Origin: Chrysoperla carnea
Taxonomy: Eukaryota > Arthropoda > Insecta > Neuroptera > Chrysopidae
Length of the DNA: 64,000 bases
Direction of reading: 5' to 3'
NCBI RefSeq assembly: GCF_905475395.1
Contig: NC_058339.1
Coordinates: 92,080,520 to 92,144,519, forward strand
The translations under genes and the position numbers were made by a program. Under the pieces are notes generated by a model. The model ran no database searches. It worked only from the letters and a program-made list of their open reading frames with translations, and was not told where the DNA came from. Below, piece after piece: positions 1 to 64,000 of the stretch (position 1 is the stretch's first letter; every line of letters starts with the position of its first letter).

Positions 1-160
1 AGTAATTCCGCGATAAGGGTAAAATTTTATTGGCTTTATATATATTAAAGAACGGTGTGGCAGACCTTTCTGCCACAATAAGAGCTGTCAGCCAAATTTT
101 CTTGAGAGATGTGCTCTTACAAATTAATTTCCATGATAGTTCAAAATGATTGTACTTATT

Positions 161-768
161 AACAAGTGAAAACAAATAATTGACTGAGTTAATTGTTGAA
201 ATACCATGTATAGGCAGTGTTGATAAGTCTGTCACATTTCACATACATACATATCTGACATATTTAACTGATATTCTCATATAATGCGCAAGTGTTGATG
301 CGCAATCGTTTGTTTTTTTGACGTCACGTAAATAACAAAAGATATTCACTTTGATATTCTTATATTAATACATACTATAAAATTTGCACCTAATTAACGC
401 CCTCGCGGGTAAACAGTGATGTTTACAAAAAAATGTTTCAAACAAAAGTTTTTTATTTTTTAATAAGCAACATTTTACATTTAAACTTTGGTTCTAAGAC
501 CCAATTGACCTATGATGCTCATTTACGAACTTGACCTCACTTTTTACGCCCTGAGTACGCTGTAAAAATTTCAGCTCGATATCTTTTTTCGTTTTTGAGT
601 AATCGTGTCCACAGACGGACGGACGGACGGACAACCGGAAATGGACTAATTAGGTGATTTTATGAACAGCTATGACAAAATTTTTTTCCTAGCATCATTA
701 TTTTTAAGCGTTACAAACTTGGGACTAAACTTAATATACTATGTATATTTCATATATGCATGGTATAA
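161..768 (+). repeat. Dispersed repeat DR-A, copy 1 (most complete)
   Basis: This is the best copy of a roughly 600 bp family that recurs at 1470-2358 (-), 7603-8190 (-), 10448-10886 (+), 19100-19672 (+), 20672-20975 (+), 26262-26335 (-), 60035-60255 (-) and 61756-61965 (-). The order of landmarks is shared: a head containing AATTGACTGAGTTAATTG, a TTTTTTGACGTCA block, GCGGGTAAACAGTGATGTTT, a GGAC microsatellite near 612-632, and a tail with GCGTTACAAACTTGGGACTA. It has no long open reading frame and I see no terminal inverted repeats. I cannot assign it to a known superfamily; a non-autonomous DNA element is the most likely class. Confidence 0.75.
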
Positions 769-1469
769 AAATAACTCGTGTAATTTAATGCAGATAAATA
801 TTCTCTGAGTCTGAAGTATTTGTCGGTTAATTAAAATTATTAACCACTCCAACCAAGTGTATTTTTAATGTAATTTATTTAACTATAAGAATTGCAAACA
901 ATATTGGACTAACAATTATTGGATTAATTTGATGATAAAGCCCCTGTCAACATCCTTTAGTTACTTTTATATTTTAAAAGCAAAATAATAATGCTTTGTG
1001 TAAATGATAATAACTATTATTGTTTTGTTCGTCATAAAATGTGATGATACTTTGTAAATAATAAATAATTATTATTATTAATATTATTATTAGTTTAAAC
1101 ATATTGAATAACAATATTTATAAATAATTATTGTAGCTAATTAAATATGCACGAGTTTATACAATAAATAAAATTAATTAATAGGTGAATGCGTGCCTAT
1201 ACTGATTCAAATGTGAAATTCAATTCTATTTTATGAAAACACTAGCTGTTAACTATCCGCTTTACTTGGCAACTTCCATTTTAAATACGAAAATTTTTTT
1301 TAATTGTGAGTCGCTCTGGCAACTCAGGTCCGACAAATTGTGTTACAACCTTCACTTCAATTGCCAGCACTTTATTCCAGTTTTGTTCACAATGCCGTTG
1401 GTTTGAATTTTCTGGTGCGGAATCCTAATTTGTTATTCGTTGATAATGTAACGTGCAATACCGGTGTTA
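769..1469. other. AT-rich intergenic DNA
   Basis: AT-rich sequence with short TTA/AAT runs near 1060-1100. I see no open reading frame, exon or recognisable repeat. Confidence 0.6.
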
Positions 1470-2358
1470 AATAATTTTTAAAAATATTGATGCAACGAAG
1501 AAAATTTTAGTATATGCGTTCATAAAATCACTTAAAGAGTACATTTCCGGTTGTCTGTCTCCACAATAAGTTAAAAACTAAAAGGGATTTTTATAGCGCG
1601 CTTAAGTCGTAAAAAGTGAGGTCGAGTGCGTACATGAACAACATAGGTCAGTTGGGTTTCTACGGAGCCACCTTGTAGTTAAAGATAGAATAAAAGTTTA
1701 AATGTAAAAAAAATGTTCATTATAATTAAATAAACAACTCTTGTTTGAAACATTTTTTCGTAAATGTTCCTGTTTATCCGAGACGGCGCAAATTGTGTTA
1801 AAATATTATACAGTATATATACAGATTTTGCTTATTTTTTTAAAATGAAATGTTATATATTATGTAAGTACATATTTATTGCATACTAGCTTGATTTCCA
1901 CGTGCTTCGCTGGGTTTAAAAGTGACTTATACATGGTAATAATTCATTGAGTATATCAGAAAAGGTGGCCATGAATTATTTTACATTTACTAATTCTAAG
2001 TGTCAGATTAAAATTCAATTTCTAATTTTTTTTAAAATATATCTTTATAAAATATAGCTCATGAGTTATTCTGATGTATGAGCTACATTATTGTTAAGAT
2101 TCATTCAAATCTATTCATTAGTTTTTGCGTAAGAGCATAATGAACAAACAAACATCCTTACTTTCTCATTTATAATATATAGGGATACTATGTGCACTAA
2201 GAAAGAGAGAAGAAAGATAAACTTATTACTTTAGTGTAAGAGTGGCTACATTTATTTATTTACATGACGTAAAAAGACAAACGATTACGTAATGAATACT
2301 ATCTAAACATGGTATTTCAACAGTTAACTCACTTCATTGTTTATTTTCACTTGTTTCA
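1470..2358 (-). repeat. DR-A copy 2, split by a nested insertion
   Basis: Reading the - strand from about 2358, the DR-A head (revcomp of CACTTGTTT, the TGACGTAAAAAGACAAACG block) is followed after an interruption by the rest of the family (cut block, GTGAGGTCGAG block, tail near 1475-1560). Compared with the uninterrupted copy at 7603-8190, about 300 bp near 1889-2186 are extra. Confidence 0.65.
1889..2186. repeat. Insertion nested in DR-A copy 2
   Basis: The segment is absent from the DR-A copy at 7.6-8.2 kb. It begins near AGCTTGATTTCCACGTGC with a CGTGCTTCGCTGGG hairpin-like motif and ends with CATTTATAATATATAGGGAT. A short ATACT sequence stands at both edges and may be the target duplication. 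The ACAAACAAACATCCTTACTT plus 'ATAATATATAGGGAT' ending resembles widespread insect repeat tails, but I cannot name the family. Confidence 0.45.
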
Positions 2359-3359
2359 TTTTAATATTAATAAAGACACGAAACTCGAAGGGAGAAAAAA
2401 AAACCAATTAAAAAGTACCATAAAGTCAATAATTAATAACTGATCTTAAAACTTATCAAATAACAAAACAAATTAATTAATTTATATTCTTCATACTTTA
2501 TTCAAACATTAAGAAATTACTTTTAAAAGAATTTCAATTTGTTTTATTATTATTTTTTTTTTTTAATGAAAATATGGAGAAAGAAGAAGTAAAAATGAAA
2601 ACCAATTAAAATACTCTTTTTGTAACAAATCTGTTAACTAACATTAAATAAGCAACAAAATGTTAGACAATAAAAAGTTTAAAAAAATTACTGAAGTGAA
2701 ATAAAATTGAAGTAGCACTCATTAAAGGGTTCCGTGATTCCATCATATTATCTCTAACAGTTTTCAAATCACTTTTCTTCTCAATATTTTAAGAAATATT
2801 AGCGCTCAATTTATTTAACTAATTGTAAGTCTCTCAATAAATATATAACGTACTATAAATAATTTTTGTTGAAAGTATTTATCGACTGCTTTTACAAATT
2901 TCTAAATCGCATGGCCTAAAAAATAAGGAAGAGTGGTGAATACAATCCTGTCATCTTGTGAAGCTTCGTATTTGCAGCTATCTTCAAATAGGAACAAAAG
3001 TTATTTGAAACAGAATATTTCTATAAACTCTGAGAGAGCAATCCAACGATATGATATTTATTATAGTATAGTCATCTGGTAGTTTTATCAGGAAAGTTTT
3101 CCGAGAGAAAATGGTTGATTTTATAGATTTTGGGAGAATTTCCACTTTCCTATCTTGTGTCTTTGCGCTCGCCGAAAAGACGCCGAAAAGCAGTTTTTAA
3201 CAATATCTCCTTTTTGAGTCATTTTACGAGGAAAATATACACATACAAAATTAAACTTCAGAAAGTTTCCTACAATTTATGTCTTCACATTTTTTTCGTA
3301 AAATCAATAGTTTCAGTGTACGAGCGCCGCAATTTGATTAGATTAAGTGACAGATTATA
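2359..3359. other. AT-rich intergenic DNA
   Basis: No convincing exon or repeat boundary. Short open frames near 3130-3393 have the low-complexity composition of random AT-rich sequence. Confidence 0.5.
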
Positions 3360-3915
3360 TATTTTGATTCGTTTATTTAACGTTTATAACTGAAAAATTT
3401 GAGATTTTTTGAAAAATGTATATCGTACACTTTTGAAAGTAATATAAAAAAAATTGAAAATGAAAAAGTTTCAAATCATTTGCCCGAAAATTAACGAAGT
3501 TATAATGAAAAGATGGTTTCTCGTACCTTTTTTCATGTTATATTCAGCACAAAAATTGAAGAATTTACCACGAGAACTAAAATTAATGCTTGCTGCTTTC
3601 CAATTTACTATAATTAGTTGTTCAAAACATGCTCAAAAAGTTTCGGAAACAAAGTTTTCGAAATATTCCAATTTAAATGCACACAAAAATTAAGAAAAAA
3701 ACGATAAAGTTGGCTTTATCATTAACTTGAAAAATAATAAAGTTACAAAAAAAAGATTGGAAGGAAATAATTTAGCTCATTTACCGAAAAATATTTTACC
3801 TTGCAAACTTTTTTTTCGTAACTTTAATTATTTTTCGAGTTATTTAACGATAAGGACATTTTTTTTGTTTTGTTTGAATCATTTTTTGTGCATTTAAATT
3901 CACTATATTTGAAAA
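3360..3915. repeat. Foldback element FB-1, copy 1 (partial)
   Basis: An inverted-repeat element with its centre near 3770. The left half (for example CGAAAATTAACGAAGTTAT, CTAAAATTAATGCTTGC) matches the left arm of the element at 27715-28605. The stretch 3660-3760 is mirrored in 3785-3910 (AATTTAAATGCAC, TAACTCGAAAAATAAT). The right arm appears truncated compared with the 27.7 kb copy. It has no coding capacity. Confidence 0.6.
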
Positions 3916-4672
3916 AAATATATCCGATTCCAAACTTTGCGTCAAATGTTTGAACCATACTCTTTAATTTTGCACGATGTTTTTTGTGACATTTGGATCA
4001 ACGACGTTTACCTTTGGCGAAAACGTTAAATTGCCGAGCAGGACATCAAAAATTAGCTTAATGCACTTGATATTTGCATTGTAAGCACACGGGTAAAGGG
4101 CAAAGAAAGTACAATGAAAGTATACGCATTTATCTTTAAGGAACCATTTTCAGCAAAAAAAAGCTTGTTGGAAAAACATGTGATTTAAGAGGTTTTGAAA
4201 TGACGCTTATGGCGAATGCAAGAGATGAGCGAGAGAAGTTAAGAAAGGAAGAAAGAAAGAAGTTTTCCATTCTAGATTCCTTATTTGTTCTAAAAATTTA
4301 TTATTTAGGGGTGTACACTTTTTAGAAAACACCTATTTTGACAAAAGCCTTCAGACCATTAAATTACTAATTGTGTACGATATGAATTGAAACCTATTAT
4401 TGTATTAAATGTAGAGGTACAGGTACCTAAAGCCTTCTTCCTTAAACGATAAGGTTCCATTAATTTATTTTATATTATTGTTAAAATGGCCTCTCAGTAT
4501 TATATTAGAACATACCTACATCTATATATTTTACCCAATTTCTATATTATATTCGATAATATTCGATGTATTCTATTCTATACAATTAAAGTTATCATAT
4601 ATTTTAATAGTATCGAACATAGATGATACTCACTACTCACAAAGCCATTCGATCGAGTGGATAGGGTGTCCA
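3916..4672. other. AT-rich intergenic DNA
   Basis: I recognise no gene or repeat here. Confidence 0.5.
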
Positions 4673-4974
4673 CAGTGGAGCCTCGATAACTCGAACCTCA
4701 AGGGAAATGCAAAACATTTCGAGTTAATGAGTTTTGACTTTACAAGTAGTTCGAGATACGGAAGATTTAATTGCTAAAATTTAAAAATGCACGATTATAT
4801 TTTAATAACTACAACTTACGTAGTCCTCTCAGGGAAATAACATTTTGTTCGAGCTATAAAGTATAAATAATTCGAGATACCACGTATTTAGGGGTTCAGC
4901 GGAAGGGAATATAATTGTTTTCTACTTATTGAGGATTACCACTGAATGAGATTCGAGTTATCGTGATTCCACCG
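4673..4974. mobile_element. pogo/Tigger-like MITE
   Basis: Terminal inverted repeats are CAGTGGAGCCTCGATAACTC on the left and GAGTTATCGTGATTCCACCG on the right. They resemble the CAGT-GAACCTCGATAA-TCGAA ends of the pogo/Tigger group of Tc1/mariner transposons. The right end is followed by TA. The 302 bp interior has no transposase, so this is a non-autonomous copy. A second member lies at 61431-61752. Confidence 0.7.
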
Positions 4975-5548
4975 TATCTTTATAGCTCAGAAAAAAAATT
5001 TTAATAACATGAAAAAACACACATTAAACTTAAATGATGACAAGTTTAGACGCCTTATTTTCGCGTTTCTACTTCTATTAAAGTTGAAAGTATACCAGTT
5101 TCAACTAGAGTTAACGAAAATTTTCGATTTTATAAGCTTTGAATGTTTTCTGAATTAATTATACGAAAGATCACAGCATAAAGGTTGCAAATTACAAGAG
5201 GCTTAAAATTATTAGCTGATCTTCTAAGGAAATGTAGTTGTTTTCTACGTTTCGAAATGTTCAAAAAGTATTCTTCTAAACGCTCCCTCATAAATATTGC
5301 AAGTATCCATAAAGTCTGAAAAGAAGCGTATATTTTTCGTGGAGCCACTCTATATATTAGAGCAATTTTGTATAGCAAGCTCGTAGCTGCATCTCTCTCA
5401 TAAAATAATGTAATGTACAATCTATGTTAACATATGTGTTTATAGCTCAAATATTATAGCTCGGTCAGAGCATAAACATTGAGAAAGACATCTTGCGTTG
5501 TCTTTATAAATAAAATAATAATTTTTCAGGAAAATATCTGACCACAGG
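4975..5548. other. AT-rich intergenic DNA
   Basis: I see no supported gene. The open frame on the - strand at 5130-5420 shows no domain-like features. Confidence 0.5.
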
Positions 5549-5870
5549 ATGTCATTGAAGTGCTGGGGCTATCAATGCAACAACAAGCAACTGTGCAATC
5601 GTGACAAAAAAGTAAATGGCAAAGATTTCAATGAGTTGGAATTGTTCCATGAAATAAATCTGCTCAACCCTTTCAAGTTCATCACCACTTTTCTAATTGT
5701 TATGAGGTACGGAACCCTAAGCTCGAATTTGAAACATAGCTTGAACAAATTACCTTTCAGACAAAAGAATCGGTTCATTTGCTTAGGACTTACGATGCCA
5801 GACAGACACGTTATAGCACTCTTCTTTGCTAGCCAGGGGCTAAAAATATCCATTGTCAAAGTTATAATGC
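5549..5870 (-). repeat. Dispersed repeat with GGGTTCCGTACC motif
   Basis: On the - strand this reads as a common insect dispersed repeat with a GTCTGTCTGGCATCGTA block, ATGAACCGATTCTTTTG, TGAAAGGTAA and GGGTTCCGTACC. The same order of blocks is seen on the + strand at 60868-60985 (CTGTCTGCGGCATCGTAGCT ... GGGTTCTGTACC). The long open frames over it on both strands follow from its slightly higher GC and are not genes. Confidence 0.6.
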
Positions 5871-7602
5871 TTGATGTGTATTATATTTGGTTACAATATC
5901 ATTTATTTAATCAATATATTTATAAAGTGCCTCAGTTATTATGTCTATACATTACTGTTCGTATTAATAGGGTTTTGTGTGAGATGAAGTCTTTACATAG
6001 TACAAATTTTATTACAAACTAAGCCCGAAATTTCTTTTTAAAAAGCGCTTAAGCATTGAAGACATCTTGGAGTTTAGTTTATAGTACTTGAAGGGTATTA
6101 GCACGAAAAAGGATTGCAATTTCCACATTTTATTTAAGTATTTTAGAAGTTACGACCAATAAAAGATATGAAAGTGAATGCTGTCAGATTCACAAAATTA
6201 TACATTGGCATACCTCGGAAATTTTTTTTTTTTTCATAGTCAATACTTTTAGTTTTCACCTTCCTCTACAGCAAAAGGAAATCCAGAAGGCTTAAAAATT
6301 AAGCATTCAACTATGTGACTATCTTACGATCTATTAAACTAACTTTGGCCAACCCAATTGAAAGTTTGACATGATTTTGTACCAAGACAATAAATTTACA
6401 TAACATAAATCAGTTTTATATATACTTAATTTATACGAAATTACGAAACTATTCACATGTAGACAGCAAATAGTTGTTGGGTTATGAAAATGCAAAAGGC
6501 GGTCAAATTAATGTTCAATTAACTTGTATGTCAGATCAAATCGGTTACAATATACATACATTATAGGAAGGGTAGAACCGAACAGGAAATACCTTAATTA
6601 ATATATTCGACAAGAAAATAGATTGCTTATGTTTGATATGCGATGTTGATGGAGGTTCTCATGTGAAAATTGGAACGACGTTCAAAATATTTTTAAATTT
6701 TTTTTAAAAGTTAAACAATCAAATACTTTAAGAAATAAATATAAAATCTAGTATCAAATTTGTTTCTTTATTTCGTGGGTTTTTTTGCACTGACCAAGCA
6801 GTAGTCTGCGGGTCAAAACCTTCGAAATGATGCAATTTACTTATTTTTTTATCAAGACACGCATTTATTGAAAAAAATTTCTAGACTAAAATTTTAATAT
6901 AAATTTTTGAGAATACATATTTCATATTTCTCATACCTCGGTCCTCCAACTTAGCATACCCTGATGACGGTCTCTCGTCAAAATAATTATATAGTTTTTT
7001 TTACATCACAATACAATGTTTCTTTTTTTTTCATTATTTAAAATCTTGAATATTTATGAAAAATGAATTTCTACGATGTTTTAATGTTTGTGTATTTTTC
7101 CATTCAAAAATTTAAATACATTTCGATAAAGCATTGAAAATATAAAAAAATGAATGAATATTCATCGTATCACCTTTAAATAAATAAAATAAAAATCCAT
7201 GCGATGATTTCGGCTTTTTGGGACTAGATCACTTACTCCGGGAATTTTACTTTTAGGGAATCTTCAAAATTTTTATTTGCGTGGCAAGTATAAAAATAGT
7301 GAATATTCATTATTATACCACGCATATACCGTTTTTAAACCATATCGTTAAGCCATTCCTATAAGAACAGTTCTTGTGGACGTTCTTATGTATAAAACAA
7401 AAAGGGATTGTATATGTGTATAAATGAACACCGATCCAACTCATCACTTGAAGTTGTACACATACAATACCAATCAGACACAGTAACGCATAACTATAAC
7501 ACACAGTACACATTCCCTCTTTGTTTTATACATAAGAAGGTCCATAAAAACTCTTCTTACTTCATATATTTTATATGGCTAACGAGATAGCTTACAATCG
7601 GT
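5871..7602. other. AT-rich intergenic DNA
   Basis: I recognise no gene. Near 7310-7590 two similar stretches (around AAAACAAAAAGGGATTG and its inverse CCTCTTTGTTTTATACATAAG) suggest a small degraded inverted repeat. Confidence 0.45.
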
Positions 7603-8190
7603 GTGAAATATATCAAGGTATACTAAGTTAAGTCTCAAGTTTGTAACGCAAAAAAATATTGATGCTACGAACAATTTTTGGTATAGGTATTCATAAAATA
7701 ACCTAACTAGTCCATTTGCGGATGTCTGTCCGTTCGTCTGTCCGTCTATGAAATGACGTTGAGTTCGTTAATGAGCTAGGTCCATTGGGTTTTCGATCGG
7801 TAGGACCTATATTGGATACAATTAGAGGTAGAACAAAAGTTTAATATAAAATAATAAACAAGTTTTGTTAGAACTATTTTTTCGTAAACATCACGGTTTA
7901 CCCTTGAGGGCGGAAATTAGGTTAGAAACATTATATAGTATGTATAACAGGTATTGTAAATATTTTAAATTTATACGCTACATATATTATGTATGTGTTT
8001 GTTTGTTTATAGCATATACTATACCTACTAAGGAAATGAGAAGAAAGATACTCTTATTATTTGTGAGTAAGAGTGGCTATCTTTTTTTACTTACATTACG
8101 TTAAAAATATAAACAATTGGGTAATCAACAACGCTATATACTTGATATTTCAACAATTTACTCTGTCAATTGTTTGTTTTTGTTTGTTGA
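7603..8190 (-). repeat. DR-A copy 3
   Basis: An uninterrupted - strand copy from the tail (CAAGGTATACTAAGT at the left) through GTCCGTCTATG and GGTTTACCCTTGAGGGCGG to the head (TCAATTGTTTGTTTTTG at the right). It serves as the empty-site reference for the insertion in copy 2. Confidence 0.7.
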
Positions 8191-10447
8191 AATTTTCAAT
8201 TTCATTTTTTGGGCTGAAAACAATAATTTTCTATCAGAAAGTTAAGTACGTAGATACGATTCTGTTTACCTTGTACTTGTAATAATTATAATAAACATGA
8301 GTCCTTGTAGTCAACAAACAGTACTCTCTCTCCCACTCTCACATTGAAACTTGTAACATTGAGAGAGAAAACACTCTCATCCTGTCAAAAATATATTTTA
8401 TACAAAATATCAACGATTACATGTAGACCGGCTTTTGTCCCGAAAAATGGCTTGTGACTCCATCCTAGACACCGTCTCATTTCAATTTGTTTCCATTTGT
8501 TTTATATACACTAAATCTCAGGCCTCAAAATTCCAAAACAAATAAACCAAACAAAATTTTAATATCTTCCAAAAGAGCCAATTTGTATAATTTTGAAATT
8601 TTAATCTCACATTTTTCTACAATTTTCTATAGCAAGAAGTCGCGGTAAGGAATACATGGCGTTTATCACAATGCTGGTATGGTATATGAACAGATACCAA
8701 AAAAGTATTTGATAATACTCTATATATTATTGCCGTAAAATTTATAAATATGGCGTTATTTATAACACCGTATGGTATAAAAACTTTGGCGGCACTTATA
8801 TTAGTATATAATTTGTTCAAATCGACAGTATGATCTTTAGTCTCTAATATATTGCAGATGTCGCAATGCTTCTTGTTTTTCCCATTACGATTTTTGGCGC
8901 GTTTATCCATACGCATTATTGATCTACGATCCTGTTATAAATGTAAACGCTAGTTTACAGTTGCTAGTTTAATAAATATTGTTGGGATGCCATTAAATAG
9001 TTCTATTCGTCAGAAGTATTGTGGATATCACCAGTCAGTATGACTCTGACACCCATACTGTCATCGGCTCATGCTCTTTGACTGTTGCTCAAGTTCCGAT
9101 ATATTTAATGGTAAAATAATCTTTATATAAAATTTTATAGCAAATCAAAAGGTAGAAAATGTGGAAATATGACTTTCTGAGCAGTTTTTTTGTTTTAGTT
9201 TAGTAAAACGTTTCTTGATATTCTCGTAAAAACTATTTTTATTTTAACTTAGAGCGTCATATATTATGAAATGGTTGATCAAAGATTGAAATAAATTCGT
9301 TTAAATAAAACTGAAGTTAAAATTTAAAGAAACTATCGATTTAGTCTAGAATGGCGTGGTGACCACTTTTTCGAACTAGGTACAAGTCTATTAACAATTC
9401 ATCATATTTATTTTGCATGTCACAAATTTTCTACTTACCCAACTGTGATAAACTGATTTATTTCAAAAAAAACCATCGAGTAATAGGACTCTCTAGTCTC
9501 TAAAGCCCACCACATTCGATTATGGCTCAAACTGTGTGTTCTATATTTCGATATAAACAAATATTGTATACTAAATAAAACTTTCTAACTTTGGATATGA
9601 ATACAACATTGTAAAGCTTCTCGATTATTATTGTTATTAGTTAGAAAAACCAATCGATTATTTGGATACACAAACAAAGATACAAATGCTGTAGCTATAA
9701 AACATTTGTAGCTACAATTGAATTAATACAATCAGCACAGCATGCAGTAAATGAACAAATTCTATAGTTTTGTTTATTTTCTATCGATTTCGTTTTGTTT
9801 CTATTTTACAATCAGAATTGTATTTCTTTACCTCTATGTATTACACAAACACCAAATTTCTGACATTTTTTACTATACTAGCAGATACCTGCCCGCTTTG
9901 CTGGGCAATTTCTATTTGAAAAACAAAGACTACCGCGTTATAGTCCTCGCTTATCCTCTCTTTTGTTCACAATTTTATGGATTTTAATTTTTTGGTAAGG
10001 AACTTTTTCTTTACAAGAAGCTCTAGTTTCGTAGCCGTAATATAGAGGTTTTGTGTCATTCACACCAAATTTATTATTTTTTTTTTAAATCAACAAAGAA
10101 TGGTTACGTCATAATACTCGCATTGTTTGTTTGGATTCAATGAATTTAAAAATGGCAACCGAATCTATTGAAATGAATCTATCTAAAGCTCCAGCCATCA
10201 GAATGAATACACACGCATTCACTACCTTAGTACAGGCTAAGAACTTTCATATTATAAAAAATTAATCCGTTCGGGTTTTACTTGATAATTACGAAAAAAA
10301 TAGTAGTTTATAAGAGAAAATGCTTGGAAAAAATCGGATTGTACCATATGATTTAAAAAAATTGGAATCATGCGAAAAACCTTTTTTTGCAGCAAAAATA
10401 AAGACAGAAAAAGCACTTTAAGAAAAACAAGTGGAAACAACCAATGG
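8191..10447. other. Intergenic DNA with a repeat fragment at 9870-9960
   Basis: I see no gene. Near 9879 the sequence TACCTGCCCGCTTTGCTGGG is the GC-rich start motif of a widespread insect repeat class, apparently truncated shortly afterwards. The rest is AT-rich without structure that I can support. Confidence 0.45.
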
Positions 10448-10886
10448 GCTGCGTTAATTGTTTAAATACCACGTATAGACAGAGTTGATAACGCAATCGT
10501 TTGCTTTTTGACGTCATGCCAGTAAAGAAAGATAGTCACACATGCATACAAGCCACACGCATATAACTGATATTCCCATATAATACATACTATTTAATTT
10601 GCGCTCTCACGGGTAAAAACTGATGTTTCCGAAAAAATGTTTGGAATAAAAGTTGTCTATTTTTTTATAAGGAACATTTTTTACTCTTACACTTGTATTC
10701 TATCTCTAACGGTTTACAAGATGGATCCTACGGACCCAAGATCCAATTGACCTATGTTGCTCATTTACGTGATTTTATGAACACATTTATATACCAAAAT
10801 ATATATATATATACCAAAATTTTGTTCATAGCATCTTGGGAATAAACTAAGTATACCTTGATATATTTCATATATACATGGTATAA
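10448..10886 (+). repeat. DR-A copy 4 (internally deleted)
   Basis: It contains the head (GTTAATTGTTTAAATACCAC), the TTTTTGACGTCA block, the CTCTCACGGGTAAAAACTGA block and the tail ending in ATATACATGGTATAAAAAC. The microsatellite and part of the tail are missing. Confidence 0.65.
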
Positions 10887-11796
10887 AAACAAAAGGAGGA
10901 TTGTTGCACTAAAAAAAGAAAAAAAAAAGAATAGCTGATGCCAAATCGAATCTTAAAAAAAAAAAACACGGTTTTATCGCAATAAAATTTCCGTTTGCCT
11001 TTACGTTTGACGGTTTCATAATGAATCTAAGAGATAAATACTTATGCAGAGGTTGTAAGGAAACTCTTATCGAAGAAAATTCTTCGTTACTGATTACCTA
11101 TTTTTGCATTTTCGCAATTATTGCGGAAACTTTATATTAGGTATTTTGCAGCAAAAATTTGTTTACCAAAAAAATACCATTAAAAGCTACAATTTGAGCC
11201 TCGAACAGTTTTCCTGCTAGTGCTAGTCATATAACTTGCAAAAATAAATGACGAACGACACGAGTTGTCTCATTTTTTTCGATTTTTATAACCTCTTTTG
11301 TTTTTTTTGTTTTTCCCAACTTTTTTGCTGTTGCAAAAAACAGGTTTTTCACTCCGATTCCGGAATATTTCAAAGTATTTAACGCGGCAGGTAACTTTAT
11401 TTTAAAATTGATCTACTTTGCGCCGAGCATATTGCACTATTTGATCATCTGATTATGTGAAAACAAATCTTCTTATGTAATTTTTCCAACAGTTTTTTTT
11501 TCTATGTGTATTTTTGTGAGCGTACGCAAATAATCAGAAATGTATGTATGGTTGCCTATTTATACAAGTACAGTGAAACTTGTTTATAAAATTATTATTA
11601 TTATGTAAATGATATGCAAATGGTCATGTAAATATATTTTTAAAAGAAGCAAGTTTAGGTAGGGGGAACTATAATGGCATGATGAGTATGAAACAAACAA
11701 ATTAAAAAGTAAGCGTTGAAACAAAACCATAACAGATTTTGGATTCATGACAAACGCCTAATCCAGTTCGGCTGAGTTGAAGAAATGTGTCTAGAG
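10887..11796. other. AT-rich intergenic DNA
   Basis: Homopolymer A runs near 10906-10930 and 10955-10967. No gene or clear repeat is seen. The 17-base stretch near 11758-11775 is the inverse of part of the tRNA-like sequence just downstream. Confidence 0.5.
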
Positions 11797-11866
11797 CTCG
11801 TATAGCCGAACTGGATAAGGTACTTGGCATGAATCAAAGAGGTCTGGGTTCGAGTTCTGGTGCGAG
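11797..11866 (+). other. tRNA-Arg-like pseudo-tRNA or SINE head
   Basis: About 70 bases fold roughly as a tRNA. The 7 bp acceptor CTCGTAT/GTGCGAG pairs with wobbles, the D arm carries GGATAAGG, and the T arm carries GGGTTCGAGTTC (B box). A T run (T7) follows within five bases and looks like a Pol III terminator. The anticodon loop CATGAAT lacks U33 and its stem has a mismatch, so it is unlikely to be a working tRNA. The D-arm part is mirrored head-to-head at 11758-11775. Confidence 0.5.
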
Positions 11867-11967
11867 AGTATTTTTTTCAATTCTCTTTAATTAAAATTGC
11901 TCGGCAAGATATTTATCTTTATAGTTTACGCCATTGTGTCATCTAGTAAGCAAAACATAAATAATAA

Positions 11968-12257
11968 TAATAATAATAATGGGGTTTAACCTCCGTTTCT
12001 CGCCTATAACAGAGGCCATCCACATCATTATTTGTTAACCTTTATTTATACTTCATACATATTTACAATTACATTTTGATGTGGGTGGATTCGGTTACTA
12101 CGTTCTTATCCAAGCGACGACATTGTGATCAATTCTGCACTCCCATTAATTATAATTGTTCACACTGCCGCTGCCTGGATTCGAACCCGCAACCTGAAGT
12201 CTAGATAGACGAACAGTCCGTGTCTAACGCCTTAGACCGCTCGGTCATTTAGGCTCT
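11968..12257 (-). mobile_element. tRNA-derived SINE with target-site duplication
   Basis: On the - strand the element starts at 12257 with a tRNA-Leu/Ser-like head. The A box ACCGAGCGGTCTAAGG is at 12245-12230 and the B box GGGTTCGAATCC is at 12188-12177. A tRNA-unrelated body follows, ending in an (ATT)n tail (plus-strand AAT repeats near 11963-11980). The 13 bp sequence ACATAAATAATAA stands on both sides (11955-11967 and 12258-12270) as a target-site duplication. Its length of about 290 bp is typical of SINEs. Confidence 0.8.
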
Positions 12258-12270
12258 ACATAAATAATAA

Positions 12271-15200
12271 ATTGATATTCTATTGTTCGAGACTAATACA
12301 AAATTTTTTTTTATTTGTTATTCAGGTATCTTCAGATTTAATGTCGCCCTTACCGAATATTGTCACTAATTTTAAGTTTGAAACGTAATTTGATATTTTT
12401 CAGGCTTTCTGATAGAGATAATGGGTTATGAGATTTTCCCAAGAGAAACGTTACCTTAATCTCTCTCAAAATTCTGCCATTGATAAAACTAGCATCAATT
12501 TTTTTTTTTTTTTTTTTGCAACATGACCTTAAAACAAATATCCACAACATGTTAGATTATAATTTAGAATGTTTTTTACTGTTTTTGTCAGTTATTTTCA
12601 TATTAAAATTTTTGTTGGTTGTAGCTCACTCAGATCACGAACGCGTGGCAGCGCGGCAGGTGTAAAATAAAAAAATGTATATTTGATTTTATATGCATAT
12701 AAAGTAAATAAAATTTACCCTTCGAGCAAACATTCAAATGTGAGGGGAGATAAATAGTACTCGAAAATACGCATAGTTACACAAAATTTATTTAAATTGT
12801 TTTAAAAACAACAGAAACTGTTATATTGACATTGTTATTTCCATATGGAAATTTTTTATTTTAATTAAGAAAAGTAGTGAATGGTTGGCTACAGTTACAT
12901 GAAAAGACTTCGTACGATTGCATGGAAAAATGGCTCTCTGTGAAATTTGTTCAAACCGCCCCTAAAATGTTCTTTGGATCATTCTAATCAAAAGCTATCA
13001 TGACCACAAAATTTGTATCCGGTAGTTTTCGAGTTTTTCAATAAGGGGTAGTTTTCACCCCCTTAGGATAAAAAGCGCCCTTCGAAATGATATAGATTTT
13101 GAATAGGATGGTAAGTAGAGCTTATTTCCAAAATTTCAACAAAATCGATTCTGTTACTTGGATTTCGGAGGTTGTACCCTATTTTCAGCTTCATTCCACG
13201 GAGTACATAATTGAATGTTATATATTAATAAATAATTTTTTATCCTTCTTTATAATCCAGTAACTTTATGCATCAGAGCTTACGTCAGATTCGGTTGTGT
13301 CAATGAATAATGAATAATCCAAGTTTGGCAAACTGGAACGCTGAACGCAACTTTATCAAAAAACGGAAAAAAATCGTGAATATTTCGATTTTTTTCTGAT
13401 TTTGACGATTATAACCTTAAAAGGCTATAATATAAATTTTAATAGTACCTTTTGAGAACGTTTTAAAAATAGACTAAATTTGCTACAATATCAGACTAGT
13501 ATTGTCTCTGTAGTTTCCGAGATAAAGCTTTTCAAACTACTAAAGGCATAGATGAAGAGGAAATGTTCTGGTTTCAATGAGGATTTTGAAGAAACGTAGC
13601 TGGAATGCATAACATCTGATTCTTTGGCTCTGCCACATTTGTTGTAAAAATTTTCACGTTGGTTTGAAAGCGCAGCAAGTCAAAATCTCGACCAACGACT
13701 ACTATTATACATAAGTAGAGGTCACAGTTACAGCTGTAGTGGTGATGAGCCTACCAACATCTTCCTCGAAAGAACTTGAATGTTGTATTCCCATTTTTGT
13801 CGTCAGTAAGTTTATGAAACGAATCTCGTTTTTGTCATTTGACAAGAATTTCTATTGAGGTACCTGTGCCATGGTTTTCTAATCAATTATTATCTCTGTC
13901 GATGGGTGGGACTTGGCTCTTTGTAGACGCTCAGAGCTCTTTGTTCTTTTTCTGAAAAATTGTAAAGTTTAATTTTTTTTTGAAAAGCTTAGTCCACTTT
14001 AAAAACTTCCAGAGAAGATACTATCAAAAACTATTCCTTTAGGGTTATAATCGCTCGGGACCACAAACTTGGTTTATTTATTGAGCCAACATCATAAATA
14101 ACTTTGCAAAACCCCTTACTTTCAGGTGACAAAGTTACTGGACTGTATATCAAAAAATTAGATAGTTAACTTCTGAAGGTTTAACGAATTATCTCTTCTT
14201 AAGGTTTAAATTTTGTATTCATTAGACAGTTGAACTGTAATTTAAGTAAAAGTAAAATATAGTTAAAATTGAAGAGAAGTAAATCATTCTTTTTTTTCTA
14301 ATCAAAATATGATCACAATCGTATCGTCAGGATATCTTGGTTTGAAATCTTGTATTGAATTTCTTACAAAATACTTTTGATTAAATTTTGTAAAAGATTT
14401 TAAAATGTTGTGAGTAGAGATGCTAGACTAGTCAATAAGCACCATTTTGGGTCGTACTTTACCTAGTACTGGGAATATTATGATCAAAGTGTCATTTGAT
14501 TCGGAATTATATTTAGAAACTTTTCGGGTACAAATTATAAAGTTATGATAAAAGTTACAAAAGTTATAAACAATTTAGAAACAAAAAATTTTAAATATAT
14601 TCAGTTTCACGTACTACTTAAATATAAATGCACAAAATCCTTACAAAAAAAGAGAGCGGAAGTGCCGCCATTTTGAAAAAAACCGTTTTGGTCTATATCT
14701 CCATAATCGTGCACTTTAGATCAATAATGGTAATAAAGTTTATTGTTAATTATTAAATTTTCTATCTGTTTTGCCTTTTTTTTTAACTATATAAAAAATT
14801 CCAACGGGTATTCACTGCTTTTGCAAGTAAGAAGGCAAATTCTACCTGCAAATGACGTTAAATTTCAGTATGATACTAATTTGTATTTTTTTTTTTTTTT
14901 TTTATTAAATCAAGAAAAACTAAATAAATAAATAATGCTGGAAAAGCAGGTATTTTCAAGAGATTTTGAAATTGATTCTTCTGGCCTTTGTTTTATTTCC
15001 AAAATTGAGTACTGTATCTAAAAAAATGATTGATTCGCTTCTAAACTTTTTAAGGTGTTTCGATACCAAAACGATAGTGTTCCAAAAAAAACTGAAATTT
15101 TGTGTGTCAATTAATAAGTATTGAATACGCCTTTTGTATAAATTTCAACCCGATTCTCTCTTTGTACGGTTTACGACAAATTAATTATTAAAAACAACTC

Positions 15201-16079
15201 TTTTAACTTGGTCGTATTTGAAGAAGTCGTAATAAATGTTGGTTTTTTTGTGTATAAAAATGCTAAACTTTTTTTGGTCAAAACACTGATTTTGATTATT
15301 AATTTCTCCTAAACCGTTCAGACAATCGATATGAATTTTTCACAAAAGACGTATAAAAGGATGATTACTTAATAAATGAAATTTCTAATTTTTTTCATTT
15401 TTTTGGTATCGAAATAGGTACCTAAAATGAAAGGACTTATATTACACAAAAAAAAAAAAAAAATTAAAGCTTCGATAAGGGTTGTATGGTAACAACATAT
15501 TTAAAACTTGTGTAGGAACTAACTTACTAAATAACAATAAGCTGTTGCGTAATAAAATGGTCACAAATCCGATCATCAATATTGAACTAATAATTAGTTC
15601 ATAGATATTCTAGATAGTTAAAGTTATATAGAACTATTAAAGTTTTCTAAATCTAGAATTATATTAGGTAGATGGATTTTGATTGAGTCTTTCTTTAACA
15701 TCATTGTTTGATAATAGCTGTTGCTATGTATTAAACATTCGATATAGATACATATCAAATTGTTGATCAAAGCAGTGAAATCGGATTTGATTATACAAAA
15801 ATTTGTGAGTATATTTTTTCTTTCTAATCAGCTTATCAATCTGAATTATTATTAGAGCTCAAAAAATATTTAACGATTAGATGCATGGTAATCAAAATAT
15901 TATAAAAAGTATTATCAAAGATAATAATAGATCAATTTTGGTGATAATTTGGTGACATTAACACACAAGTATTTTACTTTAGAGGGGAAAATACATTTAC
16001 GTATCATCAGGGGTGGGTTGGATGTTCTGCCTGGTATGTCGGACTAGAAAATGTCCACACTGACTAAAAACCTCCTCTG
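12271..16079. other. AT-rich intergenic DNA
   Basis: No exon with convincing coding content was found. There are poly-T runs at 12499-12519 and 14887-14902. The motif CCAGTAACTTT appears at 13258 and in inverse near 14132, which may mark the ends of an old inverted-repeat element, but the support is weak. Confidence 0.45.
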
Positions 16080-16394
16080 CATTACTTCAATTTAGCATTA
16101 CTTCAATCCAGATATGGACTAATATGCTTGCTGGGTTTTTGCTATGGTTCCTTCGGTACTGGCTCCAAAGTGTTTTCAGCGTTCGCATACGAAAAAGGTG
16201 TCCTCAGCGTCGTCGGTTTGGTACGAGCAGTACTTGCACATGAGGGTATGGTGGAGACACAATTTATTCTTTCCAAGTAACTGACAAATTGTGACGTCAG
16301 CCTTCATAACATCTATCACGTAATCCCTTTTGGTCAGTGATATTCGAGTATTTTCAATCACGAGATTTTGACAAATAAAAAGAAAACCTTCCAA
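16080..16394 (-). pseudogene. Relic of non-LTR retrotransposon ORF2 C-terminus
   Basis: The - strand open frame at 16394-16176 ends in a cysteine-rich part (CKYC ... DAEDTFFVCER). It fits the C-terminal zinc-knuckle-like region that follows the reverse transcriptase in R1/Jockey-type non-LTR elements (pattern C-x2-C ... H/D-T-x-F-x-C). Stop codons follow, and no reverse transcriptase core is visible around it, so it is a short dead fragment. The family assignment rests only on this motif pattern. Confidence 0.45.
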
Positions 16395-16475
16395 ATGTAA
16401 TTTAAAAAATACAGTATAATATTAATTTTTGTCTCTTTGATGGTTTAAAAAGTATTGGAAGGTCAAACAGCTCGA

Positions 16476-16906
16476 AAAAAAGGTACACTATAAACTGCAA
16501 CCGAGCCAAACCATCAAAGTTGGATCTTATAGTCAGAAAATCGACGAAGTGTACCGAAAATTGCGAAAGTAGTAGCCGGCACTGGTCAACAGAAGAAGTC
16601 CGATTCTTCTCAAAGAAAACGCCCATCCGCAGCTTTTACTATCCGAAAATTCAACGTTCCATCATTACCAGTTCTGCTTCTGCCTCTCCTCAGATCTCTC
16701 GCCAACCGACTTTCATCTTTCCAAGCACTTCGATATCTTTCTCACTGGTAGAATCTTCGTCAATCCGGACCAGGCAAAAACAGCTTTAGTCGACTTCATC
16801 GAATTCCCAACACCCAATTTTTATGTTGACAGAATTAATCGATTTGTGTTACGTTGGCAAAAGTGCACTGATTCAAACGAGACTTATTTTGACCAAATAG
16901 ATTAAT
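16476..16906 (+). pseudogene. Degraded mariner transposase C-terminal fragment 1
   Basis: In broken frames the sequence reads like the second half of a mariner transposase: a VHY ... QTIK start, a KIDEVYRKL segment, then LSPTDFHLS (matching the third catalytic aspartate region PxDxHLF), TGRIFVNPDQAK and a final WQKCTDSNETYFDQ. There are two stop codons near 16570 and a frame change around 16580-16680. The N-terminal DNA-binding part and the first catalytic residues are missing. It is closely related to the fragment at 17508-17875. Confidence 0.65.
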
Positions 16907-17395
16907 TTAACTATCTCCCGGATGGCCGGAGCTTGGAGATGGTAACCTTATAAGCTGTGTACAATATTGTAATTAATCAAATAGAGAGAGTTTTTTAGGT
17001 TGAAATTTAATTCTTTTAGATGGCATACTGGCATAAAATAAACTTCTTATAATTTCATCGTTCTTGAGCTACTTATAGCCGTCTAGAACCCTTTTTTCCA
17101 AACTTATTTAGGTTATTCGATTGACTCACACACAATATATTTGCATAACAAGTTATAAGGTCAAACCATTTTATAAAGTTTGTCACCATATCTACTTAAT
17201 GTAATGTTTATGATAAAGGATTAAAGTGTTAGAGCTATCTATCGAGCATCATTTTAAGGATAAGGACTAAAGACTGATATTGATACGAAAAACAAATATA
17301 ACGTACAAGTTTTAACTTCCTATGTATAAAATATTAAAAACTTTATAGGCAGTTGTTGAGATTATATCTTATATATATATATATATCAACGATCT
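16907..17395. other. AT-rich DNA between two mariner relics
   Basis: No supported feature except a short TA run at 17369-17386. Confidence 0.5.
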
Positions 17396-17486
17396 TGGAA
17401 ATGGCTCCAACGATGAAAATGAGTATGTAGGGGTTTTTTGGGGCGATAAGTCGATCTAACAAGGTTTCATGTTAAAAAAACGTCGT
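17396..17486 (+). repeat. Composite repeat CR, segment A (left part)
   Basis: The block ATGGCTCCAACGATGAAAAT to AACAAGGTTTCATGTTAA, with GTAGGGGTTTTTTGGGGCGA inside, is found in inverse orientation at 23834-23925. There it runs directly into the segment that corresponds to 18457-18641. Here the two segments are about 970 bp apart, with a mariner relic between them. Confidence 0.7.
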
Positions 17487-17507
17487 TCACGTCAAAAACG
17501 TCGGAAA

Positions 17508-17875
17508 GGTCCAAAAGCTCGAAAGGTGATTCACTATAACTTTCTGCAAACAGGCCAAATCATCACAGCCAAGTGCTTTTGTAAGGAAATCGACGAAATG
17601 TACCGAAAATTGCATCTGAAAATCACTGTCCGAAAATTAAACGTTCTACCTTACCCACCATACTCCACAAACATCTCGCCAACCGACTTCCATCTTTTCA
17701 ATCACTTCGGTAACTTTCTTACCGATAGAACCTTCGCCAATCAAGACCAAGCAAAAACAACCTTCGTCGACTTCATAGAATCCCGAGCAAACAATTTTTA
17801 TGCCAACGGAATTAATCGACTTGTGTTTTATAAAAACGGACAAAACTTTTGGAACCACCAATACTATGAACCTTA
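17508..17875 (+). pseudogene. Mariner transposase C-terminal fragment 2
   Basis: An open frame of about 120 residues matches the C-terminal half of mariner transposase: VIHYNFLQTGQIITA, the EIDEMYRKL segment, PPYSTNISPTDFHLF with the third catalytic aspartate, a linker FVDFIESRANNFYANGI and the C-terminus ending FWNHQYYEP. A normal mariner transposase is about 345 aa, so the first half, with the HTH domain and the first two catalytic aspartates, is gone. The stop is intact but no TIRs were found. Fragment 1 at 16.5 kb belongs to the same family. Confidence 0.75.
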
Positions 17876-18401
17876 AATATAATGATGAAAAGTATGCAAT
17901 CAATTGTGAAGACATTTTGGGACTAAACGAGCTAAATTTTTAATGGCAATTTAATTGTATTACAAATAAAAATTGTCCAGTTGGTTTCATTTACACACAA
18001 CTCACCTAACACAATGAATGGTTTTTTAGTCAGCTTTATAATAGATGCTAATTTCACCAAAAATAATTAGCTTATGTAAGCCATTTTATATTATTTTAAC
18101 ACTTCAAAAAACCTATTATTTAATCTAACAGTCATTATTAAGTGTATTCAGGCTGAATGTTTCAGAACTACAGGGTGGCTTGTGTAAATTGATTGACATG
18201 CTTGAAACTCGAAAAATAACTTTTATCGATAAAAATGCTTCAAGCGAAAAATGTTGTTTAAGCGCACATCTACGCAGGTCTTAAACTTAACCTTGGTTTT
18301 CTAGTTCAATTAAAACCTCTCTCTACTTCATACCTGGTAATCGATAGATGAATACTTTAAATTAGAAAATTATTATCTTATATATTTAAACGAGCAATTC
18401 T

Positions 18402-18449
<48 letters not shown>

Positions 18450-18456
18450 GCAAAAT
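17876..18456. other. AT-rich DNA ending in a TA microsatellite
   Basis: The (TA)n tract occupies about 18404-18445. TACAGGGTGGCTTGTGT near 18170 looks like the end of a Tc1/mariner-type MITE, but no matching right end was seen. Confidence 0.5.
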
Positions 18457-18641
18457 ATACATCGCAAAATATGACTCTTCCTGACATCTTTTGGTGTATA
18501 TCGTAGTTAATGAAATACAATGCAAATTATAACTCTTCCTGACATCTATTGGTGTATATCGTAGTTAATGAAATAAAATACATTACCGGGACATTCAAAT
18601 TGGTATTTGTGTGGAGACATTTAAAACGGTCTTCTATTAGT
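18457..18641 (+). repeat. Composite repeat CR, segment B
   Basis: About 185 bp are mirrored at 23620-23803. Inside, the phrase ACTCTTCCTGACATCT plus GGTGTATATCGTAGTTAATG occurs twice in tandem at a spacing of about 60 bp. The segment ends at ACGGTCTTCTATTAGT. Confidence 0.7.
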
Positions 18642-19099
18642 ATGTTTTTCCGCAAACCGTACAGTTTAGGCAAAAACGGACTGAAAAATTTTACCCAAAA
18701 TAATTTTTCGTATCAAAATTGTTATTTCATATAATTGTTTTTGCGAAAAAAAAAAAATTCCCAAAAAATCCAATAAAAGTGGTTTGCTTTTCTATAAAAA
18801 CCATTTTTTTTCAAATTGGATTAACATACCCACAAAAAGCTAGATTTTTGCTCTCAGTTACTCTCTAACATATTCGGTTTATAAAAAAAAATTTTTTTTG
18901 TTTGCTTATTGTTTCCGTATTTATAAAAAGCAACTTTATAATATAAAGTGTTTACATAATGTTTGTTAGTTATGTATCAGAGTGAGGTTTTAATAACACG
19001 ATACCGGTCGCGGTGTAAGATATATGTGTCTTTGAAACATTTTTCATATGAAGCATTTTTCTCGAGCAAATTTATTTATCGAATTTCAAGCATATATCA
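18642..19099. other. AT-rich DNA
   Basis: Nothing recognisable beyond A and T runs. Confidence 0.5.
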
Positions 19100-19672
19100 A
19101 TTTTAAAACAAGTGAAAACAAACAATTGACTGAGTTAATTGTTGAAATACCATGTATAGGCAGTGTTGATTACTCTTTCACATTACACATACATACATGT
19201 CACACATATACCACTAGTTCGATTTACATCTAGGCATATAAATATCGTGAGTATGACAAAGTACATGCGTTAATAAATGCATCTAAGTAAGAGATATTAT
19301 AGATGTTATATGAAATTGCAAAAAAGACTTCGATGGCTTCGATGGTATCGTGGCTTCGATGTCTTTTCAGCTATACAACAGTTCTTCTGTTGTGTGCCTG
19401 CATAGAGTGGGAGAGAACACATGTAAATAATACTGCTCACTTAGATGCATTATATAAAAATTTCAGCTTGATATGTTTTTTCGTTTTTTAGTTATCGTGA
19501 TGACAGATGGACAGACGACAGATAGACAGATCGAAAATGGACTAATTTAATGATTTTATGAACACCTATACCTAAATTTTGTTCATAGCATCAATATTTT
19601 TAAGCGTTACAAACTTGGGACAAAACTTAGTATACCTGGTATCGTATATTTCATATACATAAACTAAAGTAC
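19100..19672 (+). repeat. DR-A copy 5
   Basis: The head (AAGTGAAAACAAACAATTGA, ATACCATGTATAGGCAGTGT) occupies 19108-19200 and the tail (TTTTAAGCGTTACAAACTTG) 19440-19672. The middle is replaced by unrelated sequence. The tail abuts the satellite array. Confidence 0.65.
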
Positions 19673-19675
19673 ATA

Positions 19676-20612
19676 AACAAAAAATCGAAAAAAATTTATG
19701 GTTTCTGATTTGAATGAAACTTAGTATATAAGGTAATTTTGACCCAAAAAATTCAAAAATCGTATTCATTTGATGATTGGAAGCATAGTTGTTGAAATAT
19801 CACCCATTATCCCATATTTTGGCTCGATATCTCCGAAACTAGTTTCCTAATCGTTATATAAATACGATTTTTGTAAATTATGGGTCAAAATTACCTTATA
19901 AACAGAGTTTTATCGAAATCGGAGCCAACATTTTTTTTTTCGATTTTTTCGATTTTTGTAAAGGGGTACCCCTTAAAAAAATTCCAAAAAATCGAAAAAA
20001 ATTGATGGTTTCTGATTTGGATAAAACTTAGTATATAAGGTAATTTTGACCCAAAAAATTCAAAAATCGTATTCATTTGATGATTGGAAGCATAGTTTTT
20101 GAAATATCACCCGTTATCCCATATTTTGGCTCGATATCTCCGAAACTAGTTTCCTAATCGTTATATAAATACGATTTTTGTAAATTATGGGTCAAAATTA
20201 CCTTATAAACAGAGTTTTATCGAAATCGGAGCCAACATTTTTTTTCGATTTTTTCGATTTTTGTAAAGGGGTACCCCTTAAAAAAATTCCAAAAAATCGA
20301 AAAAAATTGATGGTTTCTGATTTGGATAAAACTTAGTATATAAGGTAATTTTGACCCAAAAAATTCAAAAATCGTATTCATTTGATGATTGGAAGCATAG
20401 TTGTTGAAATATCACCCATTATCCCATATTTTGGCTCGATATCTCCGAAACTAGTTTCATAATCGTTATATAAATACGATTTTTGTAAATTATGGGTCAA
20501 AATTAACTTATAAACAGAGTTTTATCGAAATCGGAGCCAACATTTTTTTTCGATTTTTTCGATTTTGTATAAAGGGGTACCCCTTAAAAAAATTCCAAAA
20601 AATCGAAAAAAC
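19676..20612. repeat. Satellite: three tandem ~306 bp palindromic units
   Basis: Three units start near 19684, 19990 and 20296. The phrase ATGGTTTCTGATTTG begins at about 19698, 20005 and 20310, giving spacings of 307 and 305 bp. The copies are nearly identical. Each unit is itself an imperfect inverted repeat: the GGTAATTTTGACCC block and the ATCGAAAAA...GATAAAACT block are both mirrored in its second half. A self-complementary AAGGGGTACCCCTT motif marks the unit junctions at about 19966, 20268 and 20573. Confidence 0.85.
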
Positions 20613-20671
20613 CAATACTTGTAATTTTGGAATAATTAATAATTTTGAATGGAATATGCAAAGTTACGCAA

Positions 20672-20975
20672 AGTTAATTTTTGATAAGGAACATTTTTTA
20701 CATTTAAACTTTTGTTCTATCTCTATCGGTTTACAAGATGGGTCCTACGGACCCAAGACCCAAGACGAACTTGACCTCACTTTTTACGTCCTGAGTACGC
20801 TGTAAAAATTTCAGCTTGATATCTTTTTTCGTTTTTGAGTTATCGTGTCCACAGACGGACGGACGGACGGACGGACGAACAACCGGAAATAGACTAATTA
20901 GGTGATTTTATGAACACCTATGACAAAATGTTTTTCCTAGCATCATTATTTTTAAGCGTTACAAACTTGGGACTA
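20672..20975 (+). repeat. DR-A copy 6 (both ends truncated)
   Basis: It contains the GATAAGGAACATTTTTTAC block, the AGACCCAAGACGAACTTGAC block, a GGAC microsatellite at about 20855-20880 and part of the tail. Together with copy 5 it brackets the satellite array. Confidence 0.65.
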
Positions 20976-22000
20976 AATTGTTTCTAGAGATAATTGGTTT
21001 ACCTTAAAAATGTTTAACATATTCAATCGACTTTATTCAATTGATCAACCGTCATAAGACGAAATAACATGGCCGCTACACATTTAAAAACTGAAAACTT
21101 GGAATCTCAATATAATATATTTTTAGATATTTTCTCATATAGAGTAAAATACCCTATTTAGAGAAGAGATTTCATCATAAAACGCAAAAACATGGCATAG
21201 AGGAGGTAAAGTTCGCTCCAGTTGCCAGACGATTTTAAGAACTGTTATCGAACTAGAACAAATTGATAAATGTGAGCTCCTGAAAGATCCTGTATATTGA
21301 ACAATAAGGTGTACCATAATTTTGAAAGGCAAACCACTATTGTTTGAAGAGAAGAAGAGTTTATAATATATATAAGTGTACTTTCTAGTAAAGTGCTATA
21401 CACACATAACTTCCACTATATGTTAGCTAGAAATACGTACCTACCCACGAGCGTACTATGAAGCTTGAATTTGTTAGCACATTGCTATCGTAGCTGTAGA
21501 CACTAAAATATATTGTATATGTACAAAGTGAACCTCTTCGAATTATCGTTAATAACTGACTGCTATGAATAAAAACTGAAAAGAAAAAAAAAAACAAGTC
21601 CAGCAGTTTATTGTATAGCGACTTTAATAGTCGGAATCCATTAAAATCAAGACCGGCTCAAATCTTCCCAATAATTGGTCCCGAAAGTCGATATACAAAC
21701 TACTGAACTGGTTTTGTTTCTTTTCAGTTTTTATTTAACGTAGTCGGGTTTTTTATTTTTTAAATTAATTTTACACTTTTTAGTTAGTTTTTCAAATATG
21801 AATGATACCCCACTTAACTTAGTTCGTCGACTTTCCATTTTAGCTTATATATGTATGTTTTTTCTATTGTAGCGCTATAGAGATCAATCGCGTAAGCCCA
21901 TTTTAATGATTCTCAATCGATTTATCTATTTAATAGGAATTCAATGATTCCCTCATTTAGCATAGTTTGTCGACTTTCTTTTTCTTCTTTTTGACAATAT
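20976..22000. other. AT-rich intergenic DNA
   Basis: No exon or complete element is visible. AAACAAGTCCAGCAGTTTATTG near 21593 and the inverse AACTACTGAACTGG near 21698 may be ends of a small degraded element. Confidence 0.45.
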
Positions 22001-22593
22001 TATGGCACGCCATTTTACTATTTAATGTTCGAAAAAAAATGATCGTAATAATAATACATTATTATTATGTTATCATCATAATAATAATGTATTATTATTA
22101 TGTACATAATTTTAATTCAATCATTTTTATTATGTACATAATTTTAATTCAAACATTTTTATTATGTACATAATTTTAATTCATATTAAATAGTAAAACG
22201 GCGTGCCATATATTTCCATTATGAACATAATTTTAATTCAATCATTTTTATTATGTACATAATTTTAATTCTCTATTTCCATTATGTACATAATTTTAAT
22301 TCAATCATTTTTTTTTTATCTAATTCAAATAAAATTAACTGATTTATTATTATGTATCATCATAATAATAATACATTTTTATTATGATGATAACATAATA
22401 AAAATGTTATCATCATAATTTTAATTCTCATCTCTCTTTGCTCATCTTATCTTATATCAATCTCTCTTTTACTAAGATTTATTTTACAAAATATAAAATA
22501 TAAAATATAAAATTTCTGATTGAAAAAAAATAATTAATTAATTTTTTTTCTCGATAAAAATTAGCCTATTAAATAGTAAAATGGCGTGCCATA
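22001..22593. mobile_element. TIR element with internal minisatellite
   Basis: 25 bp terminal inverted repeats (left TATGGCACGCCATTTTACTA..., right 22569-22593) are flanked by the direct repeat CAATAT at 21995-22000 and 22594-22599. A third, inverse copy of the TIR lies inside at 22186-22210. The interior is a minisatellite built on TTATGTACATAATTTTAATT (five or six units, about 22099-22315) plus ATAATA repeats that form hairpins. It has no coding capacity. The apparent 6 bp target duplication does not fit the usual large superfamilies. Confidence 0.7.
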
Positions 22594-22644
22594 CAATATG
22601 GCATCTGGTGGTCACCATATTTAATATTCATTACTACCATATCT

Positions 22645-22745
22645 TCAATAGCACTCACAAGGTTAAGACAAATCGGTTGGCCTAAGAATAATCAATATAG
22701 GTCCACACGTTTGGTCTCTATTGTGCCTTAGAGGAATACAAATAC
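22645..22745 (+). repeat. Dispersed repeat fragment shared with the transportin intron
   Basis: The block CACAAGGTTAAGACAAATCG ... GTTTGGTCTCTATTGTGCC is matched in inverse orientation at about 54565-54665 inside the Tnpo intron. Confidence 0.55.
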
Positions 22746-22754
22746 ATACATATA

Positions 22755-23518
22755 TAGTGTGTCCCCGGATAGAGGTAACCATACTTGTAAATTTTCTTAT
22801 TTTGCATTTTAAGAAAAACAGTCATTCTTTATAAGAAGTTTTGCTTATTCTGAAAGGTATGTAAGAATATTTAAAACTTCTTAATAACATACAGAGTAGC
22901 CCAAAAATTGAAATCACTATTTTTCTTTTTGGTAATCTACCTTTCTTTTTTATAAATTGGCGAAATGTTACTAAGAAAAGTTTCTCGCAATTAACAATTA
23001 TGACTCAAGATATCTAGAAAATATCACTATACAAAATGTCAAGAAGATTCGAGCACTTTAATTATAGCATCATTTTTTATTTGAACAAAAGCTGTAATTA
23101 TAAAAAAAACGAAACAAAGAAAATAATAATAAATCAATTAACATGTACTATCCGAGAGTGTATTTTTTTGTGGACTAGTTTAGAAAATTAAAAAGAAAAT
23201 TTATTTTCTCGGATAAACATTCACTAAGATTGGAATTGTCAAAGTTGAAAAGATCTTCTTGAAATAGAGTCATAATTGTTAATTTTGAGTAACTTTTTTT
23301 AGTAACATTTTGTCAACTTATAAAAAGGAAGGGAATTTCACCAAAAAAAAAAATAGTGATACCAAATTTTTAGCTACCCTGTACATTATTTAGAAGTTTT
23401 AAATATTCCTACATACTTTTCATAATAAGCAAAACTTCTTATAAAGAATGACTTTTTTTCTTAAAATGAAAAATAAGAAAATTTACAAGTATAGTTACCT
23501 CTATCCGGGGACACACTG
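22755..23518. mobile_element. Palindromic MITE, Tc1/mariner-like ends
   Basis: Long inverted arms of about 280 bp begin with GTGTGTCCCCGGATAGAGGT at the left and the inverse, ACCTCTATCCGGGGACACAC, at the right. The right end reads CAGTGTGTCCCC inward and is followed by TA, which fits a TA target site. Arm similarity decays toward the centre near 23135. No transposase frame is present. Confidence 0.75.
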
Positions 23519-23576
23519 TATATACTCAGTATCACAAAAAATGCACGGAAAACATATAATATTATAATATCTGGAT

Positions 23577-23594
23577 GACCGAGCTTTGCTCGGT
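23577..23594. other. GC hairpin GACCGAGCTTTGCTCGGT
   Basis: A self-complementary GC-rich motif lies next to composite repeat segment B. Such 'GAGC-TT-GCTC' hairpins mark one end of several insect repeat families, so it may be the true end of the composite repeat. Confidence 0.45.
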
Positions 23595-23619
23595 ATTCTT
23601 AAAAAGACACAAATTTTAT

Positions 23620-23925
23620 CACTAATAGAAGACCGTTTTAAATGTCTCCACACAAATACCAATTTGAATGTCCCGGTAATGTATTTTATTTCATTAACTA
23701 CGATATACACCAATAGATGTCAGGAAGAGTTATAATTTGCATTGTATTTCATTAACTACGATATACACCAAGATGTCAGGAAGAGTCATATTTTGCGATG
23801 TATGTTTCAGTTTTTCATGAAAAAACGAATAAAACGACGTTTTTTTAAAATGAAACCTTGTTAGATCGACTTATCGCCCCAAAAAACCCCTACATACTCA
23901 TTTTCATGAAAATCGTTGGAGCCAT
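23620..23925 (-). repeat. Composite repeat CR, contiguous copy
   Basis: On the - strand segment A (23925-23834) is followed after about 30 bp by segment B (23803-23620). These are the same blocks that lie at 17396-17486 and 18457-18641. This is the uninterrupted version of the repeat. Confidence 0.7.
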
Positions 23926-24399
23926 TTAAAAATATATAAAATTTAGATTAGACACCAAAATTTTACCGATAAATTTAACTAAGTCAAGCAGAAAAAATAT
24001 TTTCCAAAGCATCTGAGAATAGCAGATACGAATATCTCTTATGATTCGATTTCCCTATCGAAGCAGAGTTTTTAATAAATAAGCTGTTAGGTATTTTGAG
24101 TACGTGTACCTTTTTCCACCGCAGTCTTTCGCCAATAGTACTTTTAACTGAAGTAACAGTAAAAAGTAGTTTTGTTCAATGAAGGTGGTTTTGACTAAAT
24201 GATTTTTCCTTACTTTTACTTCAGTTATTTTAACTCCAATTAAAATTAATAAAAAAACTATAACGTAAATGTCTTTTTTCGTTATTTTATTGTCAATTTT
24301 TTAAGTACTTGTTACTTTTCTTTGTATTAAACGTTATAATACCAAACCTTTGTAATACACTAACTCTCTTTCCAGGTTATACACTAAAACAACTCGGCC
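23926..24399. other. AT-rich intergenic DNA
   Basis: No feature supported. Confidence 0.5.
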
Positions 24400-24745
24400 A
24401 TTACAACTTCGGAAAAAACAACTCGGTACAAAAAAAAAAAAACAAACAAACAAAACCGACTCCCACGCGGATTAATGAATGAACGCAATCACAGAGTTAA
24501 CCAGAAATCCCAAAAAATCCCGCAGATCCGTGCTCATTCGACCTCAATAAGGGCATGGCCAACCCGTGGATCAGTGAATGAACGTAATCATTGGGTTAAC
24601 CAAAAAGTCCAAAAATCCGCATACTAATGCTAGCTCTCACTAAAGGCATGGGCAACCCGTTAATCAGTGAGTGAACGCAGTAGCATGGCTAACGCGAGTT
24701 GTTTTTGTACCGAGTTGTTTTGACCGGAGTTATTTTGGCACCGGG
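24400..24745. repeat. Tandem ~95 bp repeats inside inverted flanks
   Basis: Two and a half units carry the phrase AATGAATGAACG or its variants at about 24474, 24573 and 24667 (spacings near 99 and 92 bp). The array is bracketed by AACAACTCGGTACAAAAA at 24418-24435 and its inverse TTTTTGTACCGAGTTGTTT at 24702-24720. It looks like a non-autonomous element with an internal minisatellite. Confidence 0.6.
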
Positions 24746-25944
24746 TTGTTTTTGTGTAGAGTGGTTTTTACCAGAGTTATTAAATACCAAGTTATTCATG
24801 ACGGTTCCCCTCTAGTGATTAAAACTAGTTTTGACCAGAATCGTCAGTCAAAACTCTTTTGGCCGCAAATTTATAGCCAAAAGCAGTATTAACCAATGAT
24901 TTCTTTTGAATGGGTAAGAATTTTGATTGTGACATATACACTGCATTCAGTAAGTGCAAGTAGAAAAATATGGTCTTACAATAAAATAATATCGCTATCT
25001 TTTTCTGGTTACACTTAGTGCGCTATACCAAAATGATAAAATTAGCGAAAAGAAAAGAATTGTTACAAATATCCTTCTTTTTATAATTTTGACGAGATTC
25101 TGTTCTTTTGCATGCATGAATGACCCTGTAATACTCTGTACTCTTTTATAGATCATAGTAAAGTGTAGATTTTTTACCTTGGAATTTTTCTAGCGAAGAT
25201 AATTTCTTTTTATAAAATAATAATAAACTTTTATAGACTTTGTAAACTGCCTTATAATCGAAAATTCAACAGTAAATAAATTCTATTTATAGAAATTTTT
25301 CCTTACAAAAATAAATTCCTAATAAATGATTAAATTTTTTTAGTGTTGTTGTTTTTTGTACGAAGTAAAGTAATTACTGTCCACACAAAAATATTCAGGT
25401 TTGAATTATTAAAGGGAATTTATTTTAAGGGCTCCTAAATATAATTTTACAAGATTCTCCAAATAGTTAATGTAAATAAATAAATGTTTTAAAAAAAACT
25501 ATAAAAACTAATTTTTTTAACTAACTGAACTAAAAACTAGAAAATAAGTTGAATAAAGGCGTTGGGTGTCATAAAAAGTCATTATAAAATATCAGGCAAA
25601 TCATCGGATTTTAACTTTGTTTTTAACTGCCGACTTTTCATGTACTTTCGGATATTGCCAAGGTTTTTTTTTTCAAAACCTGACTACGAGTCGAACCATT
25701 ACAAAGCAAGAATGCAAAATACTGGAAAGAACCCAGTTTTGCGTTATTGCAAGACACAACAGTTGAAAATTTCCGAATTGATGATCAAAATCCGATAGAT
25801 AAATGTTTTTACCCCACTTAAAGCAGTTTTCCAATCTATTTTTCATTAAACCACATAAACCATATAAAAATAAAAAATAAAAAACGCTTTAAACAGATTA
25901 AATGCATTTTTATTTACATATTGATTTGGTTTGTTTTGTTTCAG
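24746..25944. other. AT-rich DNA, presumed upstream intron of 5-HT1
   Basis: The stretch just before the acceptor TTTTGTTTCAG (ending at 25944) should be intron, because the exon that follows starts inside TM1. No candidate for the N-terminal exon was found here or further upstream. Confidence 0.5.
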
Positions 25945-26188
25945 GTAATGTTTTTGTGATAGCAGCAATTTTATTGGAACGAAATCTACAAAATGTTGCC
26001 AACTATTTAATATTATCATTGGCGGTTGCGGATCTATTAGTTGCATGTTTGGTGATGCCATTAAGTGCTGTGTATGAAGTTAGTAAACAATGGACGTTAG
26101 GACCAGAACTGTGTGACATGTGGACCAGCAGTGATGTACTATGTTGTACAGCATCCATTTTACATTTAGTTGCTATTGCATTAGATAG
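25945..26188 (+). CDS. 5-HT1: 5-HT1 serotonin receptor, exon coding TM1-TM3
   Basis: This exon codes about 81 residues of a class A amine GPCR, from the end of TM1 ([10 protein letters not shown]) to the DRY motif at the end of TM3. Visible landmarks are [13 protein letters not shown] with the sodium-site Asp of TM2, the Trp of extracellular loop 1 (SKQWTLG), the conserved Cys in ELCDMW, and [11 protein letters not shown] with the amine-binding Asp of TM3. The exon is bounded by TTTTGTTTCAG (acceptor) and GTAAGT (donor). It starts in phase 1 and ends after AG, the first two bases of the Arg codon of DRY. The product would bind serotonin at the plasma membrane and, as known for insect 5-HT1 receptors, couple to Gi to lower cAMP. 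The upstream exon with the N-terminus and the first part of TM1 is missing from what I could find. Confidence 0.9.
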
Positions 26189-26261
26189 GTAAGTAATTAT
26201 GTATCTATATTTGTTTTGTGACCTCTATCAACTTCATTGAAAAATTATCCATTGTTCTCTA

Positions 26262-26335
26262 TTATACCATGTATATATGAAATATACATAGTATATTAAG
26301 TTTAGTCCCAAGTTTCTAACGCTTAAAAATAATGA
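26262..26335 (-). repeat. DR-A copy 7 (tail fragment)
   Basis: Only the terminal part of the family is present (ATTAAGTTTAGTCCCAAGTT, TAACGCTTAAAAAT). Confidence 0.6.
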
Positions 26336-26608
26336 TTGAAATGAAATGATGAAAATAATTATATTAGAACGATTAGAAGGGCCATTTGTGAAAAACAATT
26401 TAAGTGGAAAATTGAAGTTTTGAAAATTGAAAAACCGATGATTCTTTCTTTTTTTTTTTGCTCATTGAAAATTACATGATACACTATACAATTGTGAATG
26501 GCCAATTATCTTCCTTTAATTATTTTCCTTTACAATTCCATTTCTGTGTTTTGCCAATCAAATGCTCAAATCAAATTAGTTTGATGAAAATTAGTTTTTC
26601 TTTATCTA

Positions 26609-26736
26609 CGGCCAAAAGTACGTACTTGCTGCTTTTGTTGGTAGGCAGAAAGTCCGAAATTTATACTTAGATACCAAAGCATGAATGTCGAACTTTCGGC
26701 CTCCCAACAGAAGCAGCAAGTACGTACTTTCGGCCG
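26609..26736. repeat. Intronic hairpin with ~55 bp arms
   Basis: The arms begin with CGGCCAAAAGTACGTACTTG and its near-perfect inverse, and the loop is only about 16 bases. About eight mismatches are spread over the stem. It could be a small MITE or a long-stem precursor RNA; the sequence alone does not decide. Confidence 0.6.
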
Positions 26737-26753
26737 AAAATGACGAAAAATAA

Positions 26754-26864
26754 TATACACTACAAGGGCAGAAAGTTTGCAAAGCAGAGCTCTGAACTGC
26801 GCGCCATGATGCAAGAATGCCAATGCAGGAATCTCAAACTTTCTGCTCTTGTAATGTTATATAC
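26754..26864. repeat. Small inverted-repeat element
   Basis: The ends TATACACTACAAGGGCAGAA and the inverse of TTCTGCTCTTGTAATGTTAT form TIRs of about 28 bp around a GC-richer core. The motif GGCAGAAAGT is shared with the hairpin just upstream, which suggests a related origin. Confidence 0.55.
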
Positions 26865-27714
26865 TATACAAGCCTACTTCTAAGATAATCGAGTAAAAAT
26901 AACAAAATATCCAATTTATTTAGCTGCAATATGAGTACATATTTTTATTTCTACACTGTATAAATTTTATTTTATAAATACTGTGACACTATCATCGCAT
27001 CGTGTTTAAATATTGCAAAGTAACATTTTCTATTGCGTTCGCTCTTCGTTCGTTTTTACAATGCATATTTTCTTGATCTTTACAACACAAAAGTAAATAA
27101 CAATTCATCATTTTTTTAAAGAAGATAAAAACGGTAGCAACGCCTCTCGAAATAAATATCTTTACTATATAAGTATGATACAATATCCACACAAAGTATT
27201 TCCGGTAAATGTTAAACACCTTGGGCTCAATTTATGGTATATAGCTAATAAATCTTTTTCAATTTTTCCCTCATCCATTTTGTGGTTCGTTGCAACACAT
27301 TTAAAAGCACGTCTCATAAATATACAGCAGAAATGTCTTCCTGTTTAAAGGAAAGATTTGTGAATATTGGGAACAGTACCTATTCAGGAGCGTATCGTAG
27401 TTTTAAGTAAAATATAAATTATTGAACTATCAATTGCAAAATTAGGTAACGATATCATACTTCAGTGGACGAGGACGGAAAAAGAAGAAATCTTTCAATT
27501 TTGACCTATAGCACCGATTTTAATGAAAATTTGGGATTAAGATTTGTTCACCCTCTAGATAAAAATTTATATTGCCGAGTGGTGCTTTTGTCCAGGGAAT
27601 GGTAACAACCGCTTCTAGGTGCTGGAAAAACATTTATTGATAATGAAAAAGTTTTATTTAAGTATATTTCGAAAAGTCAATACTTTCCGAGTTATGGGCG
27701 ATCGAAATTCAGAG

Positions 27715-28605
27715 TATTTAACGCCAAATAACTGGAAAATTTGACCTTTTTGAAAAAAGTATATAGTTCACTTTTTAAAGTACCTACTATAAAAAACCTT
27801 GAAAATGAAAAAAGATTTAAGTCATTTGCACGAAAATTAACGGAGTTATATCGAAAAGAAAGTTGCTCGTACCTTTATTTATGTTTTGTTCAGCACAAAA
27901 ACTGATAAATTTACCGCGGGAGCTAAAATTAATGCTTGCCGCTTTCCAATTTACTTAATGTAAGTACTTACAACATGCCCAAAAAGCTTTAGCAGTTTCG
28001 AATATATATTTTTTTAAATATAGAAATTTAAATGCAAAAAAATTTTCGAAAAAAAAATGTCTTTATCATTAAACAACTCGAAAAATAATTTTTCAAAAAA
28101 TATAAATCCAAAACTGCTAGAACTTTTTGAGTATGCTATAAGTATCTTAAATGGTAAAGTAAAGTAAATGGTAAAGCGTCAACCCTAGTAGCTCAGTTGG
28201 TTAAAGCGTAACCAAATCAGTTCGCGGTATTCTTAGGGTAGCGGGTTCGATTTCCGCAATCTCAACCTAAATTATTTTAATTAATAGTTGTGATGGGCTG
28301 GTGTAATGCATGGTATATGCCTGAAGGAGGTGCACTCAGCCTGTGAAAATAATCGAGGAGCTGATAAATGAAATTATCAGCGGAGAAGGTCGTAAAACAC
28401 ATATATGGTATCACAATCGGCTCTATTGCCTAAGTGTGTGCTTGTGGACAGCCAATATAACCTAACCTAAATTAATTTTAGTTCCCGTGCTATATCATCA
28501 GATTTTGTGCTAATTTTCAAGGTTCTTTATAGTACCTTAGAAAGTGTACGATATACTTTTTCAAACAACGCCGAATTTTTCAGTTATTTAACGTTAAATA
28601 CTTAA
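27715..28605. repeat. Foldback element FB-1, copy 2, interrupted by a SINE
   Basis: The left arm (TATTTAACGCCAAATAACTG ... GGGAGCTAAAATTAATGC) is mirrored by the right arm (ATTAATTTTAGTTCCCGTGC ... CAGTTATTTAACGTTAAATA). The left arm is homologous to 3372-3620. The right arm is split by the SINE at 28179-28470. Confidence 0.7.
28179..28470 (+). mobile_element. tRNA-derived SINE inserted in FB-1
   Basis: The tRNA-like head has an A box TAGCTCAGTTGG (28189-28200) and a B box GGTTCGATTTCC (28244-28255). It is followed by an unrelated body of about 200 bp and a tail with CCTAACCTAA. Comparing it with the mirror arm of the host element gives both junctions: AAAGCG before 28179 and ATTAATTTTAG after 28470. 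Its head and body differ from the 12 kb SINE, so it is a second family. Confidence 0.75.
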
Positions 28606-29179
28606 ATAGTTGTTGCCGGTAAACAGACAGTTGCTTTCAACTAGCTAGTACCTCAATAAATATCGCACGAAAACTAATAAAATAGTAGAGTAATCTTTTC
28701 CTCTTTTTATAAGCTAAATTTTCTATACAAAGTTTTTTTTCTGGGGTGTCAATTTTTCTAGTTAGAGATTAGAGAAAAACTTATGAAAACCGTGATTTTT
28801 ACAATGAAAAACATCGATTTTCAATAGCCAGTAACTGAAAATTATAGACTTTTCGATTTATGCTTTGATGACAGTTTTTGCTTAGAATTTGTCCTACTTT
28901 GGATCCTACCCATAGCCATTTTTAATCTAATCATTTCCTCTCTCTAGCAGAGAAATCTTCCACTCCCTGGGAGAAAGCACTACTCGTTGCCATATTACTG
29001 TTGTTTCCTGGCGTCTTATTTACTTACTTACCCTTAAATTTTCAAGTCAATCGGAGCTATAGGAAAAAATTCAGAGGTTAAATCCTCGTTTACTAGAGTA
29101 TCAAACATATTTGCATACTTGACAAATTAACAGTTTTTTTTTAATTTTTAAATAATTAATAGGGTTTTTTATTCGACAG

Positions 29180-30086
29180 GTACTGGGCAGTAACCAACAT
29201 TGATTATATTCACCAACGCACAGCAAAACGAATTGGTATGATGATCCTTGTCGTGTGGAGTTTAGCTTTTGTGGTTTGTATTGCCCCGATGTTAGGTTGG
29301 AAAGACGATGAATGGGACCATCGAGTAAATAAAGAACTCACTTGTATGGTTAGCCAAGATCTAGGCTACCAAATTTTTGCCACTGCATCCTCCTTTTATC
29401 TACCACTATTAGTTATTCTCATCCTCTATTGGCGAATCTTCCAAACTGCCCGAAAGCGTATACGAAGGCGTCAAGCAACAAGTGGAGGTGCTGGAGGAGC
29501 TGGAGCCCCAAAAAATCCAGCTGCGGGCGGTGTTATTGCGGCTGCTAGTGGTAGTGGAGGAATAGCAGCGGCAGTAGTGACAATCATAGGTCGACCTTTA
29601 CCCACCATATCTGAGACAACAACCGCATTTACAACAGTATCATCTGCGAACACAAGTCCAGAGAAAACATCATTTGCCAATGGGTTAGAGCCAGACCCAC
29701 CTACAACCGATATGGTCTCATATCAACCTCAACAATCTTCCCATCATCATTATCCAGTGAAGAGGAAAAGTAAAGATGCAATGGATTCGAAACGTGAGCG
29801 TAAAGCTGCAAAAACTTTGGCAATAATTACGGGTGCTTTTGTGATGTGTTGGTTACCATTCTTTATAATGGCCATATTGTTACCAGTGTTTCGAACTTGG
29901 ACATTCAACGAATATTTAATGTCGTTTTTTCTATGGTTAGGTTATTTTAATTCAACGTTAAATCCAATTATTTATACAATATTTAGTCCCGAATTTCGAC
30001 AAGCATTCAAACGAATTTTGTGCGGGCGACGTGCCACAGCACGTCGACGAAATCGACACTTTGGTGGTATTAGACATTTTCAATGA
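29180..30086 (+). CDS. 5-HT1: 5-HT1 serotonin receptor, exon coding TM4 to C-terminus
   Basis: This exon continues directly from the DRY motif: YWAVTNIDYIHQRTAKRIG, the second intracellular loop typical of 5-HT1 receptors. Next come TM4, an extracellular loop 2 with Cys (KELTCMVSQDLGYQ), TM5 (SSFYLPLLVILILYWRIF) and a long third intracellular loop (about 150 residues, Gly/Ala-rich then Ser/Thr/Pro-rich). TM6 has the CWLPFF motif, TM7 has NSTLNPIIYTIF (NPxxY), and helix 8 follows with a Cys (RILCGRR) that may be palmitoylated. The large loop 3 and short tail fit Gi-coupled amine receptors. The reading frame stops at TGA 30084-30086, but the same frame stays coding-like afterwards (30087-30317). 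The assignment to the 5-HT1 class rests on the loop 2 and TM5 sequence; 1A and 1B subtypes were not separated. Confidence 0.92.
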
Positions 30087-30317
30087 TGCGCAGATAGTGA
30101 TCTCCGTTCAACGGATCGTGGTGCTCCACCGCCTAGTGCTCGCAATGTCACGTTTAAGGTTGACTGAGCCAGGTGGAGCAGCGATTCGAGTCCATCCGTT
30201 GACGAGATCGCTTTAACTTCATTATCACAATCATTAACTAGACCATCTTCAGCTGTATATCCTAGTAGTAGTCAAATTATACCGAATAGGACTAATTTTA
30301 GTAAGAAAAATAATTAA
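30087..30317 (+). other. Coding-like extension in the receptor frame after the TGA
   Basis: After TGA 30084-30086 the same frame reads 26 sense codons, a second TGA (30165-30167), then 49 sense codons to a TAA at 30315-30317. The second part is rich in Ser, Pro and Thr (for example SSDSSPSVDEIALTS), like a GPCR tail, and the GC content stays at the level of the exon until about 30290. It could be a readthrough extension, a tail broken by two recent point mutations, or sequence error. Confidence 0.5.
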
Positions 30318-30368
30318 AAATATTATTCGATGTTTTCTAATTCATGACCAAATCACTTTTTAAACTCT

Positions 30369-30397
30369 AATAAAAAACTATAATTGTTTAGAATAAA
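30369..30397 (+). promoter_or_regulatory. Candidate poly(A) signals of 5-HT1
   Basis: AATAAA occurs at 30369-30374 and 30392-30397, about 55-80 bases after the TAA at 30315. This distance would suit a transcript that ends just before the foldback element, but AATAAA is common in such AT-rich DNA. Confidence 0.3.
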
Positions 30398-30519
30398 ATT
30401 AGGAATCCTTAATTTTTTGTTTGTTTTTGACTCAAGGTAAGTTTTTTGTTTTTTTAACTTATTTAATTTTTTTAAGTTCACGGCGCCATTTATTTTAGAG
30501 TTCATTTAAGTAATTAATC

Positions 30520-31110
30520 GCCGAAACGAAGCACTAAAGTTCGAAAATTTGAACTGTAAAACGGATTTGAATGCGGTTTTTTGGAAATTTTGTGACCTAA
30601 ATTGATTTATAAAAAATTTAAAACATATTATTTACATTAATAATATGCATTTTATAATTGTATTATAAATATACTAAATTCACAATTAGGTTAATAGTGA
30701 TGAAAATGATTCTTGTTACACGGGAGTTTCGGGGGTCGCTGAACAAAAATTTTGCGATAGAATTGGTATGCGAGGTACCTGGTACCCAGGATACAAAGAG
30801 TCCAGCGACCCGGGCACCAGCTACCGATTCTACGATATTCGTGTTCAGCGACTCCAAAAACCTCCAGGTAGCAAGTTTGGATTCATTTTCATCACTATTA
30901 ACCGAATTGTGAATTTAGTATATTTATGGTTAATTTAAAATTCAATTATAAAATGCATTATTTATGCTTTATTGGATATTTCTTAAAAATCAATTTAAGT
31001 CACAAAATTTCCTGATGCTCTACCGAATCGAATGCAGAAAATCGCATTCAAATTCGTCTTACTGTTCAAATTTTTCGAACTTTGACTGTTTTTAGAGTTT
31101 CGTTTCCGCC
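30520..31110. repeat. Palindromic foldback element 3' of 5-HT1
   Basis: The ends GCCGAAACGAAGCACTAAAG and the inverse of CTCTAAAAACAG...TTCGTTTCCGC pair, and the arms continue for about 270 bp each (shared AATATACTAAATTCACAATT, GGTTAATAGTGATGAAAATG, GTCGCTGAACA) to a centre near 30795. The core is clearly GC-richer than its surroundings. Open frames exist on both strands of the core, as expected of a palindrome, and are not taken as genes. Confidence 0.75.
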
Positions 31111-31375
31111 ATTATATACGAAAAAACTTCACTACTTTTAGCAATTTAATACTCAGTGACGTAACTCATGACAAAACAGTGGCATCATAACATTATAAGT
31201 AATAGTTATTAACATCATTAGCTTTTTTTATCAAAGTCCGATTTTTTTTTTTTGGTTTTTTGCGAACCACATTCACGGCGGAACATTTACATCCTACATT
31301 TTTTGTTGTTTACCCAAGTTGATGTCTTTTGTTAGAGAGCTCGATATATTACACTCTTTCAATCAAGTTCTTAGA

Positions 31376-31500
31376 AATGGTTCTTAGAAAAATATATGGT
31401 AACCATTGTCATCATACTACAAGATATTAAAACCTATTATATTCCAAATTCGGTTTTAATGTCATGCAATTTGACAATGGCTACCATATATTTCTCTTAC
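31376..31500. repeat. Small inverted repeat
   Basis: AAATATATGGTAACCATTGT at 31389 is mirrored by ACAATGGCTACCATATATTT at 31473. The stem is about 26 bp with a loop of some 60 bases. Confidence 0.5.
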
Positions 31501-34252
31501 TAACCATAATCTGGAGTAATTTGGAGCAATTTAACTGCTATAAATGTTAGAAAAATACGAATGGTTTCATACACTCCAAGCACTCGAAATTAGAAAAGAA
31601 AATTTGTTTATTTGCAAATTTTTTACTTTTTCTAATTTTATTTAAAATTATTTTCTAACTCTTTGTTTTCTTTGTTTGTTTTTTTTTTCAGAAAGTTGAT
31701 AATTTGTTTTTTTTTTTTTAAATTTAAAATATTTCCATTAGCAAATTAAAAGTAAAATAAAAAATGAACTAATTCGAGTTAGCAGGAATTTTCTAGTGAA
31801 GCCATTTTAAAAAACCTAATTGATATTGTAATAAATAAAAATGACACAATCTTTGTTGTTCACATTTTAGGGCTTTAAAATTAATTTTTTAATTTATTTC
31901 AAGTGGTCGCATGTCTATCTGTCGGTGCGTCTGTCTGTTTATGGACTATTCGAATATATAAAGGCTGCTTTATATTAGAAGAATGTGGAATGTTTGATTT
32001 CTTTATTTATTAGTGCCAAATATATAGGGAACTCTTTTCAACAAATTTAGACGGGAAGTGACAGTTTTTTTTTCGATAACTAACTTATTTTGAGAGACAT
32101 CGAAGTTGAAAAAGGAAAGTAAGAAATTACATTATGTGGAATAAATCGCTATTTAAGTCCTTGTATATCATTTTTGCAGCATGTTTTTTTTGTCCATACC
32201 TTATCTTCCTTATTCCTTTATCAAATTCCATGAGTCACCCCTTATTGTCAAGCTAATCATGTTGGCTTCTGGCGGAAAATATACTTACAGTCTAAAAATG
32301 TATCGCTTAGGAAAGAACAGGCTAGACAAATAATTTCAATGAAAAAATATCATCTTATTAGGCAAACATGATTCGAATGTAACAATTTTTATAGATGTTC
32401 TCCTAATACGGAAAACATCATTAAGAAGTAAATCAGCTACTGTAAAGATATTTCAAATGAAACTATTTTTAAAACAGCCCTAATACATATTTAATAACTT
32501 TTAATTTTTTTCACGACTTTTTTACGAAATTTGTTCTTGTTTTCTTAGTTTTAGCCACGGGAAAATGACAGCGACTATATAAGACGAATTGCATATTTGT
32601 AGTCACAATTTCCACGCGTATTAGTCTCTATGTAATTAGCTTATCGTACCCCTTAATTTTAATATAGATATTCAATGAATCTGCAGCCGAATCAGCATTA
32701 CGGAAACCGAATATATGCGACTTCGTCCAGCTAAAGTCACAACCGCAAGCAGTACGTCTTATAGCAGAACAAGTGTAAATCAGCCTTTATAACACGCGTG
32801 TACTGACTGTATAAAACAGTAGCACTCTAATTGATTTGTGTATATCAATTTTTTCATCCTAGAATGATTTCGTTCCAACATTTTAGTAGTAATTAATTGT
32901 TATTTTCTTTACAGACACACTTTTAACGTTTTTTTTTTAATGTGCCTCCTAAAAATGTCTAGTTATCATGGCTGACAGTCAGTCAGTGTTGGATAAAAGC
33001 ATGTTGTCAAGGTCGACCCAAGTTTTAAAGTTTTAGAAACTATCTGGTAAATCCATTATATTGCAATTTGCCTAAATAGAAAAAGAGGGCTTAATAGATA
33101 TTCACAAAATAAAAAAAAGGATGTGTGTACGTAATATCAAATATAATAATTTATAAATAATGTAAACAAAAAATGCAACATACTCCAGTCAATCAATTTA
33201 TTCTGGTCGTAGTTGACTTAATCTGTCATCTACCTACCCTCATGTGTGGCGTAAGGGGTGCAAGGGGGTGCACATACACCCTCACAAAGATAAAGATAAA
33301 AAATTCATTGTCCTCCTCCACTCTTTTCGACGTCAGTCCCGTACGAAGAAATTCATGTCTCACCATTGATTAAACGTACAGTAAATACGCTCAACTTGCC
33401 CATAAAACCATATCTCCGCTGTTTTTCTGTTATTTTTATCACTGTCCACAATTCGCATGCATACAATAAAACAGGCTACACTTAGGACTTATCTATACAA
33501 CTTTCCCCTATATGTAAAGCAATAAATAAAACCTATCACAAATTTTTATCACATAATTTTATATCAATGATAATTTTTTTGAACTTACTGGATATTAAAT
33601 CTGTAAAAATTATGCTGTCATGGAAAATTGATTTTATGATGCCATTAAAATTTATATTTATTATAATATAAAGTCCTTTTTTGCTAAATAGATACATTCT
33701 TCCTTCGGCGTAGCAAAAAAAAGGAGTTTTTCTTTTTTCAATCTATACCGGAGTGAATAAAAAGAAAGTAAACTTAACCCAATAGTTTTTTTCACAAATT
33801 TCACCGAAAAATATGAAATTTGTGATCGGAAGTTCGAGGAAATGCTTCGACGATCATGTAAAATTACTTCTAAAATATATCATACTACTTTCTCAAGCAG
33901 AGAAAATAGATGAACAAATCAATGTTTAAATCTTCGTTTCATGCGAAACAGATTATCTTCTCAAATCACTAATCATGAATAATCATTGTAATTGTCACCA
34001 TTTGTCACTATACGGCTGTCGTTAGCTCTTACCAACAGACCCAAAAAACCAACCAAACAAAAAATTGGCTCAAATTAGATCGCTGCTAGCGATTTTTGTC
34101 ATACTAAAAATACAATCCAAATTACTGATCCTGAAAAATCAAATTAATTGCAAATTTTGGAGACTACAGGTTGAGTGTAAAGTGAATATTTCAGTTCAAA
34201 GTGAAATTTTCTCCCTTTCAATATATAATTCGCAGGATCAAATCCCCTATAA
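31501..34252. other. AT-rich intergenic DNA
   Basis: No supported gene. Around 33380-33480 the - strand reads TAEIWFYGQVERI. This faintly resembles the EMWFYRRMLRI phrase common in non-LTR retrotransposon relics, but it is too short to annotate. Confidence 0.45.
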
Positions 34253-34440
34253 CAGTCTTTCTCAAAGTGGGCGATAACGCCTTTTTGTGGGTACTAAAAA
34301 CCCACAGGGGGGGGGCCTAAAGTAATTTCTATAGGATAAATGTATGGGATAAGACTGGTATAAAACGTTTTAGAGGGCGCTGAAAAATGATTTATTCTCG
34401 AAGTGGGCGCGGTAGAAAAAATATGTTTAAGAACTTCCGC
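34253..34440. mobile_element. Possible hAT-like MITE
   Basis: It starts CAGTCTTTCTCAAAGTGGGC, similar to hAT ends (CAG-GGTTCTCAAAC), and ends with TTTAAGAACTTCCGC, a degenerate inverse. A G9 run lies at 34307-34315. The putative 8 bp flanks match poorly, so the call is tentative. Confidence 0.4.
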
Positions 34441-34531
34441 TCTATGAGAAAATAGTCCTGACTAGTGATGAGATTTCTCAAATAGGGCTAAAAAGGACTC
34501 TTAGGTCGTAGTTCACGTTAATATTAAGGAA

Positions 34532-34843
34532 GTTCCAGCGAGGTAACTACTGTAAAACCTAATTTTTGACAGAATTTTATTAATTTTTTTTCGCAGGATA
34601 AGAATAGAGCTTACTATTAAATCTCAAGTCAGAATGCGAGATAATTAATGCCAAAGTTCATCATTTTGACGTAAATTGATCAAAATTCCAAACTCAGAGC
34701 ATTAATGATATCGCGTTCAAAAATGTCAAAATTCCTGAATCTTAGAGATTTAATGATAAGCCAGCCCTATTCTTAGGCTGTGAAAAAACATTGGTTAAAT
34801 TCTGTCGAAAAGTAGTTTTAGAGTAGTCACCGCGCTGGAACTT
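34532..34843. repeat. Foldback element FB-2, copy 1
   Basis: The left end TAAGGAAGTTCCAGCGAGGT and the inverse of the right end (CGCGCTGGAACTTCCTTA) pair, and the arms continue through GACAGAATTT, AAGAATAG and ATTAAATCTC. A second, less complete copy is at 45245-45455. Confidence 0.7.
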
Positions 34844-37083
34844 CCTTAAATATCGACAAATTTATTTATATAAATAATTTTTTCCCGAAATTGGTTTTTC
34901 GTAGCTTCTCGGTTAAATCAATAATGAGTCGTTGTGTTGGTTAAAGGAAATAAAGTGTGGCATAATTCGATTCGCCGACTTTTTTTTAATTATTCTCCCA
35001 AGATAGCGGTAATTCCAAAACGCCAGAGTAAAAATTTTAAAATAGACAGAAAAGTGGGCAATTTTGACACTTAAAGGATCGACATGGGAGACACCCTATT
35101 ATTGTTTGTATTAGAAAAAATTTTTATTGTAAATTGAAACATTAAATTCGAGTCGTGAGTTTCCCCACACATTATATTAATTTTTCTTCGAATATTATTT
35201 TTATTATTTCTTAAATTTTCTCAATTTTTTTTTATTGTCGCTTTATAAAAAACTAAATGCCAAATTTTTGCAGCTAAGCATTTTTGTTTTTTTTTTTTAA
35301 ATATTTCTTCTAGAATTAGACATATCGACGTTTTTTTTATTGCTAAATGAAAATAATAATCTTTAGTACTGATGTGAGACCCGCCTTACAAAATATTATA
35401 GAAGCGAGTAGAACGTTCTAAATTGTAGTATTTACAAGTTCGAGGTCCAAAAAAAAAAAAACAAGAAACAATCTACGATTTAGGTCGGATCTATTCGATC
35501 CTAGCAACAGTTTAGCAATAATATTTAATATATTTGTAATTATTGTACATAATTATATGTATAAAAAAAATTTATAATTTTCGTGAAGTACAATCAAAAA
35601 ACAAAAAATCGAAAAATAATTGTTTTCTAAGACTTCTGTTTCAAAGTGTGAATTTTTTTAATGGAAAAATGAGTTTATTTTGGAAATTTTGTATGTTTAT
35701 AAAAAATTTTAATCTTTAGCCAATCCCGAAATAAAATTCGACAAAATTCAATCACTTTAATTAATAAAAATATTTTTCACAAAACTAAACTATCGACCTA
35801 ATGGATTGAAATTTTTTATAATAAAGTAAAACCGATGGCTAGTTAAGATTATGTTTGAGTTATATCTCCTACGAGAGAAAAAATGTTTTACTGTGGGTCC
35901 TGAAGGAGATATATTTTAGCATACAGAGCACAAAAATGTTCATCTTAATTTGAATAATAATAAAGGTTTGTTCAATAAGATGTTTCGACGTAAATCAGGA
36001 AGTATTTTAGCCAAAAAGATTACCACTTAAGGTAATACGAGCACCAAGGAAATTTTAGATTTAGGGTTGAAATTATTTGTATCTTATTTTCAACTTCGAT
36101 GACTAACTTTGTTATATCCTCATGAATGTAGACGAAAAATAAGAGTACAATTTTTCGATGGCTGCCTTGGTTTTTGAAATATCGAAAGCTAAATATTTAA
36201 ATAAAATTTTCTATTTTCGATATTTTGAAAATTAGTCCAGATATCGAAAATTGTATTATTACTTTTCGTCTTATATTGTAAAGTTATATTAACATAATTC
36301 AACATCAAAATTGAAATATATTTTTTTTAATTTCTGTCCTCACTATCTTGCTTATAAATCTTTAATTAGTTAGTCGTCACAACGGGTGTTTTTTGTTTTC
36401 AATAATTTATAAAGATTTTAACTTTTTTTTTTAATTTGCACCGACTAGTTTTGGAGAAATCTATGAAAACCATAAAAACAATGTTAAATATGCCTACTTT
36501 TAAAGTCATTTATTTATTTAAATAATTTGGCAACTCTCCCTAAAATTTTCTATATAAAAAAATCAGGCTTTTTATTTAAAATTGCTTTGGTGCTTGTACA
36601 TTCTCAAATCTTTTTTTACTGAATATCGCATGTAAAGCTACAAATAAAAAACAATTGATAAATAGATTTAAATTTGTTAGCTTTGTAGTTGAAATCTAAA
36701 TACGTGATAATCATACCAAAATAATTATTAATAAATTTATCAAACATATTACTTTATAAAATTATTTCAAATTAATTCTTCCTTCCATTCCTTTTGTGTA
36801 GGTACTTAATATAATAAAATGAGGATGATCCTTTAAGCTATTATCTAATAAGCACGTCTCATATTTACCTAAACCCAGGTAAACTAAAGTAGTATCGATA
36901 AACTTTTAATTTTCATTACTATACTAATATTAAATTAAATCTGGGCAAACCTTTTTGTTGAATAATTATCATGCAATTATTCATTAAAAATTTTAAAACA
37001 ATTATTATTCAAATTATTTAGAAAATTGTTTATTAGAAAATTATTTTTTATTATTCTCATCAAATAATGGCAACTTAAATATA
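34844..37083. other. AT-rich intergenic DNA
   Basis: No exon, RNA gene or complete element that I can support. Confidence 0.45.
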
Positions 37084-38134
37084 CAAGGTGTTCTGTAATT
37101 GACTGCAGAACTCTTCACTTGCTACATAAGCCTATAAAGACGATTGAAAAATTTCTGAAGCCTAATTTCCAAGATACCTAACCAAATCAATTAATAAATT
37201 TATCCAATAATCATTCAGTCAATATAGACAAAAAAAAGGCCGGACCTGGAAAATATTACAATAGTGACTCTGAGGTTATAGATCATTAGGGGGGCATGTA
37301 AATAACTTTAAAAAAAATTAAGAGAATTTTTCGTTCCGCTGTTTTTGAGAAAATCCAAAAAAATGGGGGAAAAAAATTTGGAATGCGTTTTTCTCGGAAT
37401 CTATTGGTTTAAGGGAAAATTTTTTCAAATAAAAAATATAGAAGACACTGTCAGCTACATTTTATGTCATTGGAGCAACGTCATACGAGTTAAATTACAA
37501 AAAGTAGGTGGCGTTAAAGTATCAAAAAAAGGGTTTTTCACGATTTTCATTAAGAAAAAATGATGTTTTTGTAAAAGTGTAAATAAAAAAGTTGTTTGAC
37601 TCAAAATTTGCTTCAACTTTTATTTAAACAATTTTTTTGTAAAACTTACCGTTTTGGAAATACAGCTTGCTAAAAAATCTGAAAGTTAAGTTTTTTAAAA
37701 TTTTGAAAAGGAGTACTTGATTTCCTTTTTATTTTCTTGGTTTATTTTAAACATACATTGTTTTACTATAGCTCGGAAACGGTCAGTTTTTCATAAAAAT
37801 TGTTTAAATAAAAGTTGAAGCTAATTTTGAGTCAAACAACTTTCTCATTTACACTTTTACAAAAACATCATTTTTTCTCAATGAAAATCGTGAAAAACCC
37901 TTTTTTTGATACTTTAACGCCACCTACTTTTTGTAATTTAACTCGTATGACGTTGCTAAAATTTAAAAGTGAGATGGATAATTTGATAATTAATCGCAAC
38001 GATAGAGACATCCTTCTATTTCTAAGTGCTCTGTCATTGGATAAATTTATTAATTAATTTGGTTAATTATAGCTCGGAAATTAGGCCTCAGATCGAAATT
38101 TGGTAAGTTCTGCAATCAATTACAGCAAACTTTG
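37084..38134. mobile_element. Long palindromic TA-site element, member 1
   Basis: The ends CAAGGTGTTCTGTAATTGAC and the inverse of GATTGCAGAA...TTTG are flanked by TA (37082-37083 and 38135-38136). The arms run inward through GCCTAATTTCC and AATTAATAAATTTATCCAAT. The inner part, about 37450-37960, is a near-perfect palindrome (ACGTCATACGAGTTAAATTA, GTCAAACAACT blocks). Apparent open frames in the arms are mirror images of each other. There is no transposase. Confidence 0.75.
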
Positions 38135-38520
38135 TATATATTAATTTGATAAATTTATTCAGACGTATTCCAAAATATTTCCTAAATAAAAAATATTATT
38201 CGAGTTTTAAAATTTTGAACAAACTTCTATTCCAAAAATTAATGAGCGAACATTCACTTAAAATACCCATACCACCCAGCCTATTATCCGAAATAATTCA
38301 TTTTTAAAATTTTTTTTTTTTTTAATAAATTATTAATAAATAAAATTATATAGGTACTGGAGATACGAGGTATTAATTTTAAAATAAAAATATGAATAAA
38401 TTAATTAATCTTTTAATATTAATAAATGTTATTAAAAATTGTAAATTAAAATATAAATAATTGACTGATTGCAAAAAAAAAAATTATATATATATACAAC
38501 ATATATAATATATATATATA
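38135..38520. other. AT-rich spacer with TA microsatellite
   Basis: A TA-rich tract at about 38485-38520 forms the insertion site of the next element. Confidence 0.6.
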
Positions 38521-39340
38521 CAGGACGTTCTGTCATTAACTGCAGATCGTGGGCCTACAGAATAAGCCCATAAAGACGAAGAAAAAAGTCATTTACCAAT
38601 TTTGGATCTGAGCCCTAATTTGGGCGCTACAGGTATGACAAAAATTGATAAATTAGTAAATTCACTGGTTATCATTCGATAACCAGTAGCCAATGATAAT
38701 CAGTAGATATTAATAAATGTCATTAGATATTATTCAACTAAAGAAGGGGTATGAACTGATTTCAATTGGGTTATATTATTTTGAAAAAAACATTTAAACA
38801 AAACCATTATATTATTTCATTGGTTTGTTCAATTCCCACTTTTTATTATTATTATATTTTTGCAAGAAAACATTACATTATTAGTAAAAAAACAAATTAC
38901 GTCACAAAAAGAGTGTTTTTAATTTAGCGTAAATAAACAAAAAACGCCTTCTTTGTGACGTTATTTGTTTTTTTACTAAGAATCTAATGTTTTCTTGCAA
39001 AAATATAATAATAAAAAAAAGTGGGAATTGACCAAACCAATGAAATAATATAATAGTTTTTTTTAAATGTTTTTTTCAAAATAATATAATCCAATTGAAA
39101 TCAGTTCATACCCCCTTCTTTAGTTGAATATTATCAAATGACATTTATTAATATCTACTGATTATCATTGGCTACTGGTTATCGAATGATAGCCAGTGAA
39201 TTTACCAATTTATCAATTTTTGTCATACCTGTAGCGCCCAAATTAGGGCTCAGATCCAAAATTGGTAAATGACTTTTTCATTCGTCTTTATGAGCTTATT
39301 CCGTTGGCCCACGATCTGCAATTAATAACAGAACGCCCTG
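38521..39340. mobile_element. Near-perfect 820 bp palindrome, TA-site element, member 2
   Basis: The element runs from CAGGACGTTCTGTCATTAAC to GTTATTAAT...AACGCCCTG and is flanked by TA on both sides. The two arms of about 390-400 bp match with few differences over their whole length (for example CAAAATTGGTAAATGACTTT and its inverse). The terminal motif CAGG-CGTTCTGT-ATTAA-TGCAGA is shared with the element at 37084-38134, so the two are one family. The loop lies near 38935. Confidence 0.85.
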
Positions 39341-39635
39341 TATAATATATATATAAATTAATTATTAAATGTAAAATTCTGTTTATTTTTGTATAAATTC
39401 AAAAAAAAAAAAAAACCTAAAGTAAATAAAAAATATATTTAAAAAAACAAAAAGCCTACAAAATTCTAAATTTAAATTAATAAAAATATTAAATATGTCT
39501 GTTAATTAATGTAATTGATTGAGAGTTTTCCATTAAAAGTGTCCGAACTTTAAAGTTATACCAAAGAAGTTGTGCCAATATAATTAATATTGGAAAAATC
39601 ATCATGAAACATTACCTACCTATATTAGTCTGATC

Positions 39636-39830
39636 CACAAGTTGAAAATGGTGAAAAATAGAGATAATGCTCTTAAAAATATGTGCGATAACTCGATGGA
39701 TTCGGAATATATATGCTAAAAAACGCTTCCAGAACATTTTTTTGGACATCATTCCGAATCCAACAGGGTATCGGGCATATTTTTAAGAACATAGTTTCTA
39801 TTTTTCACCATTTTCAAATTTCGTGCGAGC
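39636..39830. repeat. Inverted repeat with ~70 bp arms
   Basis: GAAAATGGTGAAAAATAGAG at the left is mirrored by CTATTTTTCACCATTTTC at the right, and the arms extend through TCTTAAAAATATG and GGATTCGGAAT. Confidence 0.6.
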
Positions 39831-40352
39831 TACTATCATTTACTACACGTTTACCATTGGCTAATATCAGCAATGTAAGTCAACTATACATCGTTTGATA
39901 AGACAATATAAACCTATTGATTTGGTAAATAACCAAACAGTATAATCGAACGATTTCCAAACGTGGGGTCCAACGAGTCCCTTCGATACCGATCTATTTC
40001 TTCCAATTACAGAAGAGTTGTATTTCTCATATAAGCGCTGTGCAGCGAAAAGGTGACTACCATTTGGCTAGTATTATGTCACAGAAAATCTCATAAAATA
40101 TTCTTTCAAATACAAAAATTTCTCTCAAAAGTATCTCTCTTAAAATCAACTTGTTTAATTTTAAATTTAATCTTCGACTACTCTTAATGGAAAACACTTT
40201 ATATATTTTATTGTACATAATAACTTTAAATTATGTTTGTAAATACCTAAATTAATTATTATTAAACTTGCACTAAATATAAATTTTTTATTTTTCTTAA
40301 AAATGCCCTCAAATTATGTATAAATTACAACAAATTTTGGTTAACCTATATT

Positions 40353-40408
40353 AAAGAATACAGATACATAACATAAATAATACAGATACATATGTATCTG
40401 TATTCTTT
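40353..40408. repeat. Perfect 18 bp hairpin
   Basis: AAAGAATACAGATACATA and its exact inverse are separated by 20 bases; the loop itself repeats TACAGATACA. It is too small and isolated to classify. Confidence 0.5.
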
Positions 40409-40879
40409 GCCTATATTGTTAAAAAAATTCGAAAATTTATTTATTGATTGTAAAAAAGATTATAGCAATGTTACAAAAATAGTTGATTAATAATTCAATT
40501 TATTTTCAATTGTAATAATAAAAGAATTTTAGAATAACTTTTATTGTGATTTTACAATAATTTATTTGGAAATATATTATATTCTTAGTTAGGAAATTCA
40601 CAAAGCAGAATTGTATTTTTATCAAACCATTGTGCGTTAGAGCTTCCAATAATGTTTTTGTAAAATTGCTACTGAAATTTTTAACAGTGTACGTAACATG
40701 TACTTTCTGTTTTGAATTGTTTTTCAAAGATTAGTTTCAATAAACTTAACATTGTGAAGTTCAAACCAAACAGAATTAAAAATTTAATACATATTAATAG
40801 AACTTTAGAAAATTTCATGCCTTCAGTCAATAGTCGAAAAAACTGAGGCAAAATGTTAACAAATATGGCTTCTATTTTG

Positions 40880-42297
40880 ACTTTTTCAGAAATGTATATT
40901 CAGCTATTCACTCTTGACATCGAACGTACGGGGTGTCCACGAATTGAGAAAGTTCGATAAGAATGTTAATGGTCGTTTAGAAATGTAGATAATTTAAAAC
41001 AGATAATAAGGGAAACGGTTCAATAAAACACTCTCGAAATGGGTAGGAGTGTTTTTAAACAATTTGGTAAAATAACAATTACATGTGGGAACACGAAGGT
41101 GAATACGTTGAGGCAAAAACTAACTGAATATAACTGCTAACAAGGAATGAATTGTTAACGATAGGAATATTTTGAGCACTTCAATTTTAAATTAAATTTT
41201 GCAAATCGTACTTATATAAAAAAAACTTTTAACAAAAAGAAAACCGACTTCAAAAGGAAAACTTTTCCAAAATATATTAAAATGCACTAAAAAGTAAAAA
41301 AATAACGATAATATAATGTAGTTAAATTCTTGTTATTTTTGGAGTCGGTGTCAGCTAAGCTAATGTAAAAAACTGTTCTGTAAGAGTTGTTTCCTTGGCT
41401 GACACCGACTCCAAAAATAACAAGAATTTAACTACATTATATTATCGTTATTTTTTTACTTTTTAGTGCATTTTAATATATTTTGGAAAAGTTTTCCTTT
41501 TGAAGTCGGTTTTCTTTTTGTTAAAAGTTTTTTTATTTTGTGATTTTTAGTGAATCTGAAGTACACTCACTAACTTGTCACTAAAAACAGAATCATCGAA
41601 GTGATATTGAGCTATTCGTCTTATTGTCGTGCAAACTTAATGCAAATTTAAGACTTTTATGGTTTTCTCATGGATGCCGTTGTCACAACTGTACCAAAAT
41701 GAAATGGGACCAAACGGGAAGCACCAGCTTTCAAACAGATAAAGAATCATCAAAATCGGTTCACCCAGTCAAAAGTTCTGAGGTAACAAACATTAAAAAA
41801 AAAAAAAATACAAATTAATCAGTCATCGAAATTAAAATACTTATTTGCTAATTTGAAACATTTATAACAAAATAATTAATACAAAAATTTATTTTACATA
41901 CGTTATGTTACAATTATTATTGTTGATGTAAGTAAGAACAGTTGACGGAAGTAAATCTGCAGTTCGTTTTTGTCTCAACGTATCCACCCTCGTATTCTAT
42001 ACATGTAATTGTTCTTTTACAAAATTGTTTAAATACACTCCTACATATCTGAGAGGAGTGATTTCTTAAACCGTTTCCCGTAATATTTGTTCTAAATTAT
42101 CTACATTTCTAAACGTTCATTAACATTCCTGTCGAACTTTTTCAATTTGTGACATCATGTACATTCGATGTAAAGAATGAATAGCTGAATGCTAATATTT
42201 TCAAAAGCAGAGACTTTTATAAAGAATAACTTTTTTCCGTAAACCTTATAATACAAAAGTTTTCCATATGTAGCCAACTTAAGGTAGACACCCGGTA
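40880..42297. mobile_element. Large inverted-repeat element with a nested palindrome
   Basis: The left arm (about 40900-41140: AGTTCGATAAGAATGTTAAT, AATGTAGATAATTTA, ACAATTACATGT) is mirrored in 41950-42190. The right side ends near 42297 with GTAGACACCCGGTATA, similar to other TA-site elements here. The interior holds the perfect palindrome at 41217-41536 and a fragment at 41590-41780 of a common insect repeat (GCACCAGCTTTCAAACAGAT, ATCATCAAAATCGGTTCACC). Confidence 0.6.
41217..41536. repeat. Perfect palindrome, 139 bp arms
   Basis: The arms 41217-41355 and 41398-41536 appear identical in inverse orientation and carry the AAAACCGACTTCAAAAGGAA motif that is widespread in insect genomes. The loop is 42 bases. 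Lack of arm divergence points to a recent origin or to continuing gene conversion. Confidence 0.85.
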
Positions 42298-45244
42298 TAT
42301 TAATAATAAATAATTTCGTATCAAATACGCAGAGTTGAAAATATGAATCAAAAGGTTTGGAAAGGAACCAAGGTTTGTAGTGTCGGTATTTTTGAACCGC
42401 AAACTCACAAACCAGCCCAATACTAATGAAAGAAATTTACCAACATCTTAAAAATTGCACAACAGCCTCAAATCGACAAACGACAGGCTGAAATTGAACT
42501 TCATGTTGCCACTTAAACATATCCAGAATTTGATATCCTGGATTTTATTTTCGGAATTTATACATTTTTTGTATATTCAAGCAATATATATATATATATA
42601 CCTAACTAAAAACAAAAAAACCAATTACTTAAGAAGTGGGAACATTTTTCACCTAGTAAAAGAAGCATTTAGAAAACTCTAAGTAATATATCATATACTT
42701 TTGAGCCCAAGCATATGATATATTCCGAAAAAAATAAAATTTCTAAGAATTCTGTAAATATTCAATGTATAAAAATAAAAAGCAAAAATATAATTCTAAA
42801 AAAAATATGAATATTGTTAAAAATTTTAAAATATATATTAATAATATATTGAGTAGTGTGCTATAGACGTATCGATTTATATACAATTAGTACTAATATA
42901 TGCTACGTGTACAGCACACTTTATTTTAGGAAACAAAAGAAAACCTATTTATTCTAGAAGAAAAAATTGTGTAGTCCAAAAAAAAATATTTATATCAAAT
43001 TTTTAAACATCTCCAAAAGTCTTTTTTTATTTTCTTTTATAAATTTTTAATCGGAAAATTATATTTTCATATAATAGAGCCTAACGAAAACTATTAGTTC
43101 GTTAAAGCATACTTTATTAGAGATTATTCGATCTGTAGACGAAAATTTTTGAATCAATAAACTCTTCAATCAATCCGTTTGTTCGTCCGTTGAAGATTAA
43201 CATCCCGATATATTGCTTTATGGCCCCCATGAGCTTCCCTCCAAAACCGTCGAAGTTAGAAAAGATTTATAAACTAAAAAATGTTTGACTATTTATTTCA
43301 AACTTTTCCTCTACTACCCAATAGATTTGCACTTTCAGAATTTTTGGAATTTAGCTAAATGGAGCTTTAAAACTGATTGAATAATCTTTAGTTAAAAATT
43401 TAAACAAATTATATATAAAAAAAATTATAAATCTTGTAGGTATTTTTTAATAAATTAAAATAATTTTGTTGATTATTTTGTTTGAAAGAAAAATAATTAT
43501 TAAAAAATTATTTCAATTATTTGTAAATTCTTGCCAAAAATAAATATAATTTTGTAAATAATGTTCCAAAAAAAAAATTAACAACTAAAATAAAAAAAAC
43601 CTTATATTGGACAAACTAAAATTTATGAGAAATATAAAAAAAATTAAATAAATGTCTATTGTTAATAAAATTTGAGTTCATTTCTTTGCCTTTGATTTCA
43701 ATTTTTTCCCGATGAAAAGAAATTCCTTTATCGTTCTAGAAATAGTTAATTTTTTCAAATTCAGATATATATATACCCTTAAATACCAAAATTCATGATT
43801 TTTTGAAAATAAATTATCCCCTACAAATTGCAAAACGTGGTGGTTTCGAGGAAGGGGAATTGTGTTTTTTTCTACCATCTACTGATGTTACCTGAGCGTG
43901 ACATGAGCAGTGACAGAATTGCCCATATCCTATTAAAAACATCTCAGAAATTAAAAAGGATTTTAACTTTAATTTTAAATAAACTTTTCAAAGCAATTGT
44001 TGAAATAATAATTTCAAAATAAGAGAAATGGTAAAATGCATTAGTGCTGGCAATATTTTAATTTGAATGTAACAGTAGTTGCCTATAGTAGCATGAAATC
44101 AATTTATGGAGGTTTGTGTCTTATAATTTATTTTGTTAGTAAGCCACCAGATGAATCGACATAATCCTGCCACTCTTACCGACAGAGGTATGGTAGCTAC
44201 TGCCATCTGTACATTACTATGAGTATATTGATAAAGTCGTTGCTTTTAGTCAATAAAAACCATAAAAGTAATAACCACGGCTGCCAGATAGAATAATTGG
44301 ATACAAAAACGGAATAATTTTGCAACACCGCTATGTCAAAATATCAACCACTAGATGTCTAGTATGTAATACTTCGTTGATGAAGCATTTATTTGTTGGA
44401 TTCGTCTAATGTTCTTTTTTGCTATCGTTAAATTATTATTTTGGTCATAATTTGTCTCTCATTTCACTATTATTTCGAAAAGACTGAAACTAAATTGGTT
44501 ATGTTTTAGTCGAACAGAGACTTGACTTTGAAAGAAACCACTACCTATTTGAAATGTTTTTAAAGATCTAGATCTGGCTTCGCTCCACCCAGAATCCTCT
44601 CTTAAATTTAGGGCTCTGGAGGAATGAGCTCTACCGAGCTCAATTTTCAAATAATAAGTTCTTAAAATTATCTAAAATTTACAACGATTATTTCAGCCAA
44701 AGAATACGATTCATGATCATCGAGATATGAATTTGATACAGCTCTAAACCTCTAAAGAATTTTCAAAATAATCCTAATTTGAATATTATTTTAATAATTA
44801 TTGATTTTAAAATGGGGTAATTTTCATTTTGTTTATGAAGGATATATTTTAATATCTAATATTTAAAACTAGAGGACAATTTAATGTCGAACTGATAAAT
44901 TATCAAGAAATTTAAATTTGCACGTGATATTCTGATAGGTGTTCGCTAAAGGTGACACAAGTGTCATTATAGTCCAGGAACTAAGAATCAATATTCATCT
45001 ACGCTCATTTTAATGAGCTATATCCAGACATTCAGCATCTCTAGGTGGCTACCTGGAGATCACTCAGTTCGACCAAACGATAAACTTCAAAGTGAAATTT
45101 GAAGAGTTCCAAAAGTTCGTCTATATCTAAACAAAAAAATAAGTTTGGGTGAAATATCTTGATGGACCTACATACTATTGAAATTTTACTGAGCCAGGGG
45201 ACTAAATAACAATTTACATAGATTAAACCTTTATTTCGAAACCC
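42298..45244. other. AT-rich intergenic DNA
   Basis: No gene is supported. Short open frames (for example 43828-44022 and 44459-44650) have no recognisable features. Confidence 0.5.
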
Positions 45245-45455
45245 ACTTTTCGACAGAGTTTAAACAATTTTTTTTTCACAGGCTAGGAATAGGGCTTTTT
45301 ATTAAATTCCAAATTTTCACCATTTAGAACGCGTGATAATTAATACCTTAGTTCCCAATTTTGATCAATTTACGTCAAAATATAAAGAACTTTGGCATTA
45401 ATTCAAAAAAAAAAAAATTGGTTAAATTTTGTCGAAAATTGGATTTCACAGCAGT
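45245..45455. repeat. Foldback element FB-2, copy 2
   Basis: It shares CGACAGAGTTTAAACAA, CACAGGCTAGGAATAGGGCT and the inverse ATTGGTTAAATTTTGTCGAA with 34532-34843. The ends are less complete. Confidence 0.6.
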
Positions 45456-45757
45456 TCAAGCAATAAAACCCTTAAATCTGAAAATAAAATCCATATGGGC
45501 TTCAAAATGACAAAACTTAAAAAAAGTTTGAAAAAATTTATTTCCAAAATTGATCATTTAATACAGATGTAAAATTACTCAACAAGTGTGTCATTCAATA
45601 GAATGAACTTAAATAATATTCTAGAATACTCTAGAAAATTAATTTGAATTACATATATTATCTTGATAATCGATATTACTACACGAGAAAAAAAAAATAA
45701 ATAGAAAAAAATTTTGTGGATATGAGCACAAAAACCAAAATCCGCGGAATATGGAAC

Positions 45758-47059
45758 TTATTGTGGCCGTCTAAAATTTTTACCAGCATATTTAGCAGCC
45801 GCACCTAATTCCTCTTCAATACGTAAAATTTGATTGTATTTGGCACATCGTTCAGAGCGACATGGTGCGCCAGTTTTAATTTGTCCCGTGCTCAAACCCA
45901 CAACTAAATCAGCAATAAATGTATCTTCAGTTTCACCAGAACGATGTGATACCATGGTACCCCAACCATTTTCTTTGGCCAATAAATGTGCTTTAATGGA
46001 TTCAGTAACGGTACCAATTTGATTGACTTTCAAAAGTAAACAATTACATGATTTCTTCTCAATAGCGGTTTGGATACGTTTTGGATTGGTGACAGTTAAA
46101 TCATCACCGACTACTTGAATATTCACGGATGCAGTGAAACTACTCCATGCATCCCAATGATCTTGATCGAAGGGATCTTCAATTGTTGCCAAAGGATATG
46201 AATTCACCAAATTTTGATACAACGATGTCAATTGTTCTACAGTCAACCATTTTGTTGGGTCAGAATTTGGATTTTTAAAGTCCAAATCGTATTTGGATTC
46301 TTTATAGAATTCGGAAGCGGCAACATCCATACCAATTTCAACTTTTCCAGTGTATCCAGCCCGTTCAATAGCTTCTTTTAATAATTCCAAACCTTCGGTG
46401 TTATCTCCAATATTTGGGGCAAAACCACCTTCATCTCCCACAGCTGTCGCATCCAAACCAAATTTACCTTTGATAACATTTTTTAAATTGTGATAAATTT
46501 CTGAGCCCATTTTCATGGCTTCACTGAAACTAGAGGCACCGGTTGGTAAAATCATGAATTCTTGGAAGGCAAGTTTGTTACCAGAATGTGAGCCACCGTT
46601 AATAACATTTAACGCAGGCACTGGTAAAATGAGATTGTTGTTACCGGCTAACGCGGCGATATGCCGGTATAATGGAACACCTTTTTTCGCTGCACCAGCT
46701 TTACATACAGCCATCGATACACCAAGAATTGCATTTGCACCAAACTTTGATTTATTTTCAGTTCCATCTAATTTGATGAGAAATTCATCGATTTCCGTTT
46801 GTTGGGTGACTTCAAAATTTTGTTTCAATAATTCTGGAGCAATACATTTATTAACATTATCCACAGCTTTTGTTACACCTTTGCCCATATAATGTTCTTT
46901 GATTTGATCACGTAATTCTAAAGCTTCATGTACACCAGTACTGGCACCGGATGGAACAGCCGCACGAAATAATCCTAAATCGGTGACAAGGTCAACTTCA
47001 ACAGTTGGATTACCACGGGAATCGTAAATTTGACGGGCGTATACACTTTTAATCGGCAT
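45758..47059 (-). CDS. Eno: Enolase (phosphopyruvate hydratase)
   Basis: The product is a complete 433 aa enolase, the usual length in animals, in a single coding exon. It converts 2-phosphoglycerate to phosphoenolpyruvate in glycolysis in the cytosol, as a Mg2+-dependent dimer. The N-terminal domain contains the mobile loop PSGASTG near residue 40. The barrel domain carries the His of NGGSHSGNK, the catalytic Glu of GDEGGFAP, the Mg ligands in EIGMD, IEDPFDQ and VGDDL, the catalytic Lys in [14 protein letters not shown] (the family signature) and the Lys of GQIKTGAP. The loop [13 protein letters not shown] differs by two conservative changes from the usual SHAGNKLAMQEFM. The start Met is followed by the standard insect opening ([16 protein letters not shown]). 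A 5' UTR acceptor lies just upstream. Confidence 0.97.
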
Positions 47060-47093
47060 TTTTGTTGCTGTGTATGTTCGAAATGATTGTGTC
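47060..47093 (-). other. Eno: Enolase 5' UTR part of the coding exon, with acceptor
   Basis: On the - strand the sequence TTTTGTTTTTAG ends at 47094 and fits a splice acceptor 34 bases before the ATG. An upstream non-coding first exon is therefore likely, but it could not be located. Confidence 0.6.
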
Positions 47094-47853
47094 CTAAAAA
47101 CAAAATAAATTTTATTTAAATAAGAACAGAAATTTTCGTATTTTTTTCAGCCAGAAAACATGTCAAAAACAAAACAATTTTGAATTATAAATTTTTACCA
47201 CAAAAAACGTGATCTTCGTAAAATGGAAAACATGTTTAAAAAATATAACAAAAAAAAATTAATAAAATAGAAAATGCTTACAAAATAAAATGAAAAATTA
47301 AAAAATTTGTCGAGGAACTTCGTTGGTGTGCGGTTTGTACTGATATGAGTTGCTAGTGTTCATAGATGCTAATAAGGGCACGTCGGACAATGTCAAATCA
47401 AGGTGAAACTATGGTGAGGCATTTACTGAAGCTTTGGATCCCCCTATTTTCATTTTCTTTTAGTTTGTAAGAGAAAATAAAGAAAACTTCATTTGAACAC
47501 TTTGCAGTAACCTTTATTAGAAGTTTACAAGTACGAAAATAGATGTCACTAGTTTGGAAAATATATTTTTACAGGATATTAAATATAAATCTCTAATACA
47601 GTGAGGGATGTCGCTTTACGGGTCACTTTAAAGAATAATATGTCGGATAAAATGAAAACTACAACTTTTCAAAAAAAATTTGCCATCTATCGGCTTGGAG
47701 GTCGAAGTACTTTTAATTTAGCAAGGTATTCCACCAAATATATTGGATAATTATTGGCATTTAATTTGTATTTTTGGGGTATTTAACTTATGAAACCTTT
47801 TGAATTGTATTTTAATTGTACTTTGTTAATGTCTGTATGGTAATTGCTAAAGT
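47094..47853. other. Presumed upstream region or UTR intron of enolase
   Basis: AT-rich, no recognisable exon. Confidence 0.45.
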
Positions 47854-48461
47854 CAGTTTGAAAAAAAAAATTTATTTATCGCATACAATAAATGAAATAA
47901 TATAAATTTACATATATTTTTCTATTAGTAGCTTATTTGAAATACATAATTTAACAAATTCAATTACGTAAAAATCTCTGAAAACGACAATTAACGTCCC
48001 CCACCCTTCTTCCGGAACTTTCTCCAAGTTCCCTAAATTTTTTTTCATTTACTTGTAAATTGTATTAAATTTCCCACCAACTATATACAACCAAGAATTT
48101 TTCTTCAATTCGGAATTTCAAAATTGGTTTAGCCCTGAACTATATTAGATTAAGCGTCCTAACTGAATAAGTAATCAGTTTACAAAACAATTCGTTATAG
48201 GGCCAATTCAGCAGGTATGGCTCGATCAAGGGCTTACTTATGTTGGGTAAGAAATCCAACAGCTGAATGTTTGCCGGTGTAGAGGGGTAGCGTTTAAAGG
48301 GTTGGCAAACGGTTTTTTGCGATTTACGGCGTAAATACTCGTCCTATCAAACAAAGTTAAATGTAATAGTTCTAGACAGTAAACAAATCTCGAAATTTTA
48401 TTTTTATCATTTTTTAACGTAACCTTAAATTTTTCGAGTGAAATACCCTGGTTTTTTTGTT
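47854..48461. repeat. Duplicated segment B, left copy (608 bp)
   Basis: No difference was seen from 49566-50173, at an offset of 1,712 bp. It starts at CAGTTTGAAAAAAAAAATTT and ends at GGTTTTTTTGTT. It is non-coding apart from the fortuitous extension of the frame that enters from segment A. Confidence 0.9.
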
Positions 48462-49567
48462 GAACATACGGTTTTGTGTCGGCTCCTAATTTTATACTAA
48501 TCTCACCAATCGCCCAAGTGGCATTATTACATACGGATATAAATTCAGGATTTAAATTTTGTCCCAATATCGGTAAGAATTCCGATATACAGGGTAGGAC
48601 ATGTTGAAAACATGCTTTTGTTAAATCACCTAATAATGCAAACGAAGATTGTCGTACTTCCGGCATTGGATCTTGCATACATGAAAATAATAAATGCATA
48701 ATATTACTATTCGCAACCAATTTATCAATATGGCCGTCTAAACCCTCGGTTAACCCCGATAGTAAATCCAAAGCCACAATCATAAAATCTTTATCCGGCG
48801 GTTCAAATTGTTCGGGATTTTGTGTATTCGCTATAAATTGATTTAACGTTTGTTCAATTAGAGAAATACAACGTCGAAAAACCGGTTCACAATACGGTAA
48901 AAATCCCGATTGTAAAGCGGTTGCAACACTCGACAAACATTCAAGTAATGGAAATAAATCCTTATCTTCATCTTTCAACATATTCCATTTTTTAATTAAC
49001 GGAGGCATTAACAGATTAATATATTCGGGTTTATTTAAATGATGTCCAACGGAATCCGCTAAAGTTCCAATCGCATCGTATAAGATTAATAAATTTTTAT
49101 GTTGATATTTACCAAAAGCAAATACCAAAGTTTCTAAAATAAAACCTAAATATGGAACTAATTCGGTACAAGCTTCTTCTTCAATTGTTGCGAATGCAGA
49201 ACATGCAGCTTCTTGAACCCGTTTATTCGGATCTAAAATCCGTTTTAATAATTCCGTTAATAACGGTTTTAAATATTGATCATGTGGTTGTGTTAGAACC
49301 CAATGCGCATATCGACTCAAGGTCCAACAAGTGATTGCACGAACTAACGCTTTTTTATCACTTAAACAATTTATTAAATATGGTATTAAATCAGTTAAAT
49401 GATTTACCATTCCCGTCATACAACCTTCGGCGATTGCACCTAAGGCTAAAATACCCGATTCCTTAACAATCCACGATCGATGAAAGAGTGTTTCTTTTAA
49501 AATTGGTATCAAAACCGGTAATAAATCTTCACGGAATACATTCGCAAGAACATCCAGGGCAGCTGCA
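48462..49567 (-). pseudogene. Partial second copy of transportin exon 2 (segment A)
   Basis: 1,106 bp match 53105-54210 with no difference that I could see; the translated parts are the same residue for residue. The segment covers roughly residues 396-764 of transportin (HEAT repeats of the middle and C-terminal arch). It has no start codon, no splice signals and no C-terminus. Downstream the frame runs about 75 codons into segment B and stops at 48238. It keeps the orientation of the parent gene and lies 3' of it. Because the parent segment lies within one exon, the absence of introns says nothing about an RNA origin. It is either a very recent duplication or an assembly artefact. Confidence 0.85.
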
Positions 49568-50173
49568 GTTTGAAAAAAAAAATTTATTTATCGCATACAA
49601 TAAATGAAATAATATAAATTTACATATATTTTTCTATTAGTAGCTTATTTGAAATACATAATTTAACAAATTCAATTACGTAAAAATCTCTGAAAACGAC
49701 AATTAACGTCCCCCACCCTTCTTCCGGAACTTTCTCCAAGTTCCCTAAATTTTTTTTCATTTACTTGTAAATTGTATTAAATTTCCCACCAACTATATAC
49801 AACCAAGAATTTTTCTTCAATTCGGAATTTCAAAATTGGTTTAGCCCTGAACTATATTAGATTAAGCGTCCTAACTGAATAAGTAATCAGTTTACAAAAC
49901 AATTCGTTATAGGGCCAATTCAGCAGGTATGGCTCGATCAAGGGCTTACTTATGTTGGGTAAGAAATCCAACAGCTGAATGTTTGCCGGTGTAGAGGGGT
50001 AGCGTTTAAAGGGTTGGCAAACGGTTTTTTGCGATTTACGGCGTAAATACTCGTCCTATCAAACAAAGTTAAATGTAATAGTTCTAGACAGTAAACAAAT
50101 CTCGAAATTTTATTTTTATCATTTTTTAACGTAACCTTAAATTTTTCGAGTGAAATACCCTGGTTTTTTTGTT
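49566..50173. repeat. Duplicated segment B, right copy (608 bp)
   Basis: The same sequence as 47854-48461, joined to segment A with a CA overlap. It is followed at 50174 by sequence unlike anything after the left copy, so this is the outer edge of the duplication. Confidence 0.9.
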
Positions 50174-51846
50174 TTTTTCTATGTTCAGAAATAGAAAAAA
50201 AGTCCTTTTTTACAGTCGCTCAAAACAGTTGTTTTTTTTTTTATTCAAGACATATGAATAATAAGAAAATAAAATCTGGAAAAAAAATAAATAATGAAAA
50301 ACCAAATGAAAAGTTGAAAACAAGAATGAATTTCAGTCTTTATTCAAATATTTCAAAATCTACACTGATAACATAAAATAAACTTTTTTTTTAATTTAGC
50401 CGTGAAATTGTAAATATAATTAAAAAAAAAGGCCCATATTTTTAAATAATAAATAATTAACTAATTAGAAAAACACCTGTTTTTATATAAATAAAAAGAC
50501 AGTAGCTACGTAATAAATAAATGGAAAAAGCGATAAATATACTTTTTAAAAGCAATTAAAGAGTGTGATTTCATCAACATGATTAAAAAGTCATAAAAAT
50601 GATATTTAAAAAGAAATTCAACAAAAAATTTTACTCATAATTTGTCCAAAACAGATGTTTCTCTAATTTGTGTAAACCAAATGAATTATGAGACCTTACC
50701 ATGATAAAAAAATATTACCATCTCGATGTTTTTCAATTAAAGTTATGATCAAAAATTTGTGAATTTTACTAGTTCGTGTGAAAGCTTCTTTTTTTTTTTG
50801 TACTTCAAATTTTATTAAAAAAAATAATTAACTTCAATTTGAAAAATCGAGATTCGTTCATTTATTTTAGAAACAAAAATTTGATTCGTATCTTTTTATT
50901 TTTTTTTTTTATAAATTATTTCCTAAAAGTTCTAAACTCTGAAAGCGTTTTAGAAATGTTTGATTTGTTTGTAATCCATTCTAGAATTATGAGTTAAATA
51001 TTTTGAAAACTCAAAAAAATAATAGTAAGGGGGCTGTTGGCAGAAATTTTTTTTAATGATTTCATAGTTTCGCAGAAGTTGATTAAAATTTAAACTTAAT
51101 TAAACATGAAGAGTGTAAATAACATTTTAATGCTGCTGTATTTATTTTAAAGGATGAATTTCCAAAAATCCTTTCTAAAAAGACACCTACCGTATAAAAT
51201 TAATATTCTCTCCCCCTCCAGATTATTTCCCCCCTATAAAATGTTTCTGATTTTAAATAATATACAAAAAGAATCATTTTGAAAAAAAAAAATCAAAATC
51301 GAAGCTGTTATTGAGGACTCCCTAAGAATGGCTATTTTATGTATTCCTATGTATTCCTTTATCCGACTGTAAATTGTCGGGTGCAATAGTGTGAGACTTT
51401 CTCTCATCACAAGGAAAATGATTGTGATACGAAAGACGACCGAGTCTAGAAGGGTTAAAACATTTTTTTTTTTAGATATCCTTATTAACGAGAACAGCGA
51501 AATCATTTATCAAAATTCCCATCAGCCCCCTAGCTATAAAAGTGACTTCTACAAAACTAATTTGATAATCATAATTTTTTATTGTAAATGTAATGTAGCG
51601 TTCAGTTTAAGTACAATTTACTTCTCAAATCTTAGATTACAGGTTTTTTTTGTTTTTTAATATAAAATTTTTATTTATTTGAACCGAGTACAAATACATT
51701 AACAATAAGCCTTGTTCTAAGAGAGTGGTGCTATTTGGATGAATATTACACGCGGTTATTTTTCTCCAAAAAAATTGAATCCCCATGTATGGAATGAATT
51801 AAAAATTCTTGTTTAAGATCATTTTCAAATATTTAGGATCATCATA
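50174..51846. other. AT-rich intergenic DNA
   Basis: Long A/T runs; no exon or complete element was recognised. Confidence 0.5.
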
Positions 51847-52164
51847 CACCCGGTCTTTGATTCACACTTTCGCATAATGCCTCTCACGAGTATGAGAGAG
51901 TACATACATACGTATACATTAAATAATGTGTATAAGAAAGATATATTATTCTATGTGTCCTTGTACGTGTTGTAGCTTCGGTACGAATGGGAGTTTGATC
52001 AGTTTTGAGTTGTGTGACAGTTCGTTACTATGCTAGTTAGAAAAATGCCTTAAATTTAAAATTTAGGCTTCTAGGCCAGAATCCCCCCCATTACTGCAGA
52101 CATATGTATGTACTCTTTCATACTCGTGGAATGCAATATGCGAAAATGTGAATCAAACACCCGG
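51847..52164. mobile_element. MITE with ACCCGG ends and TA target site
   Basis: The left end CACCCGGTCTTTGATTCACA and the inverse of the right end (TGTGAATCAAACACCCGG) are about 35 bp TIRs flanked by TA. The subterminal parts CACGAGTATGAGAGAGTACA and its inverse also match. There is no coding capacity. Confidence 0.7.
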
Positions 52165-52673
52165 TATAATTTTTTTTTACATTTTTTGGAAGCCCTAAAT
52201 AACGAAACTAGAAACAATATTTTTTTTAAAAAAAGAAACAAGACGCATTTTTTTTTTGGACAATGATGTAATATTCAGTTTTATTTAGTACCGTCTAATT
52301 GAAAATTATATAATTGTGTAGCGATGTTTTTCATTTCAATAGAAAAATACCAAGTGTTTTAAGACAAAGTGTCACATATTTAAAAAAAGAAAAAAGTTAA
52401 CCCCCCGACGCGATGGCAAAATGAAACGGTTCAATCACATACCACTATGATTATGATACAAATAAACACTGAATTATTGGTTACAGAAAATACCTGAAGC
52501 AACAGGCACAAACCCAACAATATAACAAGACGAATTTCCAACATGCTACATAATTCCCCCGATGCCTATATGATTTTTTTGTTCCCCCGCGCGCGATTAC
52601 GACACAACCCCGAGAGCCTGTCGCGGTACCGATCTACATCCCCAACGTGTATACAATGTATTGATTCCCTCTT
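52165..52673. other. 3' flank of transportin
   Basis: No gene. This presumably includes the Tnpo 3' UTR, since TTTATT (AATAAA on the - strand) occurs near 52280, but many AT-rich matches exist. Confidence 0.4.
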
Positions 52674-54337
52674 TCAGACCCCGTATAGTGTGGTTAATCG
52701 TTCGCTTAATTGTGGTGGAAATTGATCACTAAATCTCTTCCAATTATCATCACCGACTTGAGCTTTGAAACCATGTAAAATTTTACTGAACATATCTTTT
52801 AAATCGTCCCCAGGTGCGACCCATGAAGCGAGTGCATCACAGAAAAATATAAAATCATTTACAACACCACCGGGATTCACGCTAACCATTTGACACATAC
52901 CACGAAACGCGCTATCTTTTTCAGCATTATCACGAATATTACGTAACGAAGTACACCACGGTCGAACGAATTGTTGTAACAATGGTGCGACCTCGTAGGG
53001 ACAAACATATCCAAGACGACCGATCGTAATTGCGGTATTTTCTAATAAAGTTTTTGGCATATTTGGTCGATTTATTATTTCAATCAGTTGTGCTAATACT
53101 AATGGAACATACGGTTTTGTGTCGGCTCCTAATTTTATACTAATCTCACCAATCGCCCAAGTGGCATTATTACATACGGATATAAATTCAGGATTTAAAT
53201 TTTGTCCCAATATCGGTAAGAATTCCGATATACAGGGTAGGACATGTTGAAAACATGCTTTTGTTAAATCACCTAATAATGCAAACGAAGATTGTCGTAC
53301 TTCCGGCATTGGATCTTGCATACATGAAAATAATAAATGCATAATATTACTATTCGCAACCAATTTATCAATATGGCCGTCTAAACCCTCGGTTAACCCC
53401 GATAGTAAATCCAAAGCCACAATCATAAAATCTTTATCCGGCGGTTCAAATTGTTCGGGATTTTGTGTATTCGCTATAAATTGATTTAACGTTTGTTCAA
53501 TTAGAGAAATACAACGTCGAAAAACCGGTTCACAATACGGTAAAAATCCCGATTGTAAAGCGGTTGCAACACTCGACAAACATTCAAGTAATGGAAATAA
53601 ATCCTTATCTTCATCTTTCAACATATTCCATTTTTTAATTAACGGAGGCATTAACAGATTAATATATTCGGGTTTATTTAAATGATGTCCAACGGAATCC
53701 GCTAAAGTTCCAATCGCATCGTATAAGATTAATAAATTTTTATGTTGATATTTACCAAAAGCAAATACCAAAGTTTCTAAAATAAAACCTAAATATGGAA
53801 CTAATTCGGTACAAGCTTCTTCTTCAATTGTTGCGAATGCAGAACATGCAGCTTCTTGAACCCGTTTATTCGGATCTAAAATCCGTTTTAATAATTCCGT
53901 TAATAACGGTTTTAAATATTGATCATGTGGTTGTGTTAGAACCCAATGCGCATATCGACTCAAGGTCCAACAAGTGATTGCACGAACTAACGCTTTTTTA
54001 TCACTTAAACAATTTATTAAATATGGTATTAAATCAGTTAAATGATTTACCATTCCCGTCATACAACCTTCGGCGATTGCACCTAAGGCTAAAATACCCG
54101 ATTCCTTAACAATCCACGATCGATGAAAGAGTGTTTCTTTTAAAATTGGTATCAAAACCGGTAATAAATCTTCACGGAATACATTCGCAAGAACATCCAG
54201 GGCAGCTGCACTACATTTTCGTAAATTCCAATCGGTTAATGAACCATCATCATCTTCACCATCGTAATCGGATTCATCTCCACTATCATGATCACCACCT
54301 GGTGTAGTCATTGTTGCTCCAAACCCCCCACCACCAC
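52674..54337 (-). CDS. Tnpo: Transportin (karyopherin beta-2), coding exon 2
   Basis: This exon codes residues 354-907 of transportin, from the end of the acidic loop ([21 protein letters not shown]) through HEAT repeats 9-20 to the typical C-terminal YGV. Transportin is the nuclear import receptor for PY-NLS cargoes such as hnRNP proteins; the C-terminal arch encoded here holds the cargo and the loop releases it on RanGTP binding. Conserved blocks include [65 protein letters not shown] and [18 protein letters not shown]. The acceptor GTGGTGTTAG precedes 54337 and gives a phase that fits exon 1. An internal 1.1 kb piece (53105-54210) is repeated at 48462-49567. Confidence 0.96.
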
Positions 54338-54784
54338 CTAACACCACAAAATTAAATAAAAAAATCATTCTAATACAGAAAAAAAGGGCTACATCTTTGA
54401 AATTTTCCACAGTTGTTTATTAAGTTGTAAGAACTTTGTAAAAAAAAAATAGACTACTCAAGGGGGGAGAGGCTTAACTCCCTTTTAAAGGGTGGATAGT
54501 TGGAGGGTTTTAAACAGTTTTTAACCTTCTGAGCAACGCAAAGAAGTGGTAATGTGTTTATCAGTCTATGTGTGTTCCTATGTGGCACAATAGAGACCAA
54601 ACACGAGGACTGATTTTGATGATTCGGACGTCAATTGATTTGTAGTAACCTTGCGAGAACTACTGAAGATATTGAGAGGTCGATTTTTTGGTACGAAATT
54701 TTTACCACCTACTAAAACAACTGTGAAAACTTCAAAGATACAAAACCGTTTTTCCTTTGAGATATTTAGTTTCATTGTACTAAC
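54338..54784 (-). other. Tnpo: Transportin intron in the acidic loop (447 bp)
   Basis: The donor GTTAGT follows ...GACGGTG and the acceptor GTGGTGTTAG precedes GTGGTGGTGG. The join gives a Gly-rich stretch at the start of the acidic loop. Bases 54565-54665 are a dispersed repeat fragment that is also found, inverted, at 22645-22745. Confidence 0.85.
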
Positions 54785-55844
54785 CACCGTCTAAATTCGA
54801 ATGTTTATTTGATGAATGTGATTTAGATTTATGAAATCTAGGTCGAATATCTTCTTCTCGATCAGGAATCATTGCATCCTCTTCAACATTCCCTCGTAAT
54901 AGAATTATATCCAAATCAGAATATTTCATACCACAAACTAGAATTGGAACCAACTGTGGTAAATAATTCCCCAGCACCGATTTACAAATTTGTTGTTCGG
55001 CTAAGGAAAGCCAAAATTCACACGCCTCCAATGAAATACTTTCATCGATATCCTGTGTTTGTCGTAACATGTACTCGATTATCGATTGCATGTGTGGTAT
55101 CAAACGATCTAAGGACACTTCTAGAAGCATAACAATTGCCCGACAAACATTCTTTCGAACTTCAGAGTTTTCATCGTTTGATAAATGAAATAAATTCTCT
55201 AAAAACGCGTCAATATGATTCATAAACGCTTGTGTTCGACTAATTATAAATTGATTAACACAACCAATCGCATGCGAACGAATTTTAGCACTATCATGTT
55301 TGAAAAATTGTAAAAATTTTGGTATTAAAATGTTTAATGGACGATTTAACGCGTCACTATCAAGAAGTTCAGCGCTATCTTCACAGATCTTTTGTAAGGC
55401 ACCAAAAGCACCTTCACAAACGTTGTAATCCGTTGATTCAAGCATTTGACACAATGTTGGTAACAATTCAGGCCATGTTGTTAATTCACCTTTACTCGAT
55501 ATCGTTGTTATTAAAATACCGACCGTAGCCCGAATTAACGGTGACGGATCACCAACCGAACTTAAACACTCCGATTTTATAAACTCCGATACTTCTGGTA
55601 GAAAATTATTGTAATGATCTCGAACATTGTTTTTTAATATTAAACCACTTAACGATCGTGTCGATTCATCTTCGTTTGTCATTTTCGTTAACACAAATAT
55701 TAAATAGTTGTTAAAATCTGGAAAAGTATTCAATTCTTCCAGTTTATGTTGAACCATTCTTTGTGTTGCGGTATTTGGTGATTGGGACTCTTTCAATAAA
55801 GTGAGAATTTGTCTCAAACCGTCTTCTTGCGGTTGCCAAGACAT
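54785..55844 (-). CDS. Tnpo: Transportin (karyopherin beta-2), coding exon 1
   Basis: This exon codes residues 1-353 and the first base of codon 354. The N-terminus ([20 protein letters not shown]) matches animal transportin-1 openings, which supports the chosen ATG. Diagnostic blocks are the [15 protein letters not shown] helix, [12 protein letters not shown] (RanGTP-binding arch), [53 protein letters not shown] and the start of the loop ([19 protein letters not shown]). The joined protein of 907 aa is close to the ~890-900 aa usual for the family, so the gene is complete. It sits on the same strand as Prdx5 upstream and enolase downstream, with no shared function. Confidence 0.96.
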
Positions 55845-56948
55845 TATGAAAGTTGTAATTTTAAATCCAAATCAAAAAAGAAATTACCTAAATGAGAAAA
55901 AAAAATAATGGTCTAAAAATTATGAGAAAATTAAGCATAAAATATTTACTAACTCATGTGATTAATTCATACCATACGAAAAAAAAAATGGTTTATAAAT
56001 AAAATTACAAATTTTTCATCAAAAAAACAATAAAATTAGAGTAAATAATAAAAATATTAATGAATTAAATCTTTTAAAAAAAATAAATCATTGCTAAAAC
56101 TGTTAAAAATTTATAGGTTAGAGAAACCGGTTCAATATTATCAATAACAGTTAACTAAGATCAAAAAAATGAAACGAATTAATTATAAAAATAATTATTA
56201 GCAAAATAAAACTAAGTAATAAAATGTACTTACAAAAATAAGAAAGTAAATCGTATTAAAAAAACACAGAAAATGTATTTTGATAAATTGGGTACTTAGT
56301 TGTCACGGCCATTGGCCGGTGGCCATGCTTGGGTTGTACATTAAAATCATTCCAAAATGGATTCAAACACACTGATGTTTTAATTTCAACTATTTACAAT
56401 TCAAATAAACGAATTTATTTAACTGGTTCAATAAATATTTGTTTTCTTCATAGAAGAATGCCAGAAAAATAAAAGAAATAATGATAATTTGACTTTGTAT
56501 GGGCGATTCAAAAACAGTAGATTTATGTTTTTAGATTGGCACACATGGCCAAAATATTATCGTACTGACTGAGATTCGTAGCATTTTTTCTCATTCACAG
56601 ATTACTTCATTGCAGAGGAACCGGATAAGTATATTTCAAATTTACGTGCCATTCTTTTAGTTTATTTGCAACAACATCAAAAATAACGGTTTTATTGCAA
56701 ATTACTTCCTACAGTTAAAATGTTTGATAAAATTTAGGCTAATTAAAATTATTTCATCGTTGTTTTCGATGCATTATTTATACTAATTAATTGAATTACA
56801 TAACATTTTTCAAGAAAATTGTGTGTTAATTAAGTTCCCCGAAAATATAAGTAAAAAATATTAATAATAGTATAGTCATTTTTAAGCAAAATACGACCCT
56901 GAACTAACGAAAATTCAAAATTTCTTTTTCATAGATTTTTAGGTGAGA
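55845..56948. other. Upstream region of transportin
   Basis: AT-rich; it should hold the promoter and 5' UTR of Tnpo, but no specific element can be supported. Confidence 0.45.
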
Positions 56949-57715
56949 CCATGGAGGTTATAAAGAAGGAGAACGATCGCTATTTCGGTAGTGTCTAATT
57001 ATTCGGCAGTTGCGGTAGTGTCTAATTAAAGGCTCGTTTTCATAAAATTCGTTCTTCAAAAAGATTCGTTTCCGTAATACCAAAAGTCACAAGTGCACTT
57101 GTTGAAAGTGAACTAGTGGCTTTTTAAAGTTGGTTTTATACTTGTGGGTAGTACACATTTAAAAAATAAGCTCGTATAGCGCTACTTTCTCATGAATTGA
57201 TTGTGAGCCATTCAGGCTTCCGTACTAAACAGCTTTTATTTGAAATTATTTTAAAGATTTAGATGTCATAATCATGTTAGAGAGAAGGAGAACGATCGCT
57301 ACGGGCTAAAGCATTAGGTAGCGCGTCTGTCTCTGAAAATTTGTATAATTTATAGTTCATTTTTCAGCCACCAGCTGCGCTGTCGTCGGTAAGTAGTATC
57401 TGCGAAGTTGGCTATTTATGAGTACAAGTAGATGAAGTTAGTATCATTCAAATTTATAAAGTAGAATAGATAATTTATAATTTATTAATTAGTAAATAAT
57501 AATAATAATTAATAATAATTTAATTATTTGCTTTTTTTTTCCTTTGAATGATATTATATACACGTATATTAAACGTTGATAGATCATTTGAAATTATCGC
57601 ACAACAGCCTGCTTTAACGAGACAACTTAGCGATCCCAGCGCCTCACTTATTTTGTCCATATTTTGGGGCAATATTTTCTATAGCGATCGTTCTCCTTCT
57701 TTATAACCTCCATGG
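56949..57715. mobile_element. 767 bp TIR element with perfect 35 bp ends
   Basis: The terminal inverted repeats begin CCATGGAGGTTATAAAGAAG and are identical over 35 bp (56949-56983 and 57681-57715). A third partial copy (GAAGGAGAACGATCGCTA) lies inside at about 57284-57302. CGGTAGTGTCTAATT occurs twice near the left end. No target duplication and no transposase were found, so the superfamily is open. Confidence 0.75.
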
Positions 57716-58110
57716 CGGGAACTTTAGAGTTAGCAACCATAGAAATGTGGGAGAGAGATTAAATTTTTTTACAAAACAAGAGGAATGCAAGATCTTGAAA
57801 AAATTGCCGTTTGATTTGGTTAAAATATAAAAAACAAATTGAAGCACAAAAAATTTTATTAAATTGTACAATAACAGTGGAAAAATTGATAACTTAACAA
57901 CAGTGTGATCATAAATTTGGTGGATACTTATTTTTTATACTAATTGTAAAACTAAAAAAAATTGATTGGATCGTTTTCTAAAAATAAGTTTAATTTTTAA
58001 ATCTATATCACATCTAGGATTTAAATTTTAGTTTATTTAAAAAAGTGCCCAACATGAATTATCAATCAAAATCAAAACAACACACGTTGCTTTCTAGAAA
58101 CTTCTAGAAA
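57716..58110. other. 3' flank of Prdx5
   Basis: AT-rich, non-coding; probably 3' UTR and spacer. Confidence 0.5.
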
Positions 58111-58434
58111 TTAAATTTCCATTGCTTTGGCTAATGAGCAACTAAGTCCAGTACCATCTGGTTCAACATTCAATTGTGTGATTTTATTATCTTCAACAAC
58201 CATTGAAAATCGTTTAGAACGTAAACCACCTAAGACAGCTAAATTTTGTTCCAAACCCAATGCTTTTATAAAATCTAAATTGGGATCAGCAAGCATACGA
58301 ACTTTTCCTTCGGTTTTTTGATCATCAGCCCATGCTTGCATTACAAATGCATCGTTGGCGGAAACACAAACAATTTCATCGATTCCCTTTTTTTTCAATT
58401 CATCAGCACGTTCAATGTAGCCTGGAAGATGAGT
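58111..58434 (-). CDS. Prdx5: Peroxiredoxin 5, last coding exon
   Basis: This exon codes the last 107 residues of an atypical 2-Cys peroxiredoxin, which reduces hydrogen peroxide, alkyl peroxides and peroxynitrite using thioredoxin. It begins THLPGY, which completes the PGAFTPGCSKTHLPGY active-site block. It continues with VCVSANDAFVMQAWA, a KVRMLADP segment and KRFSMVVEDNKI, and ends with NVEPDGTGLSCSLAKAMEI, where the Cys of LSCSLA is the resolving cysteine. The C-terminus EI differs from the peroxisomal SQL tail of human PRDX5, so peroxisomal targeting by PTS1 is not expected. The acceptor GATTCCAG precedes it. Confidence 0.95.
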   Translation of the reverse strand, partial: THLPGYIERADELKKKGIDEIVCVSANDAFVMQAWADDQKTEGKVRMLADPNLDFIKALGLEQNLAVLGGLRSKRFSMVVEDNKITQLNVEPDGTGLSCSLAKAMEI

Positions 58435-58745
58435 CTGGAATCAAAATATAATTGTTGTGATCATTTCGAAAGAATCTACCCTTAATAACTCTTGACCTGA
58501 TGTCATTATTGTTTTGAAAGTTCAAAAATGGAACTTAGGAACTTTTAGGTTTCATTCATTCACCCCAACTTTCAAATTTCAAATGGCCCTTCCTACTTTG
58601 TTATACCTCTTTGGAAAGGGCACAAGAAAGGGTTCTCTCTTCAACCTTTACATTGCGTAGTCGGGTAAAAAAATAGGAGGCGAGTTTTAGGCTTTAGTTA
58701 ACATTACTTTTAGTTAATTGAGGTAATTATGGAATGAATTTGTAC
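58435..58745 (-). other. Prdx5: Prdx5 intron (311 bp)
   Basis: Donor GTACAA, acceptor ATTCCAG, phase 0. No repeat was recognised. Confidence 0.8.
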
Positions 58746-58880
58746 CTTGCTACATCCAGGTGTAAAAGCACCAGGTACTCCAAATATAACAACTTTTTTC
58801 TTTGCACATAATTCTGTGAGATTCACTTTTGTAGCTGGTGATCCTTCTTGTAATTCAACTTGTGGAATTTGTGAGCCAAC
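58746..58880 (-). CDS. Prdx5: Peroxiredoxin 5, exon with the peroxidatic cysteine
   Basis: 45 codons, from VGSQIPQVELQEGSPATKV to VVIFGVPGAFTPGCSK. The Cys of PGC is the peroxidatic residue, in the PxxxTxxC pattern of the family. The exon is bounded by the acceptor TTTTTAG and the donor GTACAA and starts in phase 0. Both candidate first exons (62886-62975 and 60686-60730) end in phase 0 and can join it. Confidence 0.93.
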
Positions 58881-60034
58881 CTAAAAACAAAGAAAATTTT
58901 TTTAGTATAATAATATACAAATTAAAATAAATGTGAGATTCCTTGCACAAAAATAAGGAAAAGGGTTAATTAACTTAAACACAGGGTTGAAAATTTTTCT
59001 TTTTTGTGGTATACAGGGTGAGTCATTTTAATCTATACTGGCTAATAATTCGTTTTTTAGTTAAACAATCAAAAAATAACTTGGACAAAAGTTGCTGAGT
59101 TCGATGGGGGACATCATGTTGTAATATCAGATTTGACTCAGTTCTTCGGGTTTCTTTAATAGCCAATTTAGATCCTAAACGGTAAGCGATAGAATAACAC
59201 TTTAAATTAGAAAGTTGGCCCCCATACGAAAACTAACAATTTATGTTTAAAACATTTTTTCGAAAAACGTTAGCTTTCAGAGGAAATACGACTTAAAAAT
59301 GTCATTATTGCATTTAATCGAAAGAAAATGCGATTCAAGTTTATCCATAATTGTAGGTCAAATTGGACACAGGCGACTGTCCTCTATTACCTTTGACAAC
59401 TTTTGGAAAACATTTAGCTCTTTTTCCGAAGAATATTATACCTTTTTTTGTAACTCTATTATTGTTGCCGATACATCAATAAATACCTAAAAGTTAATTT
59501 CTAAAGCGGCAAGCATTAATTTGAGTCAATTAGCATATTAACAAATTATTTTTGTACAGTTTGATTCAGGATTAAGGACATCTTACGTAGCACAGTAGTA
59601 TTTTAAAAAAAGGTCAAATAATTTTTTTTTTTTTAAGCTTCATTATTTATTAAACGTCTCATTGATTAGAAATACATAACAATAACGATTCAAGTAAAAA
59701 ACAAAAACAATGCTCTAGAATTAAATTATAAATTAAACAAATTTTCCAATATTAGCATAAATTGTATTCATTTATTATTCATTCGATATTCCACACTAAT
59801 CATAATAAAAAATCGAGCCATTCAGAAATATTTTAATTTTATTACTTTTTGTTTTTGTTGTTTACTTTTAATCATGCATACGATATTTATTTAAACATCA
59901 TGGTCTCTTCGATAATAATTGATGTTTTCTTTTAATATGATGCATACAGTGTAAACTAAATATTGACAAATATCTTGTCTAGTAATCTTAATTAAAGAGA
60001 ATTGAAAAAAAATACACTCGAACCAGGACTCGAT

Positions 60035-60255
60035 ATATGTAATATATATCAAGGTATACTAAGTTTAGTCCCAAGATTTAACTGTTAAAAATATTTATGT
60101 GAACAAATTTTTGGTATAGGTGTTCCTAAAATAACCTTATTAGTCCGTAACCGATTGTTTGTCCGTCTGACAACACGACGATAACTCTAAAACGAAAAAA
60201 GATATCCAGCTGAAATTTTTGTAGCGTGCTGAGGACGTAAAAGAGTTCGTAAATG
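60035..60255 (-). repeat. DR-A copy 8 (tail half)
   Basis: It reads from the tail (CAAGGTATACTAAGTTTAGT) to the GACGTAAAAGAGTTCG block; the head is missing. Confidence 0.65.
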
Positions 60256-60685
60256 AGCAAATTTTTCAGCATGATTTAGAAATTGGAAAGTCAGGGGTTT
60301 CAAAATAAGTTTTAAATAATCTCGACCAGATTATTTTTTTCGGAGATACAATTTTGAGAATTTCTAAGTTGTTCGAATTTTTTGTTAATTAGTGTATATT
60401 TTGTATTCTTTCACATTTTACATTTTCAACGATAAAAAAAAGTTTTAATAAAATATTTGCTGTATAATTCAGACATTTTCAAGGACTTTATTAATATTTT
60501 AAATAATAATTATATCTTTTTACAAATTTTATAACATATTCACATACTTAAATATTTAATCATTCTTTGATTTTAAAATGTAAAATATTCTATTCGCGAC
60601 TGCAAAATACTTAACTTTTTATAATGGAAAATAAAAAAATATTTTGTTTCTTAATTTTACGCAAATGAATTTTTGGGCTACTTAC

Positions 60686-60730
60686 GAGGTGGCTATAATC
60701 GACGGTTTCCAAACTTTCTGAAGCAGCCAT
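60686..60730 (-). CDS. Prdx5: Candidate alternative first exon of Prdx5
   Basis: On the - strand an ATG at 60730 opens 15 codons (MAASESLETVDYSHL) that end exactly at a GTAAGT donor. The exon ends in phase 0 and would join VGSQIPQVE of the next exon, giving a 167 aa protein without a targeting peptide. No in-frame acceptor upstream would make it an internal exon compatible with the exon at 62.9 kb. Low GC and short length mean chance cannot be excluded, but ATG, open frame, phase and consensus donor all agree. Confidence 0.5.
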
Positions 60731-60867
60731 AGTTTAAATTAATTTTGCCATTTCACGAAAATTTTTTTGAGTTATAAATAAATGACAGACATGTTTTAAA
60801 TTTTCGTAACTAAGGAAACGATATGTCAAACTGATTTAGTTTTTACATGCCGGTGCATATTTTTCAC

Positions 60868-60985
60868 CCCCTGTCTGCGGCATCGTAGCTCCCAAGCGAA
60901 TGAATCGATTTTGATATATTTTGTTTTGATTGAAAGGTAATTTTATGGAAAATGTTTTTAGTTCAAGTGCGAGTTTAGGGTTCTG
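60868..60985 (+). repeat. Dispersed repeat with GGGTTCTGTACC motif
   Basis: The same family as 5549-5870 (-): GCATCGTAGCTCCCAAGCG, GATTGAAAGGTAAT, GGGTTCTGTACC. Confidence 0.55.
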
Positions 60986-61430
60986 TACCCGAAAGAATTA
61001 TAAAAGCTTTCGTGTCCATTTTCTCCAAAACTATAAAAGATAGCAAGTTGAAAATTTGTAGGTAACTTCAATTAGTGGTCAAGTTTGTTTTTTTTTATGT
61101 GTGCTAATTTTACGAATGAATAATGTTTTAATAAACCTTGGTTTATGATCCCTGATTTAAAAAAAATAAGTATTTTGAATGCTAATGAATTATTTTATCA
61201 AGAACGTGAGAACAGAGAAACAAATAAATAAATAAACCTTAAAGTTTTTAAAGTAATAATAGCTTTAGCTTCTCACATTTATTAAATTTTTACTATTTGA
61301 TGGTATGTAATTACCGTGTTGTAGGTTAGACATGTAATTAACGATTTATTATATACCCAAGTATGTTATTTGTTCACTGATCAATATTTTATTTGACGAA
61401 ATTCATTAACACAATTTTCACTACCATGTA

Positions 61431-61752
61431 CAGTAGAACCTCGATAACTTAAACCTCGGTAACATAAAAACCTCTGTTATTTCAAAAAATACTATGTTCC
61501 CTTCCCATCAGAGCCCAAAACCTCTATAACTTAAAATACGCAACCTCTATAACTTAAATAAATAATCTCTGTATAGGCCCTCAGTAACTACATAGAAACA
61601 TGTACATACCTCTATATTAACTAGGGTACATAGAAACATGTACATACCTCTATATTAACCTTTACCTAACATAGACCCTTGATAACTTAAAACCTCTATA
61701 ACTTAAAATATTTTGTGTTTCCCTTGGACTTTAACTTATCGAGGTTCTACTG
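61431..61752. mobile_element. pogo/Tigger-like MITE with TA duplication
   Basis: CAGTAGAACCTCGATAACTT and the inverse AAGTTA...GAGGTTCTACTG form the ends, flanked by TA at 61429-61430 and 61753-61754. The 322 bp interior is built of repeated CCTCTATAACTTAAA phrases, and the phrase ACATAGAAACATGTACATAC occurs twice. No transposase. Confidence 0.8.
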
Positions 61753-61755
61753 TAT

Positions 61756-61965
61756 ATGAAATCAAGGTATACTAAGTTTAGTCCCAAGTTTGTAACTAGA
61801 GCTTACAAATATTGATGTTACGAATAAAATTTTAGTAAAGGTTTTTATAAAATCACCTAATCCATTTTCGATTGTCTGTCAACACGATGGATCAAAAACG
61901 AAAAAAGATATCAAGTTGAAATTTTTATAGCATGCTCAGGACATAAAAAGTGAGATCGAATTTCA
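61756..61965 (-). repeat. DR-A copy 9 (tail half)
   Basis: From AAGGTATACTAAGTTTAGTC to AAAAAGTGAGATCGA. It begins within four bases of the right end of the MITE. Confidence 0.65.
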
Positions 61966-62460
61966 TCAGCGGGACGAATTACCTTAAAAAGGGGAGATTG
62001 TAATGAAATTCTGACTTCAGAATAGTGATCAGTGACCCTGAAAACCTCCGTAAATACGTTTCTGGTCCATTTACTTGAATTATGAAGTTTGAAAATTTTC
62101 AAAAATCACTTCAGAAATGGATTCTTATAATTGGCCTGTTTTTCCCAAAGCAATCAGTTAGATGTAAATTTTATATATGGGCCTTGAAGATTTAATAAAA
62201 AAAGGCCCGGTAGGTCGAGGTACAAAAAAATTCCTTTTGAAATGCTAAAATGATTCGTCTGAAATCACTTTTATAATTAGCAGTCCAATATTAAATTTAA
62301 TTCAATTTTTAGCATGCAATAAAAATACAAATTTTGTTAGTTTGAATTTATACAAATTCAATGCTAAAATATCTTTTTCCACTTGATGAATGACCACTGA
62401 TAAACTTCGCAGTTTTTTTTTTCAAACTTCCAAACTTATTTGATAAGAATATTATTTTTT

Positions 62461-62770
62461 AAATACGTAAAAAAAAAACAAATTATTTAAATTACATGAA
62501 TGCACCAAAAAGCCGGTAACAAAATATCAAAGTTGTTATTACCGGAACTAAAATAACTAACCGGAAATTTGAAGAAAACAATGAAAATCGATGCAATAAT
62601 ATACAAATCCAATTTTCTAAATGCGTAAAAAAACATAAAAGGATTCAAATATGAATGCAAAAAAAGCCGGTAACATAAAATGGTATAAAATCCAAAGTTG
62701 TTAATGCCGGAACTAAAATAACTACCCGGAAATTTGAAGAAAAAAACGAAAATTTATGTAAACAAGTTTA
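62461..62770. repeat. Two-unit tandem repeat (~158 bp period)
   Basis: AAAAAGCCGGTAACA and CCGGAACTAAAATAACTA recur with a spacing of about 158 bp, beginning near 62461 and 62619. Confidence 0.7.
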
Positions 62771-62885
62771 ACTTGCAAAAAAGGTCAGATAAAACCATAT
62801 AGATATATTGAATGTATATTTGTTACATAAACATTTTAATTTTTTGGTTAAAAAAATGTTTTTTTTATAAAATAAAATAACTTAC

Positions 62886-62975
62886 TTGAACTGCCATTGT
62901 TCTTGCTTGTATGTTATTTGTGATGGATTTCGAAACTTTAATGATTCTCGATGCTAGCACTCGTGTACAACTCAT
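62886..62975 (-). CDS. Prdx5: Peroxiredoxin 5, first exon with mitochondrial presequence
   Basis: 30 codons from ATG 62975: MSCTRVLASRIIKVSKSITN and NIQARTMAVQ, then a GTAAGT donor in phase 0. The peptide is rich in Arg, Lys, Ser and Thr and lacks acidic residues, as expected of a mitochondrial targeting sequence; animal PRDX5 is known in mitochondria. The second Met (residue 27, in RTMAVQ) stands where the mature or cytosolic forms of other PRDX5 proteins start, so internal initiation could give a short form. The full isoform is 182 aa. Confidence 0.85.
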
Positions 62976-63455
62976 CTTGTTTGGAAATTTGGTCTTATAT
63001 AAGTATAAAAAAAACTAGAATCGATTTGTACAGATATTTTGTATAGTACTAAATTGACAGTGACAACTAATTCATAAATAATAGAGAGTTTTTTTAATAA
63101 AATAAAGATAGTTTTTAATGACGCTATGAGATGGCTCTGTATGTATTATTTTGATAAAGAGACCATGCCTCTAGATTCTAGTCTCTAGCGCAATTTTTAA
63201 GATAAAATAAGTTCAATAAGGAAAGAAATACCCGAAAATAAATAAATGCGGACAAACTTTTGTTGATTTCTCTTTAAAGTAGTTCGGTTGTTTGAGCAAG
63301 CACGATAAAAGTTCATTTTTTTGCGGTAAATGATAGTTCAAAGTCCCTTTATTACAATAAACACAGTTTTGAGGCCTCTTGCGAAGCAAAATTTTGAATT
63401 ATTTCATTTTGAAATTGTGATTTTAACATAGTACCTTATGGAAGAATATACAAAA
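62976..63455. other. Upstream region of Prdx5
   Basis: Presumed promoter and 5' UTR; no specific element supported. Confidence 0.4.
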
Positions 63456-63904
63456 ATTCGACTGTCACTTAACTAATCAACTAGTTAACTAGGCAATTAT
63501 GACGTATGACGTAAATGTAAGAAAATGCTGTAAAAGATGTAATAATGTAATAGATGAAAATGCTGAATTTATATTATGAAAATGTAAAAAAATACTCTAA
63601 CAATATCGAAAATGCGCCAAAAACCGAAGTTTTTTATATTTTTAATCGGTGAATGAGCTTAAAAAAAGTTTGCAGCATGAAAAAAATTTATCACACATTC
63701 TATTTATGCAAAATAAACATTACCTTACGGCACTTTCAAAAAAGAAAACATAAAAACCTTTGGTTTTTGGCGCATTTACGAGTATTTTTTACATTTTCTT
63801 CACATAAATTGCCAAGTTTAGGATATTTTTATAGCATTTTCTTACATTTAAGTCATACAAATTGCCTAGTTGACTAGTTGACTAGCTAAATGACAGCCGA
63901 ATCA
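63456..63904. repeat. Palindromic foldback element upstream of Prdx5
   Basis: The left end ATTCGACTGTCACTTAACTA and the inverse of the right end (GCTAAATGACAGCCGAAT) pair. The arms continue through AACTAGGCAATT, AAATGTAAGAAAATGCT and AATGCGCCAAAAACC to a centre near 63690. No coding capacity. Confidence 0.7.
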
Positions 63905-64000
63905 CTTTTTTTACATTTGTTAGTAACACAATTGATTTTGTATTATGAAATAATGAGCAATGAAAATGCATGAAGGAAAAACATTATAAAATTATATATT

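Follow-up and report, generated by a model that had tools for sequence, protein, structure and literature searches.

In BRCA1-deficient tumours the cis reciprocal duplication (cis rDup) places a segment copied from another location between direct copies of a host segment, with low-homology junctions, and the pertinent passages of PMC10482687 account for it by replication restart, under a provisional microhomology-mediated BIR model; in the BRCA1-linked cases treated there, the insert was without exception the shorter of the two segments, and distant places were joined in most pairs. The templated-insertion cycles and local two-jump events of PCAWG, as set out in sections of PMC7025897, are somatic rearrangements of human cancers in which a template is copied in and the host segment is re-replicated on return, leaving two local junctions with copy gain. 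A third relevant process is gap-filling capture by Pack-TIR elements, for which portions of PMC8277862 describe repair near a dispersed element of animals that switches to adjacent sequence and takes up neighboring gene fragments as filler. Complex CNVs ascribed to FoSTeS or MMBIR likewise invoke serial template switches, which explain two junctions in one event and have priming by microhomology as their defining feature. In Drosophila, according to the relevant part of PMC4056370, CNV ends are mostly blunt or of short homology, and a complex structure was assigned to as many as 12% of CNVs (3 of 26 regions).

Here we describe a locus of Chrysoperla carnea that would fit as an instance of this class, i.e. 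the cis rDup, templated-insertion cycle or local two-jump. It lies in a window of 64 kb (the whole stretch of DNA analysed, C3:92080520-92144519), where a piece of the second coding exon of a transportin gene, segment A, stands between two direct copies of a 608-bp segment, B. The left copy of B occupies 47854-48461 on the forward strand and is continuous at its left edge with position 47853, while its right edge is the first inner junction (48461|48462). Segment A follows at 48462-49567, with its coding sense on the reverse strand and both ends inside the exon, and the right copy of B, again on the forward strand, at 49566-50173; the bases CA at the second inner junction are common to the end of A and the start of this copy. 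The source of A is retained at 53105-54210 (reverse strand), and in the ancestral order a stretch of 2931 bp (50174-53104), skipped at junction 1, separates B from it. All 608 bases are equal between the two B copies and all 1106 between the two A copies, and the maximal extension of both pairs ends precisely where an earlier note on this DNA had placed them, with sharp edges, so that its account of a B-A-B structure free of differences is confirmed. Both junctions are contiguous in the assembly and the window holds no N. The only other exact direct repeats of at least 60 bp in the window are five pairs within a satellite at 19.7-20.6 kb, which excludes a chance origin of the A and B pairs, and B has no further match within the window on either strand. 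With 1104 bp of A between the copies of B, this is not a simple tandem duplication, in which little or nothing lies between the copies; the layout is that of the cis rDup and the templated-insertion cycle, in that a segment copied from another place separates two direct repeats of the host segment while its source is retained. It differs from the cis rDups covered in the passages of PMC10482687 in that A (1106 bp) is longer than B (608 bp) and its source only 2.9 kb away, and in being found in the reference assembly of an animal rather than in a tumour. In contrast to the somatic events in sections of PMC7025897, a single local template in the same orientation would have been used on the kilobase scale. 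Unlike the Pack-TIR captures described in PMC8277862, no single element supplies inverted repeats on the two sides of A, and the copies of B are direct.

The gene that provided A looks intact, its two open reading frames jointly covering the protein, as far as approximate splice sites allow. The second coding exon with the stop codon spans 52674-54337 on the reverse strand (splice position approximate, read by eye), and the open frame 52677-54416 corresponds to residues 351-890 of Transportin-1 (PDB 2qmr_A, E printed as 0). The first coding exon, which reads from a string of ten protein letters not given here, occupies 54783-55844 on the same strand (3' end approximate) and carries the IBN_N domain. 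The earlier identification of the source as a transportin exon is compatible with these findings. The next gene, on the same strand, encodes enolase (45761-47059, reverse strand; Enolase_N positions 1-131 of 131, Enolase_C 2-294 of 296). The copy of A sits between the transportin stop codon, on its downstream side, and enolase, with B-A-B starting 0.8 kb upstream of the enolase ATG. By eye, a splice-acceptor-like site is seen at 47093, just upstream of the enolase start codon, which raises the possibility of an enolase leader exon at a greater distance upstream, perhaps within or beyond B-A-B. A search of the genome (559,487,470 bases in 337 contigs) placed A perfectly at two sites and found one 77% paralogue on contig C6. 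This paralogue (C6:14630709-14631697) belongs to a second transportin-like gene, has 77% DNA identity to bases 24-1012 of A and contains a 545-codon open frame on the forward strand of the locus. Junction 1, junction 2, the left flank and the right flank each have a single full-length place, and no second haplotype copy of the B-A-B region was found in the 337 contigs.

The dispersed repeats in and around B permit the order of events to be read from the genome itself. Across the left outer edge of B runs a dispersed element (47798-47870, forward strand), of which the right copy of B holds the last 17 bp only. Of the 22 non-self matches listed at this edge, 20 cross it, a lower bound for the repeat since the genome search scores best candidates only, and crossing was confirmed by local BLAST at 17 distinct fetched places. 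Ten copies inspected elsewhere have A-rich tails of differing length, and in light of these tails the element is probably the truncated 3' end of a non-LTR retrotransposon. A second dispersed repeat fills the right part of B (48145-48461), is about 75-89% alike in 12 distinct fetched loci and in a few loci extends into 50174-50245, as in the ancestral order. For the right outer edge, 32 listed non-self matches extend to the B side, and 6 of them continue for 10 bp or more beyond the edge; the other 26 end before the edge or no more than 5 bp beyond, most of them 15-20 bp inside B, and are therefore uninformative about it. Among the 12 distinct fetched loci, local BLAST shows three that continue at least 10 bp beyond 50173, one clearly (L042), one in a separate stretch (L007) and one only via low-complexity A/T-rich sequence (L043). 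By comparison, the fetched non-self loci number 41, with some overlap among them, and not one matches across an inner junction; the match of one locus (L048) terminates exactly at junction 1. Given that dispersed repeats cross the outer edges and none crosses the inner junctions, flank-B-flank is the ancestral order, with the outer edges ancestral and the inner junctions derived; the case for this is strong on the left and moderate on the right. The derived change is an insertion of 1712 bp, comprising A and a second B, and the earlier description of B as duplicated with A as filler gains support from this polarity. Elsewhere in the genome, copies of the repeat in B have inverted arms (365 bp at 75% in L004, 196 bp at 78% in L006, shorter ones in L007 and L042), on which basis a foldback-type element is possible; only a single arm is present in the window.

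The inner junctions themselves say little of mechanism. At junction 1 no base is shared, the G at 48462 belonging to A alone, and at junction 2 the two bases CA (49566-49567) are common, so that of the shared bases claimed earlier, G at one junction and CA at the other, only CA stands. When breakpoints are paired at random within 45-60 kb, 52% of the pairs have 0 bp in common, 28% have 1 bp and 12% have 2 bp, and since such pairs give equal homology, that at the junctions is uninformative on mechanism. Microhomology above chance, as expected for FoSTeS or MMBIR, is thus not seen, in a comparison that has low power with two junctions only. Nor do the junctions show extended imperfect homology, each having 7 matches in 30 positions (P about 0.78). 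An A/T run, 7 or longer, is present within 12 bp of each B breakpoint and of neither A breakpoint, as against 17% of positions in 47061-52676, an association that is post hoc, concerns two breakpoints and is only suggestive.

We lean towards the view that B-A-B is a real, recent and heritable structural change produced by one repair event of the copying type. Replication or gap repair would have proceeded through B and left its template at 48461, whereupon 1106 bp of transportin exon 2 would have been copied from 2.9 kb further on. Synthesis would then have returned, re-priming at the start of B on the two common bases CA, copied B again and continued into the ancestral flank; the same path in reverse would fit equally well. 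Both the origin of the two junctions in a single event and the replicative nature of that event are our inference, and the equal lack of divergence in the A and B pairs fits a single event. Against this model, homologies of 0 and 2 bp are at the level of random ends and give no positive sign of priming by microhomology. The departures from the BRCA1-linked cis rDups, in the greater length of A relative to B and in the nearness of its source, also count against it. The earlier proposal of microhomology-mediated template switching therefore divides into a template-switch origin, with which the locus is compatible, and a role for microhomology, which does not exceed chance and at junction 1 is absent.

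A template switch is also not unique in accounting for the letters observed. Tandem duplication of the 4645 bp at 49566-54210, with CA at the junction, followed by a blunt deletion of 2931 bp in the left copy, is a two-step path that we regard as unlikely, and yet the loss of 50174-53104 from that copy reconstructs 47854-49567 letter for letter, which weakens the earlier inference of template switching. One blunt and one 2-bp junction would be ordinary next to the Drosophila CNVs, which are mostly far smaller and in which, in the part of PMC4056370 concerned, 35% had blunt ends and 41% shared at least 2 bp. Tandem duplications of about 100 bp to 10 kb arise in C. elegans helq-1 mutants, although they are rare in the wild type, according to passages of PMC8654963, and the left copy being redundant, its deletion would presumably be neutral. 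This path demands that one and the same 5 kb be rearranged twice before any base change became fixed in 1714 bp. Since neither pair shows a difference, a second kilobase-scale rearrangement nearby so soon is less likely and one event is preferred, an argument that is drawn from expected rates. A very unlikely path, in our estimate, is end joining at a double-strand break, in which staggered ends of 608 bp were filled in, thereby duplicating B, and a transportin fragment, free or copied, was captured between them. Blunt and 2-bp joints are compatible with it, and precedents exist in rice, where tandem duplications are the commonest source of insertions and are ascribed to the repair of adjacent nicks (PMC7971508, in the sections concerned), and in the fill-in of 3' overhangs by Pol alpha-primase, which according to PMC8355091 yields small tandem duplications. 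Nevertheless, a stagger of 608 bp is long: in the same sections of the rice study (PMC7971508) tandem duplications drop from a 70% share to one of 5% by 200 bp, with the 5% share persisting and perfect tandem duplications reaching 4.9 kb. The filler, moreover, keeps the orientation of a source located 2.9 kb away, and a free fragment need show neither this orientation nor this proximity.

We consider it quite unlikely that B-A-B was created by chimeric molecules in the library, by a local error of assembly or by the misjoin of haplotypes that the earlier note had allowed. Zero divergence in both pairs is what such an origin could leave; false duplications, as parts of PMC9516828 relate, abounded in some earlier assemblies, and a minor "homotype" class of them is devoid of haplotype differences. 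The main class described there, however, involves diverged haplotypes and has gaps between copies as a listed mark, and on examination for these marks we found neither a gap nor any difference between the copies. Junctions of 0 and 2 bp would require an overlap-based join to start from reads that already carried them, and across the 337 contigs each flank has a single full-length place. With junctions that lack homology and a window free of N, the misjoin in particular is judged unlikely, and that part of the earlier reading is disfavoured. Returning to the preferred reading, a single copying event, its age is bounded by 0 differences in 1714 sites, that is, a divergence of at most 0.175% (95%). 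If a rate of 3e-9 per site per generation is assumed, that of Drosophila, which may not apply here, this bound amounts to about 290,000 generations. Judged by this identity the event is young and need not be segregating; "extremely young", as had been suggested, is too strong for data that set no more than this upper bound.

Several other readings of the locus were tried and rejected. A processed retrocopy of transportin does not agree with a segment that starts and ends within one exon and contains no spliced exons, nor do the A/T runs beside A represent a poly(A) tail, as they belong to B and are present in both of its copies. A splicing-type loss of the 2931 bp was rejected by eye, GT being absent at the edge of A on the reverse strand. 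B is not a transposon carrying A, as it ends in two different dispersed elements and its copies are direct. A duplicated enolase promoter is not supported, about 438 of the 608 bp of B (summed) matching dispersed repeats, and a heat-shock-like triplet in B (48010 and 49722; also at 58092) occurs at roughly the chance level, estimated at about one in 64 kb. No RNA families or tRNAs were found within the 64-kb window. Elsewhere in it we observed two large palindromes (38508-39354 and 41219-41534), each 93% identical to its own reverse complement; a local satellite (19678-20611) of about 3 units of 306 bp that are 97-98% alike, and about 76% against its own reverse complement; an exon of a Rhodopsin-family 7-transmembrane receptor (29163-30083; Pfam 7tm_1, E 9.7e-41); and a transposase remnant (17460-17873; Pfam Transposase_1, E 8e-4, below the curated cut-off) that appears mariner-like by eye.

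As to consequences, the copy of A retains an open frame of 449 codons (48241-49587), the outer portions of which derive from B. For this frame neither a context for initiation nor one for splicing was seen, and for that reason a protein would not be expected from it. The structure is most likely functionless, transportin being left whole and the copy appearing as a fragment beyond its stop codon. It is a long shot that such scars recur, with germline breaks that fall in the dispersed elements separating transportin from enolase being repaired by copying kilobase pieces of neighboring genes, which would feed gene fragments upstream of active genes such as enolase. Although a single event and probably without function, B-A-B provides a legible example, in a reference genome, of a type of copying rearrangement that the papers cited here describe mainly from human tumours, one in which dispersed repeats distinguish the ancestral from the derived edges without recourse to an outgroup, and it would be useful for testing a one-step against a two-step origin in a population.
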